Source: Roseivirga sp. BDSF3-8 (GTDB taxonomy: Bacteria > Bacteroidota > Bacteroidia > Cytophagales > Cyclobacteriaceae). Taken from it: a DNA stretch of 64,000 bases. Both the position numbers and the translations under genes were made by a program. The DNA is taken from the NCBI RefSeq assembly GCF_041449215.1, contig NZ_JBGNFV010000001.1:5039001-5103000 (forward strand), in the 5' to 3' direction. This document shows, piece by piece, positions 1 through 64,000 of the stretch; position 1 is the stretch's first letter, and every line of letters starts with the position of its first letter. The notes beneath the pieces are model-generated. The model did no database searches and had not been told where the DNA came from. It saw only the letters and a program-made list of their open reading frames with translations.

Positions 1-934
1 TCTCAATGAAGTATTTAGCCTGAGCTATTGCCAGTGAGTCATCTGCCGATGTACCGGCAGTACGGTACTCATTCACAGTGAGTTCCTGCCCAATGTACCT
101 GTCCGTGTAGTTCTTGGTGTAAAGGTTCATCAACCCACCAGCCTGCTCAAAGGCTGCCCAGAATACCAATACGATAACGAAGGAAATACCCAGTAAAACA
201 AGACGGTCTTTTTCGTTGCCGGTAAGGCTCTTTGAGGTTCCATTAGGGTTTTTAGCAAGGCTCTCTTTTCTTGATTTAGCATCATTGAGATCACCCACTC
301 CCTTAAGGTGTTTTTGTCCCGCAATAAAGACGATCTGTCCCAGAAGCATACCAAAGCCTGCAAGGCTAAAACCATAGTGCCAGCCGATGGTCTCTCCCAC
401 ATATCCTACAATAATGGCGGCAAGGAAGGCGCCGAGGTTGATACCCATGTAGAAGATAGTGAACCCGGCATCACGTCTGTTATCTCCTTTTTTATAGAGA
501 CCACCTACCATGGTAGAAATGTTAGGCTTCAACAATCCGGTACCTGCTACAATGAGAAGCAGCGCCCCGTAAAATGCCCACTCGAGAGGAACGGCCATAA
601 GGAAGTGACCGGCCACCAGGGTAAATCCTCCTATTAATACAGCCTTTTTCTGGCCAAAGATATTATCAGCAAGCCAGCCGCCCGGTACAGATACCAGATA
701 AACGAGCATGGTATACCAACCATAAAGCTCCAGTGCACCGGATTCAGTCCAACCGAAGCCTCCGTTTACGGTACTTACGAGGAAGAGTACGAGAATACCC
801 CTCATTCCGTAATAGCTGAAACGTTCCCACATTTCAGTAAAGAATAGGATCATAAGGCCTTTGGGGTGCCCTCCTATCGTTGAACGCTCAATGTCGGAAT
901 TATCCGGCAGGTTCACTGTATCACGCTTTGACAT
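1..934 (-). CDS. POT/PTR family peptide:proton symporter (MFS), C-terminus beyond window
   Basis: Inner-membrane proton-coupled di/tripeptide transporter of the POT (PTR2) branch of the major facilitator superfamily. Reading leftward from an ATG at 934, the product starts MSKRDTVNLPDN and carries the POT signature ERFSYYGMRG near residue 38, in which the ExxER motif couples proton and peptide binding. Several hydrophobic helices follow, including a segment with LKPNISTMVGGLY around residue 130, the second conserved POT block. The frame is open to the first base, so about 311 residues of a protein that is usually around 500 long are visible. It is divergent from pckA across a 227-bp gap. The substrate is inferred from the family. 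Confidence 0.88.
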   Translation of the reverse strand, partial: MSKRDTVNLPDNSDIERSTIGGHPKGLMILFFTEMWERFSYYGMRGILVLFLVSTVNGGFGWTESGALELYGWYTMLVYLVSVPGGWLADNIFGQKKAVLIGGFTLVAGHFLMAVPLEWAFYGALLLIVAGTGLLKPNISTMVGGLYKKGDNRRDAGFTIFYMGINLGAFLAAIIVGYVGETIGWHYGFSLAGFGMLLGQIVFIAGQKHLKGVGDLNDAKSRKESLAKNPNGTSKSLTGNEKDRLVLLGISFVIVLVFWAAFEQAGGLMNLYTKNYTDRYIGQELTVNEYRTAGTSADDSLAIAQAKYFIE

Positions 935-1116
935 TGCCTATAGCTATTTTTCTAGAACAATCTTTCTTGAAACAAACGCTAAAGCTACTATTTGAATGTA
1001 TTTTCTGCAAAAAATTTATGCTTATGACCAAACAATTTTAGAATTACTGATCTAAATCATTTTTGAAAAAGGAAGTGTTAGACATATTGACGGAGCAAAA
1101 TTTTATTAATTTTACG

Positions 1117-1126
1117 CAAACGTTTG
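1117..1126. promoter_or_regulatory. Perfect 10-bp palindrome upstream of pckA (possible operator)
   Basis: CAAACGTTTG lies 35 bases before the pckA ATG in the gap shared with the divergent peptide transporter. The AAACGTTT core resembles half-sites of LacI/CcpA-like regulators, but no regulator is seen in the window. The rest of the 227-bp gap is AT-rich with no clear gene. Confidence 0.25.
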
Positions 1127-1161
1127 AATCAATCGTATCCCTATATTTTTAATTATTGATC

Positions 1162-2778
1162 ATGCAAGAATTCGGTCTAAAATCATCAGTTAGCGGTTTG
1201 GGTAAACAGGGGGTGAACAAGTTCGCAGAAGCATACTGGAACCTGTCTCCGGCCGAACTGGTAGAAGAGGCTCTGAAAAACGGCGAAGGATCCCTTACTG
1301 ATAAGGGTGCACTTATGTGTGATACCGGCAAGTTTACAGGACGGTCTCCCAAGGACAGGTTCGTAGTCAAAGACGACAAAACTGCCGACACAGTTTGGTG
1401 GGGTGATATTAACTTCCCTATCGAACCTGCACACTTTGAGGGCCTTTACCAAAAGATGCTTGCTTTTTTGGAGGATAAGAAGCTTTATGTGAGAGATGCC
1501 TATGCGGGTGCGGATGAAAATTACAGACTTAGCCTGCGCGTAATCAACACCGAGGCATGGCATAATCTTTTCTGCAATAATATGTTCCTGAGGCCTTCAG
1601 CAGATGAACTCAAGAACTTTGATCCCAATTTTACCATTATCTGTGCTCCTGACTTTAAAGCTAATCCGGAAGAGGATGGCACACGTCAGGAAAACTTCGC
1701 CATTATCAACTTTACCAAACGGATGATCCTGATCGGTGGCACAGGTTATGCGGGCGAAATGAAGAAGGGTATATTCTCTGTACTGAATTACCTGCTTCCT
1801 CAGGAGCACCACGTGCTGTCTATGCACTGTTCTGCCAACATCGGTGAAGATGGTGACACAGCTATATTTTTCGGGCTCTCAGGAACTGGTAAGACTACGC
1901 TTAGCGCTGACCCTGCCAGGGGACTTATCGGTGATGATGAGCATGGCTGGACAGATAAGAATGTATTCAACTTCGAAGGCGGATGCTATGCAAAAGTAGT
2001 GGACCTGACCCGGGAGAAGGAACCGCAGATCTACGACGCCATTAGGTTCGGAGCATTAGTAGAAAATACCCGCTTCAAGGAAGGAACCCGTGAGGTGGAC
2101 TACGAAAATACTGAGGTTACTGAAAATACCCGTACCAGTTATCCTATCAACCATATAGATAATGCGGTAGAACCTTCTAAAGGAGGAATTCCTCAAAATA
2201 TCTTCTTCCTCACTTGTGATGCCTATGGTGTACTCCCTCCTATTTCAAAACTGAATAAGGGGCAGGCTATGTATCACTTCATCAGCGGATATACAGCTAA
2301 AGTAGCAGGTACTGAGGCAGGTATTACAGAACCCCAAACTGCATTTTCTGCCTGTTTTGGTGCGCCATTTCTTCCCCTTCACCCCACTCAGTATGCTGAA
2401 ATGCTTGGTGAGAAGATGAAAAAGCACGATGTGAATATCTGGCTTATCAATACTGGCTGGTCTGGTGGTCCTTATGGTACTGGTAGCCGCATTAAACTGC
2501 CTTACACCCGTGCTATGATCTCTGCTGCCCTGGAAGGAAAGCTTGATTCGGTAGAATTTAAAAATCATCCTGTATTTGGCGTAGCCATGCCTACATCATG
2601 CCCAGGGGTGCCATCGGAAATACTGGATCCGGTTAATACCTGGGATGATAAGGATGATTATCAGAATAAGGCGGACAAGCTTGCCAATAGCTTTATCTCA
2701 AACTTTGGGAAATACGAAGAATACGCCAATGATGAAATCATGGCCGGCTCTCCTAAACCGTCAAAGATTAACGCCTGA
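1162..2778 (+). CDS. pckA: Phosphoenolpyruvate carboxykinase (ATP)
   Basis: Cytosolic gluconeogenic enzyme that converts oxaloacetate and ATP to phosphoenolpyruvate, CO2 and ADP. The 538-residue length matches the ATP-dependent class (E. coli PckA has 540). The P-loop GLSGTGKTTLS is at about residues 238-248. It is followed by GDDEHGW (kinase-2 type metal-binding block) and FEGGCYAK, and by the C-terminal INTGWSGG and GVPSEILDP blocks typical of the family. A TTG two codons upstream (1156) is in frame, but the ATG at 1162 is the natural start. It is monocistronic, with a strong hairpin terminator after it and a palindrome 35 bp upstream that could be an operator. Confidence 0.97.
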   Translation: MQEFGLKSSVSGLGKQGVNKFAEAYWNLSPAELVEEALKNGEGSLTDKGALMCDTGKFTGRSPKDRFVVKDDKTADTVWWGDINFPIEPAHFEGLYQKMLAFLEDKKLYVRDAYAGADENYRLSLRVINTEAWHNLFCNNMFLRPSADELKNFDPNFTIICAPDFKANPEEDGTRQENFAIINFTKRMILIGGTGYAGEMKKGIFSVLNYLLPQEHHVLSMHCSANIGEDGDTAIFFGLSGTGKTTLSADPARGLIGDDEHGWTDKNVFNFEGGCYAKVVDLTREKEPQIYDAIRFGALVENTRFKEGTREVDYENTEVTENTRTSYPINHIDNAVEPSKGGIPQNIFFLTCDAYGVLPPISKLNKGQAMYHFISGYTAKVAGTEAGITEPQTAFSACFGAPFLPLHPTQYAEMLGEKMKKHDVNIWLINTGWSGGPYGTGSRIKLPYTRAMISAALEGKLDSVEFKNHPVFGVAMPTSCPGVPSEILDPVNTWDDKDDYQNKADKLANSFISNFGKYEEYANDEIMAGSPKPSKINA

Positions 2779-2806
2779 TAAAGCGACAATAAAATACGTG
2801 AACCCT

Positions 2807-2840
2807 AAAAAGCCTTTTCGTGAAAGCGAAGGGGCTTTTT
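2807..2840 (+). terminator. Rho-independent terminator of pckA
   Basis: AAAAAGCCTTTTCG pairs, with two G-T wobbles, to CGAAGGGGCTTTTT around a 6-base loop. The stem ends in a T-rich tail. Confidence 0.85.
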
Positions 2841-2878
2841 CTTTGCATAAGAATTAATAAAAAGTGAATTTTCGGTCT

Positions 2879-3568
2879 ATGACTGATAAAACAGCACTGG
2901 AAGCCTGGCTTAAGAAGCAGGATTTTCATGAGGTAATGCCATTGCCCGCGAGCAGTGATATCCGCAGATTAGATTTCACAGCCAATAACAGCCGGCTTGC
3001 AGAGATAGACCTGAAAGATCAGGTTGCTTTTCATAACTATGTGTTTAATGAAATGATCTACGGCACAAAAGGTACCGCCGGTGTGGGAGGCTATATGGAG
3101 CCACGTGTTCTATACCAGAGAAGCGATCATTTTGGCGGAGAGGAGCCCCGTTCATGTCATTTGGGGATAGACATTTGGATGGAGCAAAATACTCCTGTGA
3201 TGGTCCCCTATGAGGGCAGGGTGCATAGCCTGGCAGATAATGCAGGGTTTGGTAATTATGGTCCTACAATCATTCTGGAGCATACATCACCGGCTGGCCC
3301 CTGGTATTCTCTTTACGGTCACCTGAGTCGCGAAAGCCTTAGACTAGAAGAGGGCCAGCTTATTGCCAAAGGAGAGGTATTTGCCGACCTGGGCACTTAT
3401 TTAGAGAACGGACACTGGCCGCCACACCTGCACTTTCAGTTAATGATTGATTTGCAGGGAAATCGCGGAGATTTCCCTGGCGTAGCTGCACCGGCAGCAA
3501 AAGCACAGTACACAGCAATATGTCCGGATCCTAACCTTATCCTGCGCCTTCCTGTTTTACATGATTAA
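2879..3568 (+). CDS. M23-family peptidase without signal peptide
   Basis: Zinc metallopeptidase fold of the LytM/M23 family, whose members usually cleave peptidoglycan cross-links. The 229-residue product has the ligand set in order: HLGIDIW (HxxxD) near residue 96, YGHLS near residue 151 and HLHFQ near residue 187. All metal ligands are therefore kept. It lacks any N-terminal signal peptide or lipobox, so either it is cytosolic or it leaves the cell by another route, which is unusual for a wall hydrolase. A GTG at 2864 is in frame, but the ATG at 2879 is preferred. Its stop overlaps the stop of the convergent nucleoside transporter gene by 4 bp. The physiological substrate is unknown. Confidence 0.82.
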   Translation: MTDKTALEAWLKKQDFHEVMPLPASSDIRRLDFTANNSRLAEIDLKDQVAFHNYVFNEMIYGTKGTAGVGGYMEPRVLYQRSDHFGGEEPRSCHLGIDIWMEQNTPVMVPYEGRVHSLADNAGFGNYGPTIILEHTSPAGPWYSLYGHLSRESLRLEEGQLIAKGEVFADLGTYLENGHWPPHLHFQLMIDLQGNRGDFPGVAAPAAKAQYTAICPDPNLILRLPVLHD

Positions 3569-4863
3569 TCAGTAAACAGGGCACCGGCAATAGTGGCAGT
3601 CATCATACAGGCAATGGTGGCTGCAAGCAGGGCTCTAAGACCTAATTTGGATAAGTTGCCTTGTTGATTAGGGGCCATGCCCCCTATTCCCCCCACCTGT
3701 ATGGCTATGGAACTGAAGTTACTAAAGCCGCATAGTGCATATGTAGCTATAATGATTGACTTGGGTTGAAGTATTCCCTCTGACTTCATATCTGCCAGTG
3801 CCAAATAAGCCACAAACTCATTGATAACGGTTTTTTGCCCCAAAAGACTACCCACAGCCAGGGCATCCTTACTTTCTACCCCCATTACGAAGGCAAATAC
3901 CTGGAAAATCTGACCTAGAATATACTCAAGAGAAAATTTATCAAATTTTCCATCCGTTGATTCGGCTATGAAACTATTGAGTCCGGTAATGTCCCCTATA
4001 AAGTCTCCGAGAAAGTAATTAATGGCATAAATGACGGCAATAAAGGCGAGAAGCATCCCTCCTATATTAAGCGCAAGCTTAAGACCGTCTGCTGCTCCCC
4101 GTGACAAGGCGTCTATAAGGTTAACTCCGAGGGTTTCATTACTTACTTTAAGGTCAGTATTGATCTGGTCAGGTTGTGTTTCCGGAATGATTATCTTACT
4201 TATCACAATGGCTGCAGGGGCATTCATTACGGAAGCACTTAGCAGGTAGGCGGCAAACTTAGCTTCCATTTCCGGATCACCGCCTCCCAGGAATGCTACA
4301 AAAGCAGCCAGAACACCACCGGCAATAGTAGCCATACCACCTGTCATGAGGCACATAAGCTCTGACCTGGTCATGGTGGGTACAAAGGGCCTCACCAGCA
4401 GAGGCGCTTCAGTTTGCCCCAGAAATATATTACCTGCAGCACTCAGGCTTTCCGCACCACTCAGTCGCATGGTGCGTGCCATTATCCAGGCAATACCAAA
4501 TACAATCTTCTGGAGTATGCCCAGATAATAAAGACCGGCTGTGACAGTGGAAAAGAAAATAACGGTGGGCAATACCTTAACGGCAAAAACAAATCCTAAT
4601 GTACCCTGGTCGTTTACCATTTCATCGCCGAAAATGAACCTGGCTCCATCTTCAGCGAAGTTTAAGAACAGGACAAATTTTTCACTTACCCATTCAAAAC
4701 CAGCCTTCACTGCTGGAAATTCATTGATCAAAAGACCAAAAATAATCTGTAGTAGGATACCGGTGCCCACCAGCCGCCAGTTTATGGCTTTTCTATTGCT
4801 ACTGAATACAAAGGCAAATCCTACTAAAGCGATAAGGCCCAAAAGGCCGCGTGCATAATCCAT
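3565..4863 (-). CDS. Concentrative nucleoside transporter (CNT/NupC family)
   Basis: Inner-membrane cation-coupled nucleoside uptake protein of 432 residues, the usual length for bacterial CNTs. It has an N-terminal hydrophobic helix, the block VLPTVIFFSTVTAGLYYLG near residue 98, the conserved GNIFLGQTEAPLLVRPF loop near residue 143 that contributes to nucleoside binding, and YALCGFSNFSSIAIQVGG near residue 375. It is downstream of the etfB-etfA-nuclease genes on the same strand, but a terminator at 4911-4933 separates them. Nucleoside specificity cannot be read from the sequence. Confidence 0.92.
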   Translation of the reverse strand: MDYARGLLGLIALVGFAFVFSSNRKAINWRLVGTGILLQIIFGLLINEFPAVKAGFEWVSEKFVLFLNFAEDGARFIFGDEMVNDQGTLGFVFAVKVLPTVIFFSTVTAGLYYLGILQKIVFGIAWIMARTMRLSGAESLSAAGNIFLGQTEAPLLVRPFVPTMTRSELMCLMTGGMATIAGGVLAAFVAFLGGGDPEMEAKFAAYLLSASVMNAPAAIVISKIIIPETQPDQINTDLKVSNETLGVNLIDALSRGAADGLKLALNIGGMLLAFIAVIYAINYFLGDFIGDITGLNSFIAESTDGKFDKFSLEYILGQIFQVFAFVMGVESKDALAVGSLLGQKTVINEFVAYLALADMKSEGILQPKSIIIATYALCGFSNFSSIAIQVGGIGGMAPNQQGNLSKLGLRALLAATIACMMTATIAGALFTD

Positions 4864-4910
4864 ATCCAGGTATTGAGACCTGCAAAAATAGGATTAAATG
4901 TAAAAAAGAA

Positions 4911-4933
4911 AAACCTCCCGTTTCGGGGAGGTT
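4911..4933 (-). terminator. Terminator after the DUF151 nuclease gene
   Basis: A GC-rich hairpin (AAACCTCCC / GGGAGGTTT) with an A-run on the left flank, which is a U-tract on the minus strand. It ends the etfB-etfA-nuclease transcript before the nucleoside transporter gene. Confidence 0.8.
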
Positions 4934-4963
4934 TATTCGTATTTTATTTCAGACTAAAAAGGT

Positions 4964-5581
4964 CTAATTCCGTCGGTTCATCTCATCACGAATCTTCGCG
5001 GCACGCTCATAATCCTCTTTTTCGATGGCATCCTTAAGCATCTCATTGAGTTTTTCGATAGAGTAGTCTTTAAGCAGTTCCTCAGTAGATTTTGACGCCG
5101 TACTTTTCTTAGAAGCGGCTTTTTTCTCTCCTGTTCCGGGTGCGGGACTGGACTGCGGCTCTTCTGACTCTTCTGTAAGCACAATGCCGGCTTCAGAGAG
5201 GATAGCTTCATAGGTGAAGATAGGCGCATTGAATCTCAACCCAATGGCAATAGCATCAGAGGGCCGTGCATCGATCTCCGATCGTTCTGTACCGTTGTTA
5301 CAAACAATTTTGGCAAAGAAAACCCCTTCCTTTAAATCGGAGATAACAATCTCTTCAATATTGAAATTGAAGCTACTGGCAAAAGACTTAAAGAGATCAT
5401 GCGTCATAGGACGATTGGGTATGATCTTTTCTATCTCTATGGCAATAGCCTGGGCTTCGAACATTCCGATGATAATGGGAAGTCGCCGGTTACCTTGTTT
5501 TTCACCTAGTACCAAGGCAAAAGAGCCTGATTGCGACTGGCTTGACGAAAGTCCAAGGATTTCTAGTCTGATTTTATCCAC
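4964..5581 (-). CDS. Bifunctional nuclease family protein (DUF151 plus UVR motif)
   Basis: The protein has 205 residues. The N-terminal domain (about 1-135) matches the DUF151/BFN family: EILGLSSSQSQSGSFALVLG, RRLPIIIGMFEAQAIAIE and DARPSDAIAIGLR. Family members have reported DNase/RNase activity; no catalytic proof is visible here. A lysine/serine-rich linker leads to a C-terminal UVR motif (LNEMLKDAIEKEDYERAAK, about 174-192), as in UvrB/UvrC, suggesting protein contacts. The start is a GTG at 5581, as no in-frame ATG lies upstream. It is 21 bp downstream of etfA, so probably cotranscribed with etfBA, an arrangement I recall as common in Bacteroidota. The functional link to electron transfer is unclear. 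Confidence 0.88.
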   Translation of the reverse strand: MDKIRLEILGLSSSQSQSGSFALVLGEKQGNRRLPIIIGMFEAQAIAIEIEKIIPNRPMTHDLFKSFASSFNFNIEEIVISDLKEGVFFAKIVCNNGTERSEIDARPSDAIAIGLRFNAPIFTYEAILSEAGIVLTEESEEPQSSPAPGTGEKKAASKKSTASKSTEELLKDYSIEKLNEMLKDAIEKEDYERAAKIRDEMNRRN

Positions 5582-5602
5582 AATATATGGGGGTCGATTT
5601 CT

Positions 5603-6568
5603 TTACTTGCGTGCTTTGATCGCTTCTGTCAGTTTGGGCACTACTTCGAATGCATCTCCTACAATACCGTAGTCAGCCGCTTTGAAGAAAGGTGCTTCAG
5701 GATCTTTATTGATCACGACAATGTATTTTGATGAATTCACACCGGCAAGGTGTTGAATTGCACCTGAAATCCCAACAGCTACGTACAGGGTAGGGCTAAC
5801 TTTAACGCCGGTCTGGCCAACGTGCTCATGGTGAGGTCTCCAGTCCATATCTGACACTGGTTTGCTACATCCTGTAGCAGCGCCAAGAGCCCTGGCAAGA
5901 TCTTCTATCATACCCCAGTTTTCAGGACCTTTCAGACCCCGGCCACCGGATACGACAAGATCAGCCTCAGGAAGTAGTATTTCACCCGTTTGTCTTTCCT
6001 CTCCGGTGATTTGCACACCAAAGTCAGCGTCAGACAATTCTGGCGAGAATGTTTCCACAGTAGCATCTCCGCCATCTTCTTTAACCTCTACGGCGTTTTT
6101 CTTAATGGCAATGATCTTTACATCAGCCTTAAGTTCAACCATGGCAAAGGCTTTACCTGTATAGATGCTTCTTTTTACTTTGAAGCCGGAAGAAGTATCA
6201 GGCAGTTCAGCAACGTTCGATGCCAGCGCAGCGTTGGTTTTAACGGCTACACGGGCAGCTACAGGATCACCTAGAGAAGACTTGGCAAGTACGAGTACTT
6301 TCGCACCTTCTTTTTCCACCGCCTGGGTAAGTGCGTTGGCATAGGCCTGGATCACACCTTTATCCAGTCTGTCATCATTAACATGCAATACTTTTGTGGC
6401 ACCAGCCTTACCCACTTCTTTGAGCTTAGCCTCGTCTATGCTACCAAATGCAATGGCAGTAGCTGAAGTGCCTTCATTTGCCGCTACGGCAGCACCATAG
6501 CTGACAGCCTCGAGTGAGGATTTTTTGATCTCGCCTTCGGCCGATTCTATAAATACTAATACGGACAT
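5603..6568 (-). CDS. etfA: Electron transfer flavoprotein, alpha subunit
   Basis: Large subunit of the cytosolic ETF heterodimer, which carries FAD and passes electrons from acyl-CoA and related dehydrogenases to the quinone pool. The product has 321 residues. The FAD-binding C-terminal block is visible as LVVSGGRGLKGPENW (about 204-218), the AxGxSxPVSD-type stretch GCSKPVSDMDWRPHHE, and LYVAVGISGAIQHLAGV (about 263-279). It follows etfB by 46 bp on the same strand and precedes the DUF151 nuclease gene. Confidence 0.96.
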   Translation of the reverse strand: MSVLVFIESAEGEIKKSSLEAVSYGAAVAANEGTSATAIAFGSIDEAKLKEVGKAGATKVLHVNDDRLDKGVIQAYANALTQAVEKEGAKVLVLAKSSLGDPVAARVAVKTNAALASNVAELPDTSSGFKVKRSIYTGKAFAMVELKADVKIIAIKKNAVEVKEDGGDATVETFSPELSDADFGVQITGEERQTGEILLPEADLVVSGGRGLKGPENWGMIEDLARALGAATGCSKPVSDMDWRPHHEHVGQTGVKVSPTLYVAVGISGAIQHLAGVNSSKYIVVINKDPEAPFFKAADYGIVGDAFEVVPKLTEAIKARK

Positions 6569-6614
6569 TTTTCCAGATTTTTTTAGTTGAAGTAAAAATG
6601 AGATGGGCGGCTTA

Positions 6615-7352
6615 TCAGATTACCTTTGCCTCGTTCTTAAGCAGGTCGACAAGTTCCTCAACATTGTCGGCATCGATCATTTTCACATCTCCCTTAGCAG
6701 GAGGCATTTCATAATTCTCCAGCACGGTAGGCTTTTCGCTGTCTACAGGGTCCACCACATTCAGCGGCTTGGTTCTGGCAGACATGATACCTCTCATGTT
6801 AGGAATCTTCCATTCTGCTATAGGCTCCTGACAGCCTGCAACGAATGGCATTTTTACCTCAATAAATTCTTTTCCACCTTCGATCTCACGAGCCATTTTG
6901 GCTGTGTCGCCCTCTATGTCCAGTTTCATAACCGGAGACAGTGCAGGTAGTCCAAGTAACTCGCCTACCATGCCATGTACCTGGCCTCCATTGAAGTCGA
7001 TGGATTCACGGCCCATAAGGATCATGTCATATCCGCCTTCTTTGGCGTGGGAAGCAATTTGCTTAGCAACAAAAAATGCATCGGTAGGCTCGGCATTTAT
7101 ACGTACTGCTTCATCTGCACCAATGGCCAGGGCCTTACGGATGGTCGGCTCGGTCTCAGCCTCGCCCACATTGAGAACGGTAACACTACCGCCTGTTTGC
7201 TCCTTGATCTCAACCGCACGTGCCAGGGCATAATCATCATAAGGGCCAATGATGTACTGTACGCCTGTGCTATCAAACTTCGTGTTGTTATCGGTAAACG
7301 ATATCTTCGAAGTCGTATCGGGTACGTGGGTAATACAAACTAAAATTTTCAT
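6615..7352 (-). CDS. etfB: Electron transfer flavoprotein, beta subunit
   Basis: Small ETF subunit (245 residues) that binds AMP and docks the partner dehydrogenase. The N-terminus MKILVCITHVPDT is typical. The recognition region DMILMGRESIDFNGGQVHGM (near 110-129) and the DxxARAVEIKEQTGG segment agree with bacterial EtfB. It is the first gene of the etfB-etfA-nuclease operon. A TAACTTCG element about 50 bp before the start, one base off the Bacteroidota -7 consensus, may be the operon promoter. It is divergent from the TPR gene. Confidence 0.96.
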   Translation of the reverse strand: MKILVCITHVPDTTSKISFTDNNTKFDSTGVQYIIGPYDDYALARAVEIKEQTGGSVTVLNVGEAETEPTIRKALAIGADEAVRINAEPTDAFFVAKQIASHAKEGGYDMILMGRESIDFNGGQVHGMVGELLGLPALSPVMKLDIEGDTAKMAREIEGGKEFIEVKMPFVAGCQEPIAEWKIPNMRGIMSARTKPLNVVDPVDSEKPTVLENYEMPPAKGDVKMIDADNVEELVDLLKNEAKVI

Positions 7353-7435
7353 ATATCGAGGTGAAAGATTTTATATGTTAACTTTAACTCGGGCTCGAAG
7401 TTACGACTAATTAAAAAAAATAAAAATGCGCCCTT

Positions 7436-7762
7436 ATGAGTGATATGCCGCGATTACAACAGCTATTAGGCTTTTTAAAAGAAGAGCCTGACGACCCTTT
7501 TTTACTTTACGCCATAGCTACGGAGTATAACGGGACGGATACCCAGAAGGCTTTGCACTATTACGAACGTCTCCTGCAGGAGCATCCGGACTATGTCGGT
7601 ACCTACTATCATGCCGCTGCTTTGTATGCAGATATCGGCGAGCAGGAAAAGGCGGAAGCCATTTATACTAAAGGTATTAAGACCGCCGGAAAGGCTGGTG
7701 ACCTTAAAGCTTTGCAGGAGCTTCAAAATGCCTATACCAATTTTCAAATGGAATGGGACTAG
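7436..7762 (+). CDS. Small TPR-repeat protein
   Basis: A 108-residue soluble protein with about two tetratricopeptide repeats: the first around DPFLLYAIATEYNGTDTQKA (residues 19-38), the second around VGTYYHAAALYADIGEQEKA (residues 53-72). A third helical pair is likely at the C-terminus. There is no signal peptide or membrane segment, so it is presumably a cytosolic protein-interaction adaptor. It is divergent from etfB, and its stop overlaps that of the convergent oxidoreductase by 4 bp. The partner is unknown. Confidence 0.8.
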   Translation: MSDMPRLQQLLGFLKEEPDDPFLLYAIATEYNGTDTQKALHYYERLLQEHPDYVGTYYHAAALYADIGEQEKAEAIYTKGIKTAGKAGDLKALQELQNAYTNFQMEWD

Positions 7763-8760
7763 GCATTCATTTCCAATACTAACTTACCTGTCTGACTAAA
7801 GTTTTTCATTGCGTCAAAAGCCTCTTCGGCTTCAGCAAGTGGCCTGACGGAGTCCACTTCCGGCACAAGCTTGTGGTCTGCTACAAAATCGATCATATCA
7901 GAAAACTCCTGGTCATTACCCATGGTACTTCCCTGAAGGGTTATCTGGTTCCAAAAGAGTCTGAACAGGTCCAGGTTTTTAGGCATGCCGGTAGTGGCCC
8001 CATAAAATACTATACGCCCCCCTGGTCTGGTGCATTTAACCAGATTATTTAATCCCTCTCCTCCGGCACTATCTATGCAGAGATGAAATCCGCCCTGTTC
8101 TTTCAATGCCGATTTAGCCCAATTATCTTCTTTATAATTATATGTGCCGGCAGCTCCCTTCTTTTTCATCAGATCAAGCTTTTCCTGAGTGCCGGAGGTA
8201 ACGGATACGGTGGCACCGGCTGCCTTGGCGAACATGAAAGCCATCTGAGCCACACCACCGCCGATGCCATTGATAAGTACGTGCTGGCCTTTTTGCAGCT
8301 TCCCGTGGGTAAAGAGGGCTCGGTACGCTGTAAGGCCTGCCAGAGGTAAACTTGCAGCTTGTGAAAAGTTAAGATGGGAGGGAATTTCTTTTAACCGGTC
8401 TACAGGCACAGATACATATTCTGCCATAGTGCCATTTACCGGCATTCCTAATATACTGTAATCACTTTTCTGTACGCTGGGGTCCTCTCCCCAGCCTATA
8501 TTTGGGTTGATAACAACATGTCTTCCTTCCCATTCAGCGCCTTCGCCATTTACCTTCTCAACTATGCCGGAGGCATCGCTTCCTAGAATGGTTTCATACC
8601 GGATGCCGGGGTATTTTCCTTCCCGCATCCATTGGTCGCGATGGTTTAATGCTGAAGCTTTTATTTTGATAAGGGCCTCCCCCTTAGCTGGCTCCGGTTT
8701 ATCTATGTCCCCGATTCTTAGGTGATTGTCTGTTTGATCCGTTAAAAAAAGTGCTTTCAT
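7759..8760 (-). CDS. MDR-type zinc-independent alcohol dehydrogenase/quinone reductase-like oxidoreductase
   Basis: Medium-chain dehydrogenase/reductase of 333 residues using NAD(P)H. The GroES-like half includes ALIKIKASALNHRDQWMREG. The Rossmann half carries the nucleotide motif INGIGGGVAQMA (near 165). The cysteines and glutamates of zinc-type ADHs are absent, which points to the quinone oxidoreductase-like branch. The start at MKALFLTD (8760) matches family N-termini better than the in-frame ATG 11 codons upstream. The stop overlaps that of the convergent TPR gene. The substrate cannot be told. Confidence 0.85.
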   Translation of the reverse strand: MKALFLTDQTDNHLRIGDIDKPEPAKGEALIKIKASALNHRDQWMREGKYPGIRYETILGSDASGIVEKVNGEGAEWEGRHVVINPNIGWGEDPSVQKSDYSILGMPVNGTMAEYVSVPVDRLKEIPSHLNFSQAASLPLAGLTAYRALFTHGKLQKGQHVLINGIGGGVAQMAFMFAKAAGATVSVTSGTQEKLDLMKKKGAAGTYNYKEDNWAKSALKEQGGFHLCIDSAGGEGLNNLVKCTRPGGRIVFYGATTGMPKNLDLFRLFWNQITLQGSTMGNDQEFSDMIDFVADHKLVPEVDSVRPLAEAEEAFDAMKNFSQTGKLVLEMNA

Positions 8761-8806
8761 CGTGTTTGGTTTTGTTACTGCAAATAATAGCATGCTTTTT
8801 ATAAGA

Positions 8807-8835
8807 AAAAAACCGTCTGTTGTGCAGACGGTTTT
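8807..8835 (-). terminator. Terminator of dnaB
   Basis: AAAACCGTCTG / CAGACGGTTTT around a 5-base loop with a left-hand A-run (U-tract on the minus strand), 27 bp after the dnaB stop. Confidence 0.85.
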
Positions 8836-8861
8836 AGACTCTTTAAATAAATATACCTATT

Positions 8862-10373
8862 TCAGAAGGGCGCCTCTCCTCCCCCATCGAATGGCAAGCC
8901 GCCACCGGAGGCCGGGTTTCCGTCGGAAGGGTTCACCCGGCTTCCCATAGTAAGGGCACTGCCTTGTGATGGATTGGCAGAAGACTGGAATGTCTGAGGG
9001 AAGCTGCTGCCTACTACGCCTGGAGCGTCAAGGTCAGTAAAACGGGTATACTTACCGATAAAGCGAAGAGGGATTGTGTCCAGACCGCCATTACGGTGTT
9101 TAGCAATAATCACTTCTCCGACTCCCTGGGTTGGGGCCCCATTTTCATCTTCAGTAATACCGTAGTATTCAGGACGGTAAAGGAACATTACCATGTCAGC
9201 ATCCTGCTCTATCGATCCTGATTCCCTGAGGTCGGAAAGCATAGGGCGCTTATCTCCTCCCCTGGTTTCCACAGCACGGCTTAGCTGGCTCAGCGCTATA
9301 ACAGGTACATTAAGTTCTTTAGCCAGGTTTTTTAAGGCACGGGAAATGGAGGCGATCTCCTGCTCACGGTTTGACCCTGAGTTTTTGGATGAGTCGCCGC
9401 TCATGAGCTGGAGGTAGTCAATGATAATGAGCTGTATATCATGCTGAGCTTTAAGGCGACGACACTTGGCCCTAAGTTCGAGAATGGACAGGGCCGGCGT
9501 ATCATCGATAAATATCGGGGCATCAGCAAGACGACCGGTTTTATGTACGAGTTGCTCCCATTCGTACTCTTCAAGGTTACCTTTCTTAATTTTCTCTGAC
9601 TCAAGCTGGGCTTCGGCGGAGATCATCCTGTTTACTAGCTGGACGTTGCTCATCTCAAGAGAGAATATAGCTACGGCATGACCGAATTCTACAGCGGCAT
9701 TACGCATGGCAGAAACTACGAATGCAGTTTTACCCATGGCAGGACGTGCGGCAATAATAACAAGGTCGGAGCGCTGCCAACCGGAGGTAACCCGGTCAAG
9801 GGAGGTGAACCCGCTGGGTACACCGGTAAGGCCGTCTGTATGGAGCTTACGAGCCTCGAGCTCGTCAATAGCCTGCCGCATTATGCTCCGCATATCGGCA
9901 TAATTTCGTTTGATATTGGCCTCAGAAACATCAAAAAGAGCCTGCTGCATCTTATCAAGCAATTGAAACACATCGGTGCTGTCTTCAAAGGCTTCCTTTT
10001 GAATCTCTCCGGCAATGTGGATCATCTCACGCTTGATAGCATTTTCCGCTATAATGCGTGCGTGATACTCGATATTAGCGGCAGAGTTAACCCTGGTGGT
10101 AAGCTCTGTTATGTAATAAGGCCCTCCTACCAGCTCGAGTTTACCGTTTTTCCTGAGCTGGGAGGTAACTGTGAGCAAATCTACCGGTTCTGCTTTATTA
10201 AAAAGCTCAATGATGGCCCGGTAGATTTCCTGATGTGCATCTTTATAGAAAGATTCGGGCTTAAGAATATCCACCACATCGGTAAGAGCTTCTTTCTCAA
10301 GCATCAATGCCCCCAGTACTGCCTGTTCGAGTTCGGTAGCCTGCGGAGGTACCTTGCCCAATTGGTCATTCAT
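8862..10373 (-). CDS. dnaB: Replicative DNA helicase DnaB
   Basis: Hexameric 5'-3' helicase that unwinds DNA at the replication fork. The N-terminal domain begins at GKVPPQATELEQAVLGALML, typical of DnaB. The RecA-like domain has Walker A ARPAMGKTA (about residues 209-217), Walker B LIIIDYLQLM (about 314-323), and the motif DLRESGSIEQDADMVMF. The glycine/proline-rich C-terminal tail (GGGLPFDGGGEAPF) is typical of Bacteroidota DnaB. I chose the ATG at 10373 (503 residues). The frame stays open upstream, but only a TTG (10442) is available there. It is divergent from mpl, with a DnaA-box cluster in the gap and a strong terminator after the stop. Confidence 0.95.
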   Translation of the reverse strand: MNDQLGKVPPQATELEQAVLGALMLEKEALTDVVDILKPESFYKDAHQEIYRAIIELFNKAEPVDLLTVTSQLRKNGKLELVGGPYYITELTTRVNSAANIEYHARIIAENAIKREMIHIAGEIQKEAFEDSTDVFQLLDKMQQALFDVSEANIKRNYADMRSIMRQAIDELEARKLHTDGLTGVPSGFTSLDRVTSGWQRSDLVIIAARPAMGKTAFVVSAMRNAAVEFGHAVAIFSLEMSNVQLVNRMISAEAQLESEKIKKGNLEEYEWEQLVHKTGRLADAPIFIDDTPALSILELRAKCRRLKAQHDIQLIIIDYLQLMSGDSSKNSGSNREQEIASISRALKNLAKELNVPVIALSQLSRAVETRGGDKRPMLSDLRESGSIEQDADMVMFLYRPEYYGITEDENGAPTQGVGEVIIAKHRNGGLDTIPLRFIGKYTRFTDLDAPGVVGSSFPQTFQSSANPSQGSALTMGSRVNPSDGNPASGGGLPFDGGGEAPF

Positions 10374-10560
10374 TTCTGAGGGAAACAATCTCTTTTTTCC
10401 CACTCCTTCACTTCGATCCGCCCTTCTTTTTTGAGATTCCAATAGTACCTGAGTTTTTATATGATCCTGTGTCGGGTTAACAAGCTGGCAAACATAGCTG
10501 TATTATTGAAGTTTTCAATTTTGTAAACGTACAAAAAAAGAAGAGTGACATAAGCTCATC

Positions 10561-10611
10561 TTTTCCACAGTAAAAACTATGGTTATCCACAGTGTTATTC
10601 ACTTATCCACA
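10561..10611. promoter_or_regulatory. Cluster of four DnaA-box-like 9-mers
   Basis: In 51 bp there are two perfect TTATCCACA boxes (10583-10591 and 10603-10611), plus TTTTCCACA (10561-10569) and TTATTCACT (10595-10603), each one base from the TTATNCACA consensus. All are in the same orientation. The cluster sits in the 358-bp gap between divergent dnaB and mpl, next to an AT-rich stretch at 10501-10550. It could be a chromosome origin, a DnaA-titrating site, or a DnaA-controlled dnaB promoter. Confidence 0.7.
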
Positions 10612-10731
10612 AGACATTCACGCAAAAAAGCACTAAATTTGGGCCGTCGGCCGTAGGAGCACTCACTGCTCGCGATGATGTATACCGTAAACTGACCGGA
10701 TGAATGAAACGGCCGCAAAAATAATTTCTTA

Positions 10732-12105
10732 ATGGAGGAAAATTCGCAGAAAGTACATTTTATTGCCATAGGAGGCAGCGTAATGCATAACCTTGCCATT
10801 GCGTTAATGGAAATGGGGCATGAAGTATCGGGATCGGACGATTTGTTTTTTGATCCATCCCGAAGTCGCCTGGAAGAATACGGCTTACTACCGGAACAAG
10901 AAGGGTGGCAACCGGAAAAGATCACCAGTGATCTGGATGCAGTGATTCTGGGCATGCATGCCAAGGAGGATAACCCTGAGCTGTTGAAGGCGAGGGAAGT
11001 GGGGGTTCCTGTGTATTCCTTTCCTGAATATGTGTACGAGCAAAGTAAGGACAAGCAGCGCATTGTAATAGCAGGAAGCCATGGTAAAACGACCATCACA
11101 TCGATGGTGATGCACGTTTTACGCTTTCATAAGCAGGAATTCGATTACCTGGTGGGTGCCAGCCTTGAAGGTTTTCCAAACAGCGTTAAGATCAGCGATG
11201 CGCCTATCATTATTATTGAAGGTGATGAATACTTATCCAGTCCTATAGATCCAACGCCGAAATTCCTGAAATACCAGCACCACATTGGTCTGATAAGCGG
11301 AATCAGTTGGGATCACATCAATGTCTTCCCTAATGTGGATAATTACGTTCGCCAATTTGACTTGTTTGCTGATGCCACCCCCAAGGCGGGTGTGATCATC
11401 TACTGTGAGGAAGACCCTATGGCTACCGTAATTGGTAATAAGGAGCGTGAGGATGTGACGAAGATTGAGTATAAATCACATGCCCATAAGATAAAGGAAG
11501 GGGTAACGTATCTTCAGACGGACAGCGGAGAGGTTCCCTTGCAGGTGTTTGGGCATCATAACATGCAGAATATCAGTGCTGCCAAAAAGGTATGTAAGCG
11601 GATTGGCATTACAGGCACACAATTCTACCAGGCGATAAGGACCTTTAAGGGGGCCAGTAAGCGTATGGAACTGGTGGACAATAACGGTAGTGTTGCAATC
11701 TATAAGGATTACGCCCACTCACCGAGCAAACTGGATGCGACTACGAAAGCACTTAAAGCTCAGTATCCTGACCGTACCCTTTTTGCCTGTATAGAGCTAC
11801 ATACATTTAGCAGCCTCAACCCTGACTTTCTAAAGACCTACCAGAATACATTCAATGAAACTGATGTGCCTATGGTATACGTAAATCCGGATACTGTGGC
11901 TCACAAAAAGCTGGCTCTGTTTACAGAAGCTGAGATTCGCGAGGCTTTCGGACGAGATGATGTGCGCTACTTTACGGATACAAACGAGCTGGAGAAGTTT
12001 CTGACGAACGAAAAATGGAATGATAAGAACCTCCTGATGATGTCGTCGGGCAGTTTCAATGGATTAGATCTAAAGGAACTGAGCCAAAAGATCCTGAATA
12101 ACTAA
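10732..12105 (+). CDS. mpl: Mpl-type Mur ligase (UDP-MurNAc:tripeptide ligase-like)
   Basis: Cytosolic peptidoglycan-recycling ligase that in the Mpl family joins the recovered L-Ala-gamma-D-Glu-meso-DAP peptide to UDP-MurNAc using ATP. The product has 457 residues. The N-terminal UDP-binding Rossmann segment is HFIAIGGSVMHNLAIAL, where the usual GxGxxG-like loop starts GGS. The ATP P-loop AGSHGKTTITSM is at about 114-125, the central block IIIEGDEYLSS near 162, and the C-terminal block KDYAHSPSKLDATTKAL near 326. The ATG at 10732 follows the DnaA-box cluster. The exonuclease gene lies 23 bp downstream on the same strand and may be cotranscribed. Confidence 0.9.
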   Translation: MEENSQKVHFIAIGGSVMHNLAIALMEMGHEVSGSDDLFFDPSRSRLEEYGLLPEQEGWQPEKITSDLDAVILGMHAKEDNPELLKAREVGVPVYSFPEYVYEQSKDKQRIVIAGSHGKTTITSMVMHVLRFHKQEFDYLVGASLEGFPNSVKISDAPIIIIEGDEYLSSPIDPTPKFLKYQHHIGLISGISWDHINVFPNVDNYVRQFDLFADATPKAGVIIYCEEDPMATVIGNKEREDVTKIEYKSHAHKIKEGVTYLQTDSGEVPLQVFGHHNMQNISAAKKVCKRIGITGTQFYQAIRTFKGASKRMELVDNNGSVAIYKDYAHSPSKLDATTKALKAQYPDRTLFACIELHTFSSLNPDFLKTYQNTFNETDVPMVYVNPDTVAHKKLALFTEAEIREAFGRDDVRYFTDTNELEKFLTNEKWNDKNLLMMSSGSFNGLDLKELSQKILNN

Positions 12106-12128
12106 ACTCTTAGCAAAACTACCTATAC

Positions 12129-12932
12129 ATGCATTTAAATCTGAAAAACCCTTTGGTGTTTTTCGATCTGGAAACCACAGGTACCAATATTTCAAAGGAC
12201 CGTATAGTCGAACTTTCTTTTCTGAAGGTGCTCCCTAACCAGCAAACAGAGAGTAAAACGATGCGGTTAAATCCCACTATCCCCATTCCTCATGAAACAA
12301 GCCTGATTCACGGCATATATGATGAGGATATAAAGGACAAGCCTACTTTTAAGCAGGTGGCTAAGGATATAGCTAAGTTTCTGGAAGGGGCAGACCTTTC
12401 CGGTTATAACATTGTTAAATTCGATGTGCCTATGCTGGTGGAAGAGTTTCTCAGGGTGGATGTGGATTTCAATGTAAGCAACCGTAAGCTGGTTGATTCC
12501 CAGAAGATTTTTCATATGATGGAAAAAAGAAATCTTTCTGCCGCATTGAAATTTTACTGCAATAAGTCTCTGAATGATGCGCATAGTGCCGAAGCTGATA
12601 CAATAGCCAGCTATGAGGTACTTAAGGCCCAGATAGAAAGATATAATAACGAAGACGTCACCGACCTGAAGGGTAACAAGGTAGGTCGAATAGAGAATAA
12701 CATGGATATGCTGCACCAGCTTACGTGCAGCAACATGGTCGATCTGGCCGGCAGAATCGTAAGAAACGAAAAGCAGATAGAGTGTTTCAACTTCGGAAAG
12801 CACCGGGGCAGACCGGTGGTTGATGTGTTAGACACGGAACCCGGATATTACGACTGGATGATGCGGGGGGACTTTCCGCTGGATACTAAGCGGCACCTTA
12901 CGATCATAAAGCTGAAGTCTTTCAAAAGATAA
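12129..12932 (+). CDS. DnaQ-like 3'-5' exonuclease (DEDDh)
   Basis: A 267-residue protein whose first 170 residues form a DEDDh exonuclease domain: Exo I FFDLETTG (D13, E15), Exo II GYNIVKFDVPML (D99) and Exo III HSAEADTIAS (H152, D157). All five catalytic residues are present, so it should be an active 3'-5' exonuclease. The C-terminal section (about 200-267) has FNFGKHRGRPVVDVLDTEPGYYDWMM, a small domain often appended to exonucleases in this phylum. It resembles the epsilon proofreading subunit but stands alone. It is probably in an operon with mpl and is followed by a terminator. A repair, RNA-processing or proofreading role cannot be decided. Confidence 0.9.
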   Translation: MHLNLKNPLVFFDLETTGTNISKDRIVELSFLKVLPNQQTESKTMRLNPTIPIPHETSLIHGIYDEDIKDKPTFKQVAKDIAKFLEGADLSGYNIVKFDVPMLVEEFLRVDVDFNVSNRKLVDSQKIFHMMEKRNLSAALKFYCNKSLNDAHSAEADTIASYEVLKAQIERYNNEDVTDLKGNKVGRIENNMDMLHQLTCSNMVDLAGRIVRNEKQIECFNFGKHRGRPVVDVLDTEPGYYDWMMRGDFPLDTKRHLTIIKLKSFKR

Positions 12933-12936
12933 TCTG

Positions 12937-12963
12937 AAACCGTCTGAAAGGGCGGTTTTTTTT
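12937..12963 (+). terminator. Terminator after the mpl-exonuclease pair
   Basis: AAACCGTC pairs with GGCGGTTT (one G-T wobble) and is followed by a run of eight T, 5 bp after the stop codon. Confidence 0.85.
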
Positions 12964-13044
12964 ATGCCATAATTTTCACAGCCAGGGGAAGGCAAGGCTA
13001 TCGGGCAGGCAGACAATTAGATATAAGAGATGGGCTGAAAAAGT

Positions 13045-13071
13045 GAAAGAGGCACCAAAAGCGCCTCTTTC
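13045..13071 (+). other. Isolated hairpin in the gap before otsAB
   Basis: GAAAGAGGC / GCCTCTTTC is a perfect 9-bp stem around a 9-base loop without a long T-tract. It lies in the 399-bp gap 12933-13331, which otherwise holds an AT-rich stretch (13180-13310) with two CAAACTAAA direct repeats but no gene. It might be a 5' leader structure of the trehalose gene or the end of an unseen small RNA. Confidence 0.4.
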
Positions 13072-13331
13072 AATCCTAAACCACCTATGAAAAAATCGTG
13101 TATATCTATATAAGTTCTAAAACAAGTACGTACATTCAATGTGTAAACTTAAACTTTTGAACGGCGGGTTTTGCTAAAGGTTACGGTTAATCGATTTTTT
13201 TTTATACTTTATTTAGTAAGTTCTTTTCCATTTCATTTCCAGGGAATATCAAACTAAATAATAATGGACTGGTTTAAAGAAAAGACTGTTTTCCTTTCAA
13301 ACTAAACGTTGCTAAATCACTAATAGCCCCC

Positions 13332-15554
13332 ATGTCAAAAACGATAATCGTATCGAACCGACTACCAGTAAAAATACAGACTGAAGATGATAAACTAGTT
13401 TATAAACCCAGCTCCGGAGGACTCGCCACCGGTCTGGGCTCTATCTATAAAGAGGGTGACAACCTCTGGATAGGCTGGCCAGGACTGGAAATAAAAGAAG
13501 AGAAAACCCAAACTGAGGTGGCCGAACACCTGAAGGAAGAAAGTATGCGGCCGGTCTTTCTCACAGCAGAAGAGATCAAAGACTTTTATGAAGGATTTAG
13601 TAATGAGACTCTCTGGCCTTGCTTTCACTACTTCAATGAGTATGTGGTATACGAGCAATCACTTTACGAGGCTTACGAACAGGTAAATACGAAATTTGCA
13701 GAGGCGATCATAGAGCACGCGGAGCCTGGTGACACGCTTTGGATCCATGATTACCAGCTGCTGCTGGTACCGCAAATGGTACGCGAAAAGCTACCGAAGA
13801 TAAGCATCGGGTTCTTTCTTCATATACCCTTCCCCAGCTATGAGGTATTCAGGCTGCTTCCCTGGCGCAAGCAACTGCTGCAGGGTATGCTTGGCGCAGA
13901 CTTGCTTGGCTTTCATACTTATGATGACATGCGCCACTTCCTAAGCTCGGTAAGCCGGCTTGTAGGTCACAGCAACCTGCATGGTAAAATTCAGCTGGGC
14001 GACCGGAAGATTATAGTGGACAGCTTTCCGATGGGGATTGACTATGAAAAGTATGCTAATAGTGCTGCTTCACCGGAAACAATCCGGCGTGAAGTCAGGT
14101 ACCGGACCCACCTGGGAGACCAGAAGCTGATCCTTAGTATAGACCGGCTGGATTACAGTAAAGGTATCAATAAGCGCCTGCAGGCATTTGAGCAGTTCTT
14201 GGAAGATTATCCTGAGTATCACGAAAAGGTATCGCTGGTAATGGTGGTGGTACCATCGCGTGACCAGGTTCCTAAATATAAACGCCTGAAAGAGGAGATA
14301 GATGAGCTTACGGGCCGTATTAATGGTAATTTTGGCAGGATAGCCTGGACGCCTATTCATTATTTTTACCGCTCATTTCCTCTGGAAGCCCTGTCTGCCT
14401 TTTATCGCATGGCCGACGTGGCTCTCGTTACACCACTGCGCGACGGCATGAACCTGGTATGTAAGGAGTTTATCGCCAGTAAGCTGGATAAGCGGGGGGT
14501 GCTGATATTAAGTGAAATGGCAGGGGCCAGTAAAGAGCTGTCTGATGCCATTCTGATCAACCCTAATGATGTAAATAAACTGGTTGAGAGCCTGAAAAGA
14601 GGCCTGGAAATGCCCGAAGATGAGCAAATCCGTCACATGAGCATTATGCAGGCCAGCCTTAAGCGCTATAATATTCATCACTGGGTGAACTTGTTCATGG
14701 ACAGGCTGGAGGAGATAAAGCTTGAGCAGGAGGCCATGGCTACGCTTCGCCTGGATGATGAAAGCGAAAAACAAATGCTGGCCCATTATCACTCATCGCA
14801 TGAACGCCTGATTTTCCTGGACTACGACGGCACGCTATCTCCCTTCTTCGACGATCCTAAAGATGCTATGCCTGATAAGGAATTAAAAGAGATTCTTGCT
14901 ACCCTTGGTACCATGCCTGATAACCGGGTGATCGTAATCAGTGGGCGTGACCGCAAAACGCTTGAAAACTGGTTGGGTGAGCTGCCGGTGGATCTCATTT
15001 GCGAGCATGGCGTATGGCTGCGGCAGCAAGGGAAAGACTGGAATACGATCGAATTCCTCACTAATAACTGGAAGAGCGAGATCCTTAAAGTACTTGAGCT
15101 ATATGTAGATCGTACACCTGGATCATTTATCGAAGAAAAGGATTATTCGCTGGTATGGCACTACCGTAAAGTAGAAACAGGACTTGGTGAATTGCGTACA
15201 CGTGAGCTGACGAGCCACCTGAAGTACATAACCACGAACATGGGCCTTCAGGTGCTGGAAGGAGATATGGTACTGGAGATCAAGAGCCTTGAAGTAAATA
15301 AGGGGCGCGGTGCTCAGAAGTGGTTGTCAGAATTTGACCACGACTTCGTATTTGCGGTGGGTGATGATGAGACGGATGAGGATATGTTCAGAATGATGCC
15401 CGATGATGCATACACTTTCAAAGTAGGAAGAACAAACTCAGAGGCTAAATTTAACCTGAAAAATCACCAGAAGGTAAGACGGTTACTGAGAAAGATGGCT
15501 GGCATGCCAGAGAAAGAGGCCGCGATACAAAAAATTTCTAACCACGCCGGATAA
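13332..15554 (+). CDS. Fused trehalose-6-phosphate synthase/trehalose-phosphatase (OtsA-OtsB)
   Basis: A 740-residue bifunctional cytosolic enzyme that makes trehalose from UDP-glucose and glucose-6-phosphate. Residues 1 to about 480 are a GT20 synthase: VSNRLPV at the N-terminus, WIHDYQLLLVPQMVR, HIPFPSYEVFRLLPWR, and SIDRLDYSKGI for phosphosugar binding. Residues about 490-740 are a HAD-type phosphatase with the nucleophile motif FLDYDGTLSPF (D497, D499), VISGRDR and AVGDDETDEDMF. Both active sites look complete. Trehalose is an osmolyte and desiccation protectant. The convergent GH15 gene may act on a related sugar, and the two genes share one bidirectional terminator. Confidence 0.95.
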   Translation: MSKTIIVSNRLPVKIQTEDDKLVYKPSSGGLATGLGSIYKEGDNLWIGWPGLEIKEEKTQTEVAEHLKEESMRPVFLTAEEIKDFYEGFSNETLWPCFHYFNEYVVYEQSLYEAYEQVNTKFAEAIIEHAEPGDTLWIHDYQLLLVPQMVREKLPKISIGFFLHIPFPSYEVFRLLPWRKQLLQGMLGADLLGFHTYDDMRHFLSSVSRLVGHSNLHGKIQLGDRKIIVDSFPMGIDYEKYANSAASPETIRREVRYRTHLGDQKLILSIDRLDYSKGINKRLQAFEQFLEDYPEYHEKVSLVMVVVPSRDQVPKYKRLKEEIDELTGRINGNFGRIAWTPIHYFYRSFPLEALSAFYRMADVALVTPLRDGMNLVCKEFIASKLDKRGVLILSEMAGASKELSDAILINPNDVNKLVESLKRGLEMPEDEQIRHMSIMQASLKRYNIHHWVNLFMDRLEEIKLEQEAMATLRLDDESEKQMLAHYHSSHERLIFLDYDGTLSPFFDDPKDAMPDKELKEILATLGTMPDNRVIVISGRDRKTLENWLGELPVDLICEHGVWLRQQGKDWNTIEFLTNNWKSEILKVLELYVDRTPGSFIEEKDYSLVWHYRKVETGLGELRTRELTSHLKYITTNMGLQVLEGDMVLEIKSLEVNKGRGAQKWLSEFDHDFVFAVGDDETDEDMFRMMPDDAYTFKVGRTNSEAKFNLKNHQKVRRLLRKMAGMPEKEAAIQKISNHAG

Positions 15555-15570
15555 TTACCACAGCGTGTTA

Positions 15571-15607
15571 AAAAAAGGCCCCGGATGGAATATCCGGGGC
15601 TTTTTTT
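15571..15607. terminator. Bidirectional terminator shared by the trehalose gene and the GH15 gene
   Basis: AAAAAGGCCCCGGAT / ATCCGGGGCTTTTT hairpin with an A-run on the left and a T-run on the right. It ends both convergent transcripts and overlaps the GH15 stop codon by two bases. Confidence 0.85.
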
Positions 15608-17393
15608 ATAGAAAATTAGGTGTATCGAGCTTTTTAGCTATTCGGTAGGCGGCATTTACCAGTCCCACGTGGCTATAGGCCTGGGGAAAGTTGCCCCACT
15701 GGCTGCCGGTCGAGGCATCTACATCTTCACTAAGCAGCCCCACATGGTTAGTGTAGCTAAGCAGGTTTTCAAAATATCCTGCAGCCTCGTCTACCCTGCC
15801 CACACAAGCCAGGGCTTCCACATACCAGAAGGCACAAATAAGAAAAGTGGATTCAGGCAGGCCAAAATCATCCTTATGCTTATACCTGAAGAAGAGACCT
15901 TCCGGTGTTCTCAACTCCTTCTCCAGCGACTTCAGGTGATCTTTGGCTGCATCTGATGAAGGGGGCAGGTAGTTCATCATAATAAGCTGGAGGGTACTTG
16001 CATCCAGGTTTGGCGTGCCGGTTGCCTGGGTGTACACCTTCCGCTGTTTATCATAGCACTCTTCTATTTTGGCAGCAGCCTTCTCTCTGAGCTCTCTGGC
16101 TATCTTTTCCATATTATCATCCTCTATGAGGTTGGCAATACGCAGCGCAGCACTGGAACCTGCCCAGTGAAAGAGGTAAGTATAGCAATGATACTGACTG
16201 AATTCCCTGAACTCCCACAAGCCTGCATCAGGCTCATCCATCGTCATTTTAATCTTATCGAGTGTTTCATAAATAAGTCTGATACTACCCGGACGCTCTG
16301 CTTCAATAAAGCGGTGATCGACATAAAGAGGTAGCAGGGAGATAAGTATCTGCCCGTATACATCGTTTTGGATGTGCTCATAGGCCTGATTACCTACCCT
16401 GACCGGCCCGTTGCCTTTGTAGCCTTTCAGGTCAATAATATTTTCTACAATATCTTTTTCACCGGTAATGGAATAAAGGGGCTGAAAGCGGTCCTGCTCC
16501 TTGGCAGAAATGTTAGCGATGAAGTTAAAATAGCGCTCCATCTCTTCAAAGTGACCGATATTGTTAAAGGCATTTAGCGTGTAATAGGTATCGCGCAGCC
16601 AGCAATAGCGGTAATCCCAGTTACGGCCGCTACCCGGTGATTCGGGGAGGCTGGTGGTACTGGCAGCGATAATGGCGCCGGTATCTTCATACTGATGAAT
16701 CTTAAGGGCCAGCGCTGATCTGATCACTTCATTCTGATAGTAATCACTGATACTGGTACTCTTGACCCAGTTGCGCCAGTACGAGACTGTCTTGGATAAG
16801 AATTCCTCCACTGTGCTTGCGAGCGGAGCCTCCAGCGGAGCTCCGTAGGTGAGAACCAAATACTTATTCTCATTTAGCACGAAGCATTCCTCGTCACTTA
16901 TATAACTCAGCGAGATATTAGTGGTAAGCCGCAGGTCACGCTCCAGTCCGCTAAACTGTATGTGGTTGCTTCCCTGATAGCTTTGGGGTGTTATTTCACC
17001 ATAGTTGCCCGTAGGCCTGCAGCGAACCCTTACCCGGGGCGTGCCTGTGATGGGTTCTATCTTACGAATGAGCATGAGAGGCTTGTAATACCTGTCATAC
17101 TGAAAAAACCGGGGGGCAAAATCAGTAATTCTGTATCGCCCTTCCTCGTTTTCGATTTCGGTAACTAGAAGATTGGTGTTTTTTATATAGTACTGGTCCG
17201 AAACGAAGTGATCTTCAGTATCAGGAGTAATCGAAAACTCCCCTCCTTTTTCTTCATCCAGCAGTTTTCCAAAAATAAAACTACTGTCAAATCGGGGCCA
17301 GCACATCCATGCGATATTAGAATTTTTATGTACATGTGCCAGGAAGGCACAGTTGCCTATTATTCCATAATCGTAGGTATGCTTTTTTGCCAT
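15606..17393 (-). CDS. Glycoside hydrolase family 15 protein (glucoamylase/trehalase-like)
   Basis: Inverting (alpha/alpha)6-barrel glucosidase of 595 residues. The N-terminal beta domain begins YDYGIIGNCAFLAHVHKNSN. The barrel has RNWDYRYCWLRDTYYTL (about 257-273) and the C-terminal GNFPQAYSHVGLVNAAYR, both GH15 hallmarks. There is no signal peptide, so it is cytosolic, unlike secreted glucoamylases. Some bacterial GH15 enzymes are trehalases. Its position tail to tail with the trehalose synthase fusion suggests a role in trehalose or glucan turnover, but this is an inference from context. Confidence 0.9.
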   Translation of the reverse strand: MAKKHTYDYGIIGNCAFLAHVHKNSNIAWMCWPRFDSSFIFGKLLDEEKGGEFSITPDTEDHFVSDQYYIKNTNLLVTEIENEEGRYRITDFAPRFFQYDRYYKPLMLIRKIEPITGTPRVRVRCRPTGNYGEITPQSYQGSNHIQFSGLERDLRLTTNISLSYISDEECFVLNENKYLVLTYGAPLEAPLASTVEEFLSKTVSYWRNWVKSTSISDYYQNEVIRSALALKIHQYEDTGAIIAASTTSLPESPGSGRNWDYRYCWLRDTYYTLNAFNNIGHFEEMERYFNFIANISAKEQDRFQPLYSITGEKDIVENIIDLKGYKGNGPVRVGNQAYEHIQNDVYGQILISLLPLYVDHRFIEAERPGSIRLIYETLDKIKMTMDEPDAGLWEFREFSQYHCYTYLFHWAGSSAALRIANLIEDDNMEKIARELREKAAAKIEECYDKQRKVYTQATGTPNLDASTLQLIMMNYLPPSSDAAKDHLKSLEKELRTPEGLFFRYKHKDDFGLPESTFLICAFWYVEALACVGRVDEAAGYFENLLSYTNHVGLLSEDVDASTGSQWGNFPQAYSHVGLVNAAYRIAKKLDTPNFL

Positions 17394-17518
17394 ATGCAGA
17401 ATTCTGAAATTTATGAGCGGTAAAATAGTAGTCCGCCTTCATTTTATCCAAGAATCGGATAAATAGTTTGGAAAAACCATCAATAAATCCGCTTGTAAGG
17501 CCTCAGACTACGGATGTA

Positions 17519-19399
17519 TCAGCGGTATCCTTCCGCCTGCAGGTGAAATAACTCGGCGTACTTTCCATCCTTTTCCAGCAGCTCTTCGTGGCTTCCCAGC
17601 TCGAGTACCTTCCCTCCCTGCAACACAAGTATCCGGTCTGCCATCCGCACGGTAGAAAAACGGTGAGAAATCAGTACGGCAGACTTGCCCTGGGTGAGCC
17701 TGGCAAACCGCTGAAAAACCTCATGCTCTGCACGGGCATCCAGGGCAGCAGTAGGTTCATCGAGAATAAGCAACTGGGCATTGCGCATATAGGCACGGCC
17801 AAGGGCTACTTTTTGCCACTCTCCGCCAGAGAGGTCCACACCCTTCAAGAATCTCCTGCCCACGATCTGCTCATACTTATCGGGAAGCTTTTCTATCACC
17901 TTATCCGCCAGGCTAAGGCGGGCACTTTCCTCAATCTTGGAGCGGTTGTCACGTTCCTCAATACGCCCTATGGCGATATTATCCGCAGCGGTGAGCTGAT
18001 AGCGCACAAAGTCCTGGAAGATAACGCCTATCTCCTTTCTTAACTCTGTCGGGTCATAGTGCCGCAGGTCAGTGTCATCCAGGAGGATACGGCCCTCACT
18101 GGGGTCATAGAGACGTGCCAGGAGTTTTACGAGGGTGGTTTTTCCGGCTCCGTTCTCCCCCACCAGGGCCAGCTTCTCCCCTGCCCTAAGGTGAAAATTG
18201 AGCCCGCGAACCGCCCACTTTTCGCTATTCATGTATTTAAAGCCTACATTCTCAAATACGAAACCCTCTCTGATTGGCTGAGGGAAAGGCACTGGCTTTT
18301 CAGGACGGGCTATTGAAGGTTTCATCCGAAAGAAGTCGAAGAAATCCTTTAAATACAGTGCGCCTTCGGCTACCATATTAAAGCGGCCAAGCACACTCTC
18401 AAGCAGGCCTCTCAACCGCTGGAAAGATCCGCTGAGGAAGGTCAGGGTACCCAGCGTTATATTACCGTTTACCGTATCAATAATGATGATAGCGTAAGCC
18501 GCATAATAGCCCGCACTACCAATGGCGGCAAATATGGTGCCCCAGATAGAGCGTCTGATGTTTATCTTACGGTTTGCTTCATAGTATTTATCTGCCAGCG
18601 TACTGAAGCGCGTGGTCAGGAAATTTGCCAGGCCGAACATCTTGATCTCCTTGGCGGTCTCATCACTGGCGCCGGTATACCGCAGGTAATCCAGCTCCCG
18701 GCGTTCGGGAGTCCAGCTCCGGGTAAGGGAATACACTCTTTCGTTAAAGTGTGATTCTCCGAGAAAAGCAGGTAATACGGCCACTATGAGCAAGAGGATG
18801 AGCCATGGCTTAAAAGCGATAAGCCCTACAGCAAGAAAAACCATGGTAATGATATCCTGCACCTGTCCCATTACCTGGCTCAGCAATACGGTACGACCCA
18901 TGGTTTGCCGTCGTGCCCGTTCCAGTTTGTCATAAAAGTTGGAGTCTTCAAACTGAAACAGGTCCATTTTAGCCGCATGCTCCATCAGTTGTATGGAGGT
19001 CTTATTGGCGAAAAGGTCACCCAGCAGCGTATCAAACAGGCTGGTGGCCCGGTTAAGCACATCGCTGATTATAGCAAGACCAAACTCGGCCAGTACCAGG
19101 GTAGTAAGATAACTGAGATCGGCTTCGGCAGCCTGAGCCTGCAGTACCACCTCATCTATGATAAGCTTGCCTATGTATAGCATAGTGACGGGTATCACGG
19201 CCCGGACTATACGCAGGACAGCATTGGCAACGGTAATGCTCTTACTTGTCTGCCAGATGAGCCTGAAGAAAGGCGGAAGCTGGCCAAGGGCTTCAAAACG
19301 CTCTTTCATTGTGAGCGGTTTATCATCCTTCTGGTTGAAGCTCATCCTTCTTTGGCGGGTGTAGCCCGTCATCTTTCTTAACCTGTCTAGCAGACTCAT
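17519..19399 (-). CDS. ABC exporter, fused permease-ATPase
   Basis: A 626-residue half-transporter that should homodimerise in the inner membrane. The permease half (about 55-335) has several hydrophobic helices. The ATPase half has Walker A VGENGAGKTTLVK (about 413-425), signature DLSGGEWQKVALGRAYM, Walker B LLILDEPTAALDA and the switch histidine in LISHRFSTVRMADR. The long hydrophilic N-terminal extension (about 50 residues) is not part of the usual fold. It is a monocistronic gene. The substrate (lipid, peptide or drug) is unknown. Confidence 0.92.
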   Translation of the reverse strand: MSLLDRLRKMTGYTRQRRMSFNQKDDKPLTMKERFEALGQLPPFFRLIWQTSKSITVANAVLRIVRAVIPVTMLYIGKLIIDEVVLQAQAAEADLSYLTTLVLAEFGLAIISDVLNRATSLFDTLLGDLFANKTSIQLMEHAAKMDLFQFEDSNFYDKLERARRQTMGRTVLLSQVMGQVQDIITMVFLAVGLIAFKPWLILLLIVAVLPAFLGESHFNERVYSLTRSWTPERRELDYLRYTGASDETAKEIKMFGLANFLTTRFSTLADKYYEANRKINIRRSIWGTIFAAIGSAGYYAAYAIIIIDTVNGNITLGTLTFLSGSFQRLRGLLESVLGRFNMVAEGALYLKDFFDFFRMKPSIARPEKPVPFPQPIREGFVFENVGFKYMNSEKWAVRGLNFHLRAGEKLALVGENGAGKTTLVKLLARLYDPSEGRILLDDTDLRHYDPTELRKEIGVIFQDFVRYQLTAADNIAIGRIEERDNRSKIEESARLSLADKVIEKLPDKYEQIVGRRFLKGVDLSGGEWQKVALGRAYMRNAQLLILDEPTAALDARAEHEVFQRFARLTQGKSAVLISHRFSTVRMADRILVLQGGKVLELGSHEELLEKDGKYAELFHLQAEGYR

Positions 19400-19568
19400 A
19401 GCATCGGGTTATTTTGGACGGCAATGTAGTAAAATAATGGCAGGGGCCTGCAAACCGGTGTTATGCAATTGTAAGCGGATAATACAAGGATAAAGAAGGC
19501 TTGATGGTAAATTAAAAGGTATGTGCAGGAGATAGGCTACCTTTTAATGTCAATTCATTCTCAAAATC

Positions 19569-19931
19569 ATGGAGGAGAGAAGAAAAGAAGCCATAGAAAC
19601 CTACCAGTACTTGCATGGTGTGATACATGCCTTTGGTACATCCAGTAAATATGAGAGAAAATGCCTCTCGGTACTGGCCAGGTATTTTGATATGGATGAA
19701 AGGCCCGCCCTGCCGAAGGCTATTCAGGTTGATATGAAAGCCGACCGTGCTTCCTACTTTGTGCAGCTAATTAAATATGCCCGGAAAGGCAGAGAAGGGT
19801 TTTTAAGTAACCGCCTGTTAAAGGAGACTGGTTTAAGAATGGGTATCGATATTTTCACCATTCAGAACCTGCTTACGGAGTTTGATAAGGAGAAAGTCTT
19901 ATCAGTTACCCGCCAGAAAAGCTTCGTATAA
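19569..19931 (+). CDS. Hypothetical protein, 120 residues
   Basis: I do not recognise a family. The product is soluble, mostly helical and basic, with no signal peptide: it begins MEERRKEAIETYQYLHGV and ends VLSVTRQKSFV. A helix-turn-helix-like stretch (LLKETGLRMGIDIFTIQNLL, about 87-106) is possible but weak. It is divergent from the ABC exporter. Its last 30 bp overlap the 3' end of a convergent membrane-anchored protein gene. Codon use resembles its neighbours, so I believe it is expressed. Confidence 0.6.
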   Translation: MEERRKEAIETYQYLHGVIHAFGTSSKYERKCLSVLARYFDMDERPALPKAIQVDMKADRASYFVQLIKYARKGREGFLSNRLLKETGLRMGIDIFTIQNLLTEFDKEKVLSVTRQKSFV

Positions 19932-20306
19932 CCAGGCAATGCCCGCATGCTGAAGTATATTCATACCCGCCCGGCTGTTCTGCAGGCTGTATTCAGGCAG
20001 AATGGCTTCTTTTAACTCCGTAATCACTGCACCGCTTTTCAGTCCCCGTTCCCGGGTATTTTCATTTTCCTGTTGAGAAATGCTGCAGGTGGCATGTTGT
20101 TGCTCCGCACCAGTGTCTTCAGCAGATAGGGTACCTTCTGCAGGAGCTACAATGGTAAGCCGACTGGTATCAGAGGTTGCAGGAGCTACTATAGAAGTTT
20201 CCGGCAGAAAAGAACGGAGGTTTGAGATCATATAGCGGCTGAAAGAGAATACTGACGACATAAACAGGGTAAGTACAATGAGCGTCACAACTTTAGGGTA
20301 CTTCAT
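19902..20306 (-). CDS. Hypothetical membrane-anchored protein, 134 residues
   Basis: The N-terminus MKYPKVVTLIVLTLFMSSVFS is one hydrophobic segment (signal anchor or signal peptide). A low-complexity Ser/Thr/Ala/Pro/Glu region (about 38-80) and a helical C-terminus follow. No family is recognised. The gene overlaps the convergent 120-residue protein by 30 bp. It lies at the edge of the AT-rich toxin island. Confidence 0.5.
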   Translation of the reverse strand: MKYPKVVTLIVLTLFMSSVFSFSRYMISNLRSFLPETSIVAPATSDTSRLTIVAPAEGTLSAEDTGAEQQHATCSISQQENENTRERGLKSGAVITELKEAILPEYSLQNSRAGMNILQHAGIAWLYEAFLAGN

Positions 20307-20510
20307 GGTCTCGGTTTTTGGTTAGTAGGTTCATACGGGGTCGGTTTATACATAACGAATGTTTTTGCTCCCGTATTACACTCTATAGACGCGCTGAAAT
20401 ACCAGAGGGATGCTTGGGCCAGGCAAAAAAGTTGAGATTTTTTCACCAGCGGGAAAAACCACATTCAAACGGTGGTGATAAAGTCTATATCCTTGCCTAA
20501 GTAAAGGGAG

Positions 20511-20582
20511 ATCGGGTAGCCTTTGGTGATAGCTGCATTCGGTGAAGAGGTCGGCGACAGGGTAAAGGCCGTTGAAATCCGC
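20511..20582 (-). pseudogene. Relict of Rhs core (fourth copy, frameshifted)
   Basis: Read on the minus strand this segment aligns base by base with the Rhs remnant at 26993-27065: both begin GCGGATTT and share ACCTCTTCACC. One extra base shifts the frame: one frame gives ADFNGLYP and the next gives PTSSPNAAITKGY, against ADFDGFALLPTSSPNGDLTKG in the better copy. It is the most decayed of the four Rhs remnants and marks the left edge of the island. The rest of the 350-bp gap 20307-20656 shows no gene. Confidence 0.65.
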
Positions 20583-20656
20583 ATGTAGATATAAGGTTGC
20601 TTTTAGTGCAACATAAGTAAGCACAGTACTTTAAAGTTTGCCTTGTAAGATTGCAT

Positions 20657-21010
20657 TTAATCCCCCGCGCGGTATGGGAAAATTGGATCACTGATCAGAA
20701 AAACGTAGTTGGAATTCAATAACCATTCAATTTCAGCCATAACACTCGTTTCTAATTCTTCGTACTCTATCAAGGTTTCTATATTTTCAATTTTATCTAT
20801 AAATAAAACCTTCATGTTTTTCTCTTTTGCTCCTTGATAGATTATCTCAATGGCATTTTCAATTTTTTCAGCACGGGTAATAATATTAGCCCATGCTCCT
20901 ACGTAGGTATCATTACTTATTTGCTCTAAGTCAATCAGGTCGTTAAAATGATAACCTTGATCTGGTCCAATTTGGACAAATGATATCCAAAATTCTTTGT
21001 AAGGCTTCAT
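20657..21010 (-). CDS. Hypothetical protein, 117 residues (possible immunity protein)
   Basis: An acidic soluble protein beginning MKPYKEFWISFVQIGPDQGY, with no signal peptide or membrane segment and no family that I recognise. Size, acidity, AT-rich codon use and its position in a series of toxin-tip remnants fit a cytosolic immunity protein, but this is inferred from context only. The next upstream gene on the same strand is a truncated membrane-protein gene, 42 bp away. Confidence 0.55.
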   Translation of the reverse strand: MKPYKEFWISFVQIGPDQGYHFNDLIDLEQISNDTYVGAWANIITRAEKIENAIEIIYQGAKEKNMKVLFIDKIENIETLIEYEELETSVMAEIEWLLNSNYVFLISDPIFPYRAGD

Positions 21011-21052
21011 AGATTTTATTCGTAGTTACTAGCAGCAACTGAATAGGCAAAG

Positions 21053-21370
21053 TCATTTCTGTATTCCAAAAACCTTTTCGTATCTGTTCGCCCACTTTTC
21101 TTTATCGGCAAACACATCAATCAGGATAAACAGAGCCATAAATATAGATGAAACTACCATTCCAAGTTTATTTCTCCTGAGTGCCAGGTTCTTTCCTTTG
21201 AGATAGCTGAGAGTAGGGAAAGTTCTATTATAGCAAATTTCAAGATTCTCAACATCTCCAATTTGCTGATCATAAATCTCCTTGGAGATACCTTCTTTGT
21301 TTGAAAATACTTTTGAGTTGTCAGTGTAGGAATACCTAACATTGTAGCTCTTCTTGTAAGCTTCCCCCAA
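21053..21370 (-). pseudogene. N-terminally truncated membrane protein, DUF3592-like
   Basis: The readable frame (about 105 residues) contains YNVRYSYTDNSKVFSNKEG, then a CYNRTFPTLSYL stretch and one membrane helix (MVVSSIFMALFILIDVF). This recalls the extracytoplasmic fold and single helix of DUF3592 proteins, which normally have an N-terminal helix that is missing here. No ATG is available at the 5' end, only a TTG, and a decayed IS3 element begins about 50 bp upstream. I therefore read it as the 3' portion of a gene beheaded by the insertion. Assignment to DUF3592 is tentative. Confidence 0.45.
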
Positions 21371-21421
21371 AAACGAACTGTTTAAAAGTAGAGGAATAGT
21401 TTTTATTTTGAGCAGTATATT

Positions 21422-22056
21422 ATGAGAAGAAGTAAGTTTTCACCGGAGAAGATCGCCAAGATTTTAAGGGGTTAGGACAGTACGGCTACATTTTACAAGT
21501 GGCGGGAACGCTATGCGGGCATGAATGGCCAGGAGCTGAGGCGTCTTAAGGATCTGGAAGAGGAGAATCAGAAGCTTAAACAGATGTATGCCAGTTTAGC
21601 CCTTGATCACCAGCTAGCTAAAGAGATCATAGAAAAAAACGGGGTCGCCGGCCGGCTCTGACGCCCTGTGGAAAGAAAGACATTTGCCATCAGGTGTCAC
21701 CGGCCTACGGCATTAACAGGGCATGTCGTGTGCTCAACCTGAGTAAAAGTGTCTATTACTATCAGCCTTTGACCAAAGACGATAAAGAACTGGAGGAGGT
21801 CTTATTGTGTAAGGCAGAATGCTACAGTGAGGAAGGGTTCTGGAGTGCTTATCATCGTTTACGTAATGAAGGTAAGACGTGGAATCATAAGCGATTACAC
21901 CGCATCTATGTGAATCTGGGGCTGCCTCTTAGGCGTAAGGTCAAAAAGCGTCTGCCAGCCAGACCTAAACAGTCCTTAGAAGTGCCTGAAACACCTAATC
22001 ATATCTGGAGTATAGACTTTGTACATGATGTATTAGGGTACCCTCGGGGTGATTGA
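21422..22056 (+). mobile_element. Decayed IS3-family element (orfA and orfB remnants)
   Basis: OrfA begins MRRSKFSPEKIAKILRG and meets a TAG (21473-21475). An internal deletion has removed the helix-turn-helix middle, and the frame resumes at TATFYKWRERYAGMNGQELR with the leucine-zipper-like EENQKLKQMYASLALDHQL. OrfB starts around 21694 ([20 protein letters not shown]) and keeps the first part of the integrase region up to [16 protein letters not shown], where the first catalytic Asp of the DDE triad would lie. It then stops, and the rest of the catalytic core is absent. The element is therefore dead. About 120 bp of unidentified remnant follows to 22180. Confidence 0.85.
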
Positions 22057-22179
22057 GAACTACAATATGTTACAGAATGTCAATTAATAAGCGGTTCTAA
22101 TTAGGGGAAGCCTACAATACCATGCTCACCAAAAAGAAGTTCCAGGATTTCTTTCAAAAAAACCTGCCTGCTACACAGT

Positions 22180-22212
22180 AAAAAAAGGACACCCATTTGA
22201 GTGCCCTTTTTA
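22180..22212 (-). terminator. Terminator of the lipoprotein gene
   Basis: AAAAAAGG-CAC / GTG-CCCTTTTT imperfect hairpin immediately after the stop at 22214, with an A-run on the left (U-tract on the minus strand). Confidence 0.6.
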
Positions 22213-22213
22213 A

Positions 22214-22795
22214 TTAATTGTAGTGGGTCTCGCCTTGAAAGACTTGTTTTATTTTTTCACTCGAATCAAATTCAAACAAGTACGTCAGTGCTTTTCCATA
22301 TTGAACCGTTTCTTTCTTTTTGTCTTTGAAGGTGCTGGAATCATACGCAATTAATTCAGCATACAATGCTCCATCTTTTTGCTCAGAGAAAAATATTATG
22401 AAGTTGTTTTGGTCTCCCTCTGAGAGAAGAGGTAAACTAGGATTTTCACTTTGTTTACTCTCTGATCGAAAAGCTTTATCCAATGTATTGAGCGAATCAA
22501 TTACATGTTTTTCAATAGATCGTTCTTCTTCTGATAGTTCGCTAAATGCGTTATATCCTTTAAAATAATTACTTTTAATTACATCAATCTCTACACTGGA
22601 AAAATTAAAAGGTATCAATTCTGATGAAACATACGGATTCACTTGAGTTGTACCAAAAACCTCTTGAGCATACCCTTTTGCAGATTCCGATGACACTATA
22701 AAGTCTTTCGCAACTGAGTAAATAGCATCCTCATTTGATACTGAGCTGCAGTTCGATATTTGCAAGATTATCAGTAAGGAAAAAATCTTAATCAT
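22214..22795 (-). CDS. Lipoprotein, probable immunity partner of the HExxH toxin tip
   Basis: A 193-residue protein with a lipoprotein signal peptide: MIKIFSLLIILQISNC ends in a lipobox whose Cys would be acylated. The mature part is hydrophilic and not recognised. Its ATG at 22795 overlaps the TGA of the upstream Rhs tip as ATGA, the usual translational coupling of toxin and immunity genes. An alternative ATG is two codons upstream. If it is the immunity protein, its envelope location suggests the toxin acts in or passes through the periplasm. Function is inferred from position. Confidence 0.65.
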   Translation of the reverse strand: MIKIFSLLIILQISNCSSVSNEDAIYSVAKDFIVSSESAKGYAQEVFGTTQVNPYVSSELIPFNFSSVEIDVIKSNYFKGYNAFSELSEEERSIEKHVIDSLNTLDKAFRSESKQSENPSLPLLSEGDQNNFIIFFSEQKDGALYAELIAYDSSTFKDKKKETVQYGKALTYLFEFDSSEKIKQVFQGETHYN

Positions 22796-23919
22796 GGCCA
22801 TCTAAAATTTAAGATTGCATTTATTATCCCCCTCCTTTGTTGCTTAACAGCTGGTGTCATCGTTCCTTGAGTTACCGTAGTAGTTTTTCCTCCTTGATTC
22901 CACCTCATAGTTTTTGGAGCAGTCGTTGAAGTTTGTTGCCAGAAGTAATGATTCCTCTCTGGTAACCCTAACTCATTTCTAAACACATTAACATTTGTTA
23001 CAGTAGGTCCCTGAGCATTTGGAGTAGTTGGAGGTGGGTCTCCAATGGCTGTCGTAGCACTAGGGTTCATAACAAGTGTCCCTGTTGCTGTATGCATCGA
23101 TTCGTGCAAAAAGGACATCCCATAGCCAAAAGTTAACTCTCCTAAACCTGCACTCTGCATTGAGGCAATATTATTATCAATCTGATCTGCGTTTATATTA
23201 ACATTACCAATCCCCCCTGCTTGAGTTGACTTACTATTGTCATTTGTAACTTTAATATCTCTTGTTGATCCAATTAATCCGTTCACGTACTTCCTGGCTG
23301 ACTTACTACCAATTTGATTACCATTCTTATCTTTATTTATCTTTCCATCACTAACCAAATTACCAGATCCATTCACACTAAAATTTTGACCGGTGATATC
23401 ACTCAAATCTGACACCATATTAAATAGTACATACAAACCTTCTGTACTCAATTTCCCGTTCTGAATAATCAAGTTGCTAACATTGATACTATCCCCATTT
23501 ACATCAATGTTTCTTATTGGATCATTTGCCGCATACTGGTATGGAGATAAACTAAAATACTTGGTAGCAAACCTATCCTGGGTGAAGAACCTACCAAGCT
23601 GTGGGTCATAATGTCTAGCACCGTAATCGTATCATCCGGTTTCCTCTTGGATTTCTTTACCGTTGTATTTATACTGGTTCTTAGCCCTGCCCTCCCTCAC
23701 GTAGCTCATATTTCCATGGCTTAGGCCAAAGGGGTAGTAGCTGTCTGTTTGCACGACTATCGTAGGTGTATGCACAATCCTAAAGTCGTCAAAATACACC
23801 TCTTTGGCAAGTGGCTCTTCATTACTTACGTATACGAACAGGTAACCTTCCTTCTCCGCGGTGAATGATAACGACAGCGCCTCAAAACTATTTTCTGCCG
23901 CTGCGGTGGTGCGGGCAAA
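22792..23919 (-). pseudogene. Headless Rhs cassette with zincin-like (HExxH) C-terminal tip
   Basis: The frame begins mid-protein after a TAA at about 23920 and lacks the long YD-repeat shell of a real Rhs protein. It carries a beta-rich segment, then SYYPFGLSHGNMSYVREGRA, then the conserved Rhs core YDYGARHYDPQLGRFF. A TGA (23632-23634) replaces the Trp codon in the expected GWYDYGAR, so even the core is broken. After the core comes a variable tip of about 240 residues containing FLHESMHTATG (HESMH at 23092-23106), an HExxH metallopeptidase motif. The tip ends in an ATGA overlap with a lipoprotein gene. It looks like a silent orphan toxin cassette. Confidence 0.85.
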
Positions 23920-24178
23920 GCCTTACTAATTACTTAATGACGGTGATAAATGATGTCTAGTTAATATGTAATAGTGTATGCTAGTCTGCACAAATCATTT
24001 CTAATTTTTTAGCATTATCTATTAAATTTCCTTCCCCGGCAGCCATATCTAAATCAGAACCGCGTGTATATTTATTTCCTAAATAAACATACCACATAGT
24101 ATCGGCTGGAAAGGTTCTAAAAGTATTGATCTTAGATTTTATAGATGGCAATGGATGGCATATTTTATTAATCGAATT

Positions 24179-24742
24179 AAAACCACCGTCTTAGACGGTG
24201 GTCATGTTTGAGGGCTATGCCAGTAGGGGTATATTGTGGAATGAGCAAGTATCGTAAGCTATCGCATAGCTTTTACTATTGTGTCTATCATGTAGTATGG
24301 ACCCCGAAGTACCGCCACCGTATACTTCGTGATATTGTTGCAGATACGTTGGAGAATAAGATAAAGACGATATGTGAATGGAAGGAGGTCAAGGTAGAAG
24401 AGTTGAACATTCAGCCAGATCACGTTCATTTGGTATGTAGTATACCTCCGAAACTTAGTGTATCAGACTTCATGGGTATTCTCAAGGGTAAGACAGCGAT
24501 CATGATGTTTAAGAACTTCAAGAGTCTTCGCAGAAAACCCTATTGGGGCAATCCTTTTTGGTCACGAGGCTATTTTGTAAGTACGGTAGGCATAGATGAA
24601 GAAAAGATAAAGCGGTATGTTAAGTATCAGGAGAAGGAGGATAAGAAAGAGGATGGGGATATAGATATCCCGCTATTCGATAACTGACTATCCCCCTTTG
24701 GGGGTAATAACCATTGAAAACCCCCTCCTTTGGTGGGGGTAA
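24179..24742 (+). mobile_element. IS200/IS605-family insertion sequence (tnpA only)
   Basis: A compact element of about 564 bp. The left end has a perfect hairpin ACCACCGTC-tta-GACGGTGGT (24182-24202). The right end has two GC hairpins after tnpA (CCCCC-ttt-GGGGG near 24692 and CCCCCtcctttggtGGGGG near 24720). Subterminal hairpins without inverted repeats or target duplication are characteristic of single-strand Y1 transposition. The boundaries were set where excision restores the frame of the interrupted gene. Confidence 0.85.
24241..24687 (+). CDS. tnpA: IS200/IS605-type Y1 transposase TnpA
   Basis: HUH/Y1 single-strand transposase of 148 residues. It begins MSKYRKLSHSFYYCVYHVVW and has the metal-binding motif QPDHVHLVCSIPP (HVH, about residues 61-66), then DFMGILKGKTA, PFWSRGYFVSTVG (with Tyr) and the catalytic-helix Tyr in IKRYVKYQE. 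An in-frame upstream GTG/ATG would add 11 residues, but 24241 fits the family. It appears complete, so the element may still be active. It runs antisense to the toxin cassettes. Confidence 0.93.
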   Translation: MSKYRKLSHSFYYCVYHVVWTPKYRHRILRDIVADTLENKIKTICEWKEVKVEELNIQPDHVHLVCSIPPKLSVSDFMGILKGKTAIMMFKNFKSLRRKPYWGNPFWSRGYFVSTVGIDEEKIKRYVKYQEKEDKKEDGDIDIPLFDN

Positions 24743-25008
24743 TTTATTATTAACACAATACTTACTTACGAAGTTTAATACTCTTACATCATTACCTTTT
24801 TCAACTAAATTGGACACCAATTGATTAAACTTTTCCTTTTTCATAGTACGACGATACAAATCCATGTAAAAATCGGCTTCTTCTATTAAGAAAGAAGAGG
24901 AGCTTGAATATATGAAATTAAAAGGGTGCAGAATCCTATAAGTGAACATTAAGAAATATAATATCACTACCGAGATGACTACCGTAAAGATTAATTTTAT
25001 AACCCGAC

Positions 25009-26093
25009 TCATTTTTTCTCTAATTTAGGATTTGGCTGGTTCTCAAATTCTCCTGTAGTTTCCACTTTTATTGTTCCATTTTCACCATTTGTAATCTCAA
25101 CATTCCCCTCATTTCTGTCATCTTCATCCGGAGGATAATGTATGCCAATCTTATCTAAACCATTCTGTAAAGCAGCATCCATAAAAGAAGATCCCAATTT
25201 TACATTCTGTTTTGAGTTGGATTTATCCCCATTAGATAATTCAAATACTTGATCATCTTCAACTATTATCCTATCTACATCATATATTCCAGCATTTTCT
25301 TGGACGATGTCTCCATTTTCTATATCTACTACTCTACCACTGTAAAAGTTAACTGTAAATTCTTGCCCCTCTTCATCGATTAAAGTCGAAGATGTAAAGG
25401 TGGCTTCATATCTTTGCCCAGGACTTAAACACAATTCAGTATTGGCGCTTTCAACCCATTGTTCATCATCAGGCACATTTGTACCCTTTCGAACTGTTAG
25501 GCTTGTTCCTTGCAGTTTTATTGTTTCATCAGAGCGATTAGTAATACTAAATCCTCCATTTACGCCTCGCCCATCCGGGTCAATAAAAATAATCGGATTA
25601 TTCAGTACATAGTTGTAGGGACTATATCCCACATACTTCTCCGCCAGCGGATCCACCGCATGCCATCTACCCAAATCCGGCGCATAGTACCTCGCACCAT
25701 AATCATACCAACCCAGGTCAAAGCCTTCCACCAGCTCTTTACCATTATACAGGAACTGGTTCTTAGCCCTACCCTCCCTCACATAGCTCATATTCCCATG
25801 GCTAAGGCCGAAGGGATAGTAGCTGTCTGTTTGCACCACTACCGTAGGTGTATGTGTGATCTTCAGGTCATCAAAATACATGTCCTTAGCGGTGGGCTCT
25901 TCGTTGGTAACATACACAAACACGAATCCTTCCTGGTCAGTCGTTAAAGATAACGAAAGTGTCTGAGATGTATTGGCTGCCGCCGTAATTCCCTTGAAGC
26001 CAGCCGTGATAAAGGTCATCTCCTTATCGAAGTACAGGTAGTTCAGGTACCCTTTAACAGCATCGCCGTTCGGGTTGCCTTGCGGAACGTTTA
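25009..26093 (-). pseudogene. Headless Rhs cassette with uncharacterised C-terminal tip
   Basis: Open from a TAA at about 26094. It reads FDKEMTFITAGFKGITAAAN, then VYVTNEEPTAKDMYFDDLKI, SYYPFGLSHGNMSYVREGRA, GWYDYGARYYAPDLGRWHAV and the end of the core at NPIIFIDPDGRG. The core is intact and homologous to the other cassettes, but all upstream YD repeats are missing, so it is an orphan piece. The variable tip of about 190 residues (NGGFSITNRSDETIKLQGTS to the acidic EKK end) matches no toxin family I know. It may be translated from an internal ATG (26019). It is coupled by ATGA to a membrane-anchored gene that is broken by an IS. Confidence 0.8.
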
Positions 26094-26118
26094 TTTATGA
26101 CTAGTCATATAGTCTATT

Positions 26119-26568
26119 TCACAAAACTATTTCCGTAATAATAAAACAGTCTGGTAAAGCTTCCTTAATAAGCTGAACATCTTCATTATTAATACCATTA
26201 TGAGCTATATTTATCCTTTTAAGGTTTTTTAAATCAGTTATCTCTATTGGTAATCCATTGAGCTTATTTTTCATGAGTTCCAATCTCTCAAGCTGTTTTA
26301 AATCACTGATTTCCTTGGGAATATGCGTAATTTCGTTATTACTTAAATTAAGTACTTTCAGGTTTATTAATTCAGTAATTTCCATTGGAAAATCCTTTAG
26401 CCCATCACTGGCTAAAACTAATACCTTTACATCAGCTTTGTTTTTAAGAGCTTTTTTGAGATTCGTGTAAACTTTATACTGAGAGTAATCTTCTGAATTG
26501 TATTTTTGTACACTACAGCCCATAAATCCAATAAATAATATTAATATAAACAGTTGTTCCAATTTCAT
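26119..26568 (-). CDS. Leucine-rich-repeat lipoprotein (probable immunity protein)
   Basis: 149 residues. The signal peptide MKLEQLFILILFIGFMGC ends in a lipobox. About four LRR units follow from residue 48: VKVLVLASDGLKDFPMEI, LKVLNLSNNEITHIPKEI, LERLELMKNKLNGLPIEI and LKRINIAHNGINNED. It starts 5 bp after the stop of an orphan toxin-tip fragment (26574-26786), the position of an immunity gene. LRR domains are a known immunity-protein fold, but this specific pairing is inferred. Confidence 0.7.
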   Translation of the reverse strand: MKLEQLFILILFIGFMGCSVQKYNSEDYSQYKVYTNLKKALKNKADVKVLVLASDGLKDFPMEITELINLKVLNLSNNEITHIPKEISDLKQLERLELMKNKLNGLPIEITDLKNLKRINIAHNGINNEDVQLIKEALPDCFIITEIVL

Positions 26569-26573
26569 CTTTC

Positions 26574-26786
26574 CTATCTGCTTATTAATCTCTTCAATAA
26601 AGTAGGCGTTACATTTGTCATCCTTCTTCTTTTATAGGCTGAATAAAATTGTGAATTTTTATGCCAAGTCTTTAAACCATTTTGATATCCCTCAGCACTA
26701 CCTTTTCTAAAAGCATTCACTCCAAAACTATTAGCTGATTTACCAGAAGTACTTGTCCGCAGCGATTTCCTCGATTCAGACTGAAT
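26574..26786 (-). pseudogene. Orphan toxin-tip tail
   Basis: A 71-codon open stretch with no start codon, reading SESRKSLRTSTSGKSANSFG and later TWHKNSQFYSAYKRRRM before a TAG just upstream of the LRR lipoprotein ATG. The basic, helical composition resembles the end of a nuclease-type toxin tip. Its Rhs core has been deleted: the nearest upstream core sequence stops at 26815. It is the last piece of a third cassette. No toxin family is recognised. Confidence 0.55.
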
Positions 26787-26814
26787 TTAACCTACTACTT
26801 CTTACACTACAATG

Positions 26815-27183
26815 TCACCTAAAAATGTCCTTAGCGGTGGGCTCTTCGTTGGTAACATAGACAAACACGAATCCTTCCTGGTCAGCCGTTAAATATAACG
26901 AAAGTGTCTGAGATGTATTGGCTTCCGCCGTAATTACGTCGAAGCTAGCCGTGATAAAGGTCATCTCCTTATCGAAGTTTAGGTAGTTCAGGTCCCCTTT
27001 CGTTAGATCACCGTTTGGTGAAGAGGTTGGTAACAAAGCAAAGCCATCAAAATCCGCCGGGTTTATTGAGCCCTTCCCACTGGTAGGGATGCCGAATGCC
27101 CGCAGGAACATCGCCCCGAAACTCAGAGCCTCATCTACATTCTCCGTACCAGCACCCGTGTATAGGGCTTGTACCTCTAAGTA
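26815..27183 (-). pseudogene. Headless and tailless Rhs remnant
   Basis: Open from a TAA at 27184-27186. It reads VQALYTGAGTENVDEALSFG, AFGIPTSGKGSINPADFDGF and FDKEMTFITASFDVITAEAN, then VYVTNEEPTAKDIFR and a stop. Up to TAKD it is almost the same as the cassette at 25009-26093, and there the homology ends abruptly. It is thus the 5' side of a cassette whose core and most of its tip were deleted. This DNA-level identity is what homologous recombination between cassettes would use. Confidence 0.75.
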
Positions 27184-27257
27184 TTAGTTCATGTAAAATG
27201 TATCTAATGGCAAAAGTTTGGTAATACTATGTAATAGTGTTTGTTATGGGTTTTTAA

Positions 27258-27985
27258 TTAATTATGTTCCATCAATTCATTCCAATAATTATCGCAATTA
27301 CAATTAGCCTTTATTGAATCATTGATGCTAAATTTATTTAAAGAAAGGTTTTCGTAATACAATTCCAAACTTTTCTCTTTTTTGCCAAAAGAGCACACTT
27401 TCTTCCATTTAGTAATATATAAACTGTCAGAATTTTGGTTGGTTAATTCAACTTCACAAACCCAGCTAAACCTACTCCCTGACATATGCCTAATAATTAT
27501 GCCACTTGAGGTGTTTTCTATTCCGCTATATTTTGATAATACCCCGCCAATATTCGAAACTAGATTTTTGTAGGTGTTTCTAATTCTATTGCCATTATCC
27601 TGTTTTATTATTTCTATCACATATCTATTTAAGCGATCATATTCTGTATGAATGGTGTCTTCTGAATTATCCAAAGGTATAGGCGATGCTACAACTAAAA
27701 TATCGAGGAGAGCGTCGTTGTTTATATCAACATTGCAACTGTCTAATATTTGAATGTAATTAGGGAAAACCACATCAAAAATTGTGTTGTATGGTTTTTT
27801 TTGTAGCTTTCAAAAATTTCATTGTTTATAGCAAAAGTGTCATTACTACTCTTTTTTTCTACATACGAACTCGGTGTGTAGCCGATACTATCCTCAGCTA
27901 ATTCTGTAGGCTGCGTTTGCTTGTGAGAATCATGACAGCTAAAAATAATCGTCACAAAAACCAAATTGATAATTTTTTTTGTCAT
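27258..27985 (-). pseudogene. Lipoprotein gene frameshifted in a poly-A run
   Basis: The 5' part encodes MTKKIINLVFVTIIFSC, a lipoprotein signal, then a linker and NEIFESYKKN. At eight consecutive A (27795-27802 as T on the plus strand) the frame slips. Adding one A gives an unbroken protein of about 242 residues, continuing KPYNTIFDVVFPNYIQILDS and DINNDALLDILVVA, an FG-GAP/VCBS-like calcium-loop motif. The gene is either dead, phase-variable through the homopolymer, or miscalled by sequencing. It sits among toxin-immunity remnants and may be an immunity lipoprotein, but no family is known to me. Confidence 0.7.
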
Positions 27986-28057
27986 TAATGATCAGCAACT
28001 GATTGGATGTAATCTATCATGAATAGAATGGACCGATAAGCTTTCATATGGCAATTC

Positions 28058-28348
28058 TTACTGTTCAACAATGAGGTTAATAAAAATATCCAATAGAACG
28101 GTTAATTTTGAAGGATCTCCACCTCCACTAAAGACCCCATCTTTAACTTGGTATCCATACCAATCATTCTTACTTTTTTCCATAAGCTGGTACTCAATAC
28201 TAAGTGTTTCGTTAACCGTATCTTTCAAATCTATTTCCACAGACCATCCTGGGTTATCTATGGTCTCAATCTTAACGCCATAGTCGTGCTCCCAATCTCC
28301 ATCACATTGAGATGCAAACCAATTTTGGATAAACAGAATGTTTTTCAT
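28058..28348 (-). CDS. Imm53-family immunity protein
   Basis: A 96-residue cytosolic protein with the Imm53 pattern: FIQNWFASQCDGDWEHDYG, then VKIETIDNPGWSVEIDL, and a C-terminal GGDPSKLTVLLDIFINLI. Imm53 proteins neutralise polymorphic toxins of secreted systems and are found next to variable toxin tips in Bacteroidota and others. Only a 29-codon open tail (28363-28452) lies upstream where the toxin tip should be. The immunity gene appears complete, so the strain may keep it as protection against kin carrying the cognate toxin. Confidence 0.8.
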   Translation of the reverse strand: MKNILFIQNWFASQCDGDWEHDYGVKIETIDNPGWSVEIDLKDTVNETLSIEYQLMEKSKNDWYGYQVKDGVFSGGGDPSKLTVLLDIFINLIVEQ

Positions 28349-28362
28349 GCAAGATTATTTTT

Positions 28363-28452
28363 TTATTGCCTCTGTGGAAGGGCTTCACTTATTGCTCTCC
28401 TTATATTTCCCTTATACAGTTTTATCCCTAAAATCCTTAGTGAGCCTTTTGC
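28363..28452 (-). pseudogene. Possible toxin-tip tail before Imm53
   Basis: A 29-codon open stretch (AKGSLRILGIKLYKGNIRR, then AISEALPQRQ) that ends 14 bp before the Imm53 start and has no start codon. Basic and helical, it could be the last residues of the cognate toxin. It is short enough to be chance. Confidence 0.3.
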
Positions 28453-28561
28453 TTAAATGATGCGTAAACCACCCTTTCTTTCTTACTCTCAATCGTATCT
28501 TTAAGGTAGTAACTTAACTCATTAATGACTGACCTTTAGCAGCAGAATCGACGGGTTGCAT

Positions 28562-28702
28562 CTACATTTTATACCATGACTCTTTGTTTTCGTCAGTTGC
28601 TAAGGAGAAATTTCTGTGAATACTGGATCTAATCATTAGCCTTTTGGTTTTTTCAGGTGATATGTAAAAGGTAGTGTCCATGTCGTCTAAAATAAATTTC
28701 AT
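28562..28702 (-). CDS. Small ORF, 46 residues, unknown
   Basis: It begins MKFILDDMDTTFYISPEKTK and ends ESWYKM, with an ATG start. The composition looks protein-like and the codon use is AT-rich like the island. It could be a remnant of an immunity protein or a fragment of a longer lost gene. No family is recognised. Confidence 0.3.
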   Translation of the reverse strand: MKFILDDMDTTFYISPEKTKRLMIRSSIHRNFSLATDENKESWYKM

Positions 28703-29190
28703 CTCACACGAGATTAATCATTTCTTCTTTTGACTGTACAAGTCCTCGGCTAAACCCGGATGTCCTCGCACAACAAGGTAAATCGAAATAACAGCCACAG
28801 ATTTAAGACTTATTAAATATCTACCAACTACATAAATGCAGTAGGTGGATCAAGATTGAAGCGGTTGATGTATTAATGTTACTATTTCTTATTACTAAAA
28901 TAGCATGTCAGGTATCGTGAATGCCACCTCAGGTTCGGATTTCACTACCCACATAGAATACAAAACGGTATTTGCCCCTTCATCAAGTAGGGGACCATTA
29001 GCCTGATCATCGCTCATAACCATCCATGTGATCATCCGCTTGTATAAGAGATAATAGCTTTACCCGGAAGCTGGAGCGGCACCCGGCCCTGGCTGCCTGT
29101 AGCTTTACCCTTATGAGGTTTGCCGGCAGGCTGGTGGCCATGAAAGATACTACAGGCTACTGACCACTGAATGACTTACGGGGCTTATTA
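28703..29190. other. Gene-free gap at the right edge of the toxin island
   Basis: About 490 bp with stops in all frames that I read, and no hairpin terminator. Base composition changes here from AT-rich (island) to more GC-rich (from about 29030). A TTACTTTCGC element at 29203-29212 could be the -7 region of the acyltransferase gene promoter. Confidence 0.4.
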
Positions 29191-29232
29191 TCGCAAAGTT
29201 TTTATTACTTTCGCGGCTCTACAGGCAGAATT

Positions 29233-30375
29233 ATGACGGAGGAAAAGATGACAAATATAGCCCCATACTCAGACGAAGAAGTACCGCAGGTAATGGAGGC
29301 TCTGGCAGGTTCGGAAACGTTCAGGGGCATCTACGAGTACCTCTTTCCAGGTACCAGTGACGAAGACTTCCGGCAAAAACTGAATTCACTCCATACAGTA
29401 AAAGACTGGCAGTACAAGATCATTTATCATGCGATAGAGGAGATATTCAGGCGGAGCACCATGGAGGTACACACCACCGGGCTTGACCTGCTTGAGGATG
29501 GTGAAAATCATCTCTTTATGAGCAATCACAGGGATATCGTGCTGGATTCGGCTATTCTGAATTATCAACTGGCCAAAGCAGGGCTGGAAACCAGCCGCAT
29601 TGCCATTGGTGATAACCTGCTGGTCTCTCCCATCGTCACCCATTTGGCTAAGCTGAACAAGAGCTTCCTGGTAAGACGTAATGTGCCTCCAAAAGAAATG
29701 TATGCGTACTCCCAGGAGTTGTCTTCTTACATCAGGAGCTCCATAGTAAATGATGGTGAATCGGTGTGGATAGCCCAACGTGAAGGCCGGACTAAAGACG
29801 GCAATGACCGTACACAGCAGGGTTTGCTTAAAATGCTGACCATCAGTGGAGATAAGGACCTGATAAAAAACCTTTCGGAACTACGCATAACGCCTGTTGC
29901 TATCAGCTATGAGTATGATCCGTGTGATATGCTAAAGGTGCAGGAGCGATGGGCTAAGCAGGCAGATCACAACTACAGGAAAAAGCCTGACGACGACCTC
30001 AAAAGCATGATCACCGGCATCAACGGGATGAAAGGCCGGGTGCACCTGTCTGTTTCATCGGCGCTGGATGAGGAACTATCGTTGCTGGAAAGTACCAAAG
30101 TGAAAAATACCCAGCTAGCCATGCTGGCGGAAATGATCGACCGCCGTATTCATCAAACTTATCACTTATGGCCTATTAACTATGTGGCCTATGATATGCT
30201 GATGAACGATAAGCGATTTAAAGATACCCACTACAATACCAGCGAGGAACAGTCTGCCAGAAACTATTTTCACCACAAGCTGGAGGGAATGGACCACGAG
30301 CGTGCAGAGATGGAAAAATGGCTACTGGAAATGTACGCTAACCCGGTAATTAATCGCTATAGGGTCTCTACGTAA
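29233..30375 (+). CDS. PlsC/LPLAT-type 1-acyl-glycerol-3-phosphate acyltransferase-like protein
   Basis: A 380-residue protein with an acyltransferase (LPLAT) core: block I SNHRDIVLDS (H99, D105), block II NKSFLVRRNV, and block III VWIAQREGRTKDGNDRTQQG (EGR-type, about 177-196). The H-to-D spacing is five residues (HRDIVLD) rather than the usual four of HX4D, as I recall for this Bacteroidota subfamily. It lacks a clear membrane helix, so it is probably a peripheral inner-membrane enzyme of phospholipid or ornithine-lipid synthesis. An internal ATG at 29248 has GGAGG five bases upstream and is a rival start. Confidence 0.83.
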   Translation: MTEEKMTNIAPYSDEEVPQVMEALAGSETFRGIYEYLFPGTSDEDFRQKLNSLHTVKDWQYKIIYHAIEEIFRRSTMEVHTTGLDLLEDGENHLFMSNHRDIVLDSAILNYQLAKAGLETSRIAIGDNLLVSPIVTHLAKLNKSFLVRRNVPPKEMYAYSQELSSYIRSSIVNDGESVWIAQREGRTKDGNDRTQQGLLKMLTISGDKDLIKNLSELRITPVAISYEYDPCDMLKVQERWAKQADHNYRKKPDDDLKSMITGINGMKGRVHLSVSSALDEELSLLESTKVKNTQLAMLAEMIDRRIHQTYHLWPINYVAYDMLMNDKRFKDTHYNTSEEQSARNYFHHKLEGMDHERAEMEKWLLEMYANPVINRYRVST

Positions 30376-30531
30376 AAAGTATAGGTCTTTTTTATTTTGC
30401 TTCGGCTTTCCCGGGACTTTTTAATGGGGGTATTTTTACCGTGAGAGGCGTTTATTGTGTTTCTTTTCATAGCACTGGATGACCACATGTAAACTCTGAA
30501 TAGACTCCTAACTCATGGAGTTTCATATTGT

Positions 30532-33225
30532 TTAGTACTCCAGCGGGATTAGTCTGATATGGTCAATCATGGCCCGGTTTACCTCCCCGTTCATGTTTTC
30601 ATTATGGGGGTCGAAGCGGAGCATAAGCATATGGGTTCCTTCGCTTAGGTTGACAGCCACCTTGTTGCTATACCCCCATGTAGACCACTCCTCATACCCC
30701 AGTTGTGGAAAGATCAATGCGTCCTGGTAGGCTCCATCTACATACAGGGACCTTATGGCACATTTATTATCAGTATTTACGGGGCCGCTACCGTTACTAT
30801 ACCTTATGTCCAGCAGGTAATTACCGGTGCGGGGTACCTGGATGGTATAATCCAGGGAGCGGTTCTTCTCTTTGCTTATTTCTCTGTATGATTTACCTGT
30901 ATACCCACTCAGATCAGTCGAAGTGGTTATACCCTGCGACTCGGCCTCTATGATCATTACCTTATGGTCACTATAGATAGCCAGAGGCTCTGCCTGAAAC
31001 CCTTGTACACCTGCCTTATCCAGCGCTACCACGGACAGTTCACGATAAGCACCTGCGCTATCCAGCTTCCAGCTATCATTCCCCTTTACCTCCTCTACCC
31101 TGCTGCCGTTTCTGATAATGATATATTTTTCGGATTTACCTTTCCATGTCATCCGGGCAGGCCGCACCTCTATGTCAGGTACGTCCGGACTAAAATGATT
31201 GTTGAGCAAGTTAATACGCGCGTCCGGCAGTCGCCGGTCGGCCAGTCTTATCGTGATAGTGTGGGTACCGCTAAGGCCGGCAGGTATAAGCGGCTCTTTG
31301 GATACGACGCCGTCTATAGCAAAAGAGGCAATTTCATTACCGAAGCCTTCCATTTCTATGGTGAGGCGGGCATTGCGGTAAGTGAAATTACTAAGGGTTC
31401 GCTTACCCCCGTACTCCATGGGTACAATGGGTGAGAGGTAAATACCCTCCGGGCGCATTTCCATGCCAAACAGGATACGGTACACCATGGCCAGGTTGCC
31501 CGCCACACTCCATAGCTGCCGGTCAGAGTTTAGCTCTGTGCCCCGGTAGTCTGCGCTGTGGGCTACCAGGTTTTCTTTATTAGTAAGGAAAAAAGCGGCG
31601 TGCCTGTATAGACTATTCATTCCCAGGTTCACTCCTTCCGTATTATTCGTACGCGCAGCAGCCCACGTGTAGTATGCCTGTACGAAGGGCCAGATGGCAT
31701 CATTATGGTAAGGAGGTATACCGGGAATCTGAGGGTAAATGCTCGGCACCCCATAGTTGAGCACAGGCGTATTTTCTACTACTGACGTAGCCCGGTCATT
31801 CTCCGCAATACCAAATAGCACCGTTAGTGCCTCACCTAGTGACTCGCTCCGGGGGGATAGGGACAGAAAGTGTTTGCCATAGAGGTACTGTCCGTAATAG
31901 CCCTTTTCCTCCATCCACATATAGGCGTTAATACCATCCTTAATGCGTTCACTCTGTTCTATATAAGCAGTTGCTTCCATGCCCAGGTCCTCAGCCATCA
32001 GGGCGAGTATCTGGTAAGTGCGGAAATGGACCGCATTAGTACCCAGGTTAAGGCTTTCGTAGATATCTACCGGCCCCATCCAGCGGGGATAGCTTTGTTT
32101 CCTCCAGTCCAGAAAGCTGGATTCACCCCGAGCCAGGCCGTAGCGCTTGTCAAATATGACCTTTTGATCATCTGCCACGGAGGCACTTATGATCTCAAAT
32201 GCTTTTGCCAGCCACTCCCTGTCGCCTGTAAAGAGGTATACCTCGTAAGCAGCCAGGGCCCAGGTAGTGCGGTCGGTAGATACGGGCCATGAGCCTCCGG
32301 TACCTGTATCCTGCACAATCCGGCCATTTCGCACCTTATGCATCAGGCTCTTTTTAGCGATGTCAGGGGCCACCATGGCCAGGGAGAGCAATATGCTGTA
32401 GCTTATGTCTCGTGTCCAGACCCCCTCCCACTTCTCGCCTGCCATAAAGGCACTGTCCTGCCGGATATTTAACAGCATCTCTTCCAGGGACATATTGTAA
32501 AGGGCATCGACCAATAGCTGATCTGAAGTGTAGGCTGGCAAACCGGAAATATCCTGTCCAAGGACCCATTCCTTCTCATTGAAATTATCCGGGTCATATG
32601 CATTCAGAATAATGGAGGTCTCGTAAATGCCATCTTCGTCGGGGTCCTTTAACTGAAACTGTGACCGGGAAGGCAGATTTTCAAAGTCCCAGGTAAGGGG
32701 GGCTGCATTGCCTGCCACCCATACACCCCGGAAATCAGAGGCGGCGAGGCGGCTGCCATCATAACTTTCATAATATCCCTTTTCTTCAAAGGACTTTAGT
32801 ACGTGGCGCATATCCACCCGGATCAGCAGTTCGGTATTTGGCTCCAAAAAATCCTTTGGAGCAGAGGCCGGAGTTTCTGCATCTGCTTGCCCGAAAGTAA
32901 TGACCGGAGCCACTACCCTGCCGTTTTCAGGCCTGAGTACGAGGTGATGATTAACTCCCGCCGGCAGCTCGTTGTCTTTGCCGTTAAGGCTGAATTTAAA
33001 CTCGATGTTCCTTGGGTAGCGCTGGTTAGCAGGGCTTTTGTAGTTGGAGGTAATACGCGTGGGGCTGACTGCCTCGGCCACAAAGCGCCCCTGCGTTACG
33101 CGGTCCTTGTAAACAGTATAATCCTGACCTTTGTAAATCACATCTTCCGGTTTTTCAAGAGAAATGACCTGACATGCTGAAAAAAAGAACGTATTAACTA
33201 AAAAAATAAGGGCGTAGCGGTTCAT
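30532..33225 (-). CDS. Surface lipoprotein glycosidase, (alpha/alpha)6 barrel with C-terminal CBM
   Basis: 897 residues. The signal peptide MNRYALIFLVNTFFFSAC has a lipobox. The N-terminal beta region runs to about 235. The central (alpha/alpha)6 six-hairpin domain (about 240-620) has GVWTRDISYSILLSLAM, TDRTTWALAAYEVYLFTGD and PYHNDAIWPFVQAYYTWAAA, as in MGH1-like/GH63-related and rhamnosidase-like enzymes. A C-terminal segment (about 760-897) beginning MIIEAESQGITTS and ending MIDHIRLI is a CBM6/35-like carbohydrate-binding module. No SusCD pair is adjacent, so the substrate cannot be guessed. Acid/base residues are not assigned with confidence. Confidence 0.78.
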   Translation of the reverse strand: MNRYALIFLVNTFFFSACQVISLEKPEDVIYKGQDYTVYKDRVTQGRFVAEAVSPTRITSNYKSPANQRYPRNIEFKFSLNGKDNELPAGVNHHLVLRPENGRVVAPVITFGQADAETPASAPKDFLEPNTELLIRVDMRHVLKSFEEKGYYESYDGSRLAASDFRGVWVAGNAAPLTWDFENLPSRSQFQLKDPDEDGIYETSIILNAYDPDNFNEKEWVLGQDISGLPAYTSDQLLVDALYNMSLEEMLLNIRQDSAFMAGEKWEGVWTRDISYSILLSLAMVAPDIAKKSLMHKVRNGRIVQDTGTGGSWPVSTDRTTWALAAYEVYLFTGDREWLAKAFEIISASVADDQKVIFDKRYGLARGESSFLDWRKQSYPRWMGPVDIYESLNLGTNAVHFRTYQILALMAEDLGMEATAYIEQSERIKDGINAYMWMEEKGYYGQYLYGKHFLSLSPRSESLGEALTVLFGIAENDRATSVVENTPVLNYGVPSIYPQIPGIPPYHNDAIWPFVQAYYTWAAARTNNTEGVNLGMNSLYRHAAFFLTNKENLVAHSADYRGTELNSDRQLWSVAGNLAMVYRILFGMEMRPEGIYLSPIVPMEYGGKRTLSNFTYRNARLTIEMEGFGNEIASFAIDGVVSKEPLIPAGLSGTHTITIRLADRRLPDARINLLNNHFSPDVPDIEVRPARMTWKGKSEKYIIIRNGSRVEEVKGNDSWKLDSAGAYRELSVVALDKAGVQGFQAEPLAIYSDHKVMIIEAESQGITTSTDLSGYTGKSYREISKEKNRSLDYTIQVPRTGNYLLDIRYSNGSGPVNTDNKCAIRSLYVDGAYQDALIFPQLGYEEWSTWGYSNKVAVNLSEGTHMLMLRFDPHNENMNGEVNRAMIDHIRLIPLEY

Positions 33226-33590
33226 CTATGCAAAGACGGCTTAATTCACATTCCGGTAAATGCGAAAGATAAATAGATTTAGAGGAAGAATTAAAAGCCT
33301 CTGCTCAATACTTTACATGCCCGCGTCTAGCAGCTAGTGCCGACTGACCACATTTCATATTTGATTGTAGACTGATATCTGCACTACCATAAGGCAGGCT
33401 ACATTTCGCTGAAACTACCAGCACCGCCAGAAGAGCAGCTCCGGTAGGTATAAGATCTTTTTAAGATAAAATGTAATTATAAATCAATCCAGCCGGCCTG
33501 AAAAGAATATGTTAATACATTGAATTTCAAATATTTACTTGCTGTATGTAAATGTAAGAAAAGAAAAGGATCTCAAGTAAAACAATGGTA
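33226..33590. other. Intergenic gap between glycosidase and membrane-protein genes
   Basis: 365 bp with no gene. A TATCTTTCGC element on the minus strand (about 33263-33272), one base off TAnnTTTG, may be the -7 box of the glycosidase gene. No terminator-like hairpin was seen for either side. Confidence 0.35.
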
Positions 33591-34508
33591 CTAAACCATG
33601 ACCTTATAGCGCTTTCTGTTTTGGATAATCAGGAAAACAAAGAGAGGAATTAGCCCGTGCGGCAGGCGGTAAACGGTCTCGAAGGTATATTGATGAAGGC
33701 TCTGCCAGGGAAAATCCGCGTAGAAGTTTGCCACCACCCGGGCAAATGCCGTAAGCAAGCCCCACACCACCGCATATAGCAGGCAAACCCTTGCCACCCG
33801 TGGTACAAAAATACCTGCACTGATGATCATATCTAGGAGGCCGGCCCACCACAGAAGACGATGTGCTACAGCTTCTGATACCCCAAATACATTGATAGTC
33901 ATATCAACAAAAAAGCCCGGCCGCGGGTAGTAGCCCATGGCGTACAGGCCATGACAAATAAAGGTGAGGGCAATAAGTATTTTTGCAGACAGTATAAGTT
34001 TTTTCCAAAACGAGGAGCTTAGATCCGCTTTCTGGCTATCCGTGCCGCCATACACCCAATAGTAAAGGAGCATGGGACTGCCCACCTGTAAGGCATACTC
34101 GAAAAACTGACCTACCTGGAAAAATTTCTCCTTCATGTACAGAAAGGCCAGAATAGCGAGCAACCCGGAGCCAATAATCCAGAGGATGCCGGCGATCCTG
34201 TTCTTCCCTTTGGCAAAAAGACAAAAAAGCGCCGCAATGAGATAAAACACACCCGTGCCCCGGATGGCCAGTGTGATGGCGGCATCCGTATGGGGAGAGG
34301 TGACATACTCCTGCCAGGTCATGTTAGTCAGGCTTTCCACCAGCCCTTTCAATAGCCCCTCGTTCCAGGCTATGGCCCGGTAGGGTGCATCCCAGAAAAG
34401 GTGCTGCCAGGCTCTGCCGATAAACACACTAAAGGCGCAAATACGTAGCAGGATGCCACTTTTCTGTATGGTATTTTCAATAGTTGCTATTGATCCGGAG
34501 GTGAGCAT
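33591..34508 (-). CDS. Polytopic membrane protein of unknown function
   Basis: 305 residues with about seven to eight hydrophobic segments, for example GVFYLIAALFCLFAKG, RIAGILWIIGSGLLAILAFL and LLYAVVWGLLTAFARVV. Several aromatic-rich loops and a His in FICHGLYAMGYYP are visible. I do not recognise the family; DoxX-like or uncharacterised heme-protein-like folds are possible. It is monocistronic, divergent from the metallophosphoesterase gene. Function unknown. Confidence 0.7.
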   Translation of the reverse strand: MLTSGSIATIENTIQKSGILLRICAFSVFIGRAWQHLFWDAPYRAIAWNEGLLKGLVESLTNMTWQEYVTSPHTDAAITLAIRGTGVFYLIAALFCLFAKGKNRIAGILWIIGSGLLAILAFLYMKEKFFQVGQFFEYALQVGSPMLLYYWVYGGTDSQKADLSSSFWKKLILSAKILIALTFICHGLYAMGYYPRPGFFVDMTINVFGVSEAVAHRLLWWAGLLDMIISAGIFVPRVARVCLLYAVVWGLLTAFARVVANFYADFPWQSLHQYTFETVYRLPHGLIPLFVFLIIQNRKRYKVMV

Positions 34509-34726
34509 AGTGGTTTTTTATATAGATGTATTTTATCAAGAGAGGAAATTCATGCATGCATCACAGGCATGCCCTGCTCAGGTGTAACAATATCTTATGG
34601 CAGGTAACTTTTTTCACTACTGGTATTAATTCGCCCGAAACATAACGAGCCGGTAATTCTATGCGCTAAACTTCCCTCTTCTTTTCACTGTAGTTTCGCT
34701 GCAGTTATTCGGCGTTAAGAACACAA

Positions 34727-37700
34727 ATGTATAGAAATCCGAGACTCCTCTGTTTTATCTTTATTTTAAGCTTTCTAAGCTTCCCTGCCAGGCAGGCAAC
34801 CGCTGCCACAGATAAGTACCGTGTCATGTGGCATGACGATCCGGCTACCTCCATGGTGATCGGCTGGAATCAGGCCAGCGGTACCAGTCCGGTAGTATAC
34901 TTCGGTAAAGCTGATGAAGGCCCCAATTATTCCGCTTACCCCTATTCAAAAACCCCGGACCGGTCGGTAGCCTATAAGGGCATGAATAACCACTTTGCCC
35001 GCCTCACCGGCCTGGAACCTAACACAGCTTACTACTTTGTTATTCATGACAGCGAGGGCACCAGTCGCAGGCTATGGTTTAAAACAGCCCCTGGCACGCA
35101 GGAGGAGCGGTTGTCCTTCATTGCAGGAGGAGATAGCCGTAATAACCGCACCCCTCGCATCAATGCCAATAAGCTGGTAGCCAAGCTCAGGCCCCACGCC
35201 GTGTTCTTCGGTGGAGACATGACAGACAGCGGCTTTGACAGCCAGTGGCAGGGATGGTTTGACGACTGGCAGCACACTATCGGTGCAGACGGCCGCATGA
35301 TCCCTGTGATGGCCGCCAGAGGTAACCATGAGGGATCTAACAGTGACCTGGTGAACCTGTTTGATGTGCCGAACAGCAGTGTATACTATGCGCTTACCTT
35401 TGGCAATGGGCTAGTCCGGGCCTATACACTTAATACAGAGATAAGTACCGCAGGTGACCAGTCTACCTGGCTTGCCGGCGACCTGGCCGCTAACCCTGGC
35501 ACGGTCTGGAAAATGGCCCAGTATCATAAGCCTATGAGGCCTCACGTGTCTGGCAAAGCAGAAGGTAACGGTCAATATAGCAACTGGGCTAACCTCTTTC
35601 ATGAGAATAAGGTGAAGCTGGTGATCGAATGTGATGCTCACACCGTGAAGACCACCTGGCCGGTACGCCCGTCTACCGAAGCAGGAAGTGACGAAGGATT
35701 TATTCGTGATGACCAGAACGGGACAGTTTACGCAGGAGAAGGCTGCTGGGGTGCGCCCTTAAGAAATAATGACGATGCAAAAACCTGGACGCGTAACAGC
35801 GGTAGCTTTAATCAGTTCAAATGGATCTTTGTAGACCAAAACCAAATGGAGGTAAGGACGATAAAGGTGGATAATGCGGACCAGGTAGGTCAGGTAAGTG
35901 ACGCCAATATTTTCCTCCCTCCTGCTAATCTGGATATCTGGAGTCCCTCTAACGGGGAGGTAGTGACGATCAGGAATAGCAGCCTTGAGGCTCCTTCTGT
36001 GACATTGACCAGCCCGGCAAATGATGCTACCTTTAGTATTGACAGCCAGGTAACACTTACGGCTGATGCCACCGATGGAGACGGGTATATAACGGAGGTT
36101 GAGTTTTTTGCAGATGGCACCCTGATCGGTACCGACAACACGGCCCCCTATTCGCTACCTTACACGTTTTCTACCAGTGGCACCTATACCTTAAGCGCAC
36201 GGGCTACTGATAATGATGGCCTGAGCAGCCTGAGTCATTCGGCCCGTATTACGGTGGGTGATGTGATCGAGCAGATAAGTGTACGAATCAGTTCGGGAGC
36301 AGATGATGTGGAAGAAGCTGAAAATGGTACTGTTTACACCAACAGCTCGGACCTGGAGCTGGTATTTGACAGCTTTGAATCGGCCGAAAATCAAACAGTA
36401 GGCCTCCGGTTTACCAGTGTGCCTGTTCCTGCCGGGGCTACAGTGCTTAATGCCTATCTGCAGTTTACTACCGACGAGTTTAACAGCCAAAGTTGTGATC
36501 TCACTATACAGGGGGAGGCAACAGACCACTCAGAGCCCTTTACGTCCTTAAACTTCAGCGTATCCTCAAGGGTGAGAACGCAGACAGCCCTGCCCTGGCA
36601 GCCCGCCGGGTGGAGTGTATCCAATGAATCATCCGACGCGCAGCGCAGCCCGGACCTGAGCCCGATTGTGCAGGAGATCGTAAACCGGAGCGGCTGGAGC
36701 GGTGGAAGTGCTATGGCCTTCTTCATTAATGGTACGGGTACACGCATAGCAGAGTCTTACGATGGCTCTGCCTCCTGTGCTCCTCTGCTTGTAGTAGAGT
36801 ATAGTATAGGTAGCACAAGCGAGCCGAATGCCGGCCCCGAGGTGAGCCTGAGTTCGCCTGCAGACGGCAGTCAGGTCTACCTAGGCGAGTCATTTACTCT
36901 ATCTGCCGATGCCAGTGACGCAGATGGCTCTGTCGTAAGAGTGGACTTCTATGCCGGCAATGAAATAATTGGCAGCGCTACATCCGCGCCGTACTCACTT
37001 TCATGGAGCCCTGCCATGACGGGGAACTATGTACTAAGAGCCGTAGCCACTGACAACGAAGGGGCCACAGCAGAGTCTGTTCAGGTTCAGGTGTCCGTAG
37101 CCGGTAAGCCAGTCACCACCGAGTACCTGATCAGTTCACGAATAGGCATGAGTGACGATGATGCAGAAGAAAACGACAAAGGGGATGTCCGCACTAATAA
37201 CAGTGACCTGGAGCTAATGACTGATGGCAGAGGCCGTAGCAACCGGTATGTGGGGCTTAGGTTCCGTGACATGAATATCCCTGCCGGAGCATACATTAAA
37301 AATGCCTACATAACCTTCACTGCCGATGGGGAGACTTTCGGCCCCGCCAGCCTGGTCATACAGGGTGAGGCCAATGGTAACTCAGCTCTTTTTGGCAGAG
37401 ATAAATACAGCATAAGCCAACTACCCCCTACCTCTGCCACAGTAACCTGGCAAACCCAGGACTGGACAGGGGTATGGTCAGAGCAAAAAACGCCTGACCT
37501 CAGCCTCATCGTACAGGAAATCGTGAATCGCCCGGATTACAATTCTCTGGGTAGCATGACCTTTATCCTTTCAGGCAGTGGCGGGCATATGGCCTTTGCA
37601 TACGACGGCTCACCGGAGCATGCGGCAAAACTGACTGTGGAGTACAGCACGGCTAATCTATCACAAACGACCATGATGGATGAACCTTATTTCCCTAATA

Positions 37701-37978
37701 GCATAGCGGAGCTCACACTCAGCAGCACCTCGCTACAGGCATACCCTAATCCGTTTTCCCGGTCGCTTACTATCGAACTGGGTGCCAGCGGAGCGGCAGA
37801 CGAGGGAGTAGTCACCGTAACCGACCTGAGTGGCAGAACCATCATACGCTCGCTCTATTCTGTGATAGACGGGCAGCACCTGGTACTGACAACTGACCAC
37901 TTAAAGGCGGGGCGTTATATAGTGCAGCTCAAAGGAAGGTCTGGTGAGGTAATAAGTGGTACGTTTATAAGGAAGTAA
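34727..37978 (+). CDS. T9SS-exported multidomain metallophosphoesterase
   Basis: 1083 residues. Signal peptide about 1-27. A purple-acid-phosphatase N-terminal Fn3-like domain (about 30-125) precedes a calcineurin-like domain with GGDSRNN, FFGGDMTDSGFD, ARGNHEGSN and CDAHTVK. Then come an Ig-like domain (about 424-513, LTSPANDATFSIDSQVTLTA), a beta domain (about 517-700), a second Ig-like domain (about 708-796) and a second copy of the beta domain (about 800-985, again xxNSDLELxxD and QEIVNR). The end has a type A T9SS sorting domain (LQAYPNPFSRSLTIELG to KAGRYIVQLK). It should be a cell-surface or secreted phosphatase. A terminator follows. Confidence 0.88.
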   Translation: MYRNPRLLCFIFILSFLSFPARQATAATDKYRVMWHDDPATSMVIGWNQASGTSPVVYFGKADEGPNYSAYPYSKTPDRSVAYKGMNNHFARLTGLEPNTAYYFVIHDSEGTSRRLWFKTAPGTQEERLSFIAGGDSRNNRTPRINANKLVAKLRPHAVFFGGDMTDSGFDSQWQGWFDDWQHTIGADGRMIPVMAARGNHEGSNSDLVNLFDVPNSSVYYALTFGNGLVRAYTLNTEISTAGDQSTWLAGDLAANPGTVWKMAQYHKPMRPHVSGKAEGNGQYSNWANLFHENKVKLVIECDAHTVKTTWPVRPSTEAGSDEGFIRDDQNGTVYAGEGCWGAPLRNNDDAKTWTRNSGSFNQFKWIFVDQNQMEVRTIKVDNADQVGQVSDANIFLPPANLDIWSPSNGEVVTIRNSSLEAPSVTLTSPANDATFSIDSQVTLTADATDGDGYITEVEFFADGTLIGTDNTAPYSLPYTFSTSGTYTLSARATDNDGLSSLSHSARITVGDVIEQISVRISSGADDVEEAENGTVYTNSSDLELVFDSFESAENQTVGLRFTSVPVPAGATVLNAYLQFTTDEFNSQSCDLTIQGEATDHSEPFTSLNFSVSSRVRTQTALPWQPAGWSVSNESSDAQRSPDLSPIVQEIVNRSGWSGGSAMAFFINGTGTRIAESYDGSASCAPLLVVEYSIGSTSEPNAGPEVSLSSPADGSQVYLGESFTLSADASDADGSVVRVDFYAGNEIIGSATSAPYSLSWSPAMTGNYVLRAVATDNEGATAESVQVQVSVAGKPVTTEYLISSRIGMSDDDAEENDKGDVRTNNSDLELMTDGRGRSNRYVGLRFRDMNIPAGAYIKNAYITFTADGETFGPASLVIQGEANGNSALFGRDKYSISQLPPTSATVTWQTQDWTGVWSEQKTPDLSLIVQEIVNRPDYNSLGSMTFILSGSGGHMAFAYDGSPEHAAKLTVEYSTANLSQTTMMDEPYFPNSIAELTLSSTSLQAYPNPFSRSLTIELGASGAADEGVVTVTDLSGRTIIRSLYSVIDGQHLVLTTDHLKAGRYIVQLKGRSGEVISGTFIRK

Positions 37979-37993
37979 GTTAGCTTTAGGATG

Positions 37994-38031
37994 AAAAGCC
38001 CGTCTGCCGAATAGCTGCGGGCTTTTTTTTT
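37994..38031 (+). terminator. Terminator of the metallophosphoesterase gene
   Basis: AAAAGCCCG / CGGGCTTTT stem with a long T-run, 16 bp after the stop. Confidence 0.8.
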
Positions 38032-38160
38032 ATGCCCGGCTATGAATGGTGGCTTTATTATCGTGTGGCAGCCTTAGGATGTTGTGTAATACCATTATAG
38101 CAATAATCCTTCAGGAATCCGGAAAGGCTAATGGGCAAGACTACCAACGGGCTAAAGTTC

Positions 38161-38247
38161 GTTACAACTTTCTTGTTACATTATTTTTGTAACAGAAAAA
38201 ATGTAACAGTTTTGTGACAAAATTTTTCCATCAGAGAATTTGTCACA
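38161..38247. promoter_or_regulatory. Cluster of TGTnACA half-sites (operator array) before the XRE-like gene
   Basis: Six related half-sites in 87 bp: GTTACA (38161), TGTTACA (38174-38180), TGTAACA (38188-38194), TGTAACA (38202-38208), TGTGACA (38213-38219) and TGTCACA (38241-38247). The pair 38174-38194 is a perfect inverted repeat with a 7-bp spacer. The last two form an inverted pair, TTTTGTGACAAAA facing TTTGTCACA. The array starts about 130 bp before the HTH gene, which would be the natural repressor. Confidence 0.65.
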
Positions 38248-38292
38248 GGATTATATCAGTCTAATAGTTTACAACGTATTGCCCCGGTTAAA

Positions 38293-38805
38293 ATGAAATG
38301 GCTTCAAACACTACGTAAATGGTTGTTCTGCACACAGGATGACATGGCCGCTTACCTTCAGGTACAGCGCCCCCACCTGGCTATGGCCGAAAAAGGCAGG
38401 CGACAGATCCCAACCAGTGCGCACATACAGGCCCTTACACTGTATACTGAAACAGACCAGCTTAGGGAGGGTATTGAACAGACCGATACCTACCAGACTA
38501 TTGTGGCAGCAGAAGAAGCCATAAGGGCCAAAGAGGAACAAGCATACAGAGTTCAAACCCAAGCCACTATAGCTATGCTACGGCAAAAGCTAGAAGCCAT
38601 GGAAGCCACCGGCCACAGAGCTACCGCTACCCTGGCTATATTACCACACCTGCGGCAAAAGGTTATGGATATGGACATGAAGGAAACACTGGCTTTGCTG
38701 GATATTAGTGAAGTAAATGCAAGAAAGAGCCTGAAAGCTAATAGCCTGGCTGAGCAATACAAACTGCGCCTGCGCATAGCCGGACTGGAAGCCTCCCTGC
38801 AGTAG
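38293..38805 (+). CDS. XRE-like HTH protein with coiled-coil C-terminus
   Basis: 170 residues. The N-terminal part (about 10-50) reads FCTQDDMAAYLQVQRPHLAM and AEKGRRQIPTSAHIQALTLY, which fits an XRE/Cro-type helix-turn-helix (TQ-x-x-x-A-x-x-L-x-V-x-R-x-x-L-x-M-x-E-x-G-R). The rest is helical with heptad-like Gln/Glu/Ala stretches (about 60-120), probably for oligomerisation. No signal peptide. An array of inverted TGTnACA sites lies just upstream, so autoregulation is likely. Targets beyond itself are unknown. Confidence 0.7.
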   Translation: MKWLQTLRKWLFCTQDDMAAYLQVQRPHLAMAEKGRRQIPTSAHIQALTLYTETDQLREGIEQTDTYQTIVAAEEAIRAKEEQAYRVQTQATIAMLRQKLEAMEATGHRATATLAILPHLRQKVMDMDMKETLALLDISEVNARKSLKANSLAEQYKLRLRIAGLEASLQ

Positions 38806-38918
38806 CCTGGTACTACTCATGGAGTGTAGGATAATCTTCAGTTACAGCATACTCTATTTTTCAGAGGATACCTTCATACATAAAGTTCCCTCCTGTTTCT
38901 GTGTAATGGATTTTAGCC

Positions 38919-38926
38919 TATGTTTG
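38919..38926 (+). promoter_or_regulatory. -7 promoter box of the kelch lipoprotein gene
   Basis: TATGTTTG fits the Bacteroidota -7 consensus TAnnTTTG exactly. It overlaps the first in-frame ATG (38920), so transcription would begin after that codon. This supports the ATG at 38944, which begins the signal peptide. Confidence 0.45.
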
Positions 38927-38943
38927 ATGATATTTTGATGTAT

Positions 38944-39996
38944 ATGAAAGCATTACCCTTCCTGCTTGTGCTGTTTCTGTTAATAGCCTGTGCGGAGAAT
39001 ACCGAAGAGCAAGAGGTAAAAACACCCCCCTCTCCCCTACCCGTGGCAACGACTAATGGGGCTGTTACTGCTTTTGAATCGGAGGGCATGCAGCAGGTGT
39101 ACGTATTCGGAGGCTTAGGGAAGGAAAAAGACTATAAAGGAATTACCCGCCGGTCTTTCAGATATGACTTAGAGGATGGGCGCTGGGCCGAACTGCCTCC
39201 GCTGCCTGATACCCTGGGGAAAATAGCAGCCGCAGCCTCACAGATCGGGGACAAACTCTACATAGCCGGGGGCTATCATGTATTTGCAGACGGACATGAG
39301 CGATCGAGCAATTAGGTGCATATTTATGAACCTGGGGCGGAAACCTACCTGCCGGACGCAAACCCCATGCCGGTAGCTATCGATGATCATGTGCAGGCTG
39401 TGTATCGTGACAGCCTTTTATATCTGGTCAGCGGCTGGCACGACACGGCAAATGTGAACACTGTGCAGATATATGACCCTGCGAATGATACGTGGCAGCA
39501 GGGCAGCGCTTTGCCTGAAAGCCCGGGAAGCTACGTGTTCGGGGCATCGGGGATCATAGTAGGTGATACGCTCTACATGGCGGGAGGCGCCGGTAACCGG
39601 ACAGATGGCGATTTTCCTGTACAGCCTTACTTCACCAAAGGCTATATTCACCCGGAGGACCCGACCCTGATTGACTGGACACAGGATATAGACCCCAAAG
39701 CCGGTATTTATAGGAGTGCAGCTTTTGAAAGGGATGGAAAGGTTGTATGGCTTGGAGGGTCTGTTGATTCATATAATTATGACGGCATCAGCTACCGGGG
39801 CAAGCCGGTAAATCCGCGTGCCGAAGCGCTTGTATATAATCCTGTGGATGGAAGTCTGAGTGTAAGCACCGGTTTCCTTTTGAAAGTGATGGACTTACGC
39901 GGCACAGCTACTTTTTCTACCGGCGAAATATACATTGCCGGCGGCATGCTGGCCGATCAGGTAGTGACAGACAGTTTACAAATACTAACTTATTAA
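38944..39996 (+). pseudogene. Kelch-repeat lipoprotein interrupted by an in-frame TAG
   Basis: The signal peptide MKALPFLLVLFLLIAC ends in a lipobox. Kelch-type blades follow: VYVFGGLGKEKDYKGI, KIAAAASQIGDKLYIAGGYH, VYRDSLLYLVSGWHD, GDTLYMAGGAGNRTDG and AAFERDGKVVWLGGSVDSYN. A TAG at 39313-39315 sits inside the blade between SSN and VHIYEPGAET, with the same frame continuing on both sides, so one nonsense mutation (Lys AAG to TAG is the simplest origin) splits the gene. The 3' part could restart at the GTG directly after the TAG but would lack a signal. It would otherwise be a surface protein of about 350 residues. Confidence 0.85.
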
Positions 39997-40074
39997 AACA
40001 GGCCATACACTTCAGAGTTTCTTTATGATAACCGTATTTTGTACTGATTTATTCTTAATTTGGCGGCCCCAAAA

Positions 40075-41091
40075 ATGAACAGCATGAACAAGGCCAAAAT
40101 AACAGGCATAGGTCATTATGTGCCCGAAAAAGTAGTGACTAATGCCGACCTGGAAAAGGTCATGGATACCAGCAATGAGTGGATCGTGGAGCGGACTGGT
40201 ATACACGAGAGGCGTTTTTTTAATCCGGAAACAGACACAGTAGCCAATATGTCGGCCAAAGCCTGTCGTATGGCGTTGGATCGTGCGGGCCTGCAAACAT
40301 CTGATGTCGACTTTATCGTATTTGCCACCATTACCCCTGATTACTTCTTCCCCGGCTCGGGTGTGCTTCTCCAGCGTGAGCTGGGCCTGGAAGGCATAGG
40401 TGCGCTGGACCTCCGTAATGCCTGTTCAGGGTTTATCTACGGCCTTTCGGTAGCTGACCAGTTCATTAAGACGGGTATGTATAAGACCATTCTGGTGGTA
40501 GGTGCCGAGATTCAGTCTTCCGCAATGGAAATGAATACCCGTGGCCGTGGCGTGTCGGTTATTTTTGGTGATGGAGCCGGTGCGGTAGTGCTCCAGGCAG
40601 CAGAGGGCAATAGTACACCAGGTGTACTTTCCACCCACCTTCATGCAGACGGACGTTTTGCGGAAGAGCTTTACATAAAGGACCCCGGCAGTAGCCGCAG
40701 ACCTGAGGAGCGCCTGTCACAGGAGACGATCGAAAGCGCTTCTATCAGAGCGCATATGAATGGAAATACGGTGTTTAAACATGCCATTCAGCGTTTTCAG
40801 GAAGTAATCCACGAGGCACTGGATCACAATGGCCTTACTAAAGATGAGATAGACCTTCTTATCCCCCACCAGGCTAACCTGAGAATTAGCCGCTACCTGC
40901 AGCAGCAACTAGAAATGCCTGACGACAAGGTATATAACAATATCATGCGTTATGGTAATACCACAGCAGCTTCTATTCCTATCGCCATGAGTGAGGCCTG
41001 GGCTGAAGGCAGGATCAGGGAAGGTACGCTGCTGTGTGTGGCAGCATTCGGAAGTGGATTCACCTGGGCATCTTCATTGATAAGGTTTTAA
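40075..41091 (+). CDS. fabH: 3-oxoacyl-ACP synthase III
   Basis: Condenses acetyl-CoA or branched acyl-CoA with malonyl-ACP to start fatty-acid synthesis in the cytosol. 338 residues. The catalytic triad is visible: Cys in NACSGFIYG (residue 117), His in LIPHQANLRI and Asn in YGNTTAASIP. The N-terminal ITGIGHYVPEKVVTN and EWIVERTGIHERR blocks are typical. The ATG at 40075 was chosen over an upstream in-frame TTG. An ATG at 40084 is also possible. It is not in a fab operon here. It may be a second KAS III paralogue, but the rest of the genome is not visible. Confidence 0.94.
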   Translation: MNSMNKAKITGIGHYVPEKVVTNADLEKVMDTSNEWIVERTGIHERRFFNPETDTVANMSAKACRMALDRAGLQTSDVDFIVFATITPDYFFPGSGVLLQRELGLEGIGALDLRNACSGFIYGLSVADQFIKTGMYKTILVVGAEIQSSAMEMNTRGRGVSVIFGDGAGAVVLQAAEGNSTPGVLSTHLHADGRFAEELYIKDPGSSRRPEERLSQETIESASIRAHMNGNTVFKHAIQRFQEVIHEALDHNGLTKDEIDLLIPHQANLRISRYLQQQLEMPDDKVYNNIMRYGNTTAASIPIAMSEAWAEGRIREGTLLCVAAFGSGFTWASSLIRF

Positions 41092-41102
41092 ACATATTTA
41101 TT

Positions 41103-41142
41103 CCCTAAGACTTAACATATTCAGTGAAATATTAACTTAGGG
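41103..41142 (+). other. Long stem-loop after fabH
   Basis: CCCTAAG-ac-TTAACATATT-cagtg-AAATATTAA-CTTAGGG folds into a nested hairpin 12 bp after the fabH stop and 27 bp before the next gene. There is no T-tract, so it could be a weak terminator, an mRNA-processing site or an operator for the downstream pair. Confidence 0.45.
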
Positions 41143-41168
41143 TCAATACCCCTATAATTTGGTATACA

Positions 41169-41396
41169 ATGAAGACTGAAACATATAACCCCAGCCGATT
41201 AGAGGTAGAAGTAGCCGAAGCACTGGCAGAACTGGCCCCTCAGCTACAGGAAAAGTTAAGTGTATTCAAGATCACAAACGTGCAAAAAGATGTTAGCATT
41301 GATAACCCTACCGTAACCTTCCAATTAAAAGATCAGGACGGTGACAAGCATGAGCTGGTACTGCGCGTTTACCAAAAGCCAGACCCTGTTATTTAA
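41169..41396 (+). CDS. Small conserved-looking hypothetical protein, 75 residues
   Basis: A soluble acidic protein beginning MKTETYNPSRLEVEVAEALA. The C-terminal half alternates hydrophobic strands (TVTFQLKDQDGDKHELVLRV). No family is recognised. Its TAA overlaps the ATG of the next gene (TAATG), so the two are translationally coupled and probably work together. Confidence 0.65.
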   Translation: MKTETYNPSRLEVEVAEALAELAPQLQEKLSVFKITNVQKDVSIDNPTVTFQLKDQDGDKHELVLRVYQKPDPVI

Positions 41397-42016
41397 TGCC
41401 GGAACATTCCGGACATAAGCCCGGACCAACGTTGGATAAGTATGAACTGGATATCCTTATGGATAAGCAGTTTTTACTTACCAAACACCGTGTCACCGAC
41501 AAGGCTCAACAGTTACTATCTCACACCCGCGATAGCTTAATACAGGAATTGGAACCCCATGCCGGTTCATTGCCGGAGGGGATTTCATGGCAAAACAGCA
41601 AAATATCCAGAGGCGAAAATTACGGTGGGCTTCCTTACCTGGTGCTTGATTGCCCCAAGGCCTTTACGGCCAGGGATGTTTTCACTTTCCGTACCATGAT
41701 CTGGTGGGGAAATGAAATCAGCGCCACCTTACATTTACAAGGCAGCTACCTCAGGCCTTATCGCTCAAAGGTCCTGGAAGCTATTGCCAGGGGGTATTTA
41801 GATTCTTACTACATCAGTGTGGGAGACTCTCCGTGGGAATATCATTTTCAGCCGGATAATTACCTGCCGGCAACCCGGTTAGGGGAGGCTGAAAAGCACC
41901 GATTACACACCAGTGCCTTTATAAAAATAGCCACCAAATGGTCTCTGGATAAATGGCTGGAAACACCGGTAAGAGCATCGGAGGCCTGGAAGGAAATGGC
42001 AGGATATATTTTCTAG
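41396..42016 (+). CDS. Hypothetical protein, 206 residues, coupled to the 75-residue protein
   Basis: A soluble protein with no signal peptide. It contains GGLPYLVLDCPKAFTARDVF and MIWWGNEISATLHLQGSY, which suggests a mixed alpha/beta fold. I do not recognise it. The start overlaps the preceding stop by one base. The stop overlaps the 3' end of the convergent sensor gene by 4 bp. Confidence 0.7.
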   Translation: MPEHSGHKPGPTLDKYELDILMDKQFLLTKHRVTDKAQQLLSHTRDSLIQELEPHAGSLPEGISWQNSKISRGENYGGLPYLVLDCPKAFTARDVFTFRTMIWWGNEISATLHLQGSYLRPYRSKVLEAIARGYLDSYYISVGDSPWEYHFQPDNYLPATRLGEAEKHRLHTSAFIKIATKWSLDKWLETPVRASEAWKEMAGYIF

Positions 42017-45000
42017 GTAGCCTTACTAATATCCCTGTTCAGTTTAAGGCCAAATACGAGGATGTCGTCTACCTGCTCCTCATCCCCCATCCATTCCAGC
42101 AAGGTAGCCTCAAGGCGGTCACGCTGCTCCTCTCCGCTCATCATATGCAGACCTCCCAGCGTTTCGCGAAAGCGTCCTACCATAAACTTTTTACCCCCTT
42201 CACGAAATTGATCCGTATACCCATCAGAGAACATGTAAGCCCAGCTTACCCCCTCCGGAGAAATGGTATGGGTAGTAAACTCTGGTAAGTTAGGGTCCAG
42301 CACAGAGCCTATAGAGGGTCTGTCACCTTTATGTACCTCAAGGTCATTATTACGGATAAGCAATAAGGGCCGCTTCGCCCCCGCAAACCTGAGCCGGTCC
42401 TGAGTGATTTCCAGCATAGCAATATCCATACCGTCCTCCGACCCTCCTTTGCGGCTATGCAGTATCGTCCTGAGCCGGCGGTCCAGCTCAGTAAGTAGCT
42501 CGCCGGGGCTTTTTGAGGACTCTTTGACTGCTAACTCAGACAGGAGGGTGTAGGCAAGCGTTGCCATGAGCGCTCCCGGCACCCCATGACCAGTGCAATC
42601 CACTGCCGCTACAAGCAGGCCTTCACCATACGGAGCGTACCAGTAAAAGTCACCGCTTACTTTTTCCTTTGGTCTGAATAATATAAAATGATCGGCCACC
42701 AATACATCGGGCAGTTCCCGGTCAGGCATAACAGCTTTTTGTAGCCTGGCAGCATAACTTATGCTCTGCTGCATGGTATCATAGTAGGTCTTAAGCTCGG
42801 TAGACTGGCGACTAATTTCACTATGTTGCTTTTGTAAGGTCTGCGTACGCTCCATCACCGTCTTTTCCAATTTCAGGTTACGGACCTTATATGAGCGGGT
42901 CTGCAGCATCACTCCTGCAGCCAGCAGGGTAAGTAGTATGGCACCGATCAACCAGTAAAACCAGCGTTTCTGAAAGAAGTGAGCATTATGAATCAGCGCC
43001 AGCGAGGTAGCTGCCTCGCTTTCAAAACCGTCCTGGTTAATCACCTTTACCTTAAACTCATAGGCCCCCGGGCTTAAATTCGTGTAGTAGGCTGTGCGGC
43101 GGTTACCGGCATTTACCCACTCATTATCAAAGCCCTCGAGCTTATACATGAAGGTGAGTTGACGGGGTGCATATAAGCCGAGTCCTGTATACTGTATTTC
43201 AAACCGCTGTACACCCGGCATGGTAGATACAGTGTCGCCGCTGTATTCCTGCCCGTCTGCCAATACCTTCTCAATGATCACCGGGGGTACATATTGCCTG
43301 AAGTCCAGGTTTTCAGGGTCTATCATTGTCACTCCTTCAGGGGTAGGCACCCACAGGCGGCCCTGCGGATCCACACAGCCGTGCCCGGCCCCGGTGGTTT
43401 CATAGGCAGCGAGGCCTTCTGCCCGGCCGAACAGCCTGAAGTTTTCAATGTTCTTTTTACGTCCCGAGGCAATCTCCAGCAGCTCTTTTCGATTGGTACG
43501 GAGTACCCCCCGGTCTGTCATAATCCACAGGTTCCCCTGCTTATCGGGAAGTATGTCAAATATGGACCCGCTCCCTATATCCCTGGCTATGTCAAAGGAG
43601 TAAATATCCCACCCATTCATCAGGGCCAGGCCTGAATTGGTACCAATCCACCAGAGACCTTCTTCATCCTCATAAGCCTCAAATACCACCTTACTGGGTA
43701 AGGCCTCATCTATGGTGATGAGGCTATCACCAGAAACCACCTGCAGGCCTCTTCCATTAGTTCCGGCCATTATTCTGCCATCTTTGCCTGCATTCACAAA
43801 CAGCACAAACGGATTAATAAAGGAATCACTTGCCGGAAGCACAAGGCCCTTGCCATTCCACCTGCCCCATCCATCGCTGGTTCCTAACCAGATGTGGCCG
43901 GCACTGTCCACCGCCATATCCCGCAGCCGGTTAGTAGGTAGCCCGGTTGTATTATCGAAATGCTGAAGTACGTTACCATTTTCGAAATGAACCAGCCCCC
44001 CATTGGTCACCAGGAGTAAACGGCCGGCATGGTCGCGGCCAATGCTACGTATGCGGTTCACGGCAGGCCCTCCCGGCAATGTATGGGTAACCGGGCTGTT
44101 GGTTTCCGGTGAAATCTCCACCAGTCCCTCATTAGTGCCTACCCATACCCTGTCGGCTTCGGCATAGGTGGTATTTACAGTAGCTGCCGGCAAGCCTTCA
44201 TCGGCCGTATAATTAATGAATTTACCATCTTTCAGGCGTGTGATCCCCTGCCTGTAAGTACCTATCCAAAAGTTACCTTCCCTATCCTGCAGCAGCTTTT
44301 GAGACGTATGTGAAAGAAAGGGTTCGCCTGTAGGTGAGGGTTCCGGCAAGCCATCAGGCCCTAATCTTACCACACCCCGATCTGTAGCTACCCATATTTG
44401 CCCTTCATTATCCTCCATCAGGTCATTGACATAGCTATGAGGCAGGCCTGAATTAACATCACATACGGATATTGAGTCACCCGCCACTTCCAGCAGGCCC
44501 CTGTCGGTACCTACATACAGGGTACCATTTCGGGCATTAAGAAGAGCTCTTACGGACCTGCTGGGCAGGTTATTGGAGCCTGTCCAGGGCTGCCACCCTT
44601 TTTCGGACCGCTCAAACAGGCCTACGTTAGCACACCCGGCCAGTAATACGCCCTGGTTAGTTTGTCCAAGGGCATAGACATTTGCACCTACCAGGTCCGG
44701 CGGCATCCGGTCGTTGTCTGGAGATATAAAGCGGTCTTTGTGCCAGACCAACAATCCGTTACGTGTGCCAAGCCATAGTTCACCACCCTCGGTAAAGAAA
44801 ATAGAGGTGATCGTTTGTCGCTCAGTACCCGGCACTACCTTAAATCTTTCGCCGCTTTGACGCAAAAGCCCGCCTCCATTCGTGCCTGCCAGCAGATTTC
44901 CATCCTGATCCAGGTTCAGGCACAGCACGCCACTCGCAGTCATACCCTCCGTGGTGCCCTGATTAAAGACGGTGAATCTGATGCCATCAAAACGAACGAT

Positions 45001-45228
45001 GCCATTGAATGTAGCAAGCCATAGATATCCTTGCGAATCCTGCTGGATATCCAGAACAGAGTTGTTAGGAAGCCCCTCCCTCATGGTCCACTGATCCTGA
45101 AGGTACTGAGTCAGAAGTTTGCGTTTAGATACAGACTTCTTCTCCTGAGCAGAGGCAGAGTGATCAAAGGTGATCAACATAGCCAGAAGAACTATAAGCA
45201 GATATGAGCCAGCCCTTCCTTGAAGCAT
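42013..45228 (-). CDS. Two-component-type beta-propeller sensor with SpoIIE phosphatase output
   Basis: 1071 residues. The signal peptide is MLQGRAGSYLLIVLLAMLI. About a dozen propeller repeats (QDSQGYLWLATFNGIVRFDG, DNEGQIWVATDRGVVRLG, PDKQGNLWIMTDRGVLRTN) make a periplasmic double propeller. A Y_Y_Y domain (QYTGLGLYAPRQLTFMYKLE) follows, then one membrane helix (FYWLIGAILLTLLAAGVML), a coiled coil, and a cytosolic PP2C/SpoIIE domain with FRPKEKVSGDFYWY, AAVDCTGHGVPGALMA and FSDGYTDQ. Thus a periplasmic signal would control a Ser/Thr phosphatase rather than a histidine kinase. The frame runs upstream to 45300, but the signal peptide supports 45228. Confidence 0.88.
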   Translation of the reverse strand: MLQGRAGSYLLIVLLAMLITFDHSASAQEKKSVSKRKLLTQYLQDQWTMREGLPNNSVLDIQQDSQGYLWLATFNGIVRFDGIRFTVFNQGTTEGMTASGVLCLNLDQDGNLLAGTNGGGLLRQSGERFKVVPGTERQTITSIFFTEGGELWLGTRNGLLVWHKDRFISPDNDRMPPDLVGANVYALGQTNQGVLLAGCANVGLFERSEKGWQPWTGSNNLPSRSVRALLNARNGTLYVGTDRGLLEVAGDSISVCDVNSGLPHSYVNDLMEDNEGQIWVATDRGVVRLGPDGLPEPSPTGEPFLSHTSQKLLQDREGNFWIGTYRQGITRLKDGKFINYTADEGLPAATVNTTYAEADRVWVGTNEGLVEISPETNSPVTHTLPGGPAVNRIRSIGRDHAGRLLLVTNGGLVHFENGNVLQHFDNTTGLPTNRLRDMAVDSAGHIWLGTSDGWGRWNGKGLVLPASDSFINPFVLFVNAGKDGRIMAGTNGRGLQVVSGDSLITIDEALPSKVVFEAYEDEEGLWWIGTNSGLALMNGWDIYSFDIARDIGSGSIFDILPDKQGNLWIMTDRGVLRTNRKELLEIASGRKKNIENFRLFGRAEGLAAYETTGAGHGCVDPQGRLWVPTPEGVTMIDPENLDFRQYVPPVIIEKVLADGQEYSGDTVSTMPGVQRFEIQYTGLGLYAPRQLTFMYKLEGFDNEWVNAGNRRTAYYTNLSPGAYEFKVKVINQDGFESEAATSLALIHNAHFFQKRWFYWLIGAILLTLLAAGVMLQTRSYKVRNLKLEKTVMERTQTLQKQHSEISRQSTELKTYYDTMQQSISYAARLQKAVMPDRELPDVLVADHFILFRPKEKVSGDFYWYAPYGEGLLVAAVDCTGHGVPGALMATLAYTLLSELAVKESSKSPGELLTELDRRLRTILHSRKGGSEDGMDIAMLEITQDRLRFAGAKRPLLLIRNNDLEVHKGDRPSIGSVLDPNLPEFTTHTISPEGVSWAYMFSDGYTDQFREGGKKFMVGRFRETLGGLHMMSGEEQRDRLEATLLEWMGDEEQVDDILVFGLKLNRDISKAT

Positions 45229-45395
45229 AGAGTATTCTGAATTATGAAAAATAATGTTAGTGAAAAAATCTTTCCCCCGAAAGAATGCATGTTTAAACAC
45301 ATACCAGGATAAGGCACTAGCACCCAGTAAGAATCAACATTATTAAACAATAAGCCCCTTATAGTACTTCTTTTTAAGAATTAATTAAGGATAAG

Positions 45396-45572
45396 ATGTT
45401 TGGACTATTCAAAAAGAAAACCGAAGAGCAGAAACTGGAAGAACAATACAGGAAACTGCTACAGGAAGCCCGCGACATACAACGGGGCGGGGACATGAAG
45501 GCATTTGCTATCAAAAGTGCCGAAGCTGAGGAAGTTGCCAAAAGACTGGAAGCACTTCGTCAGGCGAAATAA
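45396..45572 (+). CDS. Small Lacal_2735/DUF6435-type protein, 58 residues
   Basis: The sequence starts MFGLFKKKTEEQKLEEQYRK and continues LLQEARDIQRGGDMKAFA to LEALRQAK. This matches the small Bacteroidota family with an MFGLFKK start and a short helical coiled coil. Function is unknown; family naming is from memory. Codon use is normal, and it precedes the DUF3667 gene by 95 bp. Confidence 0.7.
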   Translation: MFGLFKKKTEEQKLEEQYRKLLQEARDIQRGGDMKAFAIKSAEAEEVAKRLEALRQAK

Positions 45573-45667
45573 CCTATCATACTACCACACGCATCTTACC
45601 CTCATTCCTATCTTCATATTTTCCTGAAATTCATTTTATTTACAACCAGAACTTATCTGGTTGAAAA

Positions 45668-46513
45668 ATGAATACTCCTGCTGAAGCTGATCCCACCACT
45701 AAAGTAGCATCACAAAATGCCCCCCAGGTGGAAGAAGGTGTGCGCCGTATAGACCGTAAGTACCTCACTGATTCCATACTCGGCGCGTTTTACCTTGAAA
45801 AAGGCCTGCTTTTTACCATAAAGATGCTCTTTGTAGACCCCGCCAGGGTCCTGAGGGAGTTCTTATTTACTGACCAACGCAGCCGGTATACCAAGCCGCT
45901 TGGCTTCCTAATCCTCTCCTCTTCCATTGCTGCTATTATCGTCTTTAGCTTTAGTGACCATGGAGATATATTCTTACAGGGGTTTAACGAAGGGTTTGAA
46001 ACCGGCGAAAGCATGCGCCAGCAGGAAGAGGTCTTACCCCCTGACGCCGAAAGCGGCGCCTTGAATGAAGAGGATAGTAAACAGGTAGCAAAGGAAAAAG
46101 CCAAAGAGAACGCAGTCCGGCAGGTAGGGGTTCTCACCTCTTATTACTCCCAGAATTTCAACTTGTTTCTTATCATTTATGTCCCTTTCTGTGCGCTTTT
46201 TTGCCATTTGTTTTTTAGAAAAGATAAATGGTATTTCACAGAGCACCTGGTATCCAATGCCTATTTGATCAGCATTCAGAACGTTATTAGTCTGCCCTTC
46301 TTCCTACTAGCCTTCCTCTCTCCTCTTATTATGGGAATCTACGTTATCCTGGGGGCTGTGTACCAGGTTTATTTTTATAACAGGGTGTACATGGCTGGCA
46401 GAGGAGTGAAAGGCATTTTGCGGATAATGGCCGTGATCAGCCTTAGCAGTGTTTGCTACATGATATTTCTTATTATACTGATGGTCGGGGCATTAATTAT
46501 GACGCTGATCTGA
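45668..46513 (+). CDS. DUF3667-type membrane protein without zinc ribbon
   Basis: 281 residues with four to five membrane helices (PLGFLILSSSIAAIIVFSF, FNLFLIIYVPFCALFCHLFF, VISLPFFLLAFLSPLIMGIY, VISLSSVCYMIFLIILMVG). The N-terminal core GAFYLEKGLLFTIKMLFVDP and LREFLFTDQRSRYTKPLGFL is the DUF3667 signature, but the usual N-terminal CxxC zinc ribbon is replaced by a polar stretch without Cys pairs. Function unknown. Confidence 0.7.
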   Translation: MNTPAEADPTTKVASQNAPQVEEGVRRIDRKYLTDSILGAFYLEKGLLFTIKMLFVDPARVLREFLFTDQRSRYTKPLGFLILSSSIAAIIVFSFSDHGDIFLQGFNEGFETGESMRQQEEVLPPDAESGALNEEDSKQVAKEKAKENAVRQVGVLTSYYSQNFNLFLIIYVPFCALFCHLFFRKDKWYFTEHLVSNAYLISIQNVISLPFFLLAFLSPLIMGIYVILGAVYQVYFYNRVYMAGRGVKGILRIMAVISLSSVCYMIFLIILMVGALIMTLI

Positions 46514-46601
46514 AAGCCCACTATTCCAGTTTAAGGTTTACTGGTCTGTCGAAAAATAAATTGTAACTTTACATTAGCTATTATTAACCCAACCTAAAAA
46601 C

Positions 46602-47218
46602 ATGAAACAGCTCATTGTTCTTTTATAAGCAGGTACTATCCTGTCCGGGTGCGCCAGTGCCTATACCCAAATTGCTCCTTCCAGCCTGCGTTATGATTCT
46701 GAAACCTCCGGAGGCATTCTGACCGGCATTCGGCAAAATGCTTTATCTGCCCGCGGGGGGAATAAGAAGTATGCTAAAAAATCTAACAAGAAAGGGGTTA
46801 GCCTGGTAGCCGTTAAAATCGTTAATACTACCGACAAGCCTCTCACTTTTGGTAAAGAAATAAACGTATTTAGTGGAAACCGGGAAGTGATACCCCTGAA
46901 TACTGAACTTGTTTACAATCAGCTAAAACAGGGAGAGCTAATCTACTTGTTGTACTTGCCTCTCACATTCCTGACCCTCGAAACCGGCAATGAAGTAACC
47001 CCGATAGGATATGTATTGGGGCCTGGTATTACTGTCGGAAACATTATGGGGGCAAGTGCTGCGAATAAAAACTTTAAGAGAGATTTAATGGAAAACAACC
47101 TGGTAAATCAGGAATAGCCCCCGGCGAAACAGTCTATGGGCTTATTGGTCTGCAATCCACTGATGCAGGGATGTTGAACTTTAAAGTCTCTGCAGAAACA
47201 CCAGCGTACTCTGAATAA
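46602..47218 (+). pseudogene. Small lipoprotein gene with nonsense codon and frameshift
   Basis: The start MKQLIVLL is followed by a TAA (46626-46628) in the middle of the signal peptide, which then resumes AGTILSGCASAYTQIAP with a lipobox. The body reads VSLVAVKIVNTTDKPLTFGK, a beta-sandwich-like start, and FLTLETGNEVTPIGYVLGPG. At about 47114 the frame is lost: it stops after NLVNQE, while the next frame continues IAPGETVYGLIGLQSTDAGM to the TAA at 47218, as if one A were missing from GAAATA. Two independent lesions argue for a true pseudogene. Confidence 0.8.
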
Positions 47219-47250
47219 ACGACAGTTTATTGCTGTATCGGAAATAATAT

Positions 47251-47275
47251 AAAAGAGGGCCTCTAGCCCTCTTTT
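47251..47275 (-). terminator. Terminator of the speDE-speB operon
   Basis: AAAAGAGGGC / GCCCTCTTTT around a 5-base loop, directly after the speB stop on the minus strand. Confidence 0.85.
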
Positions 47276-47276
47276 C

Positions 47277-48338
47277 TTATTTAAATGCTAATAAGTTCTG
47301 ACTTACTCCCGTCAGATTAGCCAGACGGTACAGCACCCTGGCTCCCACGTTTGCGTCCCATTCATTTTCTTCTCCGGGAGATACCTCACACAGGTCAAAG
47401 CCTATGACGGTACGGCCGCTTTGTACCACCTTTTTAATCAGGTGCATGGCTTCATCGTAGCTGAAGCCACCGGGCACTGGTGTGCCGGTATTGGGGCAAA
47501 GCTTAGGGTCCAGCCCGTCTATGTCAAAACTCACATACACCTTATCCGGCAGCGTCTTCACGATCTCATCACACTGGGCTGCCCAGTTCTTTCCCCCAAA
47601 CTGCTCCTCTTTCAGGTCCCAGTCATAAAATGTTCTGATACGGCCTGCCGACTCATCTATCATATTCACCTCAGCATCACATATGTCGCGGATCCCCACC
47701 TGCACCAAGTGCGAGATCTGATCCAGCTTCAGCGCATTGAACATAATACTGGCATGAGAGTAAGTAAAGCCTTCGTAAGCATCCCGAAGGTCAGCGTGGG
47801 CATCTATCTGCAGTATCCCAAAGCTTTCATGCCTCGCAGCCAGTGCCTGCAATAGCCCCAGGGGCGTGCTGTGGTCCCCACCCAGCAGGCCTACTATCTT
47901 TCCTTCTTCCAGCAGCGCCTCGGAATGCTCGCGCACCCAGCGTACCATGTTTTCACATTCCAGGTTTATCGCTTTCAGGTCTTCTCCACCTTCCCGCACC
48001 TGCCGCGTTTCCAGGGCATGGATGTAGGCTTCAGACTTTTTCCTGAGCACTTCACTGGATTTATGCCAGTCCATGGGCATATCTGCCATGCACAGGCCCA
48101 TCTTCCAGGCATCCTTTATATCCGGCTGGTATAGGTCCAGTTGGGGAGAGGCATTTAATACACCAATGGGTCCGTCGGCCGTGCCGGCAGAGTAGGAAAC
48201 CGTTACCTCCCATGGCATGGGTAAGATAACCATGGTGGCCTCCTCCGGTTCAAACGGAAGGCCAAAAAGAGACCCCAGGGCGCCTACGCCGTTGGGGTCA
48301 AATGATTCGATCTTCTTTTTTAGCAGCTTATCGCTCAT
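47277..48338 (-). CDS. speB: Agmatinase/ureohydrolase family protein
   Basis: A cytosolic Mn-dependent ureohydrolase, likely agmatine to putrescine plus urea. 353 residues. The metal ligands are present: GLLGGDHSTPLG, LQIDAHADLRDAYEG and VSFDIDGLDPKLCP. A C-terminal FDLCEVSPGEENEWDANVGA block supports the agmatinase/arginase superfamily. It lies 21 bp after the SpeD-SpeE fusion, so putrescine would feed the spermidine step made by its operon partner. Guanidinobutyrase or arginase activity cannot be excluded from sequence alone. Confidence 0.88.
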   Translation of the reverse strand: MSDKLLKKKIESFDPNGVGALGSLFGLPFEPEEATMVILPMPWEVTVSYSAGTADGPIGVLNASPQLDLYQPDIKDAWKMGLCMADMPMDWHKSSEVLRKKSEAYIHALETRQVREGGEDLKAINLECENMVRWVREHSEALLEEGKIVGLLGGDHSTPLGLLQALAARHESFGILQIDAHADLRDAYEGFTYSHASIMFNALKLDQISHLVQVGIRDICDAEVNMIDESAGRIRTFYDWDLKEEQFGGKNWAAQCDEIVKTLPDKVYVSFDIDGLDPKLCPNTGTPVPGGFSYDEAMHLIKKVVQSGRTVIGFDLCEVSPGEENEWDANVGARVLYRLANLTGVSQNLLAFK

Positions 48339-48359
48339 AATAAAATCGTCGAAATTAGA

Positions 48360-49661
48360 TCAGTTATTGCCTTCTGCCCCTTTACCGATCATCCGTTGCA
48401 CAAAATTAGGTAATGCAAAAGATGAGCGATGCAAGGCGGGGTTATAATACTGCAGGTCGTGTTTACCGCAGAACGCTTCTGCCCTGGCTTCATCATAATT
48501 TTTTAGCGGATGCAACTGACCCTTTGATGAGAAACTGAAGCTCCACATACCCGTAGGATAGGTAGGTATATGAGCCAGGTAGCAGTGTACATGATCCATA
48601 CCGAAGATCTCGCGGTACACCTGGTAAATCTCTTTAAACACCTTATTATTAAAGCGGGGGCTCTCACTCTGGGTGATCATGATGCCATCGCTGGTGAGTA
48701 TCCGATGAACCTGCTGGTAAAACTCTTTGGTAAAGAGCCCTTCGCTTGGCCCGACGGGGTCGGTAGAGTCTACAATTACCAGATCAAACGCTTCGTCAGC
48801 GCACTCATTCACATATTTTATGCCATCGTCGATCTTAAGCGTGAGCCTGGAATCATCTAAAGACTTACTTATTGCGGGTAGATGTAACTTACTGGCTTCC
48901 ACAACTTTATCATCTATCTCCACCATCACTACTTCATCCAGGTTTTCGTGCTTTAGCAACTCACGGGCCGTGCCGCCGTCACCCCCGCCAATGATGAGGG
49001 CACGCTTAGCCTTGCCATGCACCAGCATAGGTGTATGAGTAATCATCTCATGGTATACATACTCATCCTCTTCCGTACACATAACCATCCCGTCCAGCGT
49101 CAGCATGTTACCGTAGGCAAGGGTTTTGTACACCTCTACTTTCTGGAAATCCGTTTGCGCTTCGTACAGCTTCTCCCCGCTGTGCTTAAGGCTCAAGGCA
49201 ATATTGTCATTACGCTCCGTAAACCAGATGTCGCGGCTGCGGAGTGGCGTACCATCTTCAGCGCTGGCCTGGTCCCGCAATTGGGCTACGTTAAAGTCGC
49301 GTTTCTTAAGCAGGCTCATTTCCCCTCTGCGCATCTCTATGGCTGAGGCGTGGGCCGATTGAAAAGCTTTCTTCAGTTCAGCCTGAGACACCCACGGGTC
49401 TACCGAGTCACCGCAGGTAAACAGGTCTACGGAGGCATAGCCATATTCCGGCCAGGTGTGGATGGCCAGGTGACTTTCCTGGATTACCACTACACCAGAT
49501 ACGCCGTAAGGACTGAAATGATGAAATGTTGAGTTAATGATTGTGGCTCCGGCTGTTTCGGCGGCTCCGCACATGCTTTGTTCGATATGAACGACATCGT
49601 TAAGCGATTCGGGACTACAATCGTAAAATTCTACAATTATATGACGGCCTAATGCTCCCAT
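48360..49661 (-). CDS. Fused S-adenosylmethionine decarboxylase-spermidine synthase (SpeD-SpeE)
   Basis: 433 residues. Residues 1 to about 115 form a class 1B AdoMet decarboxylase: self-cleavage at Ser63 in [12 protein letters not shown] would create the pyruvoyl cofactor, and Cys in DLFTCGDS is the usual proton donor. Residues about 145-433 form the aminopropyltransferase: [38 protein letters not shown] and VDSTDPVGP. The fusion would make decarboxylated AdoMet and use it on putrescine. Proteolytic pyruvoyl maturation means the SpeD beta fragment would separate while the alpha part stays joined to SpeE. It forms an operon with speB. Confidence 0.93.
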
Positions 49662-49695
49662 TCGAATAGAAAAAAATTAAACGTTAAAATAAGGG

Positions 49696-49706
49696 GCGCA
49701 AAGTAA
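49696..49706 (-). promoter_or_regulatory. Possible -7 region of the speDE-speB operon
   Basis: On the minus strand TTTACTTTGCG resembles the Bacteroidota -7 element (TAnnTTTG with one mismatch), 35-45 bp before the speDE ATG. Confidence 0.35.
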
Positions 49707-49766
49707 AGAATATTTTATCACACCCTGATTATATACTTGTCAACAGGGTGTTTGTTTGCCTCACCC

Positions 49767-50255
49767 CTATTCAGGATGGCTCACAGACACAAGGTGGCCG
49801 GTATTGCCGGACACTGCGGCCCAGGTCCCGGTCTCAAAATTTATGTGCACCATGCCACCGGGAGATATATTTCCTACCTCATCCCCAATGAGATACTCGG
49901 CAAAGTAAGACAGGGTCGGATTATGACCTATGATACAGAGGCTGCTATGCTTATCATCTGCCTCATTTATCACTTTCAGGTAAGTCCGGACAGAGGCCTC
50001 ATACAGTTCATCCATAAAATTTATATGCTGTATATCGAAAAAAACCTGTTCAGCCAGCCGTGAGGCTGTTTCTTGTGCACGGCGTGCCGTACTACATAAT
50101 ATAATGTCAGGTCGCATATCTGCCGTATCCAGCTTTTTACCAAGGCGAGAGGCATCCGTAAGCCCCTTTTGTGAAAGAGGACGTTCGTGGTCTTTGCGGT
50201 CAGTAGAGGGGAGTTCTGCCTCCGCATGTCGTATGAGTAACAGGTGCTTAACCAT
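49767..50255 (-). CDS. SixA-like histidine phosphatase
   Basis: A 162-residue cytosolic phosphohistidine phosphatase of the histidine phosphatase superfamily. The RHG-type motif is LLLIRHAEAE (R8, H9), with a second His in CIIGHNPTLSYF (about 109) and the Arg in CSTARRAQETA. The short length without insertions matches SixA, which dephosphorylates His in phosphotransfer proteins. The substrate is not known. Divergent from topA. Confidence 0.85.
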   Translation of the reverse strand: MVKHLLLIRHAEAELPSTDRKDHERPLSQKGLTDASRLGKKLDTADMRPDIILCSTARRAQETASRLAEQVFFDIQHINFMDELYEASVRTYLKVINEADDKHSSLCIIGHNPTLSYFAEYLIGDEVGNISPGGMVHINFETGTWAAVSGNTGHLVSVSHPE

Positions 50256-50393
50256 TTTGCTTTTTCATGAGTTAAACGGGTCGAAATAGCAAGTGGTAAA
50301 GGTAGGCATTCATACCTATTAATTCCCGACGTTTGTTTTTTATATTGATTTTTCTTCATATTTGAAGACTTTTGAATCTTAAACCTTAGAAGA

Positions 50394-52709
50394 ATGCCCA
50401 AGAACCTGGTCATTGTCGAGTCACCGGCAAAAGCAAAAACAATAGAGGGGTACCTGGGAAAAGACTTCACCGTTACGTCAAGTTACGGCCATGTGCGCGA
50501 TCTGCCTAAGGCGGATAAAGCGATAGATATAGAAAACGGATTTAAGCCGACCTACGTAGTCACCGACGATAAAAAGAAGGTGGTAAGCGAACTGAAGAAA
50601 CTGGCGAAAAACTGTGATACCATATTCCTGGCAAGTGATGATGACCGTGAGGGGGAAGCCATTTCCTGGCACCTTATGGAGGCACTGGACCTGAACGAAG
50701 CCAAAACACGCCGGATCGTGTTTCGCGAAATCACCAGAAAGGCGATAGAATCGGCTATTAGTAATCCCCGGGGGATAGACTTGGATCTGGTCAATGCTCA
50801 GCAGGCCCGCCGTATCCTTGACCGCCTGGTAGGTTTTGAGCTTAGTCCTATTCTCTGGAAAAAAATTAAGACAGGTCTTTCTGCCGGCCGTGTGCAATCA
50901 GTGGCTGTACGCCTCGTGGTTGAGCGGGAGAGAGAAATAGATAAATACGAAGCCAAGAGCAGCTACCGGGTGGTGGCTCGCTTTGATCTTGGCAAAGGCA
51001 AAGTGCTCAACGCTGAACTCAGCGAGCGCTTTAAGGAAGAAGAAGAGGCCGAAAAGTTTCTGCAGGATTGTGTGGGCGCAGAGTATTCCATCGCGCGCCT
51101 GGAGACAAAGCCTGCCAAAAAGACTCCTGCCCCACCCTTTACCACTTCTACCCTGCAACAGGAAGCCTCACGCAAGCTGGGTTTTTCTGTGGCCCAGACC
51201 ATGACGCTGGCACAGCGACTGTACGAAGCAGGTAAGATCAGTTACATGCGTACCGACTCTGTGAATCTGTCTGAAGAGGCTATTCAAAGTGCCAGCAAAG
51301 AGATCGTTTCAGCTTATGGCAAGGAGTATTTTAAAGAGCGCCACTATAAGACCAAGTCGGCCGGTGCACAGGAAGCTCACGAAGCCATTCGCCCCACCGA
51401 TTTTTCTGTACACGAAGCAGGTGAGGACCGTAACGGGCAGCGTCTGTATGAACTGATCTGGAAGCGAGCCATTGCCTCGCAAATGTCAGACGCTCAACTG
51501 GAGAAGACTACGGCCACTATTGATATAAGTACGGTAGACAAGAACCTGACTGCCACCGGTGAGGTAGTGAAGTTTGAAGGGTTTTTGAAAGTATATATTG
51601 AGTCTACCGATGAGGACGATGAGCCAAGCGAAAGTAAGGGCATGCTGCCACCGCTTGAAACAGGCCAGATACTGGACTTGCAGGAAATGAAGGCCCGTCA
51701 GGGATTCAGCCGCCCTCCCGCCCGCTATACAGAAGCCAGTCTCGTTAAAAAACTGGAAGAAATGGGTATCGGTCGTCCGTCGACTTACGCCCCTACTATT
51801 TCTACAGTGCAAAAAAGAGGCTATGTGATCAAAGAATCACGGGATGGCAGAGAAAGAACCTACGTTGAGTTTACCCTCAGCAATGATAAGGTTGGCCGTG
51901 AGGAGAAAACCGAAACCACCGGTTCGGAAAAGAATAAGCTCTTCCCTACAAATATCGCCATGGTGGTGAATGATTTCCTTAAGGAGCACTTCCCTACTGT
52001 GATCGACTATTCTTTTACAGCCAAGGTTGAGAAAGAATTTGATGAGATAGCCCATGGCGGCAAGGCCTGGGAGCAGATGATCGAAGACTTCTACGGCAAT
52101 TTTCATGACCGCGTGGAGCAGACAGAAAATATTGAGCGGTCAGAGGTACCCTCTTCGCGTGAGTTAGGGGTAGATCCAAAGTCAGGCAGGAAGGTAATCG
52201 TAAGGCTTGGCCGTTTCGGTCCGCTGGCTCAGATAGGTGACCAGGAAGAGGATGGCGAAAAGCCCCAGTATGCAAGCTTACGTAAAGGGCAATTTATCGA
52301 AAACATTACCCTGGAAGATGCCCTGGAGCTATTCAAGCTGCCTCGTGATGTGGGGATGTTCGAGGATAAAAAGGTCGTGGCCGCCATCGGGCGCTTTGGC
52401 CCCTACATTCGTCATGATAGTAAGTTTGTCAGTCTGCCTAAAGAAGATGATCCTCACAGCGTAAGTGAGGAAAGAGCGATAGAGCTCATCCTGGCTAAAC
52501 GAAAGGCAGACGCCGAGAAGCATATCAAATCATTTGATGAAAATCCGGACGTACAGATACTTAATGGCCGGTGGGGACCCTATATTAAGGTAGGCAAGAA
52601 GAATGTGAAAATTCCTAAAGACAAAGATCCTAAGGAACTCACGCTGGAAGAATGCCTGGACCTGGCCGAAAAGACCCCGGTCAAAAAAGGAAGAAGTAAA
52701 AAGAAATAG
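50394..52709 (+). CDS. topA: DNA topoisomerase I
   Basis: A type IA topoisomerase that relaxes negative supercoils. 771 residues. The TOPRIM domain at the N-terminus has VIVESPAKAKTIEGYLG and ASDDDREGEAISWHL (DxDxE). The active-site Tyr is Y284 in ISYMRTDSVNLS. Further marks are AHEAIRPT and GIGRPSTYAPTISTV. The C-terminal part lacks the Cys4 zinc fingers of E. coli TopA and has Toprim_Crpt-type repeats (GRFGPYIRH, GRWGPYIKVGKKNVKIPKD) and a Lys-rich tail, the usual Bacteroidota form. Terminator follows. Confidence 0.97.
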   Translation: MPKNLVIVESPAKAKTIEGYLGKDFTVTSSYGHVRDLPKADKAIDIENGFKPTYVVTDDKKKVVSELKKLAKNCDTIFLASDDDREGEAISWHLMEALDLNEAKTRRIVFREITRKAIESAISNPRGIDLDLVNAQQARRILDRLVGFELSPILWKKIKTGLSAGRVQSVAVRLVVEREREIDKYEAKSSYRVVARFDLGKGKVLNAELSERFKEEEEAEKFLQDCVGAEYSIARLETKPAKKTPAPPFTTSTLQQEASRKLGFSVAQTMTLAQRLYEAGKISYMRTDSVNLSEEAIQSASKEIVSAYGKEYFKERHYKTKSAGAQEAHEAIRPTDFSVHEAGEDRNGQRLYELIWKRAIASQMSDAQLEKTTATIDISTVDKNLTATGEVVKFEGFLKVYIESTDEDDEPSESKGMLPPLETGQILDLQEMKARQGFSRPPARYTEASLVKKLEEMGIGRPSTYAPTISTVQKRGYVIKESRDGRERTYVEFTLSNDKVGREEKTETTGSEKNKLFPTNIAMVVNDFLKEHFPTVIDYSFTAKVEKEFDEIAHGGKAWEQMIEDFYGNFHDRVEQTENIERSEVPSSRELGVDPKSGRKVIVRLGRFGPLAQIGDQEEDGEKPQYASLRKGQFIENITLEDALELFKLPRDVGMFEDKKVVAAIGRFGPYIRHDSKFVSLPKEDDPHSVSEERAIELILAKRKADAEKHIKSFDENPDVQILNGRWGPYIKVGKKNVKIPKDKDPKELTLEECLDLAEKTPVKKGRSKKK

Positions 52710-52713
52710 AACG

Positions 52714-52743
52714 AAAAAGCCCGTGTAAAACGGGCTTTTTTTA
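52714..52743 (+). terminator. Terminator of topA
   Basis: AAAAAGCCCGT / ACGGGCTTTTTTT with a short loop, a few bases after the stop. Confidence 0.88.
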
Positions 52744-53069
52744 TGTAAGGTTTTTTGCAGAATGCTATGTTTTGCAACAAGCTTGGTCCATCCCTACTCT
52801 TTTTGATTCTTATAACAATCTTCTACTGACAGAAAGATAGGGTGACGGAAGGATTATTTTTAAAAATAAATACTTACGGAAATTACCATGCTAAACCTGG
52901 GCAAGGTTTCCGCTACTTATGTACACAGTCAGTAAAAGATGTTCAAATTAAATTCACTAAAATTTTTATATTGTATATGAAGTGTTTTTTGAAGCATTTT
53001 ATCATTTTAAACGCGTATTCTTTCCCATGTAAGAAAGGATAGGCGGAAAGCGCTAAAGTGAATTTGAAT

Positions 53070-55565
53070 ATGGGCCAATCATCATCACGCTTTTTAGACT
53101 TTGGAAGCCTGCGTAACAGGATTATCCTTAGCCTCACCGTAATGGGGGGACTTACCCTTATCTACATATTTGTTACCGCCCGGCAGGCGGACCTCATTGA
53201 GGAAACGGCACTACAGCAGCATACCATTTACCAGCCCGGAGCCAAGGCAGGAGAGCGGGCAGCCAAAGGCCTGCATAAGTCCACCCTGATGCTCACTACA
53301 TACCTGCAGTCAGGCGAAGAGACCTACCGGGTGCAGTGGGAAGCTGCCTGGGAAGAAGACATATTCCCTGCGGTAGCCACGCTTAAGAATCATCGCGGGT
53401 CGCTTGTACAAGCTGAGGCTGAGCGCATCTGGCGGGGTATGGAAAAGAAACTGAACCAGCTGCGCCGCAATCAGGCTGACCTGATAGAAAGCGCTCAGAA
53501 TGACCTGGTCAGAGCTGATTACTTCGAAAATAATGACTCAGCCCTATCTATTACCCAGAAAAACCTGCTGAATAACCTGGATGAGCAGGTAGTACCGGCA
53601 AGCATAGACCTCACTTATCGTGCCCAGCAGTTGGGGGCCCTCTTCACTGAGATAGACGAGGAAAAGCACGCCAGCCTGGAGGACATCATACTGGTACTCG
53701 ATATCATGGCCTATATTGTCATGGCCCTCTGTGTGGTCCTGTCAATCGCATTTGGTATATGGATCGTGCGCGCCGTTATTATGAGCATCTACCGTATCTC
53801 TAAAACGCTCAAAGCACTCAGTAACGGTAACCTGCCAGAGCCGATGCCCCAGGAGCGCAACGAAACGCGCTACATAATTAAGCAACTTAATGCCCTTATC
53901 ATGCAACTACGAAACGTGCAGCATTTTGCCACACTTGTAGGTAAGCGCGAGTTTGATAATGACATAGTGGTATTCAATAACGAAGGTGTGCTGGGTGAAT
54001 CACTGGCAGGGATGCGAAGCAGCCTTTCCCAGGTGGCCCGGGAAGACCGTCAGCGCAACTGGGTTAATGAGGGCCTGGCGCAGTTTGCCGACATTCTGCG
54101 CAATAAAGATAATATCAAAGAGCTGTGCGACGAGGTCATCGTACAGCTAACCAAATACAGTGGCGCCATCCAGGGGGGTATTTTCCTCGTGAAAGATGAG
54201 GAAGAGAACGAGCCCTACATGGAACTGATAAGCTGCTATGCATTTGAGCGCCACAAAAAGACCGGCACACGAATACATAAAGGGGAAGGGATAGCCGGAC
54301 AAAGCTGGCAGGAAAATGATACCATCATCATCACCGAGGTTCCGGATAGCTACATTAACATCCGTTCAGGCCTGGGGCATGCTAATCCCAAAGCAATACT
54401 GGTAGTGCCTTTGGTGTATAACGAGGAAACAATCGGCGTAGTGGAACTGGCTTCTTTCAAGCCCCTTGAGGATTATCAGGTTGAGTTTATACAAAAACTT
54501 AGCGAAAACCTTGCTGCCTCTATTGCCACTACCACCAATAATGAGCGTACCCGTAAGCTGCTGGAGGAATCTCAGGAGATAACCGAACAAATGCTGGCTC
54601 AGGAAGAGGAGATGCGCCAGAATATGGAGGAACTGCAGGCTACGCAGGAAGAGATGCGCCGCACACAAAATGAAATCAGGGACAAAGAGAGCAATCTCAA
54701 TGCGCTGATAAATAATACGAATGACACCATTTTTGCTATAGACAGAGACTACTGCATTACGGTAGTTAATGACACGCTCCGCAATAAGTATAAGAAAGCG
54801 GGCATAGACCTGAAGGCAGGCGTGAATATACTGGAGGTACTGCCTGCAGACCAGCGTGCTAAATGGAAGGAGCGCTATGACCGCGCCCTTTCCGGTGAAA
54901 GCTATAAGCAATTTGAAGAGCGCATGCTCGACGATAAGCTACAGGTGGTGGAGACCTACCATAACCCTATCATGAACGTGGAGGGGAAAGTAATCGGTGT
55001 ATCAGTGATTGCCCGTGATGTAACGGACATTGTGCAGGTGCAACGCGAACTGGAGCGTAAACAGGGTATCGTCAACTCGGTGATCAATAATACGGATGAC
55101 ACCTTCTTTGCCATTGACCAGGACTTCCGCATTACTATCGTGAATGAAACGCTTAGGAAGCGCTTTGAATCCTCAGGTATGGACCTTAAGGAAGGCGATC
55201 ATATACTGGAGATCCTGCCGCAGGAATCGGTTGAGTTCTGGAGAGAACGTTATCAGCGTACCCTTAATGGTGAAAGCTTTACCGAAAATCAGGAACGTAA
55301 GGTGGGAGATAAATCCCTCTATATAAAGGTGTACTACCAGCCCGTGTACGATGAAAACGGTAAGATCACCGGTGCCTCTGTCCTATCCAGGGATATCACC
55401 GAGTATCGTGAGGCCCTGGAAGAAAAGGACACCCGCGATAAAGAAATAGCCAAATTGAGAAAGGCCCTGGGAGTAGAAACCAATAAAGGGAATAAGATCA
55501 AAAATGGCCGGCTGGATAATGATGATAAAGCAGAGGCGACTAACTGGAAGATAAACCAATATTAA
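53070..55565 (+). CDS. HAMP-GAF-PAS-PAS signalling protein without output domain
   Basis: 831 residues. An N-terminal membrane helix (IILSLTVMGGLTLIYIFVT), a periplasmic four-helix-type sensor (about 40-205), a second helix (IVMALCVVLSIAFGIWIV), a HAMP-like segment, a GAF domain (about 350-500, VIVQLTKYSGAIQGGIFLV), a coiled coil (EEMRQNMEELQATQEEMRR) and two PAS domains in tandem that look duplicated (INNTNDTIFAIDRDY and INNTDDTFFAIDQDF). There is no histidine kinase, cyclase or MCP signalling tip. The tail is short and charged. It must act through partners. A GTG at 53058 is in frame; the ATG at 53070 is preferred. Confidence 0.85.
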   Translation: MGQSSSRFLDFGSLRNRIILSLTVMGGLTLIYIFVTARQADLIEETALQQHTIYQPGAKAGERAAKGLHKSTLMLTTYLQSGEETYRVQWEAAWEEDIFPAVATLKNHRGSLVQAEAERIWRGMEKKLNQLRRNQADLIESAQNDLVRADYFENNDSALSITQKNLLNNLDEQVVPASIDLTYRAQQLGALFTEIDEEKHASLEDIILVLDIMAYIVMALCVVLSIAFGIWIVRAVIMSIYRISKTLKALSNGNLPEPMPQERNETRYIIKQLNALIMQLRNVQHFATLVGKREFDNDIVVFNNEGVLGESLAGMRSSLSQVAREDRQRNWVNEGLAQFADILRNKDNIKELCDEVIVQLTKYSGAIQGGIFLVKDEEENEPYMELISCYAFERHKKTGTRIHKGEGIAGQSWQENDTIIITEVPDSYINIRSGLGHANPKAILVVPLVYNEETIGVVELASFKPLEDYQVEFIQKLSENLAASIATTTNNERTRKLLEESQEITEQMLAQEEEMRQNMEELQATQEEMRRTQNEIRDKESNLNALINNTNDTIFAIDRDYCITVVNDTLRNKYKKAGIDLKAGVNILEVLPADQRAKWKERYDRALSGESYKQFEERMLDDKLQVVETYHNPIMNVEGKVIGVSVIARDVTDIVQVQRELERKQGIVNSVINNTDDTFFAIDQDFRITIVNETLRKRFESSGMDLKEGDHILEILPQESVEFWRERYQRTLNGESFTENQERKVGDKSLYIKVYYQPVYDENGKITGASVLSRDITEYREALEEKDTRDKEIAKLRKALGVETNKGNKIKNGRLDNDDKAEATNWKINQY

Positions 55566-55587
55566 GTCGCTCAGAGAAATAGAAATC

Positions 55588-55620
55588 AATGGCCCGGTAA
55601 ATAATTGCCGGGCCATTTTT
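55588..55620 (+). terminator. Terminator of the GAF/PAS gene
   Basis: AATGGCCCGG / CCGGGCCATT stem with a T-tract, about 22 bp after the stop. Confidence 0.88.
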
Positions 55621-55673
55621 GTATTCAGCCAGTTGACATGTATACTCATACATGAACGAATAAACTTTAACTT

Positions 55674-56366
55674 ATGAAAAACCTGGTGGTACTTAGTGGT
55701 GCAGGGATTAGTGCGGAGAGCGGCATCCCTACCTTTCGCGATGCAAATGGTCTGTGGGAGGGGCACGATGTAATGGAAGTAGCCTCACCTCAAGGCTGGA
55801 AGCGTGATCCTGAACTGGTTCTGGACTTTTATAATCAGCGCCGGAAAGCGGCCCGGAAGGCTGAACCCAACGAGGGCCATAAATTAATCGCCTCTTTAGA
55901 AGAGCATTTTGAGGTACAGGTCATCACGCAGAATATAGATAACCTGCATGAGAGGGCAGGTTCTACGAAAGTTCTTCATTTGCACGGTGAAATATTCAAA
56001 TGTCGCAGCTCGCTGGATGAGCACCTGGTATACGACATGGAGGGTGATGAGATCATGCTGGGTGATAAGTGCGAGAAGGGCTCTCAGCTCAGGCCGCATA
56101 TCGTATGGTTTGGCGAGATGGTGCCCATGATGGAACCCGCGGCTGCCCTGGCTATGAAGGCCGATGTATTTGTGGTGGTAGGCACCTCACTAGTAGTATA
56201 CCCCGCTGCAGGTCTTGTAGATTATACCGCACGAAATACCCCCATATTTGTGGTAGACCCTAATGTGCCTGAAGTTTATGGCCGTGAAGATGTGACGGCT
56301 ATACAGGAAAATGCCTCTACGGGCATGAAAAAACTCAAAGATATTTTACTTGAAAGATACAGGTAA
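55674..56366 (+). CDS. cobB: Sir2-family NAD-dependent protein deacylase (class III type)
   Basis: A 230-residue cytosolic sirtuin. The NAD-binding motifs are LSGAGISAESGIPTFRD, QNIDNLHERAG and catalytic His in LHLHGEIFKC. The FYNQRRKAA stretch has the Tyr and Arg (YxxR) that bind acidic acyl groups in class III enzymes such as SIRT5 and E. coli CobB, so desuccinylase or demalonylase activity is likely. Only two of the four zinc-ligand Cys are present (FKCRSS and DKCEKG), so the zinc site looks incomplete. Monocistronic. Confidence 0.93.
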   Translation: MKNLVVLSGAGISAESGIPTFRDANGLWEGHDVMEVASPQGWKRDPELVLDFYNQRRKAARKAEPNEGHKLIASLEEHFEVQVITQNIDNLHERAGSTKVLHLHGEIFKCRSSLDEHLVYDMEGDEIMLGDKCEKGSQLRPHIVWFGEMVPMMEPAAALAMKADVFVVVGTSLVVYPAAGLVDYTARNTPIFVVDPNVPEVYGREDVTAIQENASTGMKKLKDILLERYR

Positions 56367-56378
56367 ATACACGGCATA

Positions 56379-57110
56379 TCACAGTAAGTAGCGCTGTAGT
56401 ACCTCGCCAACAAAATAAGCGAGAAACGCGGCAATGCCACCAAGAGAAAGAGTCTCAGCAATGGCCCTGAACCGGTTAGTACGGGTAGCTACTGCTTTCA
56501 GGTTGCCCACTACTATAAGCCCGATACCGGTGGCAATGCAAGAGTAGAGGAACAAGTTGCCCTTACCCAGATCAAAGATAATAGCTGCCAGGTAACTGAG
56601 CAGGGGGATAAGCCCAATGGCAATGAAAGACAGAAAGGTAGCCGTGGCTGTTTGGATAGGTGCCTTGTCGTCTTTGGCCATCTCCAGCTCTTCTTTCATC
56701 ATGGTATCCACCCACACATCATCATTGGAAGTGATCACTTCCACCACCTGCTCGAGCAACTCCCCTTTAAACCCTTTAGCGGCGTAGATTTCGCGTATCT
56801 CCTCTATTTCTTTCTCACGAAGATTCTCTATCTCCCAATATTCAATCTCACGGTGCTTATCGTAATCTTCATGTTCTGCTTTTACAGACAGAAAATTACC
56901 TACGGACATGCTGAAACCGTCTGCAATAAGATTCGCAAAACCGAATATAAGCACCCACTTCAGATCTGCATTGGCCCCTGCTGCACCGGCTACCACAGCA
57001 AAGGTCGTAATGGCTCCGTCGATTCCCCCGTACACAAACTCGGAAATGTAAGCCCTGTCGAACAGAAAGAGTTTCTTACCCGTGTGCAGCTTATCTTCTA
57101 TCTTTTGCAT
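56379..57110 (-). CDS. VIT1/CCC1-family metal transporter-like membrane protein
   Basis: 243 residues. It has FVYGGIDGAITTFAVVAGAA (about 25-44), the hallmark N-terminal helix of VIT1/CCC1 proteins, then GFANLIADGFSMSVGNFLSV with the metal-site Asp/Met. An acidic cytosolic loop (about 85-150; EDYDKHREIEYWEIENLREK) follows, then three further helices. Family members move Fe(II) or Mn(II) out of the cytosol. The ATG at 57110 was chosen over an upstream in-frame GTG. Same strand as menC and the SDR gene with a 45-bp gap. Confidence 0.88.
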   Translation of the reverse strand: MQKIEDKLHTGKKLFLFDRAYISEFVYGGIDGAITTFAVVAGAAGANADLKWVLIFGFANLIADGFSMSVGNFLSVKAEHEDYDKHREIEYWEIENLREKEIEEIREIYAAKGFKGELLEQVVEVITSNDDVWVDTMMKEELEMAKDDKAPIQTATATFLSFIAIGLIPLLSYLAAIIFDLGKGNLFLYSCIATGIGLIVVGNLKAVATRTNRFRAIAETLSLGGIAAFLAYFVGEVLQRYLL

Positions 57111-57155
57111 GAGGCAAGATAAAACCACTTAGCCATTAAGCAAAAAAGAAAAAGG

Positions 57156-57947
57156 CTAGTCCTCTATCATACGCTCGCTGCGGGGCTTAAATATACTCCC
57201 CACTATGCCTGAAAGCATCCCTTGGGGCAAAATCTTACTCATGACCACTCCCAGTCCATTGGAAAAACCGGGCACTATGACTGCTTTACTTTTGAATAGT
57301 CCTTTTATGGCGATATCTGCTACTGCCTCCGGAGCCATCATGATCGAGTTGGCCTGCTTACTGATGAATCCGGCTCGACTGAAAAAATCACTGTCAGTAG
57401 GGCCGGGACAGAGACAACTGACGTTAATAGGCGAACGGCGCAGTTCATGGCGCAAAGCACGGGTAAAAGAAAGTACAAATGCCTTGGTGGCAGCATATAC
57501 GGCAAAAAACGGGATAGGCTGATAGCTGGCCGTACTACCTACATTCAGTATGTGAGCACTGCTGAAGGTGTGCATCTTTTCAAGGAAAGCGTGGGTCAGA
57601 GACACCATCACATCCTGGTTCAGGTGCATCATACTCAGTTGGCTCTGCAGGTCTTTTTCTTCAAAAGGCCCCCACTCCCCTACGCCCGCATTATTGATAA
57701 GGATACGCACAAAGTACTCATTCGCATGGCACCAGTCCAGCAGCGTATCTACGGCTCCTTCTTCCAGCAGGTCCAAAGGCAGGTACTCTACTCCTACCCG
57801 GAACTCCTCCCGGATCTCAGCCTTCAGCTCCCTGAGCTTGTCTTCACTTCGTGCTACCAGCAATACGTTCAGCCCTTCTTCGGCTAGTCTTCTTGCCATT
57901 GCTGCGCCAATGCCTCCGCTGGCGCCGGTTATGAGTGCGTAATTCAT
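57156..57947 (-). CDS. Short-chain dehydrogenase/reductase
   Basis: A 263-residue classical SDR: cofactor motif TGASGGIGAAMARRL (about 7-21), NNAGVGEWG, catalytic Ser in ILNVGSTASYQ and YAATK (Tyr, Lys). Arg in VARSED suggests NADP(H). The C-terminal tail is amphipathic (ILPQGMLSGIVGSIFKP), as in membrane-peripheral SDRs of lipid metabolism. Its ATG overlaps the menC stop (ATGA), so the two are coupled, but a direct role in menaquinone synthesis is not implied by the family. Confidence 0.9.
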   Translation of the reverse strand: MNYALITGASGGIGAAMARRLAEEGLNVLLVARSEDKLRELKAEIREEFRVGVEYLPLDLLEEGAVDTLLDWCHANEYFVRILINNAGVGEWGPFEEKDLQSQLSMMHLNQDVMVSLTHAFLEKMHTFSSAHILNVGSTASYQPIPFFAVYAATKAFVLSFTRALRHELRRSPINVSCLCPGPTDSDFFSRAGFISKQANSIMMAPEAVADIAIKGLFKSKAVIVPGFSNGLGVVMSKILPQGMLSGIVGSIFKPRSERMIED

Positions 57948-59029
57948 TCGTCTAGTTGCGATAAATCCCAGGTTACTGCTTTATCATACTGCAGTGAACC
58001 CTGTCTTATGACCAATGGTGATGGGAAATTGTTATCATATAGCTGCCCCGTACCTAAGCCCTGGTGCATTACCGGTTTGTAGGAGGCCGTTAGCTGAGCA
58101 ATGGCATTGAGGCCTATATTAGATTCCAGGGCGGACGTGATCCACCAGGTGATACCACGATCCTCTGCCAGGCCTATCCACTCGCGGGTGGCGGCTATAC
58201 CCCCTACCAGGCTGGGCTTTAGCACTATGCCAAATGGCTTAACCTCATCCAGTAACTCAGCCCTCTCCTGCTTACTGTGAATACCAATAAGCTCTTCATC
58301 CAGTGCTACGGGGACCGGGCTACTCTGACAAAGGTCAGCCAATATTGCGCGCTGGCCCGGTTTTATGGGTTGCTCGATAGAGTGAAGATCGTACCTTGCC
58401 AGACTTTTGAGTCTCTCGGGGGCTTCATCCGGGGAAAATGCTCCGTTGGCGTCTACCCGCAGGATCAGTTCACTGGCCGGGAGGCGTTCCCTGATGGCAT
58501 CCAGCACATCCTCTTCCTCTGCACCATCAATAGCGCCTATCTTCATCTTAAGGCAGGTAAAGCCCGCAGCAAGTTTATCCTCCATCTGCTGCAGCATAAA
58601 AGGCTTATCCCCCATCCAGATCAGGCCGTTAATAGGGACACGGGGCATGGCCTCAAAAGCTCCGGGCAGGATGCTTCGCCTCCCTCCATGCAGCAGGTCC
58701 AGCAGGGCGGTTTCTACGGCAAAGCGAAGGCTCGGCCACTCATCCGGTACTATGCTGGCTGCCACTTGTAAAGCGTCTGCTTCATCGGCAGGATACGCCA
58801 ACTGCCCCATCAACCGGGTGAGACGCTCCAGGTGTGATTCGATATCCGGCCGGTGGTCTATACTTAGACCGGGAAGCGGGCCAGCCTCTCCAAGGCCATA
58901 CGTATATGGCTCCTCCTCCCGCCATACCTTTAGTATCCACGTATCGCGGCTGCGCATAACACCGCGACTTGTACCGGCGTCAAAGGTGAAATTAAGGGTG
59001 TATCTTTTCCAGGATGCCTGCAGACTCAT
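57944..59029 (-). CDS. menC: o-Succinylbenzoate synthase
   Basis: An enolase-superfamily enzyme that dehydrates SHCHC to o-succinylbenzoate in menaquinone synthesis. 361 residues. The base pair Lys motif CLKMKIGA (KxK), metal ligands in RVDANGAFSPDE, SIEQPIKPGQ and ALDEELIG, and the second Lys in VLKPSLVGG are all present. N-terminal capping domain about 1-120. The ATG at 59029 is supported by a TAAGTTTG -7 box just upstream; the frame also has an ATG at 59062. No other men genes are in the window. Confidence 0.92.
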   Translation of the reverse strand: MSLQASWKRYTLNFTFDAGTSRGVMRSRDTWILKVWREEEPYTYGLGEAGPLPGLSIDHRPDIESHLERLTRLMGQLAYPADEADALQVAASIVPDEWPSLRFAVETALLDLLHGGRRSILPGAFEAMPRVPINGLIWMGDKPFMLQQMEDKLAAGFTCLKMKIGAIDGAEEEDVLDAIRERLPASELILRVDANGAFSPDEAPERLKSLARYDLHSIEQPIKPGQRAILADLCQSSPVPVALDEELIGIHSKQERAELLDEVKPFGIVLKPSLVGGIAATREWIGLAEDRGITWWITSALESNIGLNAIAQLTASYKPVMHQGLGTGQLYDNNFPSPLVIRQGSLQYDKAVTWDLSQLDE

Positions 59030-59050
59030 AATCACTCGTTTTTCAGAGGC

Positions 59051-59058
59051 CAAACTTA
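59051..59058 (-). promoter_or_regulatory. -7 box of menC (TAAGTTTG)
   Basis: An exact TAnnTTTG match on the minus strand, 21 bp before the menC ATG. No clear -33 TTG at the right distance. Confidence 0.4.
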
Positions 59059-59100
59059 ACATTTGTAGAGGATTTTTTTACCTCTTTGCTATATATGGAC

Positions 59101-59108
59101 TACCTTTG
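59101..59108 (+). promoter_or_regulatory. -7 box possibly driving ppa (TACCTTTG)
   Basis: An exact TAnnTTTG match 129 bp before the ppa ATG. It would give a leader of about 120 nt that contains an 8-bp inverted repeat GTTACGTC / GACGTAAC (59119-59158). Confidence 0.4.
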
Positions 59109-59237
59109 CGGCCCGACTGTTACGTCCATGCCAGATATGCCAAAACGAAAGACGTAACCGCAGTGAGTAAATCACTCATTGCCAGATATAAGTGGACTAT
59201 CCACTATTAATTTTTTTACGGATAAAATTTTTACTCA

Positions 59238-59756
59238 ATGGCGCAAAACGAAGACTTTACTATAGATGTGGTAGTGGAGATACCCAAGGGAAGCCGCAAT
59301 AAGTACGAGTACGACTATGAAAAGAAGATGATCCGCTATGATCGTATGATCTTCTCTTCTATGCACTACCCGGCAGATTATGGCTTTATTCCTGAAACTC
59401 TTGCTAAAGATGGTGACGCACTGGATGCACTGGTGCTGGTATCTGAGCCTACCTTCCCCGGCTGCCTTATAGAAGTGCGCATCATTGGCCTCTTCCGTAT
59501 GGAAGATGAGAAGGGCCCCGATGCCAAGCTGCTCTGCGTGCCTGTACGCGACCCTATCTGGAATAAGCTTCACGCACTTGAGGAGGTGAACGAACACCTT
59601 ATCAAGGAGATCGAGCACTTCTTCCAGGTATATAAGGACCTTGAAGAAAAGAAAGTGGGTATAGAAGGCTGGGAAAACAAGGATGCCGCCATCAAAGCTT
59701 ACCACGAAGCGAAGCGTTTCTACGAAGAGAATAAGCAAAAAGAAGCCGCAGAATAA
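59238..59756 (+). CDS. ppa: Inorganic pyrophosphatase (soluble family I)
   Basis: A Mg-dependent cytosolic enzyme that hydrolyses PPi from biosynthesis. 172 residues. The family signature DGDALDALVL (about 58-67) contains the metal Asp residues. EIPKGSRNKYEYD at the N-terminus, YPADYGFIP, and RIIGLFRMEDEKGPDAKLL complete the active site. The acidic C-terminal helix ends EENKQKEAAE. A long leader with an inverted repeat precedes it. Confidence 0.97.
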   Translation: MAQNEDFTIDVVVEIPKGSRNKYEYDYEKKMIRYDRMIFSSMHYPADYGFIPETLAKDGDALDALVLVSEPTFPGCLIEVRIIGLFRMEDEKGPDAKLLCVPVRDPIWNKLHALEEVNEHLIKEIEHFFQVYKDLEEKKVGIEGWENKDAAIKAYHEAKRFYEENKQKEAAE

Positions 59757-59803
59757 TCTTTGTGCCTAAAAGGCAAATTATTGTGAGGTATCACAAAACC
59801 TTC

Positions 59804-59811
59804 TATATTTG
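59804..59811 (+). promoter_or_regulatory. Promoter of tRNA-Arg (TTG-N20-TATATTTG)
   Basis: TATATTTG matches TAnnTTTG exactly, with a TTG at 59781-59783, 20 bp upstream, the right spacing for Bacteroidota sigma-70. The tRNA begins 12 bases after the box. Confidence 0.65.
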
Positions 59812-59823
59812 TGACCTCATTTT

Positions 59824-59896
59824 GCTCCCATAGTTCAACTGGATAGAATACTAGATTCCGGTTCTAGCGATAGGGGTTCGACTCCCTTTGGGAGCA
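59824..59896 (+). tRNA. tRNA-Arg (anticodon CCG)
   Basis: A 73-base cloverleaf: acceptor GCTCCCA / TGGGAGC, D-stem GTTC / GAAT, anticodon stem CTAGA / TCTAG with loop TTCCGGT (anticodon CCG), a 4-base variable loop, T-arm AGGGG-TTCGACT-CCCTT, discriminator A. The 3' CCA is not encoded. It reads CGG. It borders the accessory region on its right, the usual position of an island integration site, but I saw no repeat of its 3' end in the window. Confidence 0.95.
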
Positions 59897-59907
59897 CAAT
59901 GCATGAC

Positions 59908-59937
59908 AAGCCGATCTTGAAAAGGATCGGCTTTTTT
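59908..59937 (+). terminator. Terminator of tRNA-Arg
   Basis: AAGCCGATC / GATCGGCTT stem with a run of six T after the tRNA. Confidence 0.88.
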
Positions 59938-60000
59938 GTTGTCCCATCCACTCAACCGTGCATGCTAAGGTCCCCTGTTACTTATATTAAAGCCACCTTC

Positions 60001-60214
60001 ACAGCCATTGCCGGGCAACGAGGCTGGGACGCCTAGTCCGGGATCCGTCAACTATGAAAAGCAGAGGCCAATCTCACAGCCGGATGGATTAACAGCAAAT
60101 GTCAATTACAGACCTCGCTGCCATTCTAAAGGGGACACTTTAAGCTGACCTATCAGCTAGTGGTAGACGGGCCCCGGCTCGGAGGCCGGGGACGGAGCTT
60201 TAAGTTCGCTTCAC
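60001..60214. repeat. Palindrome-rich repeat, full copy 1
   Basis: About 214 bp. In order: ACAGCCATT, CTAGTCCGGGATCCGT, GCCAATCT, AACAGC, CTTTAAG, AGCTAGT, AGACGGG, GGACGGAGCTTTAAGTT, TTCACC. The same words come in the same order in the copy at 60685-60907. It contains the hairpin CCCCGGC / GCCGGGG (60172-60190). GC-rich compared with the flanking genes. No ORF. Confidence 0.75.
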
Positions 60215-60224
60215 CACAATCTCC

Positions 60225-60268
60225 GGATCGTGCCATCGCTTGTCCGGGAGCTAAGCTTTAAGTTGACT
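60225..60268. repeat. Repeat fragment (3' part) just before the GIY-YIG gene
   Basis: Matches the right part of the repeat at 60858-60903: GGATCG, CATCGCTTGTCCGGGA, AGCTTTAAGTT and ACTTT are shared. It ends about 50 bp before the GIY-YIG start. Confidence 0.65.
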
Positions 60269-60320
60269 TTTGAGGAAAACTCTTCCTAGATTCGTACCTT
60301 CAATTAAGCTATGCCCACAC

Positions 60321-60611
60321 ATGCAGACTTTCTACGTCTACATCATTACCAATAAAAACAATACAGTTCTATACACCGGATTCACTGATGACGTATTCCG
60401 AAGAAGCCTGGAACATAAGGAGAAGTTGTATAAAGGCTTTACTGCCAAGTGGAACTGTAATAAAATCGTTTACTATGAAACATACTATGATGCAGATGAA
60501 GCCATTAGACGAGAAAGACAGCTTAAACGCTACCTCCGCAAGTGGAAGGAAGAGTTGATCGATAAGAAGAATCCGGATTGGAAGGATTTATTCGAAGAAA
60601 TGCTTACTTAA
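60321..60611 (+). CDS. Single-domain GIY-YIG nuclease (YhbQ/UPF0213-like)
   Basis: A 96-residue protein that is almost wholly one GIY-YIG domain. FYVYIITNKNNTVLYTGFT contains the two motif strands in the form VYI and YTG. The conserved Arg/His helix is RRSLEHKEKLYKGFTAKW, and the metal Glu lies in EAIRRERQLKRYLRKWK. Such small proteins cut structured or single-stranded DNA in the few cases studied. The ATG at 60321 matches family starts; upstream frame has only TTG. It lies between copies of a palindromic repeat, which suggests the nuclease and the repeat belong together. Confidence 0.88.
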   Translation: MQTFYVYIITNKNNTVLYTGFTDDVFRRSLEHKEKLYKGFTAKWNCNKIVYYETYYDADEAIRRERQLKRYLRKWKEELIDKKNPDWKDLFEEMLT

Positions 60612-60656
60612 CCACCATTCCCGGGCTTAGACCCGGGATCCGTCAGCAATGAAACA
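60612..60656. repeat. Repeat fragment (5' part) just after the GIY-YIG gene
   Basis: CCATTCCCGGGCTTAG-ACCCGGGATCCGT followed by CAGCAATG matches the start of the full copies. It carries the palindrome CCCGGG-cttaga-CCCGGG and begins immediately at the stop codon of the nuclease gene. Confidence 0.65.
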
Positions 60657-60684
60657 CAGAAGCAAGTCGTACAGACCCTCTCGT

Positions 60685-60907
60685 TACAGCCATTCCCGGG
60701 CTTGACCGAGGACGCCTAGTCCGGGATCCGTAAGCAATGGAATGCGGCAGCCAATCTTACCGCCTGATGAAGAAACAGCGAATGCCTCTTAGGAGCCTTG
60801 CTACCATTCCGATGGGGTCGCTTTAAGTAGACATTAAGCTAGTAGCAGACGGGTCCCGGATCGCGCTATCGCTTGTCCGGGAACGGAGCTTTAAGTTTAC
60901 TTCACCC
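60685..60907. repeat. Palindrome-rich repeat, full copy 2
   Basis: About 223 bp, a direct repeat of 60001-60214 in the same orientation and word order. In the place of the CCCCGGC hairpin it has TCCCGGA / TCCGGGA, a different sequence that keeps a stem, which hints at selection for structure. Its right end coincides with the break point of a truncated sensor gene (60905). Confidence 0.75.
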
Positions 60908-61140
60908 CCCTCTACCCTGTCCAGCATGTACGTCCTCATCTGGCTGCCATCGTAGCGGCTGATGCCGTTTTCCGTCGCAAACCACACAAAGCCCGCATCG
61001 TCCTCGACTATATCAAACACCTTAGAGCTCTTCAGCCCCTCCCTGATGCCCAGGTGCTGAAACTTAATCTCCTGCGCCATGCCCAACACAGGCAGCAGCA
61101 CCAAAACAAGAAAGACGATGACAAACGATCTGTACCCCAT
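60905..61140 (-). pseudogene. 5' fragment of a propeller-type sensor gene
   Basis: The ATG at 61140 starts MGYRSFVIVFLVLVLLPVLG (signal peptide, ending MAQ), then IKFQHLGIREGLKSSKVFDI and DDAGFVWFATENGISRYDG, the first propeller blade of a two-component-type sensor as in the 42013-45228 protein. After residue 78 the frame runs into the repeat at 60907 and becomes nonsense. The remaining kilobases of the gene are missing, so a recombination or deletion at the repeat removed them. Confidence 0.8.
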
Positions 61141-61164
61141 AATTTCAGACCCGTAAAGTAACAA

Positions 61165-61437
61165 TTTTTAAGGTATTTGGGGAGGGGGTGCGGTGGGGAT
61201 TGTGGGGATGGGTAATGGAGGTGGGTTTGGGCGTGTCCCGGCCTCCTTAGGTCGGCCGGGCCGGGCTCAAGTCTATCCGGCTTTCGACGGACCAGTCGCC
61301 TGCCCCCGCACAAGGCCAACACGGGCTCCGACAATGGCTCTATCCCTCACGCGGGGTTGGGAATTTGATGTGAAAAATTTAATAGAGATAAATAAGATAT
61401 CTGTATAAATTAGCACAAATGGAAACAAACAGTAAAT
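61165..61437. other. Gap with a GC-rich block before the TIR gene
   Basis: Positions 61174-61345 are unusually G/C-rich, with a G-rich run (61174-61230) and a CCGGCC / GGCCGG palindromic stretch (61239-61262) that recalls the neighbouring repeats. The last 80 bp become AT-rich and should hold the TIR gene promoter. No gene is seen. Confidence 0.4.
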
Positions 61438-62343
61438 ATGGATATATTTCTTAGTTGGTCTGGTCCAAAAAGTCAAAAAATAGCAGAGGCACTAAAAACA
61501 TGGATTCCTACAGTTATCCAAGTAACAAAACCATTCTATTCGTCAAATGATATTGCAAAAGGTAAGAGATGGAGTAGCGAAATTTCATTTAAACTTGAGC
61601 AGGCTGGTTTCGGCATTTTGATAATGACTGATGAAAATACCACAGCACCTTGGATACTTTTTGAAGCTGGAGCAATCTCTAAAAACATAAACACGGGTAG
61701 AGTATGCACTTTTCTTTTTGGTATTAAAGAAACAGACCTCCAAGGACCGTTAAGTCAATTTCAGAATACAAAATTTAATAAGAATGATGTTTTTAAGCTG
61801 CTCAAGGATATAAACCGCGAATTGAAAGTGCCTTTAGAAGATAAGGTTCTTGAAGTTACTTTTGAAAAGATGTGGCCTGATTTAGATTCTCAAATCTCCA
61901 ATATATTAGATTCAACACCCCATGAAGGTCATGAAGAAATAAGAACCGAAAGAGATTTACTAGAAGAAATATTAAGACATACAAGATCTATACAATATAA
62001 ACATCTCTTCGCGCGAAGCTCTAACAATTTTGAAACTTGGATGGGTGAAGAAAAATCCAAAGTAATATTTGATGAAAACGCGAAGGCAATAGTTTTCCTA
62101 AAAGACAATAACGAGGAATATTTTATAGAATTAGGGAGCCTTGGAAAAACAGGACGGATTCTAGATTTTATGTTCCAGATAAATACAAAAGCATGGGCTA
62201 CAAGTAGACATTTAAAGGGGTTTATTGATTGCCTAGAAGAACTATCAAGTGAATATTTCGATAGTAATGCTCAAGGAGTTATTTGCCCACAAGGTAAAAC
62301 AAGAAATATAGATTGGAAAAATAGAACCTACGGTGACACCTAA
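61438..62343 (+). CDS. TIR-domain protein (predicted anti-phage effector)
   Basis: 301 residues. The N-terminal TIR domain (about 1-145) starts MDIFLSWSGPKSQKIAEALK. It has SNDIAKGKRWSSEISFKLEQ, GILIMTDENTTAPWILFEAG (the Glu in FEAG is the usual NADase catalytic residue) and the GRVCTFLFGIKETDLQGPLS strand. The C-terminal part (about 185-301) with FIELGSLGKTGRILDFMFQI and HLKGFIDCLEELSSEYF is an unassigned domain that may sense or oligomerise. Bacterial TIR proteins commonly deplete NAD during phage infection. The gene is AT-rich. It lies next to a disrupted abortive-infection-like gene 34 bp downstream. Confidence 0.85.
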   Translation: MDIFLSWSGPKSQKIAEALKTWIPTVIQVTKPFYSSNDIAKGKRWSSEISFKLEQAGFGILIMTDENTTAPWILFEAGAISKNINTGRVCTFLFGIKETDLQGPLSQFQNTKFNKNDVFKLLKDINRELKVPLEDKVLEVTFEKMWPDLDSQISNILDSTPHEGHEEIRTERDLLEEILRHTRSIQYKHLFARSSNNFETWMGEEKSKVIFDENAKAIVFLKDNNEEYFIELGSLGKTGRILDFMFQINTKAWATSRHLKGFIDCLEELSSEYFDSNAQGVICPQGKTRNIDWKNRTYGDT

Positions 62344-62594
62344 CTCTCCTAATTAAGTACATTTAATTAAATAGCAAATGAAAAAGCGTTATGTATATTT
62401 AATGGTAATGATAATCATAATTGCTCCATGGTTAATATTACTTTATTTTTTCCATGACAGAAATGTTTCAAGTGATATGACTGAATGGAATAATCTAGGT
62501 GGTTTTATAGGTGGTGTAACTGCTTCTATCGCGACTCCTTTTACTCTATTATTGATATTTTACTCATTTTTGTCCTAACCCCTTAAAAATAGGA

Positions 62595-63542
62595 CTAAGA
62601 TTCTACAAGTTGAGTTGTTAGTTTTAGCTTACCATCTGTTGTCTGTTCCAGTGGCAAGTTACGTAGTTTCTTGGCGCTGTTTGTTCTTTTAAGGAACTGA
62701 CTGGGCGCTTGTTTTCCAAGGCTGCCATGTAGACGCTCGTGGTTGTAAAAGTTCATAAAGCGATTGAAGGTCTCCTTTGCTTCCTGCAGGTCCTCGAACT
62801 CATATTTTGAGCATACGGCGCTTTCTATGATGGAATGAAAGGACTCAATATAGCAGTTCTCCTGCGGTGTAGCTACATGCGTGAACTCATGCTCGATGGC
62901 CATTTCCTTTAGGTATTCCCGAAACAGCCCTGCCTCAAACTGACTACCGTTATCGGTTCGTAAGGTTGCTTTTTCAGGTAACTGGTAATGGTAAAGTATT
63001 TCTTTCATTAGTTCGATCACCTGGTGCTTGGTCACGCTCCAGGCCAACCTGTAGCCTAATACTCCCCGGGAGTATACATCCAATACGGTAATTAGCAGCG
63101 CATTACGATGCTGACCGTGAATATAGATATACTTGATATCGGTCTGCAGGCATTGAAAAGCTGCTTCCGGGCTAGGAAGAAGATCCTGAGCAATGCGTTT
63201 GCCACGTTTGTTGCGCCTAATGCGCTGACTGAGCAAGCGAGCCTGCTTCATGAGCCGATAAACTTTTTTCTCGTTGATAACGAGCCTTTCGGTGTTTTTC
63301 AACCAGGCCGCTACCTTCTCATAACCATAATCAATAAACTCCTGGCTTAAGAGCCATTCGATCCGCTCCAGCACATAGGCATTGCTGTAAAGAATACCAT
63401 CATGGCTCAGGGTATGTTGGCTTACTTTACGCCCTCTCTTGCCTGTCTTGGATTGATAGTAATAAGAGCTTCTACTCAGGCCACATAAAGGCAGCACTTT
63501 ATATGTAGCATAACCCAGGTTAATATACTTTTGAGCAATCAT
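62595..63542 (-). CDS. IS3-family transposase OrfB (DDE integrase)
   Basis: 315 residues. An HTH_21-like N-terminus (IEWLLSQEFIDYGYEKVAAW) precedes an rve integrase core with the catalytic triad: Asp in LQTDIKYIYIHG, Asp in LRTDNGSQFEAG and Glu in CYIESFHSIIES. The C-terminal FMNFYNHERLHGSLG is standard. Its start overlaps the OrfA stop by 4 bp (ATGA), so it may be translated by coupling instead of, or as well as, the frameshift usual in IS3 elements. Confidence 0.95.
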   Translation of the reverse strand: MIAQKYINLGYATYKVLPLCGLSRSSYYYQSKTGKRGRKVSQHTLSHDGILYSNAYVLERIEWLLSQEFIDYGYEKVAAWLKNTERLVINEKKVYRLMKQARLLSQRIRRNKRGKRIAQDLLPSPEAAFQCLQTDIKYIYIHGQHRNALLITVLDVYSRGVLGYRLAWSVTKHQVIELMKEILYHYQLPEKATLRTDNGSQFEAGLFREYLKEMAIEHEFTHVATPQENCYIESFHSIIESAVCSKYEFEDLQEAKETFNRFMNFYNHERLHGSLGKQAPSQFLKRTNSAKKLRNLPLEQTTDGKLKLTTQLVES

Positions 63543-63847
63543 GAGCCTGTACGCTTTTTGGCAGTGCTTTTTTTTAAAAGCTCTTCTTTAATGCGCAGGG
63601 CCAGCTCTTTTTCAGCCAGCATCTCTTTTAACTGCTGGTTTTCCTTTTGCAAGCGCTTAAGCTCAGGGTCTACTTTATAATGCTTGCTGGCTAGGGCATC
63701 TATGCCACCAGTATCATACTTTTCCTTCCATTGATAGAAAGTATTGCTATAGATACCGTGCTTGCGGATGGTGGCTGTAATGCCTTCCTTTTCTGCTTCT
63801 AAAAGAATCTGAAGCTTCTGTTCAGCGGTCCAGTGTCTTCGTTTCAT
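63539..63847 (-). CDS. IS3-family transposase OrfA (HTH)
   Basis: 102 residues. The N-terminal HTH reads MKRRHWTAEQKLQILLEAEK, then GITATIRKHGIYSNTFYQWK, and is followed by the leucine-zipper segment LKRLQKENQQLKEMLAEKEL that mediates oligomerisation. The protein binds the IS ends. Intact, so the element may be mobile. Confidence 0.93.
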   Translation of the reverse strand: MKRRHWTAEQKLQILLEAEKEGITATIRKHGIYSNTFYQWKEKYDTGGIDALASKHYKVDPELKRLQKENQQLKEMLAEKELALRIKEELLKKSTAKKRTGS

Positions 63848-64000
63848 TTGAGATACAAGTTAGTAAAGTTAACTTGTAGAATTCATTGTCCAGTTATTTA
63901 GGGGGCTAAGAAGTTTTTACTTCAGCAAAGTTTAGAAAAGCAAACTATTCGTGATTCTAGAATAAAGGAGTTCGAATCATATTTCTTTGAACTTTATCGT

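Follow-up and report, generated by a model that had tools for sequence, protein, structure and literature searches.

The gene for a small nuclease of the GIY-YIG superfamily, set among palindromic repeats, raises the question of what the enzyme and the repeats have to do with each other. Roseivirga sp. BDSF3-8 carries such a gene in the stretch of DNA analysed here (64,000 nucleotides, contig NZ_JBGNFV010000001.1, positions 5,039,001 to 5,103,000; hereafter the window). Few non-coding repeats in bacteria are commoner than REPs, i.e. short dispersed extragenic palindromes, and for the GTAG REPs the partner enzyme is known: RAYT, a HUH tyrosine transposase (TnpA-REP). The CGTC-tagged REPs, which include Neisseria dRS3 and Rickettsia RPE-4/6 and span Alphaproteobacteria, Bacteroidetes and others mostly as head-to-head dimers, apparently lack a dedicated transposase, and the cited paper asks what moves them (PMC3733652).

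Repeats and nuclease gene of the window

A sequence-only reading of the window had described two full repeat copies of about 215 bp and two partial repeats bracketing a gene of 96 residues, and our analysis reproduced this layout with its coordinates (Table 1). The two full copies, R1 and R2, align in the same orientation over 227 columns with an E value of about 1e-30. The core of the downstream partial repeat is 79% identical to 60038-60079 and about 78% identical to 60721-60760, and its hairpin (about 60618-60641) reads ATTCCCGGG-CTTAGA-CCCGGGAT, with the stem of the family named REP-W below. The right hairpin of R2 matches REP-W on the minus strand with one mismatch. In the window the tags face the nuclease gene.

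Table 1 Coordinates of the nuclease gene, its repeats and related features (window positions unless another sequence is named; C1, contig of the Roseivirga genome).
Feature	Position	Strand	Remark
tRNA-Arg (CCG)	59824-59897		About 100 bp upstream of R1
Full repeat copy R1	60001-60215	+	72% identity to 60686-60906; folds computed
R1 hairpins, inverted orientation	Left ~60005-60042, right 60172-60191		Left degenerate; right fits REP-W, minus strand
Partial repeat (right part, weak hairpin), just upstream of nuclease gene	60223-60269	+	87% identity to 60856-60902
Subfamily-A GIY-YIG nuclease gene, 96 aa	ATG 60321 to stop 60611	+	PF01541 E=2.2e-14
Partial repeat (left part), just downstream of nuclease gene	60611-60674	+
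Full repeat copy R2	60686-60906	+	72% identity to R1
R2 hairpins, inverted orientation	Left about 60693-60727, right about 60854-60884
TIR-domain gene	61438-62343		Directly beyond repeat region; PADLOC TIR-TM defence model, E=1.9e-68
IS3-like transposase pair	62595-63847	-	rve integrase core and upstream HTH-like ORF
REP-2/nuclease loci with bracketed gene	L009 9227-13300 = C1:4784726-4788799		Assignments by sequence reading alone
Tandem intergenic array with REP-W-like hairpins	L099 1879-3448 = C1:5277178-5278747		~718-bp period; no nuclease
Subfamily B loci	L010 2118-3200 (C1 about 1866100-1867200); L062, L063, L064, L065, L037, L038; L233-L252

The differing stems noticed earlier do keep their pairing, CCCCGGC with GCCGGGG and TCCCGGA with TCCGGGA. 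When the folds were computed, four of the six window hairpins folded better than most shuffles (z of -1.84 for 60165-60200, -2.69 for 60609-60645, -1.27 for 60684-60732 and -2.56 for 60846-60894) and the other two proved degenerate (-0.04 for 60005-60054 and -0.83 for 60215-60262), so that hairpin retention held for part of the set. No partial tRNA copies were seen by eye within the window repeats.

The encoded protein belongs to the GIY-YIG superfamily by its match to PF01541 and its conserved Y, Y-x-G, R, E and N positions. Residues Y6, G19, R27, H31, E64 and N83 are invariant in 40 aligned members, Y17 is nearly so, and the catalytic columns are near-invariant across 99 family members. An AlphaFold2 model of the protein has a mean pLDDT of 95.6, and the solved structures nearest to it are UPF0213 proteins, Slx1, the UvrC N-domain and I-TevI. 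Profile, model and structural neighbours thus bear out the earlier view that the enzyme has a fold other than that of RAYT. GIY-YIG enzymes are hydrolytic nucleases and are not known as transposases, which tells against a mobilising role for the protein. No NCBIfam model was found for the window nuclease. A phage-defence role was considered and rejected, as no PADLOC model matched the nuclease.

Two hairpin families in the Roseivirga genome

Used as a DNA query, the whole 215-bp block was found at the window locus only, with no match elsewhere in the Roseivirga genome or in any of 97 relatives. The dispersed unit is the hairpin inside it, or a hairpin dimer, and not the block that the sequence-only reading had proposed to count. 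A search for TTCCCGG-loop-CCGGGA gave 20 places in the genome against 18 for the reversed control, which is uninformative as a count alone. On reading the sequences of those places, we found that they have CTTAAWGNNCYATTCCCGG-loop-CCGGGATCCGTC in common, and we named the hairpin family with this extended sequence REP-W. With its 5' part as the query, 29 matches were obtained in the genome against 4 for the reversed pattern. The sixth stem pair is A-T, C-G or G-C among the genomic copies, a few mispaired copies being exceptions. As short dispersed extragenic palindromes the window repeats are REPs in the general sense, and the copy number of REP-W is modest for a REP family. No nuclease gene of the window type (hereafter subfamily A) was found near REP-W sites outside the window, within the 3 kb fetched around them.

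Two further nucleases of this genome, at 4785082 and 4788132, are 56% and 54% identical to the window nuclease. They are surrounded by a different hairpin, REP-2 (CGATGGGGRCCCCG-loop-CGGGG), with 18 matches in the genome against none for its reversed control; four adjoin its two nuclease genes, and the 18 are partly dependent, as some copies look like longer duplicated segments (L180, L183, L188, L191). The Roseivirga genome therefore holds two repeat families, each around its own nuclease or nucleases.

The two REP-2/nuclease loci bracket a putative HsdR-like helicase gene, which looks like a type I restriction subunit, and an HsdS-like gene appears to lie beyond. Elsewhere the genome contains many mosaic repeat arrays without any nuclease, and one tandem intergenic array with REP-W-like hairpins is listed in Table 1.

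Flank repeats at nuclease genes of relatives

The nuclease is present in 33 of 59 Bacteroidota relatives, with up to nine matches per genome (weak ones including subfamily B, described below), and in 33 of 96 alphaproteobacterial genomes. Such patchy presence is unlike a housekeeping gene, and it bears on the idea that the enzyme belongs to host repair: a structure-specific enzyme of the Slx1/UvrC kind that resolves hairpins or cruciforms, encoded as a cis-acting housekeeping gene beside REPs and mobilising nothing. Both Slx1 and UvrC are among the structural neighbours, and the catalytic residues are conserved, which would suit a repair function. Several diverged copies per genome, and REP types that change from copy to copy within a genome, would not, and we consider a host repair role improbable.

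We show that the nuclease is associated with REPs. At 46 loci of relatives, we compared the 1 kb upstream with the 1 kb downstream, and 63% of loci shared a repeat of at least 35 bits between both flanks, compared with 0.9% when flanks of different loci were paired. In Alphaproteobacteria the figures were 60% and 2.3% of mismatched flanks. With flanks of 300 bp, a shared repeat was found at 36 of 74 nucleases and at none of 25 control ORFs at those loci, the controls being longer ORFs and not size-matched intergenic genes. The earlier proposal of a nuclease-repeat system was vulnerable to a nuclease usually found without repeats; roughly half to two thirds of the nucleases have flank repeats.

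The repeat sequence varies from locus to locus, and many repeats start with GTCAT, end with ATGAC and form hairpins at both ends. Tandem repeat arrays make up several of the nuclease loci, and in Bacteroidota the gene lies more often between complete repeats. In the Bacteroidota set, GTCAT hairpins occurred at 1.36/kb within 300 bp of the gene against at most 0.23/kb farther out, and control tags at 0.07-0.29/kb near the gene; this count used a strict 7-bp stem rule that missed many true sites, and its nearest bin included hairpins starting inside the stop-to-stop frame. The alphaproteobacterial count, for which a cleaner gene span was used, gave 4.22 GTCAT hairpins per kb within 100 bp of the gene and 0.07/kb at 800-1500 bp, with seven control tags essentially at zero.

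This steep decay with distance, together with the tag specificity, argues against chance accumulation, in which non-coding DNA gathers REPs and tandem repeats, so that a small dispensable gene there gets repeats on both sides. The mosaic arrays of Roseivirga that lack a nuclease and the nuclease loci that are themselves tandem arrays are what such a process would leave. Against it stand also the empty result for the 25 control ORFs (with the mismatch in length and setting given above), the reversed-pattern controls and the co-occurrence between genomes described in the next section. We regard chance accumulation as largely refuted and highly improbable.

The flank hairpins also mostly resemble those of their own genome. 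At 9 of 12 loci, the dispersed hairpins of the same genome were the best match for the flank hairpins, where chance would give about 1.3. As for the exceptions, the nucleases of genome G068 match poorly with the GTCATTCC REPs of that genome, and at one locus of genome G026 the own hairpins rank second. Different REP types surround different nuclease copies within one genome. The likeness to REP/RAYT systems that the sequence-only reading had drawn is thereby strengthened: subfamily-A genes have REP-type hairpins on their flanks in both Bacteroidota and Alphaproteobacteria, and these hairpins usually belong to a type that is dispersed through the genome concerned.

Co-occurrence of REPs and nuclease across genomes

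We classified genomes with 8 or more pattern matches as REP-rich, a cut-off chosen once the counts were known; the result was unchanged with thresholds of 5, 6 or 10 and in a rank test. Among the Bacteroidota relatives, the nuclease occurs in 15 of 18 REP-rich and 10 of 41 REP-poor genomes (Fisher p=3e-5, kinship ignored; 58 genera), and the reversed pattern showed no link with the nuclease in this set (p=0.28). In Alphaproteobacteria it occurs in 19 of 23 REP-rich and 14 of 73 REP-poor genomes (Fisher p=6e-8, kinship ignored), and the link persists by size class (p=0.03 for small genomes, p=4e-6 for large ones). Wide occurrence of the repeats without the nuclease would also have told against the earlier proposal, and neither this outcome nor the one considered above was seen outright; most REP-rich genomes carry the nuclease, the exceptions with REPs and no detected nuclease being G015, G101, G118, G144 and G150. 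Conversely, 14 of the 33 alphaproteobacterial nuclease genomes have fewer than 8 REPs of the pattern type, the REP pattern being incomplete, and strong flank repeats of another kind occur in some nuclease genomes that are REP-poor by pattern (L139, L145).

In G015, clear matches to the GTCATTCC REP number about 20 or more and often form regular heterodimers (e.g. C1:422990-423065 of that genome), and no subfamily-A nuclease was found. These REPs may be orphans or have a different partner.

Replacement of the dimer spacer by the nuclease gene

In genome G113, inverted copies of GTCATCCCCGCG..GGGGATCC lie at distances of 11 and 13 bp from the nuclease gene (1556803-1557081); this pattern has 29 matches in that genome against none for its reverse, nearly all of them copies of this hairpin. 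The nuclease element shares its ends, and mostly its ATCCAGG tails, with dispersed dimers of about 95-107 bp, and in the nuclease version the gene substitutes for the dimer spacer, for a total of 353 bp. The same spacer replacement is found in Euryhalocaulis caribicus (L040, genome G098) with the hairpin GTCATCCTCCGGCTTGACCGGAGGACCC, and in both genomes the nuclease with its REP borders measures about 350-400 bp. A plus-gene-minus arrangement occurs at five alphaproteobacterial loci (L040, L117, L125, L127, L136), and the orientation differs at others. In genome G184, two loci at unrelated sites carry similar nuclease elements bordered by REPs, and homology outside the elements is limited to REP-type sequence. 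REPs mark the element ends in G113, G098 and G184, with no target duplication evident by eye.

The main rival to reading the nuclease as a partner enzyme of the REPs is a homing parasite. REP dimers would then spread by other means, and the GIY-YIG gene would cut empty dimers and enter the spacer by break repair, a filled copy thereby being immune to its own nuclease. GIY-YIG is a classic homing fold, with I-TevI among the structural neighbours, and in G113 and Euryhalocaulis the gene lies exactly in the dimer spacer, as a homing gene lies in its target, with few filled sites and many empty dimers. A parasite should need REPs while REPs should not need the parasite, however, and the observed imbalance is opposite: 4 of 23 REP-rich alphaproteobacterial genomes are without the nuclease, against the 14 of 33 nuclease genomes that are REP-poor by an incomplete pattern. 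Moreover, the Bacteroidota gene lies between complete repeats and not inside one. Because REPs are rarely found without the nuclease, which itself often occurs in genomes with few REPs, we favour the partner-enzyme reading and consider a homing parasite unlikely.

A tRNA-associated GIY-YIG subfamily

The same genomes contain a second, UPF0213-like GIY-YIG subfamily, here called subfamily B (Table 1), which adjoins tRNA genes and not REPs. A same-strand tRNA lies within about 200 bp at 7 of the first 8 loci examined in relatives and at 15 of 20 further loci. Its units are often tandem, with partial tRNA copies in which a palindrome replaces the anticodon arm, such as TCCCGATATATCGGGA in L062 and TCCCGACAGAGTCGGGA in L064. 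Subfamily B may be a tRNA-associated GIY-YIG element.

Proposed working of the REP-nuclease system

On balance, we lean towards the reading that the locus in the window is one instance of a REP-nuclease system, in which the nuclease mobilises REPs by hairpin cutting and repair. The gene of a free-standing subfamily-A nuclease of about 96 residues would lie within or between copies of the hairpin repeat that the enzyme serves, and the dispersed hairpins and dimers would be the enzyme's non-autonomous, MITE-like dependants. The nuclease would recognise the hairpin, in its folded or cruciform state and together with its tag, and cut there, and repair of the break would copy or re-insert the hairpin dimer, sometimes with the gene, so that REPs spread and duplicate locally. 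The presence of Slx1, which cuts branched DNA, among the nearest solved folds speaks for this reading. We infer both the cutting of hairpins by this nuclease and the role of cutting as the driver of dispersal. The arrangement calls for caution with this model, as it varies from inside the dimer (some Alphaproteobacteria) to between complete repeats (most Bacteroidota) and to gene-facing tags (the window). Of the two characters that the sequence-only reading had offered, domesticated or mobile, the first seems the less likely: copy number differs between genomes and near-identical copies can lie at unrelated sites, which points rather to a selfish element.

As a tentative generalisation, CGTC-type and related REPs could have small GIY-YIG nucleases as their dedicated mobilising enzymes. 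If true, few self-encoding DNA mobile elements would be smaller than the REP-nuclease-REP unit, at about 350 bp, and the movement of this unit would proceed via nuclease cutting and host repair and not via a transposase. The analysis also names a specific, widespread candidate gene for the partner of CGTC REPs, with matched enzyme-repeat pairs in several genomes.

Comparison with known systems

A search of the open-licence literature found no prior paper joining GIY-YIG enzymes with REPs, and earlier reports elsewhere are possible. Among proteins of known structure, the UPF0213 small GIY-YIG proteins (BH0048, EF2693) come nearest, with the same single-domain size and fold, and differ in sequence, at about 25-30% identity to the window nuclease. 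Free-standing GIY-YIG homing endonucleases of the I-TevI type are likewise small selfish genes in or near a likely target. Unlike them, the present nucleases have no intron, intein or DNA-binding extension, and their putative target is a dispersed non-coding hairpin instead of one conserved gene. Integron attC sites, as repeats that conserve structure around a small gene, were considered as a further parallel and set aside.

Most flank hairpins of the relatives share with the CGTC REPs the GTC tag, an AT-starting stem, a short loop, an ATCC or ATCT tail and head-to-head dimers. Their GTC tag, AT-based hairpin and genome dispersal, as judged by the reversed-pattern and control-tag tests, place them with the CGTC REPs; the difference is that those were published without a dedicated transposase, whereas the repeats here are linked to a specific nuclease gene. 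For the window hairpins, we looked for an unpaired CGTC, or TGTC/CCTC, at one end and for a loop of 4-5 nt on an 8-9 bp stem whose base consists of A-T pairs. The tag was not found, the consensus being CTTAAWGNNCYATTCCCGG with GCC, ACC or TCC at the tag position. The stem of the left hairpins, ATTCCCGG/CCGGGAT, fits with one base missing on the 3' side, and the loops, of 4 to about 20 nt, are longer than in CGTC REPs. Because the strict GTC tag is absent, the window repeats are not classed as CGTC REPs; they are a REP variant and work like REPs.

The closest parallel is the REP/REPIN-RAYT system. Both consist of dispersed palindromes, mostly in inverted dimers, and of one small enzyme gene that has these palindromes on either side, and in both a single genome can hold several distinct enzyme-repeat pairs. 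An enzyme gene flanked by the dispersed palindromes of its own genome, as is typical of RAYT, was found for the two Roseivirga pairs and at the 9 of 12 loci given above. The tags differ, being GTAG there, GTCAT in the relatives and CYATT in the window, and the enzyme here is a GIY-YIG hydrolytic nuclease and not a HUH tyrosine transposase. By analogy, we propose the nuclease as the candidate partner of CGTC REPs, as RAYT is of GTAG REPs. If true, two unrelated enzyme folds would have become paired independently with dispersed hairpins.
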